Positions 1 through 41,214 of a stretch of 41,214 nucleotides of DNA are shown in pieces. Within the stretch, counting starts at the first letter, position 1. Each line of letters starts with the position of its first letter. A program made the translations under genes and the position numbers. The stretch comes from Nitrospiria bacterium. Its GTDB lineage: Bacteria; Nitrospirota; UBA9217. The notes beneath the pieces were generated by a model. It saw only the letters and a program-made list of their open reading frames with translations. It was not told the origin of the DNA and made no database searches. The stretch is from NCBI GenBank assembly GCA_919901555.1, contig CAKKPG010000039.1, positions 1-41,214 on the forward strand. Reading direction: 5' to 3'.

Positions 1-114
1 GGGACCATTCTCGCGGGTGCGGCCACCACCTTCACCGGTGGAAGCTTGATCGGGCGAGACCTGGCGAAAGCCGCGGTGACGATCACTGGCGCCACAATCA
101 CCGGAAGCAAGTAG
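1..114 (+). CDS. C-terminal end of an ice-binding-like (DUF3494) protein, cut by window start
   Basis: The frame is open from base 1 and ends at TAG 112-114, giving 37 residues. The pattern is the repetitive Thr/Gly/Ala end of the DUF3494 ice-binding-like beta-solenoid family: a GTILAG turn, then TFTGG, a GRDLAK segment, and a closing VTITGATITG strand. Family members are secreted or surface-attached and either bind ice or act as adhesion-type beta-helix modules; which applies here cannot be judged from the tail. The start lies outside the window. No anchor domain follows the solenoid, so this member probably ends with it. Confidence 0.6.
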   Translation, partial: GTILAGAATTFTGGSLIGRDLAKAAVTITGATITGSK

Positions 115-132
115 ACCGGCCAGCGGCTGTAC

Positions 133-242
133 ACCCCGTTAGAGAACAAGTTCTCTGACGATAACAGATTTTGGTTTTATACCACAATTCGTTTGGTAGA
201 TATCAATCACGCCAGGAGCGTGACGGCTTTCTCTAACGGGGT
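133..242. repeat. 110-bp element bounded by 14-bp perfect inverted repeats (MITE candidate)
   Basis: ACCCCGTTAGAGAA at 133-146 is repeated as its exact reverse complement at 229-242. A third related arm (TTCTCTGACG, about 151-160) makes a small hairpin with the left arm. There is no coding capacity inside. It could be a short non-autonomous mobile element or a structured 3' region of the preceding gene. A clear target-site duplication is not visible. Confidence 0.5.
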
Positions 243-298
243 AAACTGAGCTTCAGCTCTTAAAACGCTTAACATGAGTAGCACATGAGAAACCTTGG

Positions 299-333
299 GT
301 TCCCGGAGACATGTTCTCCGGGAACTTTTTTTT
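299..333 (+). terminator. Strong rho-independent terminator
   Basis: An 11-bp perfect stem, GTTCCCGGAGA (299-309) with TCTCCGGGAAC (315-325), has a 5-nt loop and is followed by eight T residues (326-333). It ends plus-strand transcription coming from the ice-binding-like gene and insulates the toxin-antitoxin module that follows. Confidence 0.85.
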
Positions 334-375
334 ATCCCGGCGCATCAGGAAAAAGAGAAGGTCGGCGCGTTCCCC

Positions 376-487
376 GCGGTTTAGTCGGGCGTTGGGAGAT
401 AAAACGACCGGCGAGGCAACGTAAAGTAAAAAACAATGTCTCGGAGATGCTCGTAGAGGGAACGTCAATCCGGGCCGCTGCGTCCCC
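376..487. repeat. 112-bp direct repeat, copy 1
   Basis: Bases 376-487 align without gaps to 1355-1466, with 12 mismatches by hand count (about 89% identity). The copies flank the VapBC genes in the same orientation. The unit shows no convincing gene. The second copy sits between two truncated genes, so the unit behaves like an inserted dispersed repeat. Confidence 0.85.
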
Positions 488-512
488 GGAGTGTACGTAC
501 TAAATTAAACGA

Positions 513-549
513 TTGCGCAATACACACGATTCTGTTATATTAGGTGTAT
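513..549 (+). promoter_or_regulatory. vapBC promoter with operator-like inverted repeat
   Basis: TTGCGC (513-518) and TATATT (536-541) are 17 bp apart. ATACAC (520-525) and GTGTAT (544-549) form an inverted repeat around the -10 box. This fits the autoregulated promoters of VapBC operons, where the antitoxin-toxin complex binds a palindrome over the promoter. Confidence 0.55.
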
Positions 550-567
550 GGTTTTTAGGAGGGAATT

Positions 568-768
568 ATGTCAAGAACAAATATTGATATTGACGACAAA
601 TTGATAAAAGAAGGGCTTAAGGCCACTCATCTGCGCACAAAAAAAGAACTGGTTAATTACGCCTTGGAGGAATTAATCAAGAAGGCGAGGAGAAAGCGCA
701 TCCTGAAACTTGAAGGCAAAGTCCTGTGGGAAGGAGACTTGCGCCAAATGCGGGCGAGCAGGGTATGA
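568..768 (+). CDS. vapB: VapB-type antitoxin (DUF2191 family)
   Basis: This 66-residue protein begins with a short beta strand, RTNIDIDDKLI, followed by two helices (KEGLKATHLRTKKELVNYAL, then EELIKKARRKR). That is the usual ribbon-helix-helix DNA-binding fold of DUF2191 VapB antitoxins. The C-terminal tail with KVLWEGDLRQMR is the segment expected to wrap the toxin. The start is supported by AGGAGGG about 6 bases upstream of ATG 568. It overlaps vapC by an ATGA junction, the typical translational coupling of such pairs. It should neutralise the VapC ribonuclease and repress its own promoter at 513-549. Confidence 0.85.
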   Translation: MSRTNIDIDDKLIKEGLKATHLRTKKELVNYALEELIKKARRKRILKLEGKVLWEGDLRQMRASRV

Positions 769-1163
769 TCCTTGTTGATACCAGCGTATGGATAGATTTT
801 TTCCGGGGCAGGAACACACCATATCGCAGTATGCTCCATGAGCTCATCGCCGGCGACGAAGACCTCTGTGTTACCGGCATCATCCTCACCGAGATACTTC
901 AAGGAATAAAGGACGATAAGGCGAACCATGAAACGAGGGAATACCTTTTGGAATTTCCTATCTATAATCCTTCCGGCGTCACAACGTATATCGAAGCTGC
1001 AAATATTTACAGGCGATGCATGAGAAAAGGGAAAACGATCAGAAAGACGATTGATTGCCTGATCGCAGCTGTCGCAATAGAAAACGATCTTACCTTATTT
1101 CACAATGATTCCGATTTCGACCATATCGCACAATGCACTGCACTCAGAGTGATGAAGCAATGA
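765..1163 (+). CDS. vapC: VapC toxin, PIN-domain ribonuclease
   Basis: This 132-residue PIN-domain protein has the full acidic set of an active nuclease: D5 in LVDTSVW, E43 in LTEILQG, D97 in TIDCLIAA and D115 in HNDSDFD. VapC toxins cleave tRNA or rRNA when freed from VapB. ATG 765 was chosen because it overlaps the vapB stop by ATGA and starts directly at the conserved MILVDTS strand; an in-frame start 39 bases upstream would add residues foreign to the family. The pair appears intact, in contrast to the decayed genes on its right. Its location between two 112-bp repeats suggests acquisition or rearrangement as a unit. Confidence 0.9.
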   Translation: MILVDTSVWIDFFRGRNTPYRSMLHELIAGDEDLCVTGIILTEILQGIKDDKANHETREYLLEFPIYNPSGVTTYIEAANIYRRCMRKGKTIRKTIDCLIAAVAIENDLTLFHNDSDFDHIAQCTALRVMKQ

Positions 1164-1231
1164 TAGCTGATTGAACGCAATGGCTGAGGACAGGATAACA
1201 ATGCCAAAGAAGCGACCCCGGCGAACCCCCC

Positions 1232-1363
1232 ATGGCGCTTCGTCTCTCCAAGGCGTTTAACACGACCCCGGAACTGCGGCTCATTCTCCAGCGCAATTAC
1301 GATCTTTGGGAAACCGCGCACAAGTCGAACGACTGGAAGCTGGTCGAGGCGATAGCGGTTTAG
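1232..1363 (+). pseudogene. HigA-type antitoxin remnant, 3' part only
   Basis: Forty-three codons read MALRLSKAFNTTPE, then QRNYDLWETA, closely matching the C-terminal half of the HigA/XRE antitoxin family, in which the DNA-recognition helix is followed by a conserved NYDLW segment. The N-terminal half of the helix-turn-helix domain is missing and no higB toxin lies upstream. The upstream bases keep only a trace of a reading frame with a shift. The TAG at 1361-1363 lies inside the second 112-bp repeat, so the natural C-terminus may also have been replaced. It is a fossil of a second toxin-antitoxin module beside vapBC. Confidence 0.7.
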
Positions 1364-1466
1364 TAGGACGTTGGGAGATAAAAGGACTGGCGAGGCAACG
1401 TAAAATAAGAAACAATGTCTCGGAGATGTTCGTAGATGGAAAGTCAATCTGGGTCACTGCGTCCCC
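1355..1466. repeat. 112-bp direct repeat, copy 2
   Basis: This is the partner of 376-487. Its left edge falls within the last codons of the HigA remnant, and its right edge abuts the first readable codon of a YciI-like fragment. Both neighbours are truncated at the repeat, which suggests insertion or recombination at this unit. Confidence 0.85.
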
Positions 1467-1691
1467 AAGATTTTCCAGGCGATCCCCGCGCACCGGGAAT
1501 GGGTGAAACAACAGCTCGCAGCGGGTGTCCTTGTGCAGGCCGGCAAGTGGGGCGATCACGGCGGCATGATCGTCATCAAGGCAGGAACCAGGGAAGAAGC
1601 CGATAGGGTGGTGGACCAGGACCCGCTCGTGGAGGAGGGACTGATTACGTTCGAAACAGCACAGCTCCACCCGGCCGCTGCATTCAAATGA
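1467..1691 (+). pseudogene. YCII-related domain fragment lacking its N-terminus
   Basis: The frame from 1467 to TGA 1689-1691 reads KIFQAIPAHREWVKQQL, then a GKWGDHGGMIVI strand, then TREEADRVVDQDPLV and GLITFE. That matches the second half of the small YciI/YCII-related fold (about 90-100 residues), a dimeric ferredoxin-like alpha-beta protein of mostly unknown function. The N-terminal beta strand and start codon are missing exactly where the 112-bp repeat ends. GTG at 1503 could start a shorter product but has no good ribosome site and would leave half a domain. The fragment is probably not functional. Confidence 0.65.
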
Positions 1692-2105
1692 GCGACGTAT
1701 TTGTTTGCTGAGGTGTTTTGGTGCGGTGAATCGGGGCACGTGGAAAGACGGAATTGAAAGAGAAGTGATCGGAGATGGAAAGGGAAAGCAGCATGGAGAC
1801 CAACGTGCCCAAAAGGTTCTCTGTCGTATAAATCGATTTGCTGACAAGTGAGATTTGACACCGAGACACCTAACCCGGACAAGCCGGAATCAAAATAACG
1901 AAGCAAAAGGCGTCTCTCGCCAAGACGCAAAGGTCGCAAAGGTTTAAACCCAAAAAAAGGATTTGAATTTCTTTGCGAGCTTGGCGTCTTTGCGAGAAAA
2001 TTACTCGTCTTTTTGTTTTGAATTCGATTCAAAGATCGACAATCTTTTGTCGATGTAATAGGCGTAAGCGCCTAATGCTCGCGATGTCTATAAAGGAGTA
2101 AAGCC
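1692..2105. other. Non-coding stretch with a dispersed hairpin repeat
   Basis: No gene was seen. The left part (1692-1860) has no recognisable structure. Bases 1913-1942 (arm containing GCCAAGACGCAAAGG) and 1971-1997 (arm containing CTTGGCGTCTTTGCG) form a long imperfect hairpin. It follows a CCCGGACAAGCCGGAA tag that recurs near 34.9 kb. Close to the next gene, TAGGCG/CGCCTA (2059-2074) and TCGACA/TGTCGA (2037-2054) are short palindromes that might be operator or leader structures. Confidence 0.6.
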
Positions 2106-2639
2106 ATGTATCGCATTTTCATTTTTATCGCAGCAATCGTTCTTGGCAATGCCGGAATGAACGACGCAGTTTTGGCGGCGAGCAGAGTTGAAACGCAGGA
2201 AAACATTTCCTATGGACTGCCTGAAGGTTGGTCGGTAAAGCGCTTCGCTGACCGGGATGGCGCGGCGACGTTGGAACACAAAGCTTCTGGAGCCACTATG
2301 AGTGTGTGGCGCTACGGCCTGCTTGGTAAACGCGATGCTTATTCCAATAAAGTAGCCCTCGCCGGAGGCCGCACTTTGGAATGGCAGTACGAGGAAAATG
2401 CGCTTTTCCGGGGCAGTTTCTTTCTGCTCGGGCGAGTGACGCTGACGGAGGGACGCGTTGAGATGTCGGCCGTGACAAAAGATATAAGTAGCGGGGGACG
2501 TGTCCCGGAAGAAGTGGGTTTGGCAGCGATGCGCAAGATTGCAGAAACCGCCTTGTTCCTGGGCCCAAGAAAATGCCTGGGGGAAGGTTGTGGTAACGGC
2601 GCAGTCAAACAGGAGAAGCGAGTAAAAAAAGTTCGGTGA
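2106..2639 (+). CDS. Exported protein of unknown function
   Basis: This 177-residue protein was not recognised. Residues 1-25 form a signal peptide with a hydrophobic core (IFIFIAAIVLG) and an AxA-type site before ASRVE. The mature part starts with an ISYGLPEGWSVKRFADRDGA segment and looks like a small beta-rich domain with a helix near 145-160 (EEVGLAAMRKIAETALF). It ends in a Lys/Arg-rich tail after two cysteines in KCLGEGCG. Start ATG 2106 is backed by AAAGGAG at the correct distance. It stands alone: repeats lie upstream and the catalase gene converges from the right. A role in the envelope is likely from the signal peptide only. Confidence 0.6.
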   Translation: MYRIFIFIAAIVLGNAGMNDAVLAASRVETQENISYGLPEGWSVKRFADRDGAATLEHKASGATMSVWRYGLLGKRDAYSNKVALAGGRTLEWQYEENALFRGSFFLLGRVTLTEGRVEMSAVTKDISSGGRVPEEVGLAAMRKIAETALFLGPRKCLGEGCGNGAVKQEKRVKKVR

Positions 2640-2985
2640 GTGCGCTCAAAGGCACATTTTTTATTATGGAGAAGCGCCGGAATTCCGCTCGTGAAGCTAC
2701 GGAAGAGGTCGCGGTCATATATGCGGCCAAAAAGGAACTCGCTCCGGAACTGCTATTGGGGTCAAGGAGCTGCCATTGAACTGCTATTCATCAAATGAGA
2801 TTTGCCCCCCAATATGACCCCCTTATAGTTGAGGAATATCGGCCGTCTGTTCAATGGGGGAAGTGTCCTCATGAGTTTTTTAGAGGCTCGGCAGATTCCC
2901 CCACAAGGATAATATGATGCGGCGCCGGCAGCAACTGCCGCCGGCGCCGCATCGTCGTATGCTCTTTCTTCGCTGAACAGATTCC
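2640..2985. other. Intergenic stretch between convergent genes
   Basis: No convincing gene was seen. A 37-codon frame at 2666-2779 lacks a ribosome site. The main structure is the GC-rich palindrome at 2916-2953, listed separately. Confidence 0.5.
2916..2953 (-). terminator. GC-rich hairpin between convergent genes
   Basis: A 14-bp perfect stem pairs GATGCGGCGCCGGC (2916-2929) with GCCGGCGCCGCATC (2940-2953) around a 10-nt loop, 33 bases beyond the catalase stop. There is no good T-run on either side, so it may be a weak or factor-assisted terminator, or an mRNA 3' stabiliser. Confidence 0.5.
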
Positions 2986-4500
2986 CTACGCAGTGGCTCT
3001 CGCCCGCTCTTCCTGGGTCATGGCTGCCAGGCGTTCTACTTCCTTCTCGTCAAGCTTGAGCCCCCTGGCGACCCCCCGGCCGTACTCCTTGTCCGCTTTA
3101 TAAAATATCGCCGTCTGGCGAAGTTGGATGCGCTTCTGCGCGCCTCCCAGATGACCAACAACGTTATTTACCAGGTGGTCACGGTCCTTATCCGTCATGG
3201 CCTTGCGGTACAGGTCCCCGGCCTGGACGAAATCGTCATTGAGGTGGGTGTACTTCCGGCGTGCCGCCTTTCCCGTGACGTCGAACGGCGGCTCGCTCGC
3301 GGCCGGATCGGGTGCGGGGCCGCCGAAGCTGTTGGGATAGTAATTCGGGGCGCCGCCGCCGTTGTTGTCAACGCGCATGAACCCGTCGCGCTGGTAATTG
3401 TTCATGACAGCGGCCTTGGGCGCGTTCACCGGGATCAGGTGGTAGTTGGGTCCCAGCCGGTGGCGATGGGTGTCGTGATAACTGAAGAGGCGGCCCTGGA
3501 GCATCTTGTCCGGCGACGCAGCAATGCCCGGGACGAAATTGGCCGGGGAGAAGGCGGACTGCTCCACCTCGGCAAAATAGTTCTCCGGATTGCGGTTCAG
3601 GACCATGCGGCCGATCGTAATCGGCGGAACATCGGCATGGGGCCAGACCTTGGTCACGTCGAAGGGATTGAAGCGGTACTTCGCGGCCTGTTCGGGGGTC
3701 ATGATCTGCACTTCAACGCGCCATGCCGGGTGCTCGCCGCGCTTGATCGCGTCAGAGAGGTCGCGCGTGGCGTGATCGGGGTCCTTGCTTTTCATGGCGT
3801 CCGCCTCTGCCGCGGCAAAGTTCTGGATGCCCTGCTCCGTCTTGAAGTGGTACTTGACCCAGAAATATTCGCCCTTCGCGTTGTACCATTTGAAGGTATG
3901 GCTGCTGTAGCCGTTCATGTTCCGGTACGTTTTCGGCGTGCCGCGGTCGGAAAAAAGGATCGAGACCTGATGGATGGACTCCGGCGTGAGCGAGAGGAAG
4001 TCCCAGAACATGTCGGGGTCCTTCAGATTCGTTGCCGGATTTCTTTTCTGAGTGTGAATGAAATCGGGAAACTTGAGCGGATCGCGGATGAAGAAGACGG
4101 GCGTATTGTTCCCCACCATGTCGTAGTTGCCCTCTTCGGTATAGAACTTCACGGCAAACCCGCGAGGATCGCGCTCTGCATCGGCAGACCCTTTTTCGCC
4201 GCCGACCGTAGAGAAGCGCACGAAAACCTCGGTGCGTTTGCCCACGGCAGAAAGGAACTTTGCCTTCGTGTATTTGGTCACGTCCGCGGCGACCTCGAAG
4301 ACGCCGTAGGCGCCCGCGCCCTTGGCGTGCACCACGCGCTCGGGGATGCGCTCGCGGTCGAAATGGGACAGTTTCTCGAGCAGGTGGACGTCCTGCATCA
4401 GGACCGGCCCGGCATCACCTGCCGTGACGGAGTTCTGGTCGTCATCGATTGGTGCGCCGAAATTGTTCGTGAGCTTTTTCTTTTCCTGTGTCATAGTCAT
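2986..4500 (-). CDS. katA: Monofunctional heme catalase
   Basis: This 504-residue protein disproportionates hydrogen peroxide to water and oxygen in the cytoplasm. Length and motifs match small-subunit (clade 3) catalases. The distal His is H58 in [10 protein letters not shown], the distal Asn is N131 in [10 protein letters not shown], and the proximal heme-ligand Tyr lies in [14 protein letters not shown] near residue 340. The substrate-channel and NADPH-domain sequence is complete. The start at 4500 follows a GAGAGG site; a second ATG two codons on is an alternative. It lies next to a cytochrome c peroxidase-like gene and perR on the same strand, suggesting a peroxide-defence block. No clear PerR box was found directly upstream of katA, so its control is unproven. 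Confidence 0.97.
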
Positions 4501-4594
4501 ATCCTCTCTTGTTCCACACTTCGCATAAATTCAGGAGGTAAAAAGTTAAAGGCGCTTTTCCCGCGAGTCCGCAATCGGAGATTATGAAGAGGAT

Positions 4595-4619
4595 GGCGCC
4601 GGCCGGGAGGGCCGGCGCC
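4595..4619 (-). terminator. Hairpin downstream of the di-heme cytochrome gene
   Basis: GGCGCCGGCC (4595-4604) pairs with GGCCGGCGCC (4610-4619) around a 5-nt loop, between the cytochrome stop and the katA start. It shares the GGCGCCGGC core with the hairpin after katA. The T-run is poor, so termination strength is uncertain. Confidence 0.5.
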
Positions 4620-4663
4620 GGAATTCGTCGCCATTTCGTCGTTGTTGTTGTGCGCTGATGATC

Positions 4664-6070
4664 TTACAAGGCTCTCATGAACGCCGTGAGATCCTTTTTT
4701 TCCTGCTCGGTGAGCCTGGTTTCAAGGATCAGGTTGAAGAACTCCACCGTGTCCTCCAGCGTGAGCAGCCGGTCATCATGCAGGTATGGCGGGGAGTCCT
4801 TGATGCCGCGCAAAGGGAAGGTCTTGATCGGGCCGTCCGCCGAAGCCATCATGCCGTTGATCATGCGGGGCTTGTAGAACCGCTCGGCCCGCAGGTTGTG
4901 CATGGAGTTATCGGTGTAGTAGGGCGCCGGGTGGCAGCTTGCGCACTTCCCCTTGTTAAAGAACACGTCCTGTCCGCGCAGCTCGGACTCGCCGGCCTTC
5001 TTCGGATCAAGCTTGCCGTCGATGCCGAGCTTGGAAGCGGGCGGAAAATCCAGGAGCGCCTGGAACTCCGCCATGGCATGCACCTGATGCCCGCGGTCGA
5101 GAATATTTATGCCCTTCTTGGTCGCGGTCACCGGGTCGCCGTCAAAGTACGCGGCGCGCTGCTCGAACTCGGTAAAATCCTCGACGCTCTTCAAGGCCCG
5201 CTGGGAGCCGAACAGCCGCTGGATATTCACCCCCCGTAGCGTCGGGGTTTCTATGCGGTGCCGGAACTCCTGGGGACGGATGTCGCCCACAAGGTGCGTG
5301 GACGCGATCGTATGGCCGTTCGCGTGGCAGTCGAGGCAGGCCACACCGCGGCTCGGCTTTTCAGAGCGACGGTCCTCGGTCTGGTTGAACTGCTGCTGCG
5401 GGAACGGCGTCACCAGCAAGCGCAGGCCCTCGAGCTGCTTGGGATTCAGTATCCCGTTGAACAGCTCATAGTAGTTCATGATCGTCACGAGCTTGCCCTT
5501 CGAGACGTCACCGAGATCAGGCCGTGTCGTCAGGTAGATTGGCGCCGGAAACTCGGGCAGCACGTGGTCGGGCAGGTCGAAGTCCAGGTCGAAACGGGTA
5601 AGGTCCCTGTCCTCCTGCTTCTTGATCTCGTTAATTAAAAATTTCGGGAAGAGCATGCCGCCCTCCGCGTGGTTCGGAAACGGGAGGGGGAAGAAGCCCG
5701 CCGGGAACAGGTCCTTGTCCCGAATTTCATCCGGGCTCATGGCCGCCAGCTTTTCCCAGGTCATGCCCTTGGAAAGCCTGATCCTGACACCTTCCTGAAC
5801 GGCTTTTCCGCGGGACATGGCAACACCCTTGGCCGGCCGGTTGCTCAAATCGTAACGCAGATCGAGCAGGTCCATATGCCTTTTCTCCACCGCGGGTTTT
5901 GCAGCCTTCATCCGCTTCACGACCGCTGAAATATCTTCCGTGATGACCACGGGAGCGTAACTTGACGCCTTCTTTGCGGTTTCCTGCGCAGATGCGACGC
6001 TAAAAACCGTGAACGCTGTTACCAGCATTGCCGTCATCATCCCTCGATACGTATTGAATCCCCATCTCAT
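4664..6070 (-). CDS. Exported di-heme cytochrome, cytochrome c peroxidase/MauG family
   Basis: This 468-residue protein has a signal peptide (cleavage near VASA before QETAKK) and two c-type heme motifs, CLDCH (245-249) and CASCH (376-380), in the order found in bacterial di-heme cytochrome c peroxidases and MauG. The C-terminal part, with PLRGIKDSPPYLHDDR and the EFFN segment, is typical of this superfamily. It probably acts in the periplasm, reducing peroxide or oxidising a partner; the N-terminal 200 residues are longer than in classical peroxidases, so the substrate is open. The start at 6070 was chosen for AAAGGAGG eight bases upstream and the signal peptide; an upstream in-frame extension to 6247 runs into perR. 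A PerR-like operator lies at 6165-6179. Confidence 0.85.
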   Translation of the reverse strand: MRWGFNTYRGMMTAMLVTAFTVFSVASAQETAKKASSYAPVVITEDISAVVKRMKAAKPAVEKRHMDLLDLRYDLSNRPAKGVAMSRGKAVQEGVRIRLSKGMTWEKLAAMSPDEIRDKDLFPAGFFPLPFPNHAEGGMLFPKFLINEIKKQEDRDLTRFDLDFDLPDHVLPEFPAPIYLTTRPDLGDVSKGKLVTIMNYYELFNGILNPKQLEGLRLLVTPFPQQQFNQTEDRRSEKPSRGVACLDCHANGHTIASTHLVGDIRPQEFRHRIETPTLRGVNIQRLFGSQRALKSVEDFTEFEQRAAYFDGDPVTATKKGINILDRGHQVHAMAEFQALLDFPPASKLGIDGKLDPKKAGESELRGQDVFFNKGKCASCHPAPYYTDNSMHNLRAERFYKPRMINGMMASADGPIKTFPLRGIKDSPPYLHDDRLLTLEDTVEFFNLILETRLTEQEKKDLTAFMRAL

Positions 6071-6164
6071 GTCATGGCCTCCTTTTTTGGCTTCACCCCG
6101 TGTTTGGGTGAACTGAAGTGAACTGCACTGCGGACAAAAACCGGTGCCCGCGCTTTCGTCTAAA

Positions 6165-6179
6165 TAGGAGTAGTTCCTA
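6165..6179 (-). promoter_or_regulatory. PerR-like operator upstream of the di-heme cytochrome gene
   Basis: TAGGAGT-A-GTTCCTA is a 7-1-7 dyad with five of seven arm bases pairing. It matches the perfect dyad found in front of perR (6650-6664) and lies about 95 bases before the cytochrome start, between the perR stop and that gene. Control by the neighbouring repressor is inferred. Confidence 0.6.
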
Positions 6180-6197
6180 AGTAGTACGTAAAATTTT

Positions 6198-6647
6198 TTA
6201 CCGCTTCCGCCTGGCCCTGCATGCCTTGCAGTAGCCATAGTATTCAAACCGCGTTCCTACAGGCTGGAAACCCGTTTTACCTTCCACCATTTCAGAAGAA
6301 AAGGGCATATCGCCCGGGAAATCCTCGATCTTCCCGCACTTCTCGCAGATAAGATTGATATGGTTCGACACGTTGATGTCATACCGGTTGTCCCGGTCAT
6401 AGAATTCAAGCTCGCGTATCAACCCCTCTTTTTTCAGCATGTCCAGCGTGTAATACACCGTTGACATGCTGAGCTTCGGAGATTTTTTCCCGACCTTTTT
6501 TAAAATATCCATGGCCCCGGGGTGGGTCATGTCCTTCGATAGCAGGCTGATGATCTCACGCCTCTGCGGGGTCAGCTTATACCCCTTTGCCCTGAGACTC
6601 GTTATCAGCCGTCGCTCGATTTCTTCTGGCGTCGCAGAATGTTTCAT
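6198..6647 (-). CDS. perR: PerR/Fur-family peroxide-responsive repressor
   Basis: This 149-residue protein has a winged-helix N-terminal domain (KLTPQRREIISLL, then STVYYTLDML) and a metal-binding C-terminal domain. The structural zinc site is complete: C101/C104 (CEKC) and the C-terminal CKAC pair. Regulatory-site candidates are H42 in THPGA, D84/D86, H96 and D109. The second His of the usual HxH pair is Asn here (H96-I-N98), as in some PerR-like proteins, so metal choice or peroxide sensitivity may differ. The start at 6647 is preferred: ATG 6671 would lie at about the transcription start of the consensus promoter 6675-6703. The gene has its own 7-1-7 operator and is probably self-repressed. 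Confidence 0.88.
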   Translation of the reverse strand: MKHSATPEEIERRLITSLRAKGYKLTPQRREIISLLSKDMTHPGAMDILKKVGKKSPKLSMSTVYYTLDMLKKEGLIRELEFYDRDNRYDINVSNHINLICEKCGKIEDFPGDMPFSSEMVEGKTGFQPVGTRFEYYGYCKACRARRKR

Positions 6648-6649
6648 AA

Positions 6650-6664
6650 TAGGAATGATTCCTA
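6650..6664 (-). promoter_or_regulatory. Perfect 7-1-7 PerR operator at the perR start
   Basis: TAGGAAT-G-ATTCCTA is a perfect dyad with the 7-1-7 geometry of the PerR/Fur box. It lies between the -10 element (6675-6680) and ATG 6647, covering the early transcribed region, which fits autorepression. Confidence 0.8.
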
Positions 6665-6674
6665 ATTGCATTTC

Positions 6675-6703
6675 ATTATAGGTAAGCCGGATTCTGTTGT
6701 CAA
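6675..6703 (-). promoter_or_regulatory. Consensus sigma-70 promoter of perR
   Basis: On the minus strand TTGACA (6698-6703) and TATAAT (6675-6680) are both exact consensus and 17 bp apart. The transcription start would fall about 7 bases past the -10, giving a leader of roughly 20 nt to ATG 6647. Confidence 0.9.
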
Positions 6704-6728
6704 GGATATTCAGCCAGGGCGGGCAGAG

Positions 6729-6760
6729 AAAAAACAGCCCCCGCCGGGCGGCGGGGGCTG
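6729..6760 (-). terminator. Rho-independent terminator on the minus strand
   Basis: CAGCCCCCGCC (6735-6745) pairs with GGCGGGGGCTG (6750-6760). Reading the minus strand, the stem is followed by six T residues (complement of 6729-6734). It shields the perR promoter from transcription entering from the right, although no minus-strand gene was recognised there. Confidence 0.85.
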
Positions 6761-7043
6761 GATATGCAGCGGTCACGGGAGGACCGGCACTTGGGGAGAT
6801 TTTGGGGCCAGGACTTGAAATATCAGTTTTATGTTTCAATGAATTCGCTCCCGCGACTTCTTCCTGTAAAATATCAATCCGCATCAGGCAGCCGCCTTCC
6901 TCTCTTTCCTCCTCCGGCAGTTCTTATACACCGCACCCGGAATCCCTGAAGTCCGCCGCCTGAATTCATCTTGATTTTCCCCCTGCATGCTGCAATAATA
7001 GAGGCATTGTGAAGCACGAGTGAGTCACGCGGAGGCGGAAATC
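6761..7043. other. Intergenic stretch without a recognised gene
   Basis: Together with the perR promoter and the terminator this makes about 370 bases without a gene. Short frames exist on both strands, but none has a ribosome site plus a family pattern. The minus-strand terminator at its left edge hints at a lost minus-strand gene or small RNA. Confidence 0.4.
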
Positions 7044-7302
7044 ATGAAGCAGATCACCATACGGGGCATTCCCGACGAAGTAAAGAAGACGGTGCAGAAA
7101 GAGGCCGAACGCAAAGGCGTGAGTTTGAACAAGGCGATCATCTCTCCTTGAGCGGGCCGGGGGGCCGAAGGTTCAGGAAAAGAAGAGGGTCCTCTACCAC
7201 GACCTCGACCACCTTGCCGGCCTCTGGTCGCGGGAGGAGGCCGCGTCGTTCGAAAAAACCCTGAAGGCCCAGAGGAAAAACGATAAGACTATTAGAGTCT
7301 GA
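7044..7302 (+). pseudogene. Frameshifted VapB/ribbon-helix-helix antitoxin
   Basis: The frame starts at ATG 7044 behind GGAGGCGG and reads MKQITIRGIPDEVKKTVQK, then KGVSLNKAII, the N-terminal ribbon-helix-helix of a FitA/VapB-like antitoxin. It stops at TGA 7149-7151. Moving to another frame at about 7143 gives LLERAGGPKVQEKKRVLYHD, then LAGLWSREEAASFEKTLKAQ, the normal continuation of the same family, to TGA 7300-7302. One missing base in the run around 7141-7147 explains the break. No PIN-domain toxin follows, so both members of the pair appear lost or broken. Confidence 0.8.
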
Positions 7303-7413
7303 GCTACACCCTTTGTAGTGCCGCAGGCGATTCCGTTGTTGGAGGCGGCTTGCATGTTCCAAGTCAGCTCCGTCCGCTTCTTTTGGTCCATACGGCCTTC
7401 TTGCCAAGCCCTT

Positions 7414-7596
7414 CTACGCCGCCATGGCCTGCTTCGACGTGCTCTGTGCCATGAGGTCGTGGAGGCTCGTCTCTGTCCATGTCTCAGCGATCTTACCGTC
7501 CTTTATCAGATAGATATTGTTCTCCGGCGAGCAGCCTTCGGTCCTGTATCCCATCCTGCCCGCGACCACGGACAACACACCCAGGCCGAAGCTGGA
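7414..7596 (-). pseudogene. Possible minus-strand gene fragment, unknown family
   Basis: An open frame of 61 codons (stop at 7414-7416) contains GRMGYRTEGCSPENNIYLIK, then DGKIAETWTETSLHDLMAQ. The second part resembles the C-terminal strand and helix of small SnoaL/NTF2-like proteins, but the match is short. ATG 7554 would give 46 residues. There is no ribosome site of note. It may be a relic or chance. Confidence 0.25.
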
Positions 7597-7622
7597 TTAG
7601 GACAGCGGGTCAAAACCACACT

Positions 7623-7656
7623 CGGGGAGCGCGGACCATGACCGTGCTCCCCGTTT
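7623..7656 (+). terminator. Hairpin terminator candidate
   Basis: CGGGGAGC (7623-7630) pairs with GCTCCCCG (7646-7653). Extending inward through a G-T pair and CGG/CCG gives a 12-bp stem with a 7-nt loop. TTTCGTT follows. The T-run is short, so strength is moderate. Confidence 0.55.
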
Positions 7657-7704
7657 CGTTATAGATGCGGTCGATTGCAACACTAATTGCCTGAAAATCG
7701 GTCA

Positions 7705-8148
7705 ATGGCTGAGGGACGGATGAAACTGCTCAAGATAACCACGCTGGACAGAGGATGGTCCGACAGGGACGAGGTCTTGCTGCACGCCGCCTTCCAGGTG
7801 CTGGTGGATTTTGTGGAGCGCGAACACCCCGACAGAATCATTGACTGGAGCGCCGACGAGATGCACAGGTATGCCTGGAAAGAGATAAAAAGCCTTTACA
7901 ATTGGTGGAAGGAAATCAGGCCGGCACGGCGCAGCCCTCTTGACGATAAGAAACTCGCGGTACCGGCCATGAGATTCAAGAAGGTGCCCGGCACAGACCT
8001 GACGCAAGCCGTGGAGCCGGACAAGAATAAATATGCCGACTATTACCGCGCGCTCAAGAAACTCTGCCGGTTGGAAGAGAAATGGTGCAAAGAAGACCAG
8101 CGTAATTTCCATCGGCTGATCGAAGTGAGAGGCCACCTGTGGACATAG
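7705..8148 (+). CDS. Conserved-looking cytoplasmic protein of unknown function
   Basis: This 147-residue protein has no signal peptide or membrane segment and was not recognised. It is rich in Trp, Lys, Arg and Asp/Glu. A DRIIDWSADEMHRYAWKEI segment and a SLYNWWKEIRP segment form likely amphipathic helices; the C-terminal 50 residues are also helical and charged. ATG 7705 is a compromise: an in-frame TTG lies at 7687, and ATG 7720 has AGGGA close upstream. It sits between two toxin-antitoxin remnants, so it may be accessory DNA. A terminator precedes it and a new promoter follows, so it is probably transcribed alone. Confidence 0.5.
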   Translation: MAEGRMKLLKITTLDRGWSDRDEVLLHAAFQVLVDFVEREHPDRIIDWSADEMHRYAWKEIKSLYNWWKEIRPARRSPLDDKKLAVPAMRFKKVPGTDLTQAVEPDKNKYADYYRALKKLCRLEEKWCKEDQRNFHRLIEVRGHLWT

Positions 8149-8257
8149 ACCGAGCGAGGGCCGAATAGAACTTTAGTTGTGACTCAGCGTGTACGGAGTT
8201 TTAGAGACAAGCTTTTCAGGGTCTATAAGGGGTCACTGAAATGGGTCGTTTGCGCTC

Positions 8258-8311
8258 TTGACAGGTTCTCTCCATGCCGGTATAATGTAACTACAATACT
8301 ACATTGTTATA
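8258..8311 (+). promoter_or_regulatory. Consensus promoter and operator of the Phd/VapC module
   Basis: TTGACA (8258-8263) and TATAAT (8281-8286) are exact consensus with 17-bp spacing. Directly after lies a dyad around CTACAATACTACATTGTTA (ACAAT and ATTGT arms), placed to overlap the transcription start. This matches self-repressed antitoxin promoters. Confidence 0.85.
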
Positions 8312-8321
8312 GGGAGGGCGT

Positions 8322-8600
8322 ATGATCAAGGTCGGTTTGCGGGAAGCGAACATGCATTTTTCAAAATACATCAAGCTGGCCCGGCAGGGGAATGAAGTGG
8401 TTGTCACGGACCGCGGCGCTCCTATCGCGGTCATCAAGCCTTTGGCCGGCACGGCAACCGCCGGTGAGCGTGTGAAGGCGCTGGAGGAGCAGGGCATCCT
8501 GATGCGTGCCCGCGGAAAGGCGGGGGCTCTCCCCCGACCGATCTCGGTCAAGGGGAAGCCGATGTCGCGCACCGTCAGCGAAGAGCGGGATGAGCGGTGA
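8322..8600 (+). CDS. Phd/YefM-type antitoxin
   Basis: This 92-residue protein begins MIKVGLREANMHFSKYIK, then ARQGNEVVVTDRGAPIAVI, the signature N-terminal DNA-binding dimer domain of Phd/YefM antitoxins. The rest, rich in Arg/Lys/Pro, is the disordered toxin-binding tail. GGGAGGG lies 7 bases before ATG 8322. It should hold the PIN toxin encoded three bases after its stop and repress the promoter at 8258-8286 by binding the dyad behind it. The combination of a Phd-type antitoxin with a PIN-type toxin is common in VapBC-like modules. Confidence 0.9.
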   Translation: MIKVGLREANMHFSKYIKLARQGNEVVVTDRGAPIAVIKPLAGTATAGERVKALEEQGILMRARGKAGALPRPISVKGKPMSRTVSEERDER

Positions 8601-8603
8601 CCC

Positions 8604-9041
8604 ATGGAGAGATCGTGGGCGTACTTCGATACAAGCGCGTATCTCAAAGTCTATGTGAAGGAAAGCGGGTCGGAAAAAGCGCGCAAGGCGTTCAAAACGC
8701 ACACCGTCCTTTCCTCCGCTATTCTCCCTCTCGAATGCTTTTCGGCGCTCTCCCGACGCAGGCAAAGCGGCGACCTCTCGGAAATCGAGTTGCTGAAGCT
8801 CCGGGGACTCGTTCGGACAGGTGTGCGGTCCGTGGAGATTATTCGTGTTTCCGATGAGGTGCTCGCCGGGGCCGAGGCGATGACGCTGCGCTCGGCAGCG
8901 CGGGCGCTGGATGCCATTCACCTCGCGTCCGCACGGTTATTCAAAGATCGCACGGACATTGACATTCTCTTTATTACGTCCGACAAGAAACAGCATGATG
9001 TCGCCCTCACGGAAGGGTTTGCGACGCTGTTCATCGAGTAA
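8604..9041 (+). CDS. vapC: PIN-domain toxin, VapC family
   Basis: This 145-residue protein has the PIN acidic set D9 (YFDTSAYLK), E44 (LPLECFSAL), D103 (ALDAIHLASA) and D127 (FITSDKKQ). The conserved LDAIHLASA helix and the following TSDKKQ strand mark it as an active-looking VapC ribonuclease. It is separated from the Phd-type antitoxin gene by three bases. There is no strong ribosome site, so translation is probably coupled to the antitoxin. It is a different subfamily from the VapC at 765-1163, so this is an independent module and not a duplication. Confidence 0.9.
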   Translation: MERSWAYFDTSAYLKVYVKESGSEKARKAFKTHTVLSSAILPLECFSALSRRRQSGDLSEIELLKLRGLVRTGVRSVEIIRVSDEVLAGAEAMTLRSAARALDAIHLASARLFKDRTDIDILFITSDKKQHDVALTEGFATLFIE

Positions 9042-9293
9042 CGGAGGACATCAAGTATTCTGCTTGAAAGTTACCATTCATGAACCAATTACACCCGATA
9101 GAGAAGTAAAAACCATCCGTGACCTGATTTACTTCGTTCGAGCCTCTCGTGGTCCCCACCGGCAGCGAACAGTTCTTGACGTTCTGGACAAATAAGAGAC
9201 GCAGGATAGCCACCTGCTTCTATCCGTGTTCATCCGTGGCAACGATTCTTTCCTCTGTTTCCCCTATTCAATCCGTGGTAAAATAAGCATGCA

Positions 9294-11132
9294 ATGACCC
9301 TCGAAGAGAAACTCCAGAACCTCCCGGACGCGCCGGGCGTCTATATCATGAAGGACGCGAAGGGCCATGTCATCTACATCGGCAAGGCCCTGTCGCTCAA
9401 GAACCGGGCGCGTTCCTATTTCCAGAAGGGCGCCAAGGGCGAGAAAACGGAGCTCATGGTGCGCCGGATCGTTGATCTCGAGACCATCGTCACCCATACG
9501 GAGCTTGAGGCGCTGGCCCTGGAAGCCAATCTTATCAAGAAGCACCGGCCCAAGTATAATATCATCCTCCGGGACGACAAGAACTATCCTTACCTCCGCT
9601 TCGATACCAGGTCCGAATATCCCCGTCTCGAAGTCGTCCGCAGGCTCAAGAAGGACGGCGCGCTCTACTACGGCCCCTACGTTCCCGCCGGCGGCATGTG
9701 GGAGACGCTTGCGCTCATTCGCCGTACTTTCCCGATCGCGCCCTGCAAGATAGAATTCAAGGCAGAGCGGCCGGGGCGGCCCTGCATTCAGTTCCAGATC
9801 GGCCGGTGCGTGGCGCCCTGCTCGGGCGAGGCCGATAAAATACAGTACCATGACATGGTGAACCAGGTGCGGCTGTTCCTGGAAGGCAAGAACCGCGACC
9901 TCCTTGATATGCTCAAAGCGCGCATGGAAGAGGCCTCGGCGAACATGGAGTACGAGCGGGCGGCCGAGCTCCGGGACAGGATCGCGAAGATCGAGGGCGC
10001 CCTCGAGAAGCAGAAGATCATTTCCTCGGGCTTCGAAAACCAGGACGTCATCGGCATGGCCTTCGAAGGAGGCCGCGCGGACATCCAGGCGCTCTTCATC
10101 AGGAACGGCATGCTGCTCGGACGCAAGGACTTCTTTCTCGACGACGTGCGCGGCATGACGGAAGAGGAAGTGTTGAACGACTTTCTGCGCCAGTTCTACT
10201 CGAAGGAGATGATCGTGCCTGAGGAAGTTCTCTTGCCGCTTGAGATCCTCGACCGTGAGATGTTCGAAGGCTGGCTCACGGAAAAGCGCGGGGGAAAAGT
10301 CGAAGTACTGGTGCCGCAGCGCGGCAGGAAGCGTGAGCTCGTGCAAATGGCCTCGGACAACGCCGCGCAGTCGCTCCGGGAACACCTGCTTTCGCGCAGG
10401 AGCAAGGAGCGGATTCTCATGCGCCTCCAGGAAGAACTGGGGCTCAGGAACCTCCCGCGAAGGATCGAGGCCTTCGACATCTCCACCATCCAGGGAGCAG
10501 AGTCCGCAGCGAGCATGGTCTCCTTCGAAAACAACATGCCCGACAAGAGAAACTACAAGAAGTTCAAGATCAAGACCGTCGAAGGTCAGGACGATTTCGC
10601 GAGCATGGCGGAGGTGATCAGGCGGCGCTATACAAAGGCGAAAGAAGAGGGTATACTGCCTGACCTTGTTCTCATCGACGGCGGCAAGGGACAGCTCAAC
10701 GCGGCGCTCGACGTGCTCAGGGAACTCGGTATCGAAGGACCCGACGTGATCGGACTTGCGAAGGCCCGAAGCGGGGAGGAGGGGACGGAACGGGAGTTCG
10801 AGCGGGTGTTCCTTCCCGGGGTGGACGAGCCCGTCATCCTCGAACCCACGAGTGCGACAACGCACCTCGTCGCCCGCGTACGGGACGAAGCGCACCGGTT
10901 CGCCATCACCTATCATCGCAAACTCCGTGAGAAGCGCGCCGTTCATTCCGAGCTCGATGACATCCCCGGCATCGGCGAAGCGAGGAAGAAGGCGCTCCTT
11001 CGCCATTTCGGCAGCGTCGAGAATATCAGGCAGGCGGCCGTGGAAGAGCTTGCAGCGGCGCCGGGGATGACGAACAAGGCGGCGGAGGAGATCGCGGCGT
11101 TTTATAAAAAGAAGTTGGTTGGACAGGGTTAA
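9294..11132 (+). CDS. uvrC: UvrABC nucleotide excision repair subunit C
   Basis: This 612-residue protein has the complete UvrC layout. A GIY-YIG nuclease domain (PGVYIMKDAKG, then VIYIGKA, residues about 13-90) makes the 3' incision. A UVR motif (EYERAAELRDRIAKIE, about 220-235) binds UvrB. The RNase H-like domain (AFDISTIQG, then LVLIDGGKGQ and DEAHRFAITYHR) makes the 5' incision. A C-terminal double helix-hairpin-helix (IPGIGEARKKALLRHFGS) binds DNA. The length is normal. The start at 9294 lies just before the conserved LQNLPDAPG; the ribosome site is weak. It is monocistronic, with a toxin module upstream and a mobile-like repeat downstream, and is a core housekeeping gene. Confidence 0.97.
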   Translation: MTLEEKLQNLPDAPGVYIMKDAKGHVIYIGKALSLKNRARSYFQKGAKGEKTELMVRRIVDLETIVTHTELEALALEANLIKKHRPKYNIILRDDKNYPYLRFDTRSEYPRLEVVRRLKKDGALYYGPYVPAGGMWETLALIRRTFPIAPCKIEFKAERPGRPCIQFQIGRCVAPCSGEADKIQYHDMVNQVRLFLEGKNRDLLDMLKARMEEASANMEYERAAELRDRIAKIEGALEKQKIISSGFENQDVIGMAFEGGRADIQALFIRNGMLLGRKDFFLDDVRGMTEEEVLNDFLRQFYSKEMIVPEEVLLPLEILDREMFEGWLTEKRGGKVEVLVPQRGRKRELVQMASDNAAQSLREHLLSRRSKERILMRLQEELGLRNLPRRIEAFDISTIQGAESAASMVSFENNMPDKRNYKKFKIKTVEGQDDFASMAEVIRRRYTKAKEEGILPDLVLIDGGKGQLNAALDVLRELGIEGPDVIGLAKARSGEEGTEREFERVFLPGVDEPVILEPTSATTHLVARVRDEAHRFAITYHRKLREKRAVHSELDDIPGIGEARKKALLRHFGSVENIRQAAVEELAAAPGMTNKAAEEIAAFYKKKLVGQG

Positions 11133-11178
11133 GATTTTTACCGCAGAGAACGCAGAGCTCGCGGAGGAGAACAAAAGA

Positions 11179-11313
11179 TGATGATGCCGTAAAAACTAAA
11201 AATCCACCGCTGAGGCGCTGAGACGCTGAGAAGAACGTATTGAAATTAAGGAGCTTTTCTCCGTGCCTCCGCGTCTCTGCGGTTTAAAAAATGACTTTTT
11301 ACGAGACCATCAA
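11179..11313. repeat. 135-bp palindromic element, copy A (MITE-like)
   Basis: It is near identical to 34446-34580 (4 differences by hand count in 135). The ends are inverted: left TGATGATGCCGTAAAAAC against the reverse complement of the right end, TGATGGTCTCGTAAAAAGT. The interior forms a second imperfect hairpin (ACCGCTGAGGCGCTGAG against CTCCGCGTCTCTGCGGT). It lies between uvrC and a lipoprotein gene and encodes nothing. Confidence 0.85.
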
Positions 11314-11368
11314 AGATAATGGACGCTTGTGCGTGGACATCTGGGCATGAAATCACTGGTGGCTATCG

Positions 11369-11950
11369 ATGAGAACATGGCATTCGATCATATGCCTCTT
11401 CATACTGTTCGTATCCTTCTCCGGCTGCAGCGCGAAGTATGCAGGGCCGTTTCCGGACGAACAGGGCGTTACCTTCATGGCCGGGGCTCCGAGCGCCGAA
11501 CAGGCGACAGGCGATCAGATGAAGAAATACCCGGAGGCTGCAGCTGCTCTTGTTGATGGGGCGATCGCGGCGGGCGTTACCGGCGCTGTTCCTGCAGACC
11601 GGACCCGGGCGGTTAAAGCCGTCGCCGTTGTGTTTGAGATCGGTTTTCCCGAAGAGGAAATCGTAAAACTCACCCGTGATGCGATGGAGAAGAAAATCCC
11701 CCTTTCGTCGTTCGCGAGGACCATGGAGGCCATGGTGAACCTGAAAGGCGGCGGTATGCCGTCCGACCTTGTTGTGAGGACCGCGCGGCAGCTCATCGTG
11801 TTCCGGTATTCGGAGAAGGGCATTGCAAGAGTTGAGTGGGAGCTTTTTTACTGGAGGAAGAAACAGTATAGCTGGGTAGATGCTTTTTATCGGTTTCACT
11901 CGGGCCGGCGTCCCGGCATGGACGGCATGGACGACGGCTTCCTGCATTGA
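11369..11950 (+). CDS. Lipoprotein with helical domain shared by neighbouring exported proteins
   Basis: This 193-residue protein has a lipoprotein signal ending SFSGC (lipid Cys20). Residues 20-45 (SAKYAGPFPDEQGVTF) closely match the start of the lipoprotein at 12837 (TARYTAPFADADGVAF). The rest instead matches the exported protein at 14476, with MVNLKGGGMPSDL against LANLKEMGMPRDL, then FRYSEKGIARVEWEL against LNYSERGMARMERDL. It therefore looks like a fusion of two local gene families. It ends in a short Gly/Met/Asp tail (RRPGMDGMDDGF). Function unknown; it is probably an outer-membrane-attached helical protein. ATG 11369 gives a complete signal, but the ribosome site is weak. Confidence 0.7.
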   Translation: MRTWHSIICLFILFVSFSGCSAKYAGPFPDEQGVTFMAGAPSAEQATGDQMKKYPEAAAALVDGAIAAGVTGAVPADRTRAVKAVAVVFEIGFPEEEIVKLTRDAMEKKIPLSSFARTMEAMVNLKGGGMPSDLVVRTARQLIVFRYSEKGIARVEWELFYWRKKQYSWVDAFYRFHSGRRPGMDGMDDGFLH

Positions 11951-11986
11951 CTCGTGTCCGTTCGCGGCTTCAAACAAGGAGTAAGC

Positions 11987-12811
11987 ATGGACAATCATCA
12001 GTGGCTCGCGGTCTTCAGAGAAGTGGGCAGGAAAATGCGTGAAGGGCTGTCGGAAATCCTGAGCAGAGAAGGCGGCAGGGTGCCGCTGGGCAAGGGTGCG
12101 GGCGGGGACAGGACCTTTCCCGTTGATAAGTGGGCCGAGGACATCGTCATTGCCGCGCTCGAAAAGGCGCACAAGGAGGGGGAGTCCTTCACGCTCATAT
12201 CGGAAGAGCTGGGAGCCAGAAAGTTCGGGAGCGGCGGAAAGATCGTCCTCGTGGACCCTATTGACGGAAGCAATAACGCCAAGAGCGGCATCCCCTTTTT
12301 TTCCACGTCCATCGCGCTCCTCAACGGAGACAAACTATCGGACCTGAGCGTGGGATATGTTCTCAACCTCGCCGTTGCCGATGAGTTCTGGGCGATCAGA
12401 GGGGGAGGGGCGTACAAGAACGGGGCACGGATACGCACCTCGGCAACGGAGGGCATCACCATCGTTGCCTACGAGGCATCGTCTCCCCGGACCGACATTC
12501 CGCGCATCCTGCCTCTGCTCCAGGCGGCGAAGCGCACACGGTGCTTCGGCTCCACGGCGCTCGACCTGGCGTACCTCGCCTCCGGCGCCATCAGCGTTTT
12601 CGCAACCGGAACGGCATCTCGGGCCTTTGATTACGCGGCGGGGATGCTGATCCTCGAGGAGGCGGACGGCGTGATCACCGATCTCGCGGGCGATTCTCTC
12701 GACTACATCGTCGTGGGGCTCGACAGGACCGTGCCGCTGCTCGCGAGCGCGAATGAGAAATTGCACGTGTGGGCGCTGAACGTGCTTTCGGAAACAAAGC
12801 AGCCCGGCTGA
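11987..12811 (+). CDS. Inositol-monophosphatase-family sugar phosphatase
   Basis: This 274-residue protein belongs to the lithium-sensitive IMPase/FBPase/CysQ fold. Metal-binding motifs are visible: SEELGA (about residue 76), then VDPIDGSNN (about 92-100), and the late FDYAAGMLILEEADG segment that replaces the usual WDxAAG. These enzymes remove phosphate from inositol phosphate, fructose bisphosphate, NADP or PAP; the exact substrate cannot be read. The non-canonical second motif (FDYAAG) makes archaeal-type IMPase/FBPase or another sugar phosphatase plausible. ATG 11987 follows AAGGAG. It sits between two lipoprotein genes and may serve the same carbohydrate-linked locus, though it could be independent housekeeping. 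Confidence 0.8.
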   Translation: MDNHQWLAVFREVGRKMREGLSEILSREGGRVPLGKGAGGDRTFPVDKWAEDIVIAALEKAHKEGESFTLISEELGARKFGSGGKIVLVDPIDGSNNAKSGIPFFSTSIALLNGDKLSDLSVGYVLNLAVADEFWAIRGGGAYKNGARIRTSATEGITIVAYEASSPRTDIPRILPLLQAAKRTRCFGSTALDLAYLASGAISVFATGTASRAFDYAAGMLILEEADGVITDLAGDSLDYIVVGLDRTVPLLASANEKLHVWALNVLSETKQPG

Positions 12812-12836
12812 CCTTCCCGAACTTTTCTACGGCTCT

Positions 12837-13199
12837 ATGATTATTCATCGTGCGTTCACAGGTCTTTTTACGATCTCCCTTCTTGCCGCCGCGCTAGGCT
12901 GCACGGCCAGGTATACGGCCCCCTTCGCAGACGCCGATGGCGTTGCCTTCAGGTTTCATGCGCCTGCTGCTCACGAAGTGGCCATTGCCGGGAGCTTCAA
13001 CCGCTGGGACCCTGCCCGGGACAGGCTCAGCGGCCCGGACAAGGCCGGCTGGTGGAGCATAACCCTTCGACTCAGTGAAGGGAGGCACGAGTATCTGTTC
13101 GTCGTGGACAACAGGGACTGGGTCCTCGACCCCCTTGCTGTCGCCTATGCCGACGACGGCTTCGGCAGCAGGAACTCCGTCTTCTATCTCGAACGTTGA
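12837..13199 (+). CDS. Lipoprotein with a glycogen-binding (CBM48/AMPK-beta-like) domain
   Basis: This 120-residue protein has a lipobox AALGC (lipid Cys22), then a single early-set Ig-like carbohydrate-binding domain (about 36-120): FRFHAPAAHEVAIAGSFNRW, then WWSITLRLSEGRHEYLFVVD, ending DDGFGSRNSVF. The GSFNRW and YLFVVD strands are hallmarks of glycogen-binding modules of AMPK-beta and branching enzymes. Those are normally cytoplasmic; here the domain is on a membrane anchor outside the cytoplasm. The same domain with the same DDGFG-NSV ending forms the outer part of the anti-sigma factor at 13808. It lies just before the sigma factor gene and probably shares its regulation. Confidence 0.82.
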   Translation: MIIHRAFTGLFTISLLAAALGCTARYTAPFADADGVAFRFHAPAAHEVAIAGSFNRWDPARDRLSGPDKAGWWSITLRLSEGRHEYLFVVDNRDWVLDPLAVAYADDGFGSRNSVFYLER

Positions 13200-13248
13200 T
13201 CCCGGTTGTAACCTTTTTTCCTTTCCGCCGTCTTATGGGCATAAAAAC

Positions 13249-13851
13249 ATGGCCATGCAAAGTCCGCAATTGACAGAAAAAGAGATCATTGAGCGATGTG
13301 TGAAAGGCCAGCGGGAAATGTATTCCCTCCTGATCGAGAAATATCAGGAAATGGTCTTTACCGTTGCCTACCGGGTGCTCGGGGACGAGAGCGCGGCAAA
13401 GGACGCTGCGCAGGAGAGTTTTATTTCCGCCTATCTCTCGCTCGGGCATTTCAGGGGGAATTCCAAGTTTTCCTCGTGGCTCGTGAGCATTACGCTGAAC
13501 AAGTGCAGGGACATGCTCCGGCGCCGGAAGGAGGTCGTTCCGCTCCCTGACATGGCGGATACCCTGCGGAGCGGCGACGAGGACCCCCTGGAGCAGTTGG
13601 AGACGAAGCAGACGAGAGACATGCTCCAGGAGGCGCTCAATATGCTGCCCAATGATTACCGCGAGGCCGTGGTGCTGAAACACGTCCAGGGACTGGATTA
13701 TCACGAAATGTCCGAGCTCTGCGGCGTGAGCGAAGGGGCGCTGAAGGTGCGGGTGCACCGGGGGCGGGAGATGCTCAGGAATATACTGAGAGAAGGAGAT
13801 CTAAGCAATGGAACGGGACGAAAAGCTGGTACAGCGGCTGCTGGATGGTGA
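13249..13851 (+). CDS. ECF-type RNA polymerase sigma factor
   Basis: This 200-residue protein has sigma region 2 (YSLLIEKYQEMVFTVAYRVL, then AAKDAAQESFISAYLSLGHF) and region 4 (LPNDYREAVVLKHVQGLDYH, then VSEGALKVRVHRGREMLR). There are no regions 1 or 3, so it is a group 4 (extracytoplasmic function) factor of the RpoE-like class. It should direct RNA polymerase to an envelope-stress or surface-signal regulon. ATG 13249 and 13255 are both possible starts; neither has a strong ribosome site. Its last 44 bases overlap the start of the anti-sigma gene, a typical coupling that keeps the pair balanced. Confidence 0.93.
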   Translation: MAMQSPQLTEKEIIERCVKGQREMYSLLIEKYQEMVFTVAYRVLGDESAAKDAAQESFISAYLSLGHFRGNSKFSSWLVSITLNKCRDMLRRRKEVVPLPDMADTLRSGDEDPLEQLETKQTRDMLQEALNMLPNDYREAVVLKHVQGLDYHEMSELCGVSEGALKVRVHRGREMLRNILREGDLSNGTGRKAGTAAAGW

Positions 13852-14467
13852 GTTCTCCCCGGGCGAGAAGAAGGATATCCTCGATCGCCTGGAGTCCGAC
13901 CCCTCGCTGCTCCGGGAGTTCATCACCCTCCGGGAAACGGTCCGGGTGATCGAGAAATCGCCGCGGCTTGCGCCCCCTGCGTCGTTCGCTGCCGGGGTGC
14001 TGGACAGGCTTCCCGAAGGCCGGCAACCGCTGCCGGAACGGTTCAAGGAATTCTTCTTCGCCCGGCGAATGCTCCGGTGGAACATGGCTGCAGCGACGGC
14101 CGCGGCCCTCATGCTCCTTGTTCTCGGCGCCGCACTGTTCCTGTACCAGCCGGGGAAGGGGGGGATCACGATGAACGGCACAACTGTTTCCGGCCAACAG
14201 GCTGTTACGGTCCGTTTCCGCCTCTATGCGCCTCATGCGCGCACCGTGGCCCTTGCCGGCGAATTCAATAAATGGAAAGTGGACGAAACGGCGCTCATCC
14301 GGCAGGAGGACGGCGCCTGGGTGGCGGAGCTCTCCCTGGAACCCGGAACATACACCTACATGTTCGTGGTGAACGGCAAGGAGTGGGTGCCCGATCCGGA
14401 TGCGGATAGTTACCGGGACGACGGTTTCGGGTACAAAAATTCCGTTCTCAGAGTGAGCACGCTGTGA
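13808..14467 (+). CDS. Membrane anti-sigma factor with external glycogen-binding domain
   Basis: This 219-residue protein has three parts. Residues 1-85 are a cytoplasmic helical anti-sigma-like domain (LVQRLLDGEFSPGEKKDILD); the zinc-binding His-Cys-Cys motif of common anti-sigma factors is absent. Residues about 92-113 are one membrane helix (AAATAAALMLLVLGAALFL). Residues about 133-219 are an early-set CBM48/AMPK-beta-like domain outside the cytoplasm (VALAGEFNKW, then YTYMFVVNGKEWVPDP, ending DDGFGYKNSV). It overlaps the sigma gene by 44 bases. The architecture suggests that a glycan or other ligand on the outer side controls release of the ECF factor. That signalling role is inference from layout. 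Confidence 0.82.
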   Translation: MERDEKLVQRLLDGEFSPGEKKDILDRLESDPSLLREFITLRETVRVIEKSPRLAPPASFAAGVLDRLPEGRQPLPERFKEFFFARRMLRWNMAAATAAALMLLVLGAALFLYQPGKGGITMNGTTVSGQQAVTVRFRLYAPHARTVALAGEFNKWKVDETALIRQEDGAWVAELSLEPGTYTYMFVVNGKEWVPDPDADSYRDDGFGYKNSVLRVSTL

Positions 14468-14475
14468 GGAGGACG

Positions 14476-15339
14476 ATGATGCGAAAAGTACTTATCTTCA
14501 TGACGCTTGCCCTCATGGCCGTGGCGGCCGGACAGGCGCAGGCGGTCCCTGCGGGACAGGGCGGCCTTCGCGACATCCGGCAATCGGTCGAGGCATCCTC
14601 CCTTTCGGGGGAACAAAAGGCCGCGCTCACGCAGGCTGCGCGCGAAGCAGTGGAGGCCGGCGTACCTCACGAGGACGTGGCAGTCATTGTCACCGGCGGT
14701 TTATCGCAGGGCGCCGATGTTCACGCCCTCACCCGGTTCCTCGCAGTTGCCCGTGATGTTCAGGCACAGGGTCTCCCGGTACGTCCGGTCTTGAATAAGA
14801 TCGAGCAGGGATCGGCCAAGGGGGTCCCTCCTGAGAGGATCATCGAGGTGGTCGGCCGGGTGAGAGTAAACCTGGTCACGGCCAGGGATATGGTGGACGG
14901 GGTCGTGGCACAGGGGCTCGCGAAGAATGCGCCTGAAGAGAAGAAGGGGGCCGTCGAGGCCCTTGCAGGAGCACTCGAGCGGGGGGTGCCTGCCGGCGAT
15001 ATCGTTGAACTCGGACAAAAGGCCGCAGAAGTCAAGAGTTCTCTTTCACAGTTCAGCAGGGCCGTCGAGACCCTGGCGAACCTGAAGGAGATGGGCATGC
15101 CGCGAGACCTTGCGCTCAAGGCGGCGAGAAAAGCGGTGATCCTGAACTACTCCGAACGGGGCATGGCACGGATGGAGCGGGATCTGCTGACTATGCGGAA
15201 AAGCGGCATGAGCTGGGAAGATTCTTTCAGAGAGATGGGCGCCGGTATGGAGCGCTGCCGGGGAGGCATGGGGGGGGCCGGATCAGGATCGGGCATGGGG
15301 GGCGGCTCCGGCAACGGTCAGCGTATGCAGGGCAAGTGA
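14476..15339 (+). CDS. Exported helical-repeat protein with Gly/Met-rich tail
   Basis: This 287-residue protein has a signal peptide (MMRKVLIFMTLALMAVAAG, cut near AQA). The mature region is made of repeated helical units with a recurring G(V/L)P turn: AGVPHEDVAVIV, AQGLPVRPVLNKI, AKGVPPERIIEVV, ERGVPAGDIVEL and EMGMPRDLALKA. It ends in a low-complexity Gly/Ser/Met/Gln tail (GMGGAGSGSGMGGG). No enzyme motif is visible. The last helical block matches the lipoprotein at 11369, and the repeat style matches the gene at 15426. ATG 14476 follows GAGGAGG, immediately after the anti-sigma gene, so it is probably part of the sigma-factor operon and a likely target. Confidence 0.7.
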   Translation: MMRKVLIFMTLALMAVAAGQAQAVPAGQGGLRDIRQSVEASSLSGEQKAALTQAAREAVEAGVPHEDVAVIVTGGLSQGADVHALTRFLAVARDVQAQGLPVRPVLNKIEQGSAKGVPPERIIEVVGRVRVNLVTARDMVDGVVAQGLAKNAPEEKKGAVEALAGALERGVPAGDIVELGQKAAEVKSSLSQFSRAVETLANLKEMGMPRDLALKAARKAVILNYSERGMARMERDLLTMRKSGMSWEDSFREMGAGMERCRGGMGGAGSGSGMGGGSGNGQRMQGK

Positions 15340-15425
15340 GCGACACCCGGAGGGTATGACAAGGGGGATGCAATTCCCTCATCATATATTTCAACACGAT
15401 ACTATCACAGAAGGAGGAGAAGAAC

Positions 15426-15980
15426 ATGTTCAAGACAATCGTTTTCATGACAGTGCTTGCAGTTACTCTGGTATTCGGCGGCGCGGCCTATGCGATGACC
15501 CAGGAAGAGGCCAGGACACGGGTCGAGAAACAGGCCGCGGACAAAGGTTGGACCGCTCAGGAACGGTCACAGGCCATGGAGACCCTTCAGAAGCTTGTGC
15601 AGAACGGCGTTCCCGTGGAGCACGCCTATCGCGTGGTCGAGGCATCCATCAACCAGGGGATCAAGGGACAGGAGCTTGCGGAGATAGCCCGTACCATGGA
15701 GAAGAACACGAAGGGCGGCATGGCTTCTCAGAAGGCCGCTGATAAGGCCATCCAATCCATGGACCGTATCAGGGCCAGGGACAGAGAACAGGCAAAGACC
15801 ATGGACAAGGACATGACCCAGGACAGGACCCACGACAGGACCCAGGATAGGGACCGGGTAAAGCAGGATACAGGCTCTGGTTTCGGCAGCGGTTCCGGCA
15901 TGGGCCACGGCTCGGGCATGGGCCACGGCTCAAGCATGCCGGCCACTCCGGGCACGGGCGGCGGCATGGGCGGGAAATAG
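15426..15980 (+). CDS. Exported protein with helical units, Asp/Arg/Thr repeats and Gly/Met/His tail
   Basis: This 184-residue protein has a signal peptide (MFKTIVFMTVLAVTLVFGGA, cut near AYA). Residues 24-110 are helical, with the same G-V-P turn as its neighbour (QNGVPVEHAYRVVE, then GQELAEIARTMEKNTKGGM). It is followed by a charged repeat (DMTQDRTHDRTQDRDRVKQD) and a tail with repeated GSGMGHG units. The Met/His-rich tail could bind metal or be a flexible surface linker; neither is shown. AAGGAGGAG precedes ATG 15426. A hairpin terminator follows. It is a likely paralogue in architecture of the protein at 14476, and no known function was recognised. Confidence 0.68.
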   Translation: MFKTIVFMTVLAVTLVFGGAAYAMTQEEARTRVEKQAADKGWTAQERSQAMETLQKLVQNGVPVEHAYRVVEASINQGIKGQELAEIARTMEKNTKGGMASQKAADKAIQSMDRIRARDREQAKTMDKDMTQDRTHDRTQDRDRVKQDTGSGFGSGSGMGHGSGMGHGSSMPATPGTGGGMGGK

Positions 15981-15998
15981 ATAGCGTTCCATTCTACG

Positions 15999-16032
15999 AC
16001 GTGGGGCAGGATCTCTGCCCCACGTATTCTTT
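15999..16032 (+). terminator. Hairpin terminator after the helical-protein genes
   Basis: ACGTGGGGCAG (15999-16009) pairs with CTGCCCCACGT (16015-16025) around GATCT. ATTCTTTA follows as an imperfect T-rich run. It probably reduces read-through from the sigma operon into the barrel gene. Confidence 0.65.
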
Positions 16033-16056
16033 ATAACAAGAGGAGATAACGACAGA

Positions 16057-16824
16057 TTGAAGACATCGGTATTGTTTCCGGGCGCGTTCCTGTTGTGTGT
16101 CCTCGCTGCCGCGAACACCTCGTGGGCGGCTTTTCTTTTTGATGCGGGCATAAAGGCCGCTTACGAGGACAATATCAATGGCTCCCCTGCCGATGCCGGC
16201 AGGGTTGGAGACTTTTACACTACCCTCTTCGTCGCCGCCGGCGGCTACCGGGTGGTCACAGAAGAAAAAACCTACGCTGTTCTGAGGGGAGGCATTGAGC
16301 GTTACTCCTACAACAAATATAATGAACTGAATGCCGTGATCGGCACGGTGAGCGCGGGCTTGTACCATATTTCCGGAGAGGTCCTGACATCCTATATTAC
16401 CGTCAAGGCCAAGAGCAAGGACTTCGAGGACAATAATCGGGACAGCCGCTCCCTGGGGGCGGTCGTCGAGTTCAAGCAGCGGCTCACCGATGCTTTCTGG
16501 CTTAAGGAAGCCTATGAATATGAGTGGAACGACGCCCGTTCCAGTCTCTTCACCTACGGTGCGCACAGCGCCGGCATCTGGGCCGGAATCACGGCCGCGC
16601 CGCGGACCTTTTTCGGGCTTGGCTACAGTTACCTCTACCGGAGATATGACGACGCGTCGCACAACACGTCGCAATCGCACACCATTTCAGCCGCTGTCGA
16701 ATACAAGCTCTCCCGGCGGGTTTACGTGAGTGCCGGCTACGACCGGCAGTTCTCTGACGTGAGCAGCCCCGCTGCGACGTACACGGACAACATCTACACC
16801 GCCGGCCTCACCTACAGCTACTGA
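16057..16824 (+). CDS. Outer-membrane beta-barrel protein
   Basis: This 255-residue protein starts at TTG 16057 behind AGAGGAG; no ATG fits the signal peptide (SVLFPGAFLLCVLAAANTSW, cut near WAA). The mature part alternates hydrophobic and polar residues in strands separated by short turns (for example GYRVVTEEKTYAVLRGGIER and HTISAAVEYKLSRRVYVSAG). It ends in the aromatic residue Y as outer-membrane barrels do (TAGLTYSY). It resembles small OmpA/OmpW-sized or DUF-type barrels of 10-12 strands; family not assigned. It follows the sigma/anti-sigma operon across a leaky-looking terminator, so it may be part of the same envelope response. Confidence 0.78.
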   Translation: MKTSVLFPGAFLLCVLAAANTSWAAFLFDAGIKAAYEDNINGSPADAGRVGDFYTTLFVAAGGYRVVTEEKTYAVLRGGIERYSYNKYNELNAVIGTVSAGLYHISGEVLTSYITVKAKSKDFEDNNRDSRSLGAVVEFKQRLTDAFWLKEAYEYEWNDARSSLFTYGAHSAGIWAGITAAPRTFFGLGYSYLYRRYDDASHNTSQSHTISAAVEYKLSRRVYVSAGYDRQFSDVSSPAATYTDNIYTAGLTYSY

Positions 16825-16894
16825 TTCCCGCCGTTTTTTCACAAATTCGGCCTGCAGTATTGACATCACTTTCTTTTTATGTAATTATGATTGC

Positions 16895-17818
16895 ATGGCG
16901 CTCGTAAATCATACCACCCGTGAGATCAACGCAAAGATCGTGTACTACGGACCCGGCCTGTCGGGCAAGACGACGAACATCCACTTCATCTACCACCGCA
17001 TCGCGCCGACGCAGCGCGGCAAGCTCATTTCCCTCGCCACCGAGACGGACCGCACGCTCTTCTTCGACTTCCTTCCCGTGGAACTGGGGACCATCAAAAA
17101 CTACAAAGTGCGGTTCCACCTCTACACGGTCCCCGGCCAGGTGTTCTATAACGCGACGCGGAAACTGGTGCTCAAGGGAACGGACGGCGTCATCTTCGTG
17201 GCGGACTCTCAGCGCGCCATGGTTGACGCCAACCTGGAGAGTTTCGCGAACCTTCGCGACAACCTGAACGAGATGGGGATCGACCTTGATAATTTCCCGC
17301 TCGTGATCCAGTACAACAAGAGGGACCTGCCCGATATCTTTACCATCGAGGAAATGAACGAAGCGCTGGACCCGCAGGGGGTCATCCCCTTCTACGAAGC
17401 GGTTGCCATGAGCGGGGACGGCGTGCTCAGGACCTTTACCGCAGTGTCGAAGCTCGTGCTGCAGGACATGCAAAAGAACCCCGAGCGCCACAACCTCGCC
17501 CTCGGCGACATCATGGCCAAGGGAGGAGAGCAGGCCCCGAAAGAAGCCCGGAAGCCGTCTCCGCCTCCGGAACCGTCCATGCCGGGCGCGCCCATGGCCG
17601 AGGCCAAGCCGGAAATGGCGGCCCTGGAGAAGGCCGTAGATAAAGGAATGTCGGTGAGCCTCGGCGCGCCTCTGATGGAGTACGGCCAGATCGTCCTTCC
17701 CTTCGTACTGAGGACAAAGGACGGGGATGAGCAGTACCAGCTCCGCGTTTCCATTGCGACGGGCGCCCCGATGTCGAAGCGGTTCAAAGTGGTTGTAAAA
17801 AACCTCATGAAGGAATAG
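16895..17818 (+). CDS. mglA: MglA-type small Ras-like GTPase with C-terminal extension
   Basis: This 307-residue protein has an N-terminal GTPase domain of about 195 residues with P-loop GPGLSGKTTN, the TVPGQVFYNATRK switch II region typical of MglA, and NKRD in QYNKRDLP for guanine recognition. MglA proteins switch polarity and drive gliding or type IV pili positioning with a Roadblock partner, MglB. No mglB lies next door. Residues about 200-307 are an added part: a Pro/Ala/Glu linker (KPSPPPEPSMPGAPMAEAKP) and a small beta-rich domain. The function of this tail was not recognised. ATG 16895 is chosen because it begins just before the conserved strand INAKIVYYGPG. Confidence 0.88.
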   Translation: MALVNHTTREINAKIVYYGPGLSGKTTNIHFIYHRIAPTQRGKLISLATETDRTLFFDFLPVELGTIKNYKVRFHLYTVPGQVFYNATRKLVLKGTDGVIFVADSQRAMVDANLESFANLRDNLNEMGIDLDNFPLVIQYNKRDLPDIFTIEEMNEALDPQGVIPFYEAVAMSGDGVLRTFTAVSKLVLQDMQKNPERHNLALGDIMAKGGEQAPKEARKPSPPPEPSMPGAPMAEAKPEMAALEKAVDKGMSVSLGAPLMEYGQIVLPFVLRTKDGDEQYQLRVSIATGAPMSKRFKVVVKNLMKE

Positions 17819-18012
17819 AATACAACTGCTCAGGACGGTCAGGAACCACAGGCGGCCTCGCCGCACACGGTCAAAAACAAAGTCGAATTCAGGATTCAAA
17901 ACCGCGTTCATCTGTGTGCCACGACGAAGTCGGGACCTGTGGTTTCATGAAGTTTGCTTTTTAGCGGTTTGACCTGAGGAGTTGCCATGGCGCATCGTAT
18001 ATTGAGGTTTTT

Positions 18013-18702
18013 ATGTCCCGGGTAACGGCACTCATACCGGCGGCCGGCATGGGCAGACGGATGGGAAAAGCGGTAGCAAAGCAGTTCCTGCCCCTCGGTG
18101 ACCGCCCCATGCTGGCCCATACGCTCCTGGCGTTCCAACGCGCCGCGGAGATTGATGAGATCATCCCGATCCTCTCGGAAGAGGACATGGAAAACTGCCT
18201 CCGGTATATCATCGAGCCCTTCCACATTACGAAAGTAAAGACCCTTGTCGTGGGCGGCAAGGAACGGCAGGACTCGGTGTTCAACGGGCTCGAAAAGGTC
18301 GGGAAGGACACGGCGGTCGTCATCGTCCATGACGGGGTCCGCCCTTTTGTCACGCTGGAGCTGATCCGGGTGGTCGTGGAAGCGGCGAGAAAGGGTGCTT
18401 GTGTCGCGGTGGGCGTCCCGCTCAAGGACACCGTCAAGGAGGTGGACGCAAAGGGCGTGGTGCGCCACACCCTGGAGCGGAGCAGGCTCTGGGCCATCCA
18501 GACGCCGCAGGCCTTTCCGGCAAAGGTCCTGAAGCGGGCCTATGCGGAATCCTATAAACACCAGGTGTACGGCACGGACGATGCCATGCTCGTGGAACGG
18601 GCAGGGATAAAGGTCCGGGTGATCATGGGGAGCTACGAGAACATCAAGATCACCACGCCGGAGGACCTCATCCTCGCGGAGGAAATTCTCAAGAGAAGGT
18701 AA
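18013..18702 (+). CDS. ispD: 2-C-methyl-D-erythritol 4-phosphate cytidylyltransferase
   Basis: This 229-residue protein catalyses transfer of CMP from CTP to methylerythritol phosphate in the MEP isoprenoid pathway. The nucleotide-binding [10 protein letters not shown] loop, [31 protein letters not shown] and TDDAMLVE motifs are all in the right order, and the length is normal. TTGAGG lies six bases ahead of ATG 18013. It is followed after two bases by ispF, the next-but-one enzyme, as in many bacteria. The region 17819-18012 upstream contains a worn repeat tag (CCACAGG with CCTGTGG) and no gene. Confidence 0.96.
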
Positions 18703-18704
18703 AA

Positions 18705-19178
18705 ATGAGAGCAGGCAGCGGCTATGACGTTCACCGCCTCGTCCCGGGCAGAAAGCTCATCATGGGCGGGGTGGACATTCCCCATGACAAGGGACTGCTC
18801 GGGCACTCCGACGCCGACGTGCTCCTCCACGCCGTGTGCGACGCCCTTCTCGGCGCGGCGGGGCTCGGGGACATCGGCAGACATTTTCCCGATGCGGACC
18901 AGCGGTACAAGGGAATATCGAGCCTCACGCTGCTTGCCGAGGTCGGCCGTTTGCTGGCTGACAACGGTTTCCGCGTGAACAACATCGATGCCACGATCGT
19001 TGCAGAGCAACCGAAGATGGCTCCCCACATCCCGGCCATGATCGCCAATATTGCCGGGACCGTCAAGGTCGACCGGTCGGCAGTCAACGTAAAGGCCACG
19101 ACGACGGAGGGGCTCGGATTCACCGGAACAGGCGAAGGGATCGCGGCGTACGCGGTCTGTACGATTACTCAAGCGTAA
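18705..19178 (+). CDS. ispF: 2-C-methyl-D-erythritol 2,4-cyclodiphosphate synthase
   Basis: This 157-residue protein closes the cyclodiphosphate in the MEP pathway. The zinc ligands are D8 and H10 in GYDVHRL and H42-region [10 protein letters not shown], and the signature [20 protein letters not shown]-type end is present. It works as a trimer. It starts two bases after ispD stops, so the two are co-transcribed and probably coupled. Length and motifs are ordinary; nothing odd was seen. Confidence 0.97.
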
Positions 19179-19303
19179 CGGTGAGTGCCGGGTGAAACAG
19201 ATGGGATGTTGTTGCGGTGCGAAGTTCCCGCTGGACCAATGGGTCGTGGCGGTGTATGAACGAGTTCGATTTGATCCGCTATCGATAGCGGCAAGGAACT
19301 GAA

Positions 19304-19867
19304 ATGCGATACCTCATCTCCTTTATAGGAATTCTCCTTCTTGCGACGTCCCTTTGGGCGCAGACGGACGGAACAAAGGAAGAGGATGAGCGCAAGAAAT
19401 CCTACCTCTACGAGTGGACCGATGAGAAGGGCGCGGCGCATATTACGGACACGCTGGGGAATGTTCCTGAGAAGTACCGTTCACGGGCGCGCAGGGTGGA
19501 GATGCCGAAGAAAAAAGAGCAACCAGGCGCTCTGCCGGCGCTGACCACTACGCCGCAGGATCAGGGCGCGTCCGTTGATGACGAGGAACGAAAAGCAGCG
19601 TGGCGCCGGAAAATCGGGGATTGGAAAAGCAGGCTGGCAGAGGCCGAAAAACGCCACAAGGAGCTTGACGACGAGCGGAATGCGCTGATACGAACATGGA
19701 ACCTGCTCTCGTTGGCCCCGCCTGATACCAGGGTAAGGGCCGGGAAGATCGAAGAGGAAATGAAGGCAGTTCGGGAACAGATTGACGAGGCCCGGAAGAT
19801 GATCAACGTGGTGATCCCCGAAGAGGCGCGGAAAGCGGGCGTACCGCCGGGTTGGCTCCGGGAGTAG
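19304..19867 (+). CDS. Exported DUF4124-domain protein with coiled coil
   Basis: This 187-residue protein has a signal peptide ([19 protein letters not shown]), then a DUF4124-like segment, [15 protein letters not shown], followed by NVPEKYR. This short WTD-G-HITD unit is common in envelope proteins and has no known activity. A Pro/Thr/Gln-rich linker leads to a long charged helix (about 95-165) likely to form a coiled coil ([20 protein letters not shown]). The gene stands alone between ispF and a serine acetyltransferase. The start is fixed by the signal peptide, and the upstream AAGGAAC is a fair ribosome site. Confidence 0.72.
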
Positions 19868-19887
19868 GGGCGACGCATGCGTCGCCC
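19868..19887. repeat. 20-bp perfect palindrome after the DUF4124 gene
   Basis: GGGCGACGCATGCGTCGCCC directly follows the stop codon. It is followed by ATTGCGGAATTCGGATTGC-type direct repeats (to about 19920). It is a dispersed intergenic repeat type and may also act as a weak bidirectional terminator. Confidence 0.55.
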
Positions 19888-19970
19888 GATTGCGGAATTC
19901 GGATTGCAGATTGCGGATTAGAACACAAGAACCAAACCATGCTTCCCTTCCGCGATCGGAAACAGAACAG

Positions 19971-20624
19971 ATGACCGAGACATTCCAAAAGATCAAAAAA
20001 GACTTCCAGGCGGCCCTTTCCATGGATCCCGCCGCAACGAGCAGGATCGAGGTCGCCCTCACGTACTCGGGAGTTCACGCGCTCCTGTTCTACCGGTTTG
20101 CCCATTGGCTCTGGAAGAAAGGCATTCCCTTTGTCCCGCGCGCCCTGTCTCAACTTGCCCGGTTCCTTACCGGTATCGAGATCCATCCCGGCGCAACCAT
20201 CGGTTCGGGCCTGTTCATTGACCACGGCATGGGTGTGGTCATCGGCGAGACCGCTGAGATCGGCGATAACGTGACGCTCTTTCAGGGCGTGACCCTCGGC
20301 GGCACGGGCAAGCAGCGCGGCAAGCGCCATCCTACGATCGGGAGCCACGTGGTCGTGGGCGCAGGCGCCAAGGTCCTGGGCCCCATCAATGTCGGCGATT
20401 ATGTCAAGATCGGAGCGAACTCGGTGGTGCTCCAGGACGTGCCCGACCATTCCACGGTCGTCGGCATCCCCGGCAGGATCGTCCGGATCAAGGACGAGCG
20501 CGTGGCCGAGGACGCCCTGATGGATCACGTCCACATCCCCGACCCGATTGCGGACCGGCTTATAGAACTTCAAGTGCAGATCGATGCGCTCAAGAAGGAA
20601 TTAGTTCATAAAGGGAAAAAGTGA
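19971..20624 (+). CDS. cysE: Serine O-acetyltransferase, short EpsC-type
   Basis: This 217-residue protein makes O-acetylserine from serine and acetyl-CoA, the first step of cysteine synthesis. The left-handed beta-helix is built from hexapeptide turns ([20 protein letters not shown], then [20 protein letters not shown]), with the acetyl-CoA loop [15 protein letters not shown] and the helix end GIPGRIV. The N-terminal helical domain is shorter than in Escherichia coli CysE, as in EpsC-type enzymes. ATG 19971 (MTETFQ) is chosen over an upstream in-frame extension that reads through repeat DNA. Its position near the Dsr locus is suggestive of sulfur metabolism, but no co-regulation is shown. 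Confidence 0.93.
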
Positions 20625-20711
20625 TGCTATGCGCTTCGCACGATGGCTCGTTCGTATGCTTTTTTCTCCTTCGCCCTGCATCCTGCATCATGTATCCGGC
20701 CCCTGGCTATC

Positions 20712-21131
20712 TCATTCTTCAATAATTTTGTAGCTGTGAGTAATCGTCCCCGCCTTGGCCAGCGTGGCGCCGACGGAGCAGTACTTGTCCAGGGACAGCC
20801 CGATGGCGCGCTCCACTGCCTCTTTCTGGACACCTTTCCCTTTGACCACGTATTCGACGTGAACTTCCTTGTAAATTTTGGGGTAGTCCGAGGTCTTTTC
20901 TCCCTTGACGTTCATCTCCAGTCCGGTGACCTGCTGCCGCTTCTTCCGGAGGATGGAGATCACGTCCATGCCCGTGCACCCGCCGAACGCAACAAGCAGG
21001 AGTTCCATGGGCCGGAAACCGGTGTTATGGCCTCCTGCTTCCTGGTCTGCGTCCAGGGTGAGTGAATGACCCGATGTCGCTGTGCCGGCGAACTGCATGT
21101 CCTGTATGAGCCTGACCTTAGCTTCAACCAT
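20712..21131 (-). CDS. OsmC/YhfA-family protein
   Basis: This 139-residue protein has the OsmC fold. The first conserved cysteine lies in LVAFGGCTGMDVISILRKK and the second in DKYCSVGATLAKAGTI, the pair that forms the thiol-peroxidase centre in OsmC/Ohr; the E-helix pattern is closer to the YhfA subgroup. It may reduce organic hydroperoxides or bind persulfide/sulfane species; the substrate is not readable. The gene is divergent from the dsr operon and its upstream side faces the long regulatory region. The start at 21131 is supported by GAGAT and the conserved VEAKVRLIQ strand. Confidence 0.88.
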   Translation of the reverse strand: MVEAKVRLIQDMQFAGTATSGHSLTLDADQEAGGHNTGFRPMELLLVAFGGCTGMDVISILRKKRQQVTGLEMNVKGEKTSDYPKIYKEVHVEYVVKGKGVQKEAVERAIGLSLDKYCSVGATLAKAGTITHSYKIIEE

Positions 21132-21588
21132 TTTTTATCTCCAGGTTCTGATTTTTCCCGGCCCCGCTGTAGCGGAGAGGGCGTTCTGCCATGCCTGTTC
21201 CGGCTGTTTTCGGACGCCCGCAGCTCTTGCCGGAATGTGGGCCTCATGCTATCAAAAGTCCATGGATGTGTCAAGGAAGGGTGTGCGACAAATTTGTCGG
21301 TAAAATGCATATTGTTATTATTTTCCATGGTGCGGTCCGTTCGGGGAACGGACCCTACGCCTTTGTAGGGCGCGTTTCCCAAACGCGCCGAACAAACGTA
21401 CCTACAATTTTGTCGCAGACCCGTCAAGGACTGGGGCTTCGGACTGAGAAAAAGGTCGGCGGGCGCCGCGAGCGCGCCTAAAATCATAATGCTTATGTAT
21501 GAAAGTAATAAAACCATCGTTATTTTGGTATTTTTGCCAAATTTTGTCTTTTATAAAAAAATCATAGTAAACGTTCTTAAATTATGTC
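21132..21588. other. Intergenic region between osmC-like gene and AT-rich leader
   Basis: No gene was seen. The left half is GC-rich with tandem hairpin repeats (listed separately). From about 21481 the composition changes sharply to AT-rich sequence that continues to dsrA. Confidence 0.6.
21334..21389. repeat. Tandem perfect hairpins (dispersed intergenic repeat)
   Basis: GGTCCGTTC/GAACGGACC (21334-21354) and GGCGCGTTT/AAACGCGCC (21369-21389) are two consecutive 9-bp perfect stems, each with a 3-nt loop. CCTACG and GTAGG sequences lie between them. The block encodes nothing and has the look of a repetitive intergenic palindrome. Confidence 0.7.
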
Positions 21589-21684
21589 GTATTAAAAATA
21601 CTTTGCTTGTTTAGTATGGTAAAAACACCATCATTTAGCCCTGGTCATTATTGCATCTGATGATCGCTTTATTTAATTAAATAA
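21589..21684. promoter_or_regulatory. Cluster of AT-rich palindromes upstream of dsrA
   Basis: Three dyads occur in 96 bases: GTATT-AAA-AATAC (21589-21601), ATGGT-AAAAAC-ACCAT (21616-21631) and the 16-bp perfect palindrome TTATTTAATTAAATAA (21669-21684). They lie upstream of both promoter candidates and could be binding sites for a regulator or enhancer protein. In AT-rich DNA short palindromes also arise by chance. Confidence 0.4.
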
Positions 21685-21717
21685 TGGGTTACCTACTCCT
21701 TACGAATCAGGGAAATG

Positions 21718-21734
21718 CTGGCAATCAACTTGCA
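21718..21734 (+). promoter_or_regulatory. Sigma-54-like promoter candidate
   Basis: CTGGCAATCAACTTGCA keeps the invariant GG and GC pairs of the -24/-12 pattern with exact spacing (YTGGCA-N6-TTGCW). Two of the less conserved bases differ from consensus. The start would be near 21745, leaving a leader of about 400 nt to dsrA. Confidence 0.45.
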
Positions 21735-21861
21735 CACTTATAATACGATTGTTTTATAAATGAACCCTGAATAGCATGTGTGCTCATGCATGACGTTGTT
21801 CCCCGGGCCCGCAAGGCAGATAGAAATCACGTCACATTATGGTCTAATTAGTTTTTTTTAT

Positions 21862-21890
21862 TTGACAAAACAGGTGGTATGCTCGATACT
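21862..21890 (+). promoter_or_regulatory. Sigma-70 promoter of the dsr operon
   Basis: TTGACA (21862-21867) and GATACT (21885-21890) are 17 bp apart in AT-rich DNA. The start would be near 21897, giving a long leader of about 245 nt before dsrA ATG 22144. The leader is GC-mixed and may fold, but no known riboswitch was recognised. Confidence 0.75.
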
Positions 21891-22143
21891 GAGTGTCCCG
21901 TAAATTATTCCTGAAGCAGTAATAATAATGAGAACCTCGCGCTTCGGGCTTCTTTTTGAAATTACAGCGTTTTTCCACAACGATAGAAAGGGGGAGGGAG
22001 TCTATCATATAAGTCCGCTCAAGGTGCGCACGTCCTCTGACCGACGATGGAATCGTTCCGGATTCGTGTGTTCCGGTACAACTCGCCGAAACAAACAATT
22101 ACGTTACGTATACTGAAATACTTTACTAAGGAGGGTTTCCTAA

Positions 22144-23322
22144 ATGAGCAAAGATGGAAAGACACCGATGCTTGACGAACTGGAAAAAGGCGCATGGCCG
22201 AGTTTCGTAAAAGAGATTAAGAAGTCCGCAAAGAAGAGCAACGCGGCGCAAGATCTGCTCAACATCCTTGAGAGATCATATAGGGATAAAGTGACCCACT
22301 GGAAGCACGGCGGTATCGTGGGCGTCCTCGGTTACGGCGGCGGCGTTATCGGCCGCTACTGCGACCTCCCGGAAGAATACCCGGGTGTTGCTCACTTCCA
22401 CACCATCCGTATCAACCAGCCCGCCGGTTTTTACTACACTTCAACGGCGCTCCGCGAACTCATGGACATCTGGGACAAATACGGCAGCGGTCTGACCAAC
22501 TTCCACGGCTCCACGGGCGACCTGGTCCTCCTCGGCACGCAGACCGACAAGCTCGAGGCCATTTTTGCCGAAACAACGGCAAAGGGCTGGGACCTCGGCG
22601 GATCAGGTTCCTGCCTCCGCACCCCGAGCTGCTGTGCGGGTATGTCCCGCTGCGAATTCGCGAACATCGACACGATGGAGATCTGCGATACGCTCACCCA
22701 TAAGTTCCAGGATGAGCTTCATCGCCCCGCGTTCCCTTACAAGTTCAAGATCAAGGTTGCCGGCTGCGCCAACGACTGCGTCGCTGCCATTGCCCGCGCC
22801 GACATGTCCATCATCGGTACCTGGCGTGACACCATCCGGATCGACCAGGCCGAAGTGAAGAATTACTCCAAGAGCATGGATATCAAGACCGAGGTAACCG
22901 ATATGTGCCCGACCCACTGTATGAACTGGGACGGCAGCACGCTCAAGATCGGCGACAAGGACTGCAATCGCTGCATGCACTGCATCAACCTGATGCCGAA
23001 GGCCCTCCGTCCCGGCAAGGAGAAGGGCGCAACCATCATGCTCGGCGGCAAGGCCCCGATCGTGACCGGCGCTCTCATGAGCTGGGTCATCGTCCCCTTC
23101 ATGAAGCTGGAAAAGCCTTACGACAATCTGGAAGACCTCATCCGCAAGCTCTGGGAGTGGTGGGATGATCACGGCAAAAACCGCGAGCGTATCGGCGAAC
23201 TTGTCGACCGTCTTGGCATGAGGTCCATGCTCGAATCAACGGGTCTGCCGCCCGTGCCGCAGATGGTCAAAGCCCCCAGGTCGAACCCGTACGTATTCTG
23301 GTCCGCGGAAGACGTGAAATAA
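22144..23322 (+). CDS. dsrA: Dissimilatory sulfite reductase alpha subunit
   Basis: This 392-residue protein is the alpha subunit of the cytoplasmic DsrA2B2 enzyme that reduces sulfite with siroheme and Fe4S4 clusters. The siroheme-cluster cysteines are C164 and C170 (CAGMSRC, C-X5-C) and C208 and C212 (CANDC, C-X3-C), with the same spacings as Desulfovibrio DsrA. The inserted ferredoxin domain has MCPTHCMNWDG and CNRCMHCINLMPKAL. Length is slightly shorter than in Desulfovibrio. An extra cysteine adjoins the first ligand (SCCAG). AAGGAGG lies just before ATG 22144. It heads the operon with dsrB 20 bases on, behind a long leader. Confidence 0.98.
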   Translation: MSKDGKTPMLDELEKGAWPSFVKEIKKSAKKSNAAQDLLNILERSYRDKVTHWKHGGIVGVLGYGGGVIGRYCDLPEEYPGVAHFHTIRINQPAGFYYTSTALRELMDIWDKYGSGLTNFHGSTGDLVLLGTQTDKLEAIFAETTAKGWDLGGSGSCLRTPSCCAGMSRCEFANIDTMEICDTLTHKFQDELHRPAFPYKFKIKVAGCANDCVAAIARADMSIIGTWRDTIRIDQAEVKNYSKSMDIKTEVTDMCPTHCMNWDGSTLKIGDKDCNRCMHCINLMPKALRPGKEKGATIMLGGKAPIVTGALMSWVIVPFMKLEKPYDNLEDLIRKLWEWWDDHGKNRERIGELVDRLGMRSMLESTGLPPVPQMVKAPRSNPYVFWSAEDVK

Positions 23323-23342
23323 CTTAAGGAGGATAACTTAGA

Positions 23343-24416
23343 ATGGCTGACAAACCGAAGAGAATAACCGATATTGGAGCTCCTCACTTTAGCAAATTCC
23401 TGCCTCCCGTGATCAAGAAGAACTACGGGAAGTGGAAGTACCATGAACAAATCACCAAGGGTTTGATGAAGCACGTTTCCGAGACCGGCGACGAGCTCTA
23501 TACCGTGCGTATCGCATCCCCCCGTCTGGTGAGCACCGATTTTATCCGCGAGATATGCGACCTTGCCGAGAAGTTCTGCGGCGGCCATCTGCGCTTCACG
23601 ACGCGTAATAACATCGAGTTCTTTCCTGATAAGGCGCAGGTGGAGCCTCTCCAGGCCGAACTCAAGAAGCGCGGCCACCTGATCGGCGGCATCGGCTACG
23701 GTATCAGCAACGTGGTGCATACCCAGGGCTGGATCCACTGCCACACCCCGGCCACGGACGCCTCCGGTGTCGTGAAGGCGGTCATGGATGAGCTGCACGA
23801 ATATTTCACGACCAAGACCCTGCCGGCGCGCGTGCGCATCGCACTTGCCTGCTGCCTGAACATGTGCGGTGCGGTGCACTGCTCCGACATCGCCATCCTG
23901 GGTATCCATCGCAAGCCGCCGAAGGTCAACGAGGCGACTATCGCGAACCAGTGCGAAATCCCCACGACCATTGCTTCGTGCCCCACGGGCGCCATCAGCC
24001 CGAATCCGGCCGCGAAGTCCGTGAAGATCAAGGATGAGCGCTGCATGTACTGCGGCAACTGTTATACGATGTGTCCTTCACTTCCGCTTGCAGACGCACA
24101 CGGCGACGGTATCTCCATCTATGTTGGCGGCAAGGTGTCCAACGCCCGCGGTCCGGCACGCATGTCAAGGCTCGCCATTCCGTTCCTTCCGAACAATCCA
24201 CCGCGCTGGCCCGAGGTTGTGCAGGCGGTAAAGCACCTGGTTGAGGTCTATGCCAAGAATGCGATGAAGCATGAGCGCGTTGGCGAGTGGATCGAGCGTA
24301 TCGGCTGGGAGCGGTTCTTCAAGATGACCGGTATACCGTTTACCTATCAGCACATCGACGACTTCACCTTTGCACGCGAGACGTTCAGAATGACCCCGAC
24401 GTTCAAGTGGGAATAG
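23343..24416 (+). CDS. dsrB: Dissimilatory sulfite reductase beta subunit
   Basis: This 357-residue protein is the beta subunit, which carries the catalytic siroheme. Cluster cysteines are C133 ([14 protein letters not shown]) and C170, C171, C175 ([12 protein letters not shown]); the 37-residue spacing from C133 to C170 matches Desulfovibrio DsrB. The ferredoxin domain is seen in CPTGAISPN and [18 protein letters not shown]. The C-terminal [19 protein letters not shown] region, which reaches into DsrA, is intact. GGAGG precedes ATG 23343. A strong hairpin follows the stop before dsrD and may set the ratio of dsrAB to downstream mRNA. Confidence 0.98.
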
Positions 24417-24431
24417 TGGTATAATGTCATG

Positions 24432-24462
24432 CCGGCCCCGGTGAAAGACCGGGGCCGGTCTT
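24432..24462 (+). terminator. Attenuator-like hairpin between dsrB and dsrD
   Basis: CCGGCCCCGGT (24432-24442) pairs with ACCGGGGCCGG (24448-24458) around GAAAG and is followed by TCTTTTA. It could be a leaky terminator or an RNA stabiliser making dsrAB more abundant than downstream genes. Confidence 0.65.
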
Positions 24463-24499
24463 TTATGATGACGTGAACGACCTAATGGAGGGGAACAAG

Positions 24500-24736
24500 A
24501 TGGATGCTGAAGAACTGCAAAATAAAGTATATGCTCTGGTAGAGAAAAGTCAGGGGAAAAAGAAGCTGAAGCCAAAAGACATCAGCAATGCCATGGAGGC
24601 CGAAGGCGCGACCCAGGCTGAGACCAAGGCAGCGCTCCGCGTACTGATAGACGGCGGCAAGCTGGTGTATTCGTACTTCGGCGGCACGGCCGTCGAGATC
24701 CCGCATACGGAAGGCTCGGCCAATCCGCAATCATAA
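24500..24736 (+). CDS. dsrD: DsrD, activator of dissimilatory sulfite reductase
   Basis: This 78-residue winged-helix protein has the DsrD pattern: MDAEELQNKVYALVEKSQ, a basic KKKLKPKDISNAM helix, then TKAALRVLIDGGKLVYSYFG and GTAVEIP. DsrD has been shown in sulfate reducers to speed sulfite reduction by DsrAB, and it is used as a marker of reductive Dsr systems. ATG 24500 follows GGAGGGG; a start nine codons earlier overlaps the hairpin tail and adds foreign residues. Its stop overlaps the dsrN start (TAATG), so translation is coupled. Confidence 0.93.
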   Translation: MDAEELQNKVYALVEKSQGKKKLKPKDISNAMEAEGATQAETKAALRVLIDGGKLVYSYFGGTAVEIPHTEGSANPQS

Positions 24737-26163
24737 TGCTGAGCATACCGAGGCTGGTACTTTCAGCCACCCGGGGAGGCCTGGGGAAAACAACCCTCGC
24801 GATCGGCATCATCGCTGCCTGGCGCAAGCGCGGCAGACGGGTGGCGGTTTTCAAGAAGGGCCCTGATTTCATTGACGCAGGGTGGCTCGGCGCGGCAGGC
24901 GGGGGACTTTGCTATAACCTCGACCTGTTCCTGATGGAAAGAGAGCGTGTCCTCCAATCATTTCAGGAACATACCGGACATGCCGACGCTGCCGTTATCG
25001 AAGGCAATCGGGGTCTCTATGACGGCATGGACAGCTCCGGTACCTATAGTACGGCGCGCCTTGCCCAATTGCTCAAGACGCCCGTGGCGCTCATCGTCGA
25101 CTGCACGAAGTCATCGGCAACGGTCGGCGCCGTGGTGCTCGGATGCAAGATATACGATCCCGCTGTGGACCTGAGATGTGTTATTCTGAACAATGTGTCG
25201 TCGGCGCGGCACGAAACGGTCATCAGGAAGGCCATTGAACAGAGCAGCGGGCTTCCCGTTGTCGGAGCGGTGCCCCGCCTCAGGCCTGGCGAATTCCCTG
25301 AGCGGCACATGGGGCTCACGCCCTATCAAGAACATTCGGACGTGGACGGGGCGATAGCCGCTTCAGCCGCGGCGGCCGAAAAATTTCTTGACATCGACGC
25401 CCTGTGGAATATAGCATATGATGCTCCACCCCTGGAAGGACTCGAAGAAGGACTCGAAAACGTGTTCGGGCAATCGGGGGCGCAGGGAAAGACGAGGGAG
25501 CGCGGGGAGCTGCCGACGATAGGGGTCATTCGGGACAGGGCGTTTCAGTTTTACTATCCCGATAATCTGGAGGCCCTTGAAGAGGAGGGAGCGACCCTTC
25601 GGGAGATCAATGCGCTCACCGACCGGGCGTTGCCGGAAATAGACGCTCTGTATATCGGGGGAGGGTTTCCCGAGACCCAGGCGGCCGAGCTGGCCGCAAA
25701 TGAAAGCTTCAGCAGGTCCATCCGGGGCGCCGCTGAAAACGGCCTCCCCATCTACGCGGAATGCGGCGGGTTGATTTACCTGGGCAGGAGTCTGCGGGTG
25801 GGAGATACAACGCACGTCATGACATCAGTGCTCCCGGCGGACTTCGTCCTTGAAAAAAGGCCTCAGGCACACGGGTACACGGTGCTGGACGTTGACGGGC
25901 CGAACCCCTTTTTTGACAAAGGGACCGCCCTCCGGGGACATGAGTTCCACTACTCCCGGATCGTGAATATCGCCGAACTGCCGGGAGCGGCGTTCACCAT
26001 GCGCCGCGGAGCCGGCATCGACGGCAAAGCGGACGGGCTCATATACAACAATGTACTGGCAACCTACACCCACCTCCACGCGCTCGGAGCGCCGGAGTGG
26101 GCGCGAGGCCTGGTAAAAGCCGCCCGGGAATACCGGAAGAAGGCAAGGCAGGCTGTACGGTGA
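24736..26163 (+). CDS. dsrN: DsrN, siroheme amidase (cobyrinate a,c-diamide synthase family)
   Basis: This 475-residue protein is of the CobB/CbiA family. The N-terminal synthetase domain has an ATP loop GGLGKTTLAIG and a PDFIDAG segment; the C-terminal class I glutamine amidotransferase domain has the nucleophile Cys in IYAECGGLIYL and a His near RGHEFHYSR. In Dsr loci this protein is named DsrN and amidates siroheme to siroheme amide, the form found in sulfite reductases. It overlaps dsrD by TAATG and the next gene by GTGA. A role in cobalamin synthesis cannot be excluded, but no other cob gene is nearby. Confidence 0.9.
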   Translation: MLSIPRLVLSATRGGLGKTTLAIGIIAAWRKRGRRVAVFKKGPDFIDAGWLGAAGGGLCYNLDLFLMERERVLQSFQEHTGHADAAVIEGNRGLYDGMDSSGTYSTARLAQLLKTPVALIVDCTKSSATVGAVVLGCKIYDPAVDLRCVILNNVSSARHETVIRKAIEQSSGLPVVGAVPRLRPGEFPERHMGLTPYQEHSDVDGAIAASAAAAEKFLDIDALWNIAYDAPPLEGLEEGLENVFGQSGAQGKTRERGELPTIGVIRDRAFQFYYPDNLEALEEEGATLREINALTDRALPEIDALYIGGGFPETQAAELAANESFSRSIRGAAENGLPIYAECGGLIYLGRSLRVGDTTHVMTSVLPADFVLEKRPQAHGYTVLDVDGPNPFFDKGTALRGHEFHYSRIVNIAELPGAAFTMRRGAGIDGKADGLIYNNVLATYTHLHALGAPEWARGLVKAAREYRKKARQAVR

Positions 26164-26525
26164 GGACAAGAGAATCAGGAAGGGGCTCGGCGCCTCAGTG
26201 TCCTTTCTGCGGGGCTGAGCTCAAGCGACCGGGCGAACTATCGGTGGGTCCCGGGGAGAAGGCGCAGGGCGGCTCCTGTACATGCGGCGCCGTCTATCTT
26301 GTCGACCCCACCGGCAAGAACGTGGGGGAACTGATGTCCCTGGGCCTCACGCTCGCGGCGGAGAAGCTGTCGAAAGACATCTCCGATCTTACGGCGGATG
26401 AGGACTATGAAGATGCGGTGCTCAGCTATGATTGGCGGACGCACCGCTCGTCCGGATTGAGCACCGGGCGCCTGGACCGATACGGCAGGCTCTATATCAT
26501 CAAGGTAAAGCGAAAGCCCCGCTGA
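26160..26525 (+). CDS. Small zinc-ribbon protein inside the dsr operon
   Basis: This 121-residue protein starts at GTG 26160, whose GTGA overlaps the dsrN stop. An upstream reading would run through dsrN. A four-Cys knuckle is built from CPFC (14-17) and SCTCGAVYLVDPTGKN. The C-terminal half is mostly helical and then basic (ISDLTADEDYEDAVLSYDWR, ending VKRKPR). It was not assigned to a named family. Tight coupling with dsrN and position before dsrC imply a role in Dsr maturation, RNA binding or regulation, but none is shown. Confidence 0.75.
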   Translation: MRTRESGRGSAPQCPFCGAELKRPGELSVGPGEKAQGGSCTCGAVYLVDPTGKNVGELMSLGLTLAAEKLSKDISDLTADEDYEDAVLSYDWRTHRSSGLSTGRLDRYGRLYIIKVKRKPR

Positions 26526-26580
26526 CCCCTGCGAGGCCCGTGCGGGAATGCCGGCGCAGGACAGATAGAGCGGCAAAAAA

Positions 26581-26614
26581 CAGGGCCGCCGGAACCGGTG
26601 GCCCTGATATTCTT
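26581..26614 (+). terminator. Attenuator-like hairpin in front of dsrC
   Basis: CAGGGCC-G-CCGG and CCGG-T-GGCCCTG (26581-26606) form a stem of about 11 pairs with one G-T pair. ATATTCTT follows. dsrC begins 26 bases later with its own ribosome site, so the hairpin may shape dsrC dosage. Confidence 0.5.
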
Positions 26615-26639
26615 ACAGAAACGAAAGGGGAACCAGACA

Positions 26640-26975
26640 ATGGCAACAGTAGATGTAAAAGGAAAAACGATCGAGGTAGATGAAGACGGATTCTTGGCCA
26701 ACCTGGACGATTGGAGCACGGACGTGGCCAACTATTTTGCGGAAGTGGAAGGGCTCCAGATGACCGACCAGCATTGGGAGGTCGTGAACTTCCTCCGCGA
26801 GTACTACAAGCAGTACCAGATCGCGCCCATGATCAAGATCCTCGTGAAAGAGATCGGGAAGAAGCTTGGCGCCGAGAAGGGGAATACCAAGTACCTCTAC
26901 GAGCTCTATCCGGGCGGACCCGCGAAGCAGGCCTGCAAAATCGCCGGTCTTCCCAAGCCGACGGGCTGCGTATAG
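26640..26975 (+). CDS. dsrC: DsrC, sulfur-carrier protein of dissimilatory sulfite reduction
   Basis: This 111-residue protein receives sulfur from DsrAB on its mobile C-terminal arm. Both essential cysteines are present: C99 (QACKIAGLP) and C110 (PTGCV), ten residues apart, so this is true DsrC, not the one-Cys TusE/RspA type. The trisulfide formed is thought to be reduced by the DsrMKJOP complex encoded downstream. ATG 26640 is backed by GAAAGGGG; an upstream in-frame start lies in the hairpin region. The 255 bases after it hold no recognised gene but contain a GGCGCC inverted repeat (27064-27084). Confidence 0.98.
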   Translation: MATVDVKGKTIEVDEDGFLANLDDWSTDVANYFAEVEGLQMTDQHWEVVNFLREYYKQYQIAPMIKILVKEIGKKLGAEKGNTKYLYELYPGGPAKQACKIAGLPKPTGCV

Positions 26976-27230
26976 TCGACCCGGGACGGCAAGTCGTTCT
27001 CCCCGTTTTCCGCGTGCATCCCGCGGGGGCCCGGCGGATATGGTCAGCGGGTACACGGTGATAGGCGCCCGGCTCAGGGGCGCCGTACCATGACGGCGGG
27101 ACTGTTTCCGCGCCGCGCGCATGGTCGATCGCTCCGGCTGTCCTTGCGACGGATTGTGGACTCGCCGGATGCGGTCCGCGGAAGGCCCGGCGTGATGCGG
27201 CTCAATAATTCTCAGGAGGTAGCGGCACCC

Positions 27231-27416
27231 ATGTACATGGTAACGATAGATAAAGGCAAGTGTGACGGAGACGGCAATTGCGTGGATGTCTGTCCGCAGA
27301 CCGTGTTCGCACTGGAAGGCGGCAAGGCCGATCCGGTCAATATGTCCGAATGCATCAATTGCCTCACCTGCGTGGAGAGCTGCCCGCAGCAGGCGATTAC
27401 GGTCTCTGAACTGTAA
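27231..27416 (+). CDS. Small ferredoxin with two 4Fe-4S motifs, copy 1
   Basis: This 61-residue protein has the pattern of a small bacterial ferredoxin. The first cluster region reads CDGDGNCVDVCPQTV and the second CINCLTCVESCPQQA. The first motif has an Asp-Gly insertion in place of the second Cys (CDGDGNC), so one cluster may have altered ligation. It is a likely electron donor for DsrAB or the DsrC cycle. GGAGG precedes ATG 27231. A near-identical paralogue is encoded after dsrP (34662). It is the last gene before the terminator at 27439-27476. Confidence 0.92.
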   Translation: MYMVTIDKGKCDGDGNCVDVCPQTVFALEGGKADPVNMSECINCLTCVESCPQQAITVSEL

Positions 27417-27438
27417 TGCAGCCATAAATGTTCCATAC

Positions 27439-27476
27439 CAGAGGGGATAGTTGAACAACTTATCCCCTGTTTTTTT
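27439..27476 (+). terminator. Rho-independent terminator ending the first dsr unit
   Basis: AGGGGATA-GTT and AAC-T-TATCCCCT form an 11-pair stem with one bulge around GAAC (27442-27467). Seven T residues follow. It divides dsrABDN-C-fdx from the dsrHEF-MKJOP unit. Confidence 0.85.
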
Positions 27477-27509
27477 ATGAGCAGACCCTTATCCCGGGAG
27501 GTGAGACTA

Positions 27510-27809
27510 ATGAAACTGGCCGTATTTTTAAGTGATTGGAGAAGGACCGAGGACTCCTTTGAAAGAATCAAGGCCGACAAGATGGGAGTGGTCCTCGTCG
27601 GCAATGGAATCTATCACGCCGTCGTAAAAGAAAACGGGAAAGACTCCCCCGTCCTTTCAAAGGCCGGCGCAAGCTTCTATGTTCTGTCGGACGACCTCGA
27701 GACCAGAGGGTATACGGCGGCACAGGTCAATTCCAAGGTGAAGGTCATCGGGTACGGGGATATCGTCGATCTTATTATGAACGACTATGAGAAGACGGCG
27801 TGGCTGTAG
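27510..27809 (+). CDS. DsrH/TusB-like protein without cysteine
   Basis: This 99-residue protein has a DsrH/TusB layout: VVLVGNGIYHAV (the DGVY-type strand), then ASFYVLSDDLETRGY, KVKVIGYGDIVDLIM and a Trp-Leu end. DsrH of sulfur oxidisers forms a DsrE2F2H2 hexamer in sulfur transfer, and carries a Cys (Cys20). Here there is no Cys in the whole chain, so direct sulfur transfer through this subunit is not possible. ATG 27510 follows GGGAGGTG. It begins the second dsr unit and precedes a DsrE-like and a DsrF-like gene. Confidence 0.75.
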   Translation: MKLAVFLSDWRRTEDSFERIKADKMGVVLVGNGIYHAVVKENGKDSPVLSKAGASFYVLSDDLETRGYTAAQVNSKVKVIGYGDIVDLIMNDYEKTAWL

Positions 27810-27914
27810 TACATGCCGGGGGAAAAGGACGAGGGAAGAGGGACTCAAAAGCGTCCGTCGTCCTAACGAAGTGATCGTCCATCGTCCCTCATGAATTCAG
27901 TAAAGGAGGATAGA

Positions 27915-28274
27915 ATGGGAGAATTAACATTAGGAGTATTTCCTTCTTTGGTCGGCTCGATGTCTCTCGATTTTTCGTTCAAAATCGCCGAGGCCGCGGT
28001 CGCCAAGGGGCACAAGGTGAACATGTGGCTCTCCGGCAACGCCGTGATGATGGCCAAAAAGGGACAGAAGGCATTCAAAGACTATTCGCACAATGAAAAG
28101 AAGATGAAGGAACTCATCGGCAAGGGCATGGAGATCACCGTGTGCGAGGCCTGCGCCGAGGCCAGGGGATACCACAAGGAAGATACACCCGAGGGAATGA
28201 AGCGGGCGAGCATGGACTGGTACCTGGCGAAGACCGTCAAGACCGACAGACTGTTTCACATAGGAGGCGAATAA
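27915..28274 (+). CDS. DsrE/TusD-like sulfurtransferase subunit
   Basis: This 119-residue protein has the DsrE fold, with an N-terminal strand, a long helix (SFKIAEAAVAKGHKVNMWLS) and an active-site-like loop ITVCEACAEARGY. C77 or C80 corresponds to the DsrE Cys78 that carries sulfur in Allochromatium. Two cysteines three apart is unusual. GGAGG precedes ATG 27915. Its TAA overlaps the next ATG (TAATG), so it is coupled to the DsrF-like gene. It may shuttle sulfur to or from DsrC, or be a DsrE-like protein of other function. Confidence 0.75.
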   Translation: MGELTLGVFPSLVGSMSLDFSFKIAEAAVAKGHKVNMWLSGNAVMMAKKGQKAFKDYSHNEKKMKELIGKGMEITVCEACAEARGYHKEDTPEGMKRASMDWYLAKTVKTDRLFHIGGE

Positions 28275-28687
28275 TGGGCGCCGTAAAATTACTCTTTGTC
28301 GTCCAACGACCGCCGTACAAAAGCGAGAACCCCCGTCTGGCGCTCACCCATGCGATAGCGAGCCAGACCGCCGAGATCTACATGGACGACGGCGATTCCG
28401 TCGTACCCATCATCGCGTTCGTGGGAGACGGCGTGCTGAACGCGGTGAAGGACCAGCAGGCCATGAAAATCTACGGGGTGACGAGCACCGAGGACCACAT
28501 CAAAAACAGCCTGCTGATCGACATGCCGGTCTGGGTCTGCAAGGAAGATATGCAGCGCCTTGGCCTGAAAGAGGACCAGATGATCACGGAGGCCGAGGAC
28601 CGGGGCGCCGAGCTCAGGACCAAGTTCGTTTCCTTCGCGGAGATCCAGAAGGAAATGGAAGCGGTCCAGCACCTCCTGTTCTTTTAG
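28274..28687 (+). CDS. DsrF/TusC-like protein
   Basis: This 137-residue protein is of DsrE/DsrF-fold type: a strand KLLFVVQRPPYKSENPRLAL, then an acidic-polar helix and SVVPIIAFVGDGVLNAV. A single cysteine lies in MPVWVCKEDMQRLGL. DsrF normally pairs with DsrE. It starts by overlapping the DsrE-like stop (TAATG). The C-terminal helix with FVSFAEIQKEM leads to the end LLFF. It is not a close match to classical DsrF by eye, so it could be a DsrE-family protein of other use. Confidence 0.65.
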   Translation: MGAVKLLFVVQRPPYKSENPRLALTHAIASQTAEIYMDDGDSVVPIIAFVGDGVLNAVKDQQAMKIYGVTSTEDHIKNSLLIDMPVWVCKEDMQRLGLKEDQMITEAEDRGAELRTKFVSFAEIQKEMEAVQHLLFF

Positions 28688-28700
28688 CGGTCCCGCATCA

Positions 28701-28723
28701 ACGGCCGGGCAGCTCCCGGCCGT
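28701..28723 (+). other. Intercistronic hairpin in the dsrHEF-MKJOP unit
   Basis: ACGGCCGGG (28701-28709) pairs exactly with CCCGGCCGT (28715-28723) around CAGCT. There is no T-run, so it is more likely an RNA processing or stability element than a terminator. It lies between the DsrF-like gene and the RsbRD-like gene. Confidence 0.5.
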
Positions 28724-28736
28724 GAAAGTGATACCG

Positions 28737-29252
28737 ATGAAGCTCAACGACATCCTACAAGAAAAGAAATCGTCCATCGTCAAGAGATGGTTCGAGGCGG
28801 TGCTGGAATCATACCCCGAAGACGCACGGGGGCCGTTCCGGAGGCGGGAAGCGCAGTTCGCGAACCCCGTGGGCTTTACCCTCGCCGAAGGGATCGAGGG
28901 CCTCTTCGACGCGCTTCTCAAGGGGATGATCCCCGACACCGTCTCCGCATTCCTCGACGGCATGATCAGGATCAGGGCGGTCCAGGATTTCACGCCTTCC
29001 CAGGCAGTGGCGTTCATCTTTCGCGTGAAGACGCTCGTCCGGGAAGAGCTGGGAGACGCCGTCGTCTCGGACCGGGGCATGGCGGCCCAGCTTTCGTCCC
29101 TCGACGCGATCATCGACGACCTGGCCCTCTTTGCCTTCGACATCTACATGAAGTGCCGCGAAAAAATTTACGATATCAAGGCGCAGGAGGCCCGGAACAT
29201 GACCTTCAGGCTGCTCCAGCAGGCGAACCTGATCGCCGGGAACAAGGGTTAA
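28737..29252 (+). CDS. RsbRD N-terminal-domain protein
   Basis: This 171-residue all-helical protein resembles the N-terminal domain of RsbT co-antagonist RsbR/RsbD proteins (globin-like helical sensor domain): KLNDILQEKKSSIVKRWFEA, then ILMIRIRA-like DGMIRIRAVQDFTPSQAV and AFIFRVKTLVREELG. No STAS domain follows, so stressosome signalling in the usual sense is unlikely. Genes of this type are known next to dsrM in several sulfate reducers. It may sense redox or a ligand. ATG 28737 is preferred over GTG 28722, which lies inside the preceding hairpin; the ribosome site is weak. Confidence 0.7.
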   Translation: MKLNDILQEKKSSIVKRWFEAVLESYPEDARGPFRRREAQFANPVGFTLAEGIEGLFDALLKGMIPDTVSAFLDGMIRIRAVQDFTPSQAVAFIFRVKTLVREELGDAVVSDRGMAAQLSSLDAIIDDLALFAFDIYMKCREKIYDIKAQEARNMTFRLLQQANLIAGNKG

Positions 29253-29306
29253 GAGCAGGGCCGACAGCGCGCGCCGTTGTTAACTTAAACGAAACGAGGT
29301 ACCCAT

Positions 29307-30299
29307 ATGAGAGTCCTAGTGTCCTTTATCGCGGTTCTCCTGCTCGTGGTGATCGCCTACGCCGGGGTGGAAGCGGCGAACCTGCGTTTCCTTTTCGGAG
29401 TGATCATTCCCTATGCCGCCTTCATCATATTTGTCGGCGGGATGATCGTCCGCGTCCTGAAATGGGGCAGCTCTCCCGTTCCCTTCAGGATCCCCACCAC
29501 CTGCGGGCAGGAAAAATCTCTGCCCTGGATCAAGCAGGACAAGCTGGAAAACCCCTCGGGCCTCCTGGGCGTCATCGGCAGGATGGCGCTGGAAGTCCTC
29601 TTCTTCCGCTCCCTCTTCAGGAACCTGAAGACCCAGCTCAGCGACGGGCCGCGCCTGGCCTATGGAGAGGCCAAGTGGCTGTGGCTCGCGGGCATGGCAT
29701 TCCACTGGTCGTTCCTCATCGTCCTCATCCGTCACCTGCGGTTCTTCACCGAGAAGGTGCTCGTCCCCATTCAGATGATCGAGGGCCTGGACAGCTTCCT
29801 CCAGGTCGGCGCTCCGCTCCTGTACCTGACGGACCTGGTCCTGCTCGCCGCCGTCTTCTACCTGTTCCTCCGAAGGATCGGCATCCCGCAGATGCGCTAC
29901 CTTTCGCTCATCAACGACTACTTTCCGCTCTTCCTCATTTTCGGCATTGCCCTGACGGGCGTCCTCATGCGCTACTTCACCAAGACGGACATTGTGAGCG
30001 TGAAAGTGCTGGCCATGGGGCTCGTGAGCTTCAAGCCGGCCATCCCCGAGGGGATCGGCGTTCTCTTCTATATTCACCTGTTCCTCCTGAGCGCGCTCCT
30101 TGCCTACTTCCCCATGAGCAAGCTCGTACACCTGGGCGGCGTGTTCCTGAGCCCCACGAGAAACCTGGCGAACAACAACCGGATGAAGCGGCACGTCAAT
30201 CCCTGGAACTACCCGGTCCACGTCCACACCTACCAGGAGTATGAGGACGATTTCAGGGAGAAAATGAAGGGCGCCGGCATCCCGGTAGAAAAGGAGTAA
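29307..30299 (+). CDS. dsrM: DsrM, heme b membrane subunit of the DsrMKJOP complex
   Basis: This 330-residue protein is an integral membrane cytochrome b of the NarI type. Several hydrophobic segments are visible: LVSFIAVLLLVVIAYAGV, then VIIPYAAFIIFVGGMIV, WLAGMAFHWSFLIVLI, LLYLTDLVLLAAVFYLFL, LFLIFGIALTGVLM and FYIHLFLLSALLAYF. The FHWSF and IRHLRFF His residues and the later IHLF and KLVHLGG His residues are likely heme ligands. DsrM passes electrons between menaquinol and DsrK. ACGAGG lies before ATG 29307. dsrK follows 2 bases after its stop. Confidence 0.95.
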   Translation: MRVLVSFIAVLLLVVIAYAGVEAANLRFLFGVIIPYAAFIIFVGGMIVRVLKWGSSPVPFRIPTTCGQEKSLPWIKQDKLENPSGLLGVIGRMALEVLFFRSLFRNLKTQLSDGPRLAYGEAKWLWLAGMAFHWSFLIVLIRHLRFFTEKVLVPIQMIEGLDSFLQVGAPLLYLTDLVLLAAVFYLFLRRIGIPQMRYLSLINDYFPLFLIFGIALTGVLMRYFTKTDIVSVKVLAMGLVSFKPAIPEGIGVLFYIHLFLLSALLAYFPMSKLVHLGGVFLSPTRNLANNNRMKRHVNPWNYPVHVHTYQEYEDDFREKMKGAGIPVEKE

Positions 30300-30301
30300 T
30301 C

Positions 30302-31924
30302 ATGGCCAAATTTCCGAAACCAGAAGAACTTTCGAACATCGACTTTGCACCGCCCCGGAAGGGGTGGATGGACTTGCCCGTGGAGTTCAAGCCGGGCATG
30401 TTCTGCCATGGATCAAAGCCGAAGAGCCTCGAAGCGGTCGGTTTCCCCAATCCCCGGGACTGGAAGCCCGCCGATGCGGACTGGAAGCTTCCCGAGAACT
30501 GGAAGGAGATCATCATCGAGGGGATCGCCGAGCGGCTCCGGAAGTACCGCTCCTTCCGGCTGTTCATGGACATCTGCGTGCGCTGCGGCGCCTGCGCCGA
30601 TAAGTGCCACTTCTTTATCGGCACCGGCGACCCCAAGAACATGCCCGTGCTCCGGGCCGAGCTCATCCGCTCGGTCTATCGCAAGGAATTCACCACCGCC
30701 GGAAAGATCCTCGGGAAGATGGCCGGCGCGCGCGAGCTCACCCTCGACGTGCTCAAGGAGTGGTGGTACTACTTCTACCAGTGCACGGAGTGCCGCCGCT
30801 GCTCCGTCTTCTGCCCCTACGGCATCGACCAGGCCGAGATCACCATCATCGGCCGGGAGCTGCTCAATCTCCTGGGGCTGAACATCGAATGGATCGCCGG
30901 TCCGGTGGCAAACTGCTACATGAAGGGCAACCACCTGGGCCTCGAGCCCCACACCATCGTGGGGAACCTCGAGTACATGCTCGACGACATCGAGACCATC
31001 ACCGGTAAAAGGATCAAACCCACGTTCAACCGGAAGGGCGCCGAGATCCTTTTTGTAACGCCGTCGGGCGACCTTTTTGCCGATCCGGGCACCTATACCG
31101 CCATGGGATATATGATGCTGTTCGAAGAGCTCGGGCTCGACTACACCTGGAGCACCTACGCCTCTGAAGGCGGAAACTTCGGCTTCTTCACCTCCAACGA
31201 GATGGCGAAGCGCCTCAACGCAAAGCTCTACGCCGAAGCCAAACGGCTGGGCGTGAAGTACATCATCGGCGGCGAATGCGGCCACATGTGGCGGGTCATC
31301 CACCAGTACATGGACACCTGGCAGGGGCCGGCGGACTTCCTTGAGGTCCCGAAATCGCCCATCACCGGCACGGTCTTCGAGAACGCCAGGTCCACCAAGA
31401 TGATCCACATTGCCGAGTTCACGGCCGACCTTATCAAGAACAACAAGCTCAAGCTCGACGCCAAAAGGAACGACCACCTCAAGGTGACGTGGCACGATTC
31501 CTGTAACACGGCGCGGGGGATGGGCATTCTGGAAGAGCCGCGCTATATACTGCGGAACGTGGTGAACAACTTCTTCGAGATGCCCGAGGACACTATCCGC
31601 GAGAAGACCTTCTGCTGCGGCAGCGGTTCCGGCCTGAACGCGTCGGAGGACACGGACCTCAGGATGAAGGGCGGCCTTCCGCGCGCGAACGCCGTGAAAT
31701 TCGTGCACGACCGCCACGGCGTGAACATGCTGGCCAACATCTGCGCCATCGACCGGGCGACGCTCCCGCCGCTCATGGACTACTGGGTGCCGGGCGTGAA
31801 GGTCGCCGGCCTCCATGAGCTGGTTGCGAACGCCCTCGTGATGAAGGGCGAAAAGGAAAGGACGACCGACCTGCGCGGCGAACCCCTTCCGGGACTTGAA
31901 CAGAAGGAGGAGAAGGCCTCATGA
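30302..31924 (+). CDS. dsrK: DsrK, HdrD-like Fe-S subunit of DsrMKJOP
   Basis: This 540-residue cytoplasmic protein is related to heterodisulfide reductase HdrD. Two 4Fe-4S motifs are seen: C92, C95, C98, C102 (CVRCGACADKC) and C161, C164, C167, C171 (CTECRRCSVFC). Its CCG-type catalytic-cluster regions include GGECGHMWRV, WHDSCNTARGMG and FCCGSGSGLN. It is proposed to reduce the DsrC trisulfide, releasing sulfide. AAGGAG lies before ATG 30302. The gene overlaps dsrJ by ATGA. Length and motifs are normal. Confidence 0.97.
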   Translation: MAKFPKPEELSNIDFAPPRKGWMDLPVEFKPGMFCHGSKPKSLEAVGFPNPRDWKPADADWKLPENWKEIIIEGIAERLRKYRSFRLFMDICVRCGACADKCHFFIGTGDPKNMPVLRAELIRSVYRKEFTTAGKILGKMAGARELTLDVLKEWWYYFYQCTECRRCSVFCPYGIDQAEITIIGRELLNLLGLNIEWIAGPVANCYMKGNHLGLEPHTIVGNLEYMLDDIETITGKRIKPTFNRKGAEILFVTPSGDLFADPGTYTAMGYMMLFEELGLDYTWSTYASEGGNFGFFTSNEMAKRLNAKLYAEAKRLGVKYIIGGECGHMWRVIHQYMDTWQGPADFLEVPKSPITGTVFENARSTKMIHIAEFTADLIKNNKLKLDAKRNDHLKVTWHDSCNTARGMGILEEPRYILRNVVNNFFEMPEDTIREKTFCCGSGSGLNASEDTDLRMKGGLPRANAVKFVHDRHGVNMLANICAIDRATLPPLMDYWVPGVKVAGLHELVANALVMKGEKERTTDLRGEPLPGLEQKEEKAS

Positions 31925-32349
31925 AAATCTATGACGGCGGTAAAATACTCATCGGGCTTCTGATCTTCGCCGGCGCAGTCACCTTTCCTTTTTACTACAA
32001 CATCGGAAAAGTGAACGCCAAGCCGGACCCGAAAACAGACACCCCCGAGATCCTGAAATGGGAAAAGGAACAGGGCAAGAAGGAGTGCGTGGAGTCCAAG
32101 GCCTACATGCGGACGGAGCACATGCAGCTCATCAACCTCTGGCGCGACTCCGTCGTTCGCGACATGAACCGACAGTACGTCAGCACCACGAACGGAAAGC
32201 GGTTTAATATGAGCCTCCAGAACGAATGCATGCGCTGCCATTCGAACAAGAAGAAGTTCTGCGACGAATGCCACAATTACCTGGCGGTCAAGCCCTTTTG
32301 CTGGGACTGCCACATCCAGCCGAAGGAGAAGGAGGAGACGAAATCATGA
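31921..32349 (+). CDS. dsrJ: DsrJ, periplasmic triheme cytochrome c
   Basis: This 142-residue protein has an uncleaved-looking N-terminal anchor helix (ILIGLLIFAGAVTFPF) and three CXXCH motifs: CMRCH (103-107), CDECH (114-118) and CWDCH (127-131). C56 in KKECVESKAYMR sits where DsrJ has the unusual Cys heme ligand (His/Cys ligation). DsrJ faces the periplasm and exchanges electrons with DsrO or an unknown partner. It overlaps dsrK upstream and dsrO downstream, each by ATGA, so the subunits are translated together. Confidence 0.95.
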   Translation: MKIYDGGKILIGLLIFAGAVTFPFYYNIGKVNAKPDPKTDTPEILKWEKEQGKKECVESKAYMRTEHMQLINLWRDSVVRDMNRQYVSTTNGKRFNMSLQNECMRCHSNKKKFCDECHNYLAVKPFCWDCHIQPKEKEETKS

Positions 32350-33176
32350 GCATTGACAGGAGGCAGTTTCTGAAGATCGCCGGCATCTCCTCCATCCTGG
32401 GGTTCGGCGCCTCAGTTGCGAACGCTACGCATCCGACGTGGATCAAGGGCCTGGAGCCCTCGCAGGTGAAAGAGAACAAGGAAGCCCTGGCGGCCAAGCG
32501 GTGGGCCATGGTCGTCGATATGAGCAAGTTCAAGACCGACGACCACTTCAAAAAGGTCATCGACGCGTGCCACCATGCGCATAACGTTCCCGATTTCAGG
32601 AACCCCGACGGGACCGTCGACCGGAAGAACGAGATCAAGTGGATCTGGAAGGCGGCATACGAGCGCTCGTTCCCGGGCCAGGACAACAAATATATGAGCG
32701 AGCACATGAAGGATATGCCCTTCCTGGTGCTCTGCAATCACTGTGATAATCCGCCCTGCGTCCGGGTCTGCCCCACCAAGGCAACGTTCAAGCTTCCGAA
32801 CGGCATCACCATGCAGGATGAGCACCGCTGCATCGGCTGCCGGTTCTGCATGGCAGGGTGTCCCTACGGCGCCCGCAGCTTCAACTGGAGAGACCCGCGG
32901 GTCGCCATCAAACCGGAGTTCGAGAACAAGGAATACCCGACCAGGACCAAGGGCGTGGTGGAGAAGTGCACCTTCTGCACCGAGCAGCTCCAGATCGGGA
33001 AGATGCCGGCATGCGTGGAGGCGTCACCCAAGGGCGGACTCATGTTCGGAGATCTGGAAGACCCCAGCTCCGAGGTCCGTAAGATCGTTACCAACAAGTA
33101 CACCATCAGACGGAAGCCCGATCTGGGCACCGGGCCGGCCATTTACTATCTCATAGGAGGAAGCGACCATGCTTGA
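32346..33176 (+). CDS. dsrO: DsrO, periplasmic ferredoxin-like subunit
   Basis: This 276-residue protein has a Tat signal ([12 protein letters not shown], followed by [13 protein letters not shown]), so it is exported folded. It then shows Fe-S motifs: [35 protein letters not shown] and [19 protein letters not shown], as in the HybA/NrfC/TtrB family. It sits on the outer face and links DsrJ with DsrP. ATG 32346 overlaps the dsrJ stop; upstream in-frame codons lie inside dsrJ. Its end overlaps dsrP by 8 bases. Confidence 0.96.
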
Positions 33177-34335
33177 AAAAGCATTGACAGGAAGTAAAAA
33201 ATACTGGGCATGGATGTTCTTTCTGAGCGCCCTGGCCCTTGTCGGGATCTACAACTACCTCCGGCAGTACTCCTACGGCCTGGGTCTTACCGGTATGCAT
33301 CGAGACGTGTCCTGGGGCCTGTACATCGGCCAGTTCACGTTCCTGGTCGGCGTTGCGGCCTCGGCCGTGATGCTGGTGATCCCGTACTATTTGCACGATT
33401 TCAAAAAATTCGGCAAGATCGTGATCCTCGGGGAGTTCCTTGCCGTTTCCGCCGTGGTTATGTGCGTTCTGTTCATCTTCTCGGACATGGGCCAGCCCAC
33501 GAGGGTCTTGAACATATTCCTGCACCCCACGCCGACGGCTATGGTGTTCTGGGACACCGTCGTGCTGAACGGCTACCTTTTTCTGAACATAGTGATCGGC
33601 TGGGTGACGCTCGGCTCCGACCGGAAGGGCATTGCGCCGCCCGCGTGGATCAAGCCGTTCATCTATCTCTCGATCCCCTGGGCCATCAGCATCCATACGG
33701 TCACGGCGTTCCTGTACGCAGGTCTTCCGGGCAGGCATTTCTGGCTCACCGCCGTCATGGCGGCGCGGTTCCTGGCCTCGGCCTTTGCCGCCGGCCCGGC
33801 GCTCCTCATCATCCTTGCCCTGATCGTGCGCAAGGTCAGCAAGTTCGACCCGGGCAAGGAGGCCATCCAGGCGGTCGGGAAGATCGTGGCCTACGCCATG
33901 TTTGCGAATATCTTCCTGCTGGGGCTGGAGTTTTTCACGGCGTTCTACAGCCAGATCCCGGGGCATATGCACCCCTTCGGCCACCTGTACGCGCACAGCG
34001 AGACGCCGCTGGTGCCGATGATGTGGCTGTCTACGGTCCTTGCGGTCGTCTCGCTCACCATGCTTTTCTTCCCCCGTATCCGGAAGAATGAGGGAACGCT
34101 GGCGCTCGCGTGCATCATGCTGTTCGTCTCGCTCTGGATCGACAAGGGCTTCGGCCTGATCATCGGAGGCTTCGTGCCGAACCCCTTCGAGGAAGTGCAC
34201 GAATACTGGCCCACGCTCCCTGAGACGATGATCACCATCGGCGTGTGGTCCATCGGGTTCCTGGTCCTCTCCGTGCTCTACAAGGTCGCCATATCGGTGA
34301 GGGAAGAGACGGCCGGAATAGAGCTCGAGCACTAA
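33169..34335 (+). CDS. dsrP: DsrP, NrfD-like membrane subunit
   Basis: This 388-residue protein is a polytopic membrane protein of the NrfD/PsrC family with about ten hydrophobic segments. Examples are [51 protein letters not shown] and WMLIGF-like [12 protein letters not shown]. These proteins bind quinone on the periplasmic side without heme; the [15 protein letters not shown]-type segment is conserved. With DsrO it oxidises menaquinol or reduces menaquinone. AGGAGGAAG precedes ATG 33169. It is the last gene of the tightly overlapping K-J-O-P run. Confidence 0.95.
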
Positions 34336-34337
34336 TT

Positions 34338-34416
34338 GTCATTCTGAGCGCAGCGAAGAATCTCGGTTTTACAATACAATATGTTGAGAGACCCTTCACT
34401 TCGTTCAGGGTGACAG
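34338..34416. repeat. REP-like imperfect palindrome
   Basis: The left arm GTCATTCTGAGCGCAGCGAA and the right arm TTCACTTCGTTCAGGGTGAC pair imperfectly around an AT-rich loop. The same arm types appear at 35988-36064. It could serve as a terminator or stabiliser after dsrP. Confidence 0.75.
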
Positions 34417-34445
34417 TTTAGGACTTTTTACGGGAGGACCAATTT

Positions 34446-34580
34446 TGATGAAGTCGTAAAAACTAAAAATCCACCGCTGAGGCGCTGAGACGCTGAGAAG
34501 AACGTATTGAAATTTAGGAGCTTTTCTCCGTGCCTCCGCGTCTCTGCGGTTAAAAAAATGACTTTTTACGAGACCATCAA
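34446..34580. repeat. 135-bp palindromic element, copy B (MITE-like)
   Basis: It is near identical to 11179-11313, about 23 kb apart in the same orientation. Inverted ends read TGATGAAGTCGTAAAAACT and, reversed, TGATGGTCTCGTAAAAAGT. It sits inside the dsr unit, between dsrP and the second ferredoxin gene. Confidence 0.85.
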
Positions 34581-34661
34581 TTTTGCGTTGCTTTTTTTCA
34601 GGTGACCGGCTACTATGCTCCATTCCGGATTTTACTTTTTCAGAAGGAGGAACCAGGCACC

Positions 34662-34847
34662 ATGTACATGGTAACAATCGACCACGCCAAGTGCGACGGC
34701 GACGGCTCCTGCGCCAACGTCTGCCCCCAGGCCGTATTCACGATGAACGGCGGCAAGGCCGAGGCAGCGAACATGTCCGATTGCATCTTCTGCCAGACCT
34801 GCGCGGAAAACTGTCCGCAGCAGGCCATTACCGTCACCGAGATGTAG
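34662..34847 (+). CDS. Small ferredoxin with two 4Fe-4S motifs, copy 2
   Basis: This 61-residue protein is a close paralogue of the ferredoxin at 27231: MYMVTIDHAKCDGDGSC, then ANVCPQAVF, and CIFCQTCAENCPQQAITV. The same CDGDG-C insertion occurs. Both copies end in the same ITV-Glu segment. GGAGGAACC precedes ATG 34662. A repeat block separates it from dsrP, and a terminator follows, so it may be read from the same transcript or its own promoter. It probably supplies or accepts electrons for the Dsr machinery. Confidence 0.9.
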   Translation: MYMVTIDHAKCDGDGSCANVCPQAVFTMNGGKAEAANMSDCIFCQTCAENCPQQAITVTEM

Positions 34848-34868
34848 AAAAACGGTAAACACTCACTG

Positions 34869-34899
34869 AGCCGGGACACCTGTCCCGGCTTTTTCTTTT
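34869..34899 (+). terminator. Rho-independent terminator ending the dsr region
   Basis: AGCCGGGAC (34869-34877) pairs with GTCCCGGCT (34882-34890) around ACCT. TTTTCTTTT follows (34891-34899). It ends the second dsr unit. Confidence 0.85.
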
Positions 34900-34900
34900 A

Positions 34901-35031
34901 ACCTGACCCGGACAAGCCGGAACCAAATATGCCACGAAGACGCGAAGGCACGAAGAAATTCATAAGGAGGTTTGAAGTTCGGTAATTCTTTAATTCTTCG
35001 TGTGTTCTTTGTGCCTTAGAGCCTTCGTGGC
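34901..35031. repeat. Dispersed hairpin repeat with CCCGGACAAGCCGGAA tag
   Basis: The tag CCCGGACAAGCCGGAA (about 34908-34923) also occurs at about 1874-1889, again followed by a long imperfect hairpin. Here the arms are GCCACGAAGACGCGAAGGCA (34931 on) and a matching TGCCTTAGAGCCTTCGTGGC (to 35031). Confidence 0.75.
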
Positions 35032-35046
35032 TGAATTTTGTTTCCA

Positions 35047-35829
35047 TCAAGCAATATCAGCGGGAGAAAAGATCACGGTGTCCTGGAAGGAGTTGATCAG
35101 GTACACGGCCTTCATGATGTCATCGTCCTTCACGTCCACGAGCGCCGCGGTGAGCCCCGCCCCCGCAAGGTAGCACAGAAGGGCGGAAGCAACGCGGGAC
35201 TTCAGCTTTTTCGGCAGCCCCGTCGTGGCGTTGGAAATCCATACCACCGTGTTGAGCGGGGGATCGACCATCTCGTTCAGCACAATGATGGCCTCATGGG
35301 CATTCAGCAGGCTTTCCTGTCCCATGCCCCTGGCGATGTGGACCAGCGAGGGGTCGGCGAAGATCCGTTCGTTGGGGATGTCGGCGGCATTCGCCTTCTC
35401 GATGAGGTCTTCGAGGATCATGAGCTTCGCTTCGAGCGTCGCGGGCACGGTCCCCTTGAGCGCCCTGAGGATCAGGCTGCACTTGGCCTCCTTTACCAGC
35501 CCGAGGATTTCGTCGGCATTCTTCTCGTCTGCCGAGAGATAGTTGATGAGGGGCGGCTCCGTGCAGAGGGGGACGGCCTTCCTGAGCGCCTTCGCGTTCC
35601 TCGAATCCAGACAGAGCGGCACGCCTCCCGCCTGCTGCACGGCCTCGGTCGCCAGGGGCAGCGCTTCCTCGTCCCCGCTGCCGTCGAGCGAGCATTGGAC
35701 ATTGATCATATCGGCCCCGCTCGAAGCCAGGTCCTTGGCCATGGCCTCGATGGCTTTTTTGTCCTTTTTCTTCACTGCTTCCATGAAAGCGGCATTCCTC
35801 ACATTCAGATTCTCGGCGATGACGAGCAT
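35047..35829 (-). CDS. Pterin-binding (dihydropteroate synthase-like) methyltransferase
   Basis: This 260-residue protein has the TIM-barrel pattern of methyltetrahydrofolate:corrinoid methyltransferases (AcsE/MtrH group): MLVIAENLNVRNAAF, then SGADMINVQCSLDGSGDEEA, GGVPLCLDSRNAKAL, IFADPSLVHIARGMGQ and WISNATTGLPKK. It should bind methyl-tetrahydrofolate and pass the methyl group to a corrinoid protein, as in the Wood-Ljungdahl pathway or an O-demethylase. No corrinoid protein or acs gene is nearby. It is convergent with the dsr region. GGAGG-type CCTCCTCAGG complement lies ahead of start 35829. The exact acceptor is unknown. Confidence 0.82.
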   Translation of the reverse strand: MLVIAENLNVRNAAFMEAVKKKDKKAIEAMAKDLASSGADMINVQCSLDGSGDEEALPLATEAVQQAGGVPLCLDSRNAKALRKAVPLCTEPPLINYLSADEKNADEILGLVKEAKCSLILRALKGTVPATLEAKLMILEDLIEKANAADIPNERIFADPSLVHIARGMGQESLLNAHEAIIVLNEMVDPPLNTVVWISNATTGLPKKLKSRVASALLCYLAGAGLTAALVDVKDDDIMKAVYLINSFQDTVIFSPADIA

Positions 35830-35963
35830 AGGGACCTCCTCAGGGTCAATAAGATAGTGGTTGTTGCGGTTGGAAATGGGGAAAACGATTGAAGCTTATT
35901 TTTATTATAGCATAGAACCCTCCCGGGCAAAACCCAAAAAAAGTTCCTATGAATTCTGATTGA

Positions 35964-36096
35964 GAGCCTGTTGCACAAGCCCGCTTTTTGTCACCCTGAG
36001 CGAAGCGAAGGGTCTCGCAACTGGCTGGAAATGCGAGATTCTTCACTACGTTCAGAATGACATAGTGGACTGATTTGGCATTCGTGCAACAGGCTC
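35964..36096. repeat. 133-bp nested palindromic element
   Basis: The outer inverted repeat is perfect over 13 bp: GAGCCTGTTGCAC (35964-35976) and GTGCAACAGGCTC (36084-36096). Inside lies a second REP-like stem (GTCACCCTGAGCGAAGCGAA against TTCACTACGTTCAGAATGAC) of the same type as 34338-34416. One repeat appears inserted in another. Confidence 0.8.
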
Positions 36097-36137
36097 TTGA
36101 CAGACGAAATTTTTCTTGACACAGGCAAATTTTCCTC

Positions 36138-36166
36138 TTGCAAAGTGTTTTGTAGTTTGCTATAGT
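36138..36166 (+). promoter_or_regulatory. Promoter candidate
   Basis: TTGCAA (36138-36143) and TATAGT (36161-36166) are 17 bp apart. The next gene begins 577 bases later, so it either gives a very long leader or a small RNA. Confidence 0.45.
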
Positions 36167-36743
36167 CTCTTCCGCAGACCCTCACACCACGTAAGTACCC
36201 ATCTTCCGCCTTTTAAAAATTCCGAAGCTGCCAAAAGTAGTAAGAGCAGCGCTCTATAGAGGCTTTAAAGGTCAATATAACGATTTTTGAAGTGTCGTTT
36301 TTAATAAATTTGCACTTTTCAATTTACAATTTCCAATTTTCAATTCCGCTTTATGCGGGTTGGGGGCTGCTTTTGATTAGAACGCTGTATTTTTTGAACC
36401 GTTACGAGTTCTTGGCCGGTTTCCACCGCGTTGACCTGAAACGTTTCCCCTCCCTCGATGGGAGGGGCGAGGGGAGGGTGACGTTAATTCGTGCCTGTTT
36501 GCGGCCCACATCTTTATCCTCTCCCCTCGGTGGGAGAGGGCAGGGTGAGGGGGGCATTCTGTTTTACTTCGTAACCAATTCGTGAACCTTCGTGTCCGTT
36601 CGTGGCAAAAAGTTGCACTTTGTTTTCCTGGCCAAACAGTTTTTCGCTGCATCCAGCAATCCGCCGGCAATCGGGTTGTGGTATGGTTTCTCCTGTTTGA
36701 ATCCTGTTTCGTGAACTTTAAATTCTTTTATCGGGGGGGCCCC

Positions 36744-39700
36744 ATGATGCCCAGGCACAGATTCAAAACATTCGCATTTATCTTCCTCGCCCTGTTCTCC
36801 TCCGCTGCGCCGTCCTTTGCAGCAACCGATCCGGACCTTGTCGGTCTTTGGCACATGGATGGCGACTGGGCGGACGCATCGGGGAATGGCAACAACGGGA
36901 CCGCGAACAACGGGGCTATGTTCAGCACCGATGCGCGGGTGGGGAGCGGCGCCGCCAGTTTCGACGGCGTGGACGATTATGTCGATTTTGGAAACAGCGC
37001 AAGTCTTATGCTCACCGGACCCCATACGGTAGAATCATGGGTGAAGTTCAATTCCTTTCCTACCGAGTGGATCCCTTTAGCCGTCGCTCAAAAGTTCAGG
37101 TATGGCCTTTATTACAACAGTGCCGCCAAGTTCATCCGTGCCCACCGAAATCTCGGCAGCACGATCTACTGCTTGGATCATAGCATCACGTTCACACCAG
37201 GGGTCTGGTATCATCTCGTTCAGGTCTTTGATGGGACAAATCTATACATTTACATAAACGGAGAACTCAAGGTACAGGGCTCCGGTAGCACGATATCCCT
37301 TGCGAACACCAGTGACAGTGCACTGATCGGGAGGGGCTGGAATTCCGCAGACGTTTATAAATTTAGCGGCCTCATCGACGAGGCCGCAATCTACAAGCGT
37401 GCTCTGACGGCCGCTGAAATCAACAAGTCGTACAATGACGGCCTCGGCCGGGTTGCGCTGTGGCGGATGGACAATGACTGGACGGACGCGACGGGGAACG
37501 GGAACAACGGGACCGCGTACAACGGCGCCGCGTTCAGCACGGATGCGCGGGTGGGGACTCAGGCCGGGAGCTTGGACGGAACGGATGATTATGTATCGGG
37601 AAGCACGGCTAATTTGCCCTCAGGAAACGCCCCGCGGACGTTATCAGCCTGGGTGAAGGTGGGAAGCGGGAACCAAAGCAGGGCAATACTACAGTATGGC
37701 GCGACCTCGGCTTCGAGTTTTCAGTTAATGGTAGATGGATCAAGCAAGGCAACGGTCGGCAGCAGTAACGGGACTATCACCGGTACCTCATCCCTATCCG
37801 ATGGTCGATGGCATTATGTGGTCGGTGTGTACGAAGGTTCTGACACGAATGTAGCCAGGATATACGTTGACGGAGTTCTGGAGAACAGCGGTACGATTCC
37901 AGCGCCGGGTACGGTAAGCGGCGGCTTTACGATCGGAGCGTTTTTAGGGGGTGTGGGATACTTCAACGGTCTCATCGATGAAGCCGCAATCTATAATCGT
38001 ACTCTTACAACTGGTGAAATAAACAAAACTTACAATGACGGTCTTAGTAGAGTCGGTCTCTGGCGCATGGACGGGGACTGGACGGACTCGTCGGGGAATG
38101 GCAACAATGGCACCCCGTATAACGGTGTGACGTTCAGCGCAAGCGCGCGGGTCGGCAGCCACGCCGGGAGCTTCGACGGCGTGGATGATTATGCTGACTT
38201 AGGCAACAATGCAAGCCTGATGTTCACCGGGCCGCATACGGTTGAGTCGTGGGTCAAATTCGACTCCTTTCCTACGGAATGGACGCCGATTACGGCGATG
38301 CAGGCGTATCGCTACGGACTGTTTTACAGCAACGCCAACAAGACGGTTCGAGCGCACCGCAATCTCGGGAGCACGATTTTTTACCTGGATTACACCACGA
38401 CCCTGTTGACGAACGTTTGGTATCATGTTGTTCAGGTTTTTGACGGGACGAGTCTTTCTATCTACATCAACGGGGAACTGAAAGCCCAAGGACTCGGAAC
38501 CACGCTGGCGTTTGCGAATACCGCCAACAACGCGATCATCGGAAAGGGCTGGTATGCGACGGACGCATACAAGTTCCACGGCGCCCTCGACGAGGCGGCA
38601 ATATATAACCGCGCCCTCTCTGCCGGCGAAATCCTTTCATACTACAATCATCTCACGACGCCTACCGTCACGATAATTTCGCCACAGTCCGGCGTGTCCA
38701 ATAATAGGACCCCGGTGCTCACCTATGCCGTCAGCCACGGCACGGTCACCGTCAAGGTAGACGGGGTTGTCGTGAATAAAGTCTCCGGAGGCAGCCTTGG
38801 GCCCTTCTCGGACGGGCTGCACACGATCAGGGTAGAGTCCGTAAACGACGCAGGCCTCAGCGGTTACGCCGAAGTGACCTATACCGTCCAGGACCTGCCC
38901 ATGGTAACGATCAATCCCGTCACCACGCCGACCAATGTTTCGAGCCAGACCATCAGCGGAAGCAGATCTCTCGACTCCACCGTCACGGTGGTGGTAAACA
39001 CTACTGCTGCCGCAGGCATTGTCTCTTATCCCACCGCTTCTACATGGAGTTGCAGCATCAGCAGTTTCGCAGAAGGAACAAATGACATCACAGTCACGGC
39101 AACAGCGCCGGACAATCAGACCTCAGTTGCTCAGACTTCAATAACCTATTACGTCCTGGCTATTTCCAGCGTGATGGTCAGTACGAACACCATCGACACC
39201 TCCGCATCCGGCTCAGCCACGATCTTCTTCACCCTGAACGGCCCGGCCACGGCCACGCTCAAGATCGTTCCCGAATCACTGGGTCCCACGGGCACGCCGA
39301 TCTACCAGACATCAAGGAATGTCACCGCAGCCGGTGCGGCATCCTTCACCTGGGACGGCAAGGACAGCACAGGCAAGACCGTGTCCGACGAGGCATATCT
39401 CTACATCCTCGAAGCCGCGGACAGCGTAAAAACAGTGAGCTACAGCCCGTCCGCGCCGACCGGATCCGCGGTGAGCTGCACACAGGAATCAAGCTACAAC
39501 CCCTATACCAACGACCCGCTCAGCATAACCTATTCCCTATCGCAGCCCGCGCGCATCGACATCAGCATAGCCTGGCCGCCCGACCCGTTCAACATTATGA
39601 CCTCCACGCCGCACATACCGGGCAGCTACACCTTCGACTGGGACGGCAGAGACACGGCGGGAAATATCCTCGGCGGAGGGGGCAAGGCATACTGTTACAC

Positions 39701-40073
39701 GGCATCGCTCCTCAGTGAAAACCACATCATCGCGACCGGGAACACCCCGAAAATAAGCCAGGTAAAGACCGATCCCTATCAGGCGGACCTTTCGTATGGA
39801 GTGTTCATCAAAATAAAATACAGCTTATCGCGCGACGCCACCGTCACCGTACAGGTTAAGTCCCCTTCAGGCTCCACGATCACGATCATAGGCAGCCAGG
39901 CCCAGACCGCCGGTTCGCACGAGATCGAATGGACCGGTCTGGACGCCTCGGATACAACCGGTAAGAAAACCATTATTTCCGAGGAAGGCGACTACACGGT
40001 CGTGATACAGGCGACCAACCCCGTCAGCGGGACGAGCTCCACTGCAAGGGCGAATCTGAAAATAACATATTAA
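36744..40073 (+). CDS. Large exported protein with three LamG domains and FlgD-like Ig repeats
   Basis: This 1109-residue protein has a signal peptide (MMPRHRFKTFAFIFLALFSS, cut near SFAA). Three concanavalin A/LamG-like domains follow (about 31-231, 232-432, 433-633), each starting with LW-MD-DWTD-SGNGNNGT and ending with IDEAAIY-R-L-GEI. Two Ig-like units follow (about 637-810; TVTIISPQSGVSN, then VTINPVTTPTN) and three FlgD-like Ig units (about 810-1109; FTWDGKDSTGKTVSDE, FDWDGRDTAGNI, IEWTGLDASDTTG). Such proteins bind carbohydrates or surfaces. No anchor or secretion signal beyond the leader is seen. ATG 36744 follows GGGGGGG; an upstream extension lacks a signal. It heads an RHS-linked locus. 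Confidence 0.88.
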   Translation: MMPRHRFKTFAFIFLALFSSAAPSFAATDPDLVGLWHMDGDWADASGNGNNGTANNGAMFSTDARVGSGAASFDGVDDYVDFGNSASLMLTGPHTVESWVKFNSFPTEWIPLAVAQKFRYGLYYNSAAKFIRAHRNLGSTIYCLDHSITFTPGVWYHLVQVFDGTNLYIYINGELKVQGSGSTISLANTSDSALIGRGWNSADVYKFSGLIDEAAIYKRALTAAEINKSYNDGLGRVALWRMDNDWTDATGNGNNGTAYNGAAFSTDARVGTQAGSLDGTDDYVSGSTANLPSGNAPRTLSAWVKVGSGNQSRAILQYGATSASSFQLMVDGSSKATVGSSNGTITGTSSLSDGRWHYVVGVYEGSDTNVARIYVDGVLENSGTIPAPGTVSGGFTIGAFLGGVGYFNGLIDEAAIYNRTLTTGEINKTYNDGLSRVGLWRMDGDWTDSSGNGNNGTPYNGVTFSASARVGSHAGSFDGVDDYADLGNNASLMFTGPHTVESWVKFDSFPTEWTPITAMQAYRYGLFYSNANKTVRAHRNLGSTIFYLDYTTTLLTNVWYHVVQVFDGTSLSIYINGELKAQGLGTTLAFANTANNAIIGKGWYATDAYKFHGALDEAAIYNRALSAGEILSYYNHLTTPTVTIISPQSGVSNNRTPVLTYAVSHGTVTVKVDGVVVNKVSGGSLGPFSDGLHTIRVESVNDAGLSGYAEVTYTVQDLPMVTINPVTTPTNVSSQTISGSRSLDSTVTVVVNTTAAAGIVSYPTASTWSCSISSFAEGTNDITVTATAPDNQTSVAQTSITYYVLAISSVMVSTNTIDTSASGSATIFFTLNGPATATLKIVPESLGPTGTPIYQTSRNVTAAGAASFTWDGKDSTGKTVSDEAYLYILEAADSVKTVSYSPSAPTGSAVSCTQESSYNPYTNDPLSITYSLSQPARIDISIAWPPDPFNIMTSTPHIPGSYTFDWDGRDTAGNILGGGGKAYCYTASLLSENHIIATGNTPKISQVKTDPYQADLSYGVFIKIKYSLSRDATVTVQVKSPSGSTITIIGSQAQTAGSHEIEWTGLDASDTTGKKTIISEEGDYTVVIQATNPVSGTSSTARANLKITY

Positions 40074-40082
40074 TAAATATTG

Positions 40083-40125
40083 CCCCTCACCTTTATCCTC
40101 TGTCCATCGGGGGGAGGGTGAGGGG
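40083..40125 (+). repeat. CCCCTCACC/GGTGAGGGG hairpin between surface genes
   Basis: CCCCTCACC (40083-40091) pairs with GGTGAGGGG (40117-40125). It is the same repeat style as the CCCTC blocks at 36447-36556. It lies immediately after the LamG gene and may act as a partial terminator. Confidence 0.6.
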
Positions 40126-40143
40126 TGTATGGAGGACGATCTT

Positions 40144-40848
40144 ATGCGGGCCAGAGTAAAAGGCTTCATTCCAGGCAAATTTGTACTCATCGGTATTGCA
40201 CTGTTGGCGTCAGCGTTAAACTTCCCTGCTTCCGGATACGGCGGGACTTATCAGGATGTCGAAAATTGTCTGAATGAGAATCCCGCACCTGAAGGATGCT
40301 ATAACTATACACGGACATCCACGAATGGTGACGGGCAAACAGTCTATACCGTCTATCAACGCTGTGGCCATGTTGTTGCTCACGTCAAGTCATATACGAA
40401 AGAGCCGCTTCTAGGCACATCCTCCTGTGGTTATTATCCTAATTTGGGCTACGATCCTTGCGTCCCCGGCTGCTTGAATGGCGGCATGGGAGTAGCGTAT
40501 TGGGGATACCATTATATTGTGACGACCACGACTTATTGCGATGGGAAGACAGAGACAATTACGTATGATAACACGGCCAATGATCCGCAGGGATTTTGGA
40601 GACAGTCTCATGGGGACAATCCTGTTTGCCTTAGAACTGATCAGACCTTTGATTGCAGCCAGTACGACAAGCTCCTCTGCACCATCATCATAGATCCCTG
40701 TGAAGACAGTAAAGACCCCTGCTGCCGTGACAAATGCTGCGGCAATCAGTGCTGCGGTGGCGGCGCCGGCAGCGGCGGTGCAGGCGGTGGGGGAGGCGGC
40801 GGCAATGGCACCGGTAATAATGGCGATGCATACGCTGGAGACAGTTAA
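40144..40848 (+). CDS. Cys-rich exported protein of unknown function
   Basis: This 234-residue protein has an N-terminal signal (FVLIGIALLASALNFPASGY). The mature part holds many cysteines in short pairs, including CCRDKCCGNQCC near the end, plus Tyr/Thr-rich strands (YTRTSTNGDGQTVYTVYQRC). It ends in a Gly-rich low-complexity tail (GGGGGGGNGTGNNGDAYAGD). Disulfide-linked surface protein is likely; family not recognised. ATG 40144 is preferred over 40129 because GGAGG lies at 40131-40135. It sits between the LamG protein and an RHS-repeat protein and may be part of the same surface module. Confidence 0.65.
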   Translation: MRARVKGFIPGKFVLIGIALLASALNFPASGYGGTYQDVENCLNENPAPEGCYNYTRTSTNGDGQTVYTVYQRCGHVVAHVKSYTKEPLLGTSSCGYYPNLGYDPCVPGCLNGGMGVAYWGYHYIVTTTTYCDGKTETITYDNTANDPQGFWRQSHGDNPVCLRTDQTFDCSQYDKLLCTIIIDPCEDSKDPCCRDKCCGNQCCGGGAGSGGAGGGGGGGNGTGNNGDAYAGDS

Positions 40849-40938
40849 AGTACGTGAGCATTATTTCGTATGAAGTGTGATTTAGTCGTAGCATTTGCAT
40901 CTCGCTCTTAGATCTTTTTATCCGTTGAGGAGGCTTTC

Positions 40939-41214
40939 ATGCGTTACAGCGCACAGAAACTGGCAGTCACACTACTCTTGCTCCTGTTCGCATCCCCTTC
41001 GTACGCGGAGTACGGAGACACCGCCCCTGATTTCTCCTGCGACCCCGGGGAAGAGAGCGGCATAAGCCTCGCCTTTGCAGGCAAGCCCATCAGCCTCGTT
41101 TCCGGCGCGGAAAGCTTCTCCCGTACAGACCTCACACTCGGAAGCCTCTATCCCATTACCGTCCAGCGCCGGTACAACAGCCGGTCCGGGTACGACAGCC
41201 CCCTCGGCTACGGC
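40939..41214 (+). CDS. N-terminal part of an RHS-repeat-type exported protein, cut by window end
   Basis: Ninety-two codons remain open at the window end. A signal peptide (LAVTLLLLLFASPSYA) is followed by GISLAFAGKPISLVSGAESF and SRTDLTLGSLYPITVQRRYN, then SRSGYDSPLGYG. This is the DUF6531-type start of RHS proteins (PI-LVSG-E, then RRYNS and LGYGW), which continue with many YD repeats forming a shell and often a C-terminal toxin. The start is fixed by TGAGGAGG. Size and any toxin domain lie outside the window. Confidence 0.85.
   Translation, partial: MRYSAQKLAVTLLLLLFASPSYAEYGDTAPDFSCDPGEESGISLAFAGKPISLVSGAESFSRTDLTLGSLYPITVQRRYNSRSGYDSPLGYG

Follow-up and report, generated by a model that had tools for sequence, protein, structure and literature searches.

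A conserved ECF sigma/anti-sigma cassette with CBM48 modules on the anti-sigma factor and on a partner lipoprotein in Nitrospirota

What might a sigma factor respond to when its membrane-bound anti-sigma factor carries a CBM48 module outside the cytoplasm, and when a lipoprotein encoded next to it carries the same module? The question is raised by a locus of a Nitrospiria bacterium (NCBI GenBank assembly GCA_919901555.1, contig CAKKPG010000039.1), of which a stretch of 41,214 nucleotides, here termed the window, was analyzed. The first-pass annotation, made from the sequence alone, had recognized an ECF sigma/anti-sigma pair and a CBM48 lipoprotein encoded just before the sigma gene, and had proposed that they form a carbohydrate-sensing system. 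All three proteins were confirmed by Pfam searches (Table 1), and the signaling unit extends beyond this trio, reaching to about 16.8 kb.

Table 1. Features of the cassette and a related lipoprotein gene in the 41,214-nucleotide window
Feature	Position	Strand	Characteristics
Chimeric lipoprotein	11369..11950	+	BLAST: N-terminus CBM48 lipoprotein-like, remainder similar to the 14464-15339 protein
CBM48 lipoprotein, partner module, 120 aa	12837..13199	+	Pfam CBM_48/AMPK1_CBM above cut-off
Predicted autoregulatory ECF promoter, GTAAC-N16-CGTCTTA	13208..13235	+	Between lipoprotein and sigma genes
ECF sigma factor, 200 aa, regions 2 and 4	13249..13851	+	Pfam Sigma70_r2, Sigma70_r4_2
Anti-sigma factor, 219 aa	13808..14467	+	RsiW-like zinc-less domain, residues 1-74; TM helix, residues 92-111; periplasmic CBM48, residues 130-217
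Secreted all-helical repeat protein, 291 aa, Gly/Ser/Met-rich tail	14464..15339	+	Homologues in cassettes throughout Nitrospirota and in other phyla
Second secreted protein, related repeats, low-complexity DRD/Gly-Ser-Met tail	15426..15980	+	Similar to the 14464-15339 protein
12-bp hairpin, possible end of sigma operon	15999..16025	+	Consensus scan only
Outer-membrane beta-barrel protein (BBP2_2)	16057..16824	+	BBP2_2 25.6 bits, cut-off 23.7

Parts of the cassette

The sigma factor consists of regions 2 (Sigma70_r2, E=1.6e-17) and 4 (Sigma70_r4_2, E=3.7e-16) without other sigma domains and is thus of the ECF type. It reaches 107 bits against TIGR02937 (cut-off 42.9), and its best NCBIfam match is SigW with 137 bits, which is below the SigW family cut-off of 209. 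As is characteristic of ECF systems, an AAC/CGT-type promoter element, predicted to be autoregulatory, precedes the gene, and a membrane anti-sigma factor adjoins it. There is a 44-bp overlap between the sigma and anti-sigma genes, and a 4-bp overlap between the stop of the anti-sigma gene and the start of the gene for the helical secreted protein.

The anti-sigma factor has one membrane helix and a C-terminal CBM48 module. Its cytoplasmic part contains neither cysteine nor histidine, which agrees with the previously noted lack of the common zinc motif and rules out a zinc-dependent anti-sigma factor. The profile of its family matches RsiW (5wuq; E=1.5e-9, profile positions 6-74), with the zinc cysteines replaced. 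Loss of the zinc site is probable, since HxxxCxxC is retained in 3 of 80 sigma-linked relatives, which belong to Atribacterota and Elusimicrobiota. At a locus from Rokubacteria (L126:3928-5121), the sigma factor and the anti-sigma-CBM48 read as a single protein of 397 amino acids in which the start of the anti-sigma domain is missing; this chain would be either a natural fusion, like ECF52 (see below), or an assembly error.

In the partner lipoprotein, a hydrophobic segment is followed by the lipidation cysteine at residue 22. Residue +2 is not aspartate in any of the sigma-linked lipoprotein copies with a recognizable lipidation cysteine (52/52), and judged by the E. coli rule (no aspartate at +2) this is consistent with a location at the outer membrane. 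The gene in the window begins 25 bp after a gene of the inositol-phosphatase family and lies upstream of the sigma promoter. It is therefore not autoregulated from that promoter, and the lipoprotein is probably made independently of the sigma factor, as would be expected for a sensing part.

The helical protein encoded behind the anti-sigma factor was modelled with 13 helices (pLDDT 88.7). A fold search with this protein gave no PDB match below E=0.001 and returned mostly designed helical repeats, and no Pfam family was matched. Homologues of the second secreted protein occur in six cassettes, that of the window included. Homologues of the BBP2_2 barrel are encoded close to the cassette in 13 relatives, and the barrels belong to different Pfam families depending on the cassette, BBP2_2 in the window and Phenol_MetA_deg in family f9. 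In the window, a strong hairpin stands before the barrel gene, which could therefore form a transcription unit separate from the sigma operon.

The chimeric lipoprotein encoded further upstream matches the CBM48 lipoprotein with residues 13-45 and residues 140-275 of the helical protein with residues 58-190 (E=2e-30). Its similarity to the helical protein of another genome (G063) exceeds that to the window's own, and a homologue is absent between uvrC and the phosphatase gene at loci L031 and L042. Elsewhere in the window, a probable surface protein of 1163 amino acids is encoded at positions 36582-40073; it has several Laminin_G_3 domains and, at its C-terminus, FlgD_ig-like domains.

Distribution, promoter element and predicted targets

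Whether the same gene trio occurs in other genomes was one of the questions left by the first-pass annotation. In a phylum-wide search, the full-length anti-sigma factor was present in 48 of 296 Nitrospirota genomes, and at every Nitrospirota locus with complete flanks a CBM48 lipoprotein and a homologue of the helical protein adjoin the sigma/anti-sigma pair. The gene order is lipoprotein, sigma, anti-sigma, helical protein and then usually barrel in the window's family and in families f11, f21 and f26; in f9 the barrel comes first, followed by sigma, anti-sigma, lipoprotein and helical protein.

Other phyla were reached by an alignment-based scan of genome contigs, a single-protein scan having given no matches. 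Sigma factor, anti-sigma-CBM48 and helical protein were found also in Rokubacteria, Acidobacteriota, Syntrophobacteria, Elusimicrobiota, Atribacterota, Myxococcota, Gemmatimonadota, and Balneolota. In Myxococcota, Balneolota, and at several Gemmatimonadota loci, a further protein encoded 3' of the anti-sigma gene, mostly 376-444 amino acids long, combines a barrel-like part with a C-terminal CBM48. Pfam barrel models did not match these fusions, so that the term barrel refers here to sequence character as judged by eye. Outer-membrane barrels normally have their termini on the periplasmic side, and the fused CBM48 would therefore share a compartment with that of the anti-sigma factor. The fusions suggest that the partner is an outer-membrane module; for the lipoprotein as a ligand carrier or competitor, as initially envisaged, we found no support. 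In a tree of the sigma factors, groups within phyla are well supported and the backbone is weak, so that it is not established that the cassette arose only once. The f9 group is placed beside an Acidobacteriota sequence, which makes horizontal transfer likely.

The element GTAAC-N16-CGTC (N17 in one case) precedes the sigma gene in all 17 window-type relatives with complete upstream DNA (17/17), and a GTTTAC-N-CGTC form is found at this place in most f9 relatives. In 13 cassette-bearing genomes, a strict pattern yielded 25 sites versus 0 control matches, with at least one site in each genome (13/13), and no site was obtained from 13 Nitrospirota genomes that lack the cassette. Ten of the 25 sites precede sigma. 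The other 15 comprise one at a contig end, one each before genes for a glycosyltransferase, a DUF2202 protein and a DUF5666 protein, and 11 before genes for secreted low-complexity proteins; among the readable non-sigma targets, 13 of 14 look secreted, 11 of these being of low complexity (signal peptides, low complexity and the glycosyltransferase assignment were judged by eye). Neither sugar-degrading enzymes nor chaperones, proteases or outer-membrane assembly genes appear among the predicted targets. Several of the target proteins (L081, L082, L093, L099, and L102) are marked by striking repeats, such as TGTGMTGT... or N-termini rich in Met and Gly that precede a conserved secreted domain.

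A promoter search near the locus had originally been suggested as a way to identify the regulon. In the window's own genome, the search revealed the element before the sigma gene (Table 1) but no convincing further site. A candidate at L072 was rejected as it lies within an oppositely oriented reading frame, and one at L104 because it has two mismatches and control counts are equal. The pattern alone is not enriched in this genome and draws its weight from conservation across relatives. In the other phyla, a loose pattern was found before 2 of 24 sigma genes versus about one expected, and the sites in Rokubacteria and Balneolota look good by eye. The sole GH13 gene found in the window's genome codes for a branching enzyme that is GlgB-like and lacks a signal peptide. 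With this gene content and with no sugar-degrading CAZyme among the targets, external starch use is unlikely, and a regulon for starch or glycogen use is supported neither by the targets nor by the GH13 content.

The CBM48 modules and their possible role

In Pfam searches, the outer domain of the anti-sigma factor matches CBM_48 (E=1.6e-10) and AMPK1_CBM (E=4e-9), and the lipoprotein matches the same models (E=1e-10 and E=1.1e-9, respectively), both above cut-off. In the AlphaFold model, the outer domain reaches a pLDDT of 91-97, and the solved structures nearest to it are AMPK-beta glycogen-binding domains (1z0m chain B, TM 0.88, E about 1e-6). Profile and fold thus agree in assigning this domain to the CBM48/AMPK-beta family. 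The concern that it could fold as another Ig-like module devoid of sugar-binding residues does not hold for the fold, nor for most of the residues. The module had correctly been placed outside the membrane; more precisely, it resides in the periplasm if the diderm envelope is organized as usual.

In AMPK, W100 and W133 stack on glucose while N150 and K126 form hydrogen bonds (PMC9788615), and starch binding by PTST needs the two tryptophans (PMC4339375). We counted the equivalent residues in two sets of sigma-linked modules, 70 distinct ones from anti-sigma factors and 51 small ones, most of the latter being partner lipoproteins. The anti-sigma modules keep W100 (70/70), W133 (68/70) and N150 (68/70), and the equivalent of L146 is phenylalanine in 66 of 70; at the position of K126, lysine is never found (0/70) and methionine is present in 62. 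In the small sigma-linked proteins, both tryptophans and the asparagine are near-invariant, and the K126 position is replaced in every case (51/51), by methionine or leucine in most. CBM48 proteins not linked to a sigma gene almost always retain the lysine (37/37 for multi-CBM proteins, 12/13 for small proteins). The ligand site is thus kept overall with one characteristic change. Such a pattern is what a ligand function preserved with a shifted specificity would leave, but it is not proof of sugar binding, and a glycan is a plausible ligand of the modules. From the carbohydrate-sensing proposal we therefore retain a single system with CBM48 on anti-sigma factor and lipoprotein, a conserved trio and promoter, and a near-invariant aromatic site, but not the carbohydrate ligand as such, given the replacement of K126 and a regulon without sugar-degrading enzymes.

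CBM48 modules are also encoded apart from sigma genes. Small CBM48-only proteins without a lipobox, probably cytosolic, occur elsewhere in the same phylum (L050, L064-L070), and the AMPK lysine is present in almost every small CBM48 protein without a linked sigma gene. Clusters for secreted multi-CBM48 proteins and a CBM48 lipoprotein without a sigma gene (L145, L147, L148, L150, L154, L155, and L178) are found in Eisenbacteria, Zixibacteria, Krumholzibacteriota, Cloacimonadota and others, and here too the AMPK lysine is kept.

We consider it fairly probable that the cassette works as a trans-envelope switch with a CBM48 on both sides of the periplasm, in which the sigma factor is freed upon a change of periplasmic state. 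The RsiW-like cytoplasmic domain of the anti-sigma factor would keep the ECF sigma factor inactive, its single helix would span the inner membrane, and its CBM48 would read a periplasmic condition. The second CBM48 would be held at the outer membrane, as part of the lipoprotein in the Nitrospiria bacterium and of a barrel-like fusion protein in other phyla, and the two modules would act together, either through direct contact or by both being bound to the same glycan. A change of state would then inactivate the anti-sigma factor, probably by proteolysis as we infer from other single-pass anti-sigma factors, and the freed sigma factor would act on its own operon including the gene for the helical secreted protein and, in relatives, also on genes for further secreted low-complexity envelope proteins. 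Points that speak against this reading are the loss of K126, the occurrence of the promoter element only before sigma in the window's own genome, the position of the lipoprotein gene upstream of that promoter, the differing Pfam families of the barrels, the recognition of the fused barrels by eye and the weak backbone of the sigma tree.

Possible, though we are rather doubtful of it, is that the CBM48 modules no longer bind sugar and have become protein-docking (E-set) domains that touch each other or the helical protein, in a TonB-free analogue of Fec-type signaling. The placement of the partner module at the outer membrane, be it on a lipoprotein or on a barrel-like fusion, the prevalence of methionine at the K126 position of the anti-sigma modules and the lack of CAZyme targets would all agree with such a role, whereas near-invariant tryptophans, phenylalanine at L146 and the conserved N150 are unexpected for a pure docking face. 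It appears unlikely that the system senses an environmental or storage alpha-glucan, for which the lipoprotein would be a carrier or competitor, and switches on carbohydrate functions: both modules keep the AMPK-site tryptophans and asparagine with hardly any exception, and anti-sigma factors with polysaccharide-binding outer CBMs are known (RsgI, PMC4711584), but the predicted targets are free of sugar-degrading enzymes, the only GH13 gene found is GlgB-like and lacks a signal peptide, K126 is replaced specifically in the sigma-linked modules, and these modules are periplasmic and not exposed if the topology is the usual one. An ordinary envelope-stress sigma factor of the RpoE/SigW type, with the lipoprotein or the helical protein shielding the anti-sigma factor as RseB shields RseA and with misassembled barrels or low-complexity surface proteins as the signal, is improbable as well, as it would account for the SigW-like sigma factor, the RsiW-like domain and the barrel and secreted proteins in cassette and predicted regulon, but not for targets without any chaperone, protease or outer-membrane assembly gene, and would leave the conserved CBM48 pair without a role.

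Relation to known signaling systems

In their working principle, RsgI anti-sigma factors with outer CBMs (PMC4711584) and ECF52 sigma factors (PMC5826349) come closest to the cassette. RsgI of Clostridium thermocellum, the counterpart of sigma-I, has a sigma-binding N-terminus inside, one membrane pass and a CBM outside, and the sigma and anti-sigma genes overlap (PMC4711584). The inside sigma-binding part, the single pass, the outer C-terminal CBM and the overlapping genes recur in the cassette, which differs in having an ECF sigma factor with regions 2 and 4 only, an RsiW-like domain, CBM48 in place of CBM3/PA14/GH10, a further CBM48 protein located at the outer membrane and targets other than plant-cell-wall enzymes. 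Membership in the RsgI/sigma-I family is ruled out by the Pfam and NCBIfam assignment of the sigma factor to the ECF type and by the RsiW-like anti-sigma domain. ECF52 proteins, such as SCO4117 of Streptomyces, unite an ECF sigma factor, an anti-sigma-like domain, a membrane helix and a carbohydrate-binding domain, and autoregulation has been proposed for them (PMC5826349; PMC8999054). They are single fused chains with a zinc finger and a Pro-rich spacer and are confined to Actinobacteria, whereas the cassette has two separate, overlapping genes, no zinc motif, and CBM48 as the binding module.

With SigW/RsiW of Bacillus, the cassette shares a sigma factor that scores best against SigW models and a homologous anti-sigma domain, but it has no HxxxCxxC zinc site and possesses an outer CBM48 and an outer-membrane partner. 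Barrel, anti-sigma factor and ECF sigma factor are also encoded together in Fec-type cell-surface signaling (PMC11637429), which relies on FecI/FecR and a TonB-dependent transducer. The cassette differs in that its barrel is not TonB-dependent by Pfam, a FecR domain is lacking and both periplasmic modules are CBM48; in Pfam searches, the cassette proteins matched neither FecR nor TonB-dependent receptor models. The modules themselves resemble the AMPK-beta glycogen-binding domain in fold (TM 0.88 to 1z0m chain B) and in W100, W133 and N150, and differ from it in the exchange of K126 for methionine or leucine, the periplasmic location and a DDGFG signature.

In a search of largely open-access literature, in which absence counts as weak evidence, we found no publication that connects an anti-sigma factor of this type to CBM48 or glycogen-binding domains, nor any that describes the cassette; the latter appears to be undescribed. 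Going beyond the trans-envelope switch proposed for the single locus, we tentatively suggest that the cassettes might represent a widespread, hitherto undescribed trans-envelope class, in which the same CBM48 on the anti-sigma factor and on an outer-membrane lipoprotein or barrel, coupled by a shared glycan or by module contact, would control secreted low-complexity surface proteins, as a TonB-free counterpart of Fec-type signaling.

ECF sigma pathways are a main route by which bacteria sense conditions at their surface, and for most of them the signal is unknown. The arrangement described here is defined and recurs: both membranes bear the same module, fusions to barrels occur, the promoter element is clean and the secreted targets are coherent. 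It offers a system amenable to testing in Nitrospirota, the Nitrospira lineage among them, as well as in phyla for which almost no signaling has been worked out. It also suggests that a fold of the glycogen-binding type may have been reused as a periplasmic sensor.
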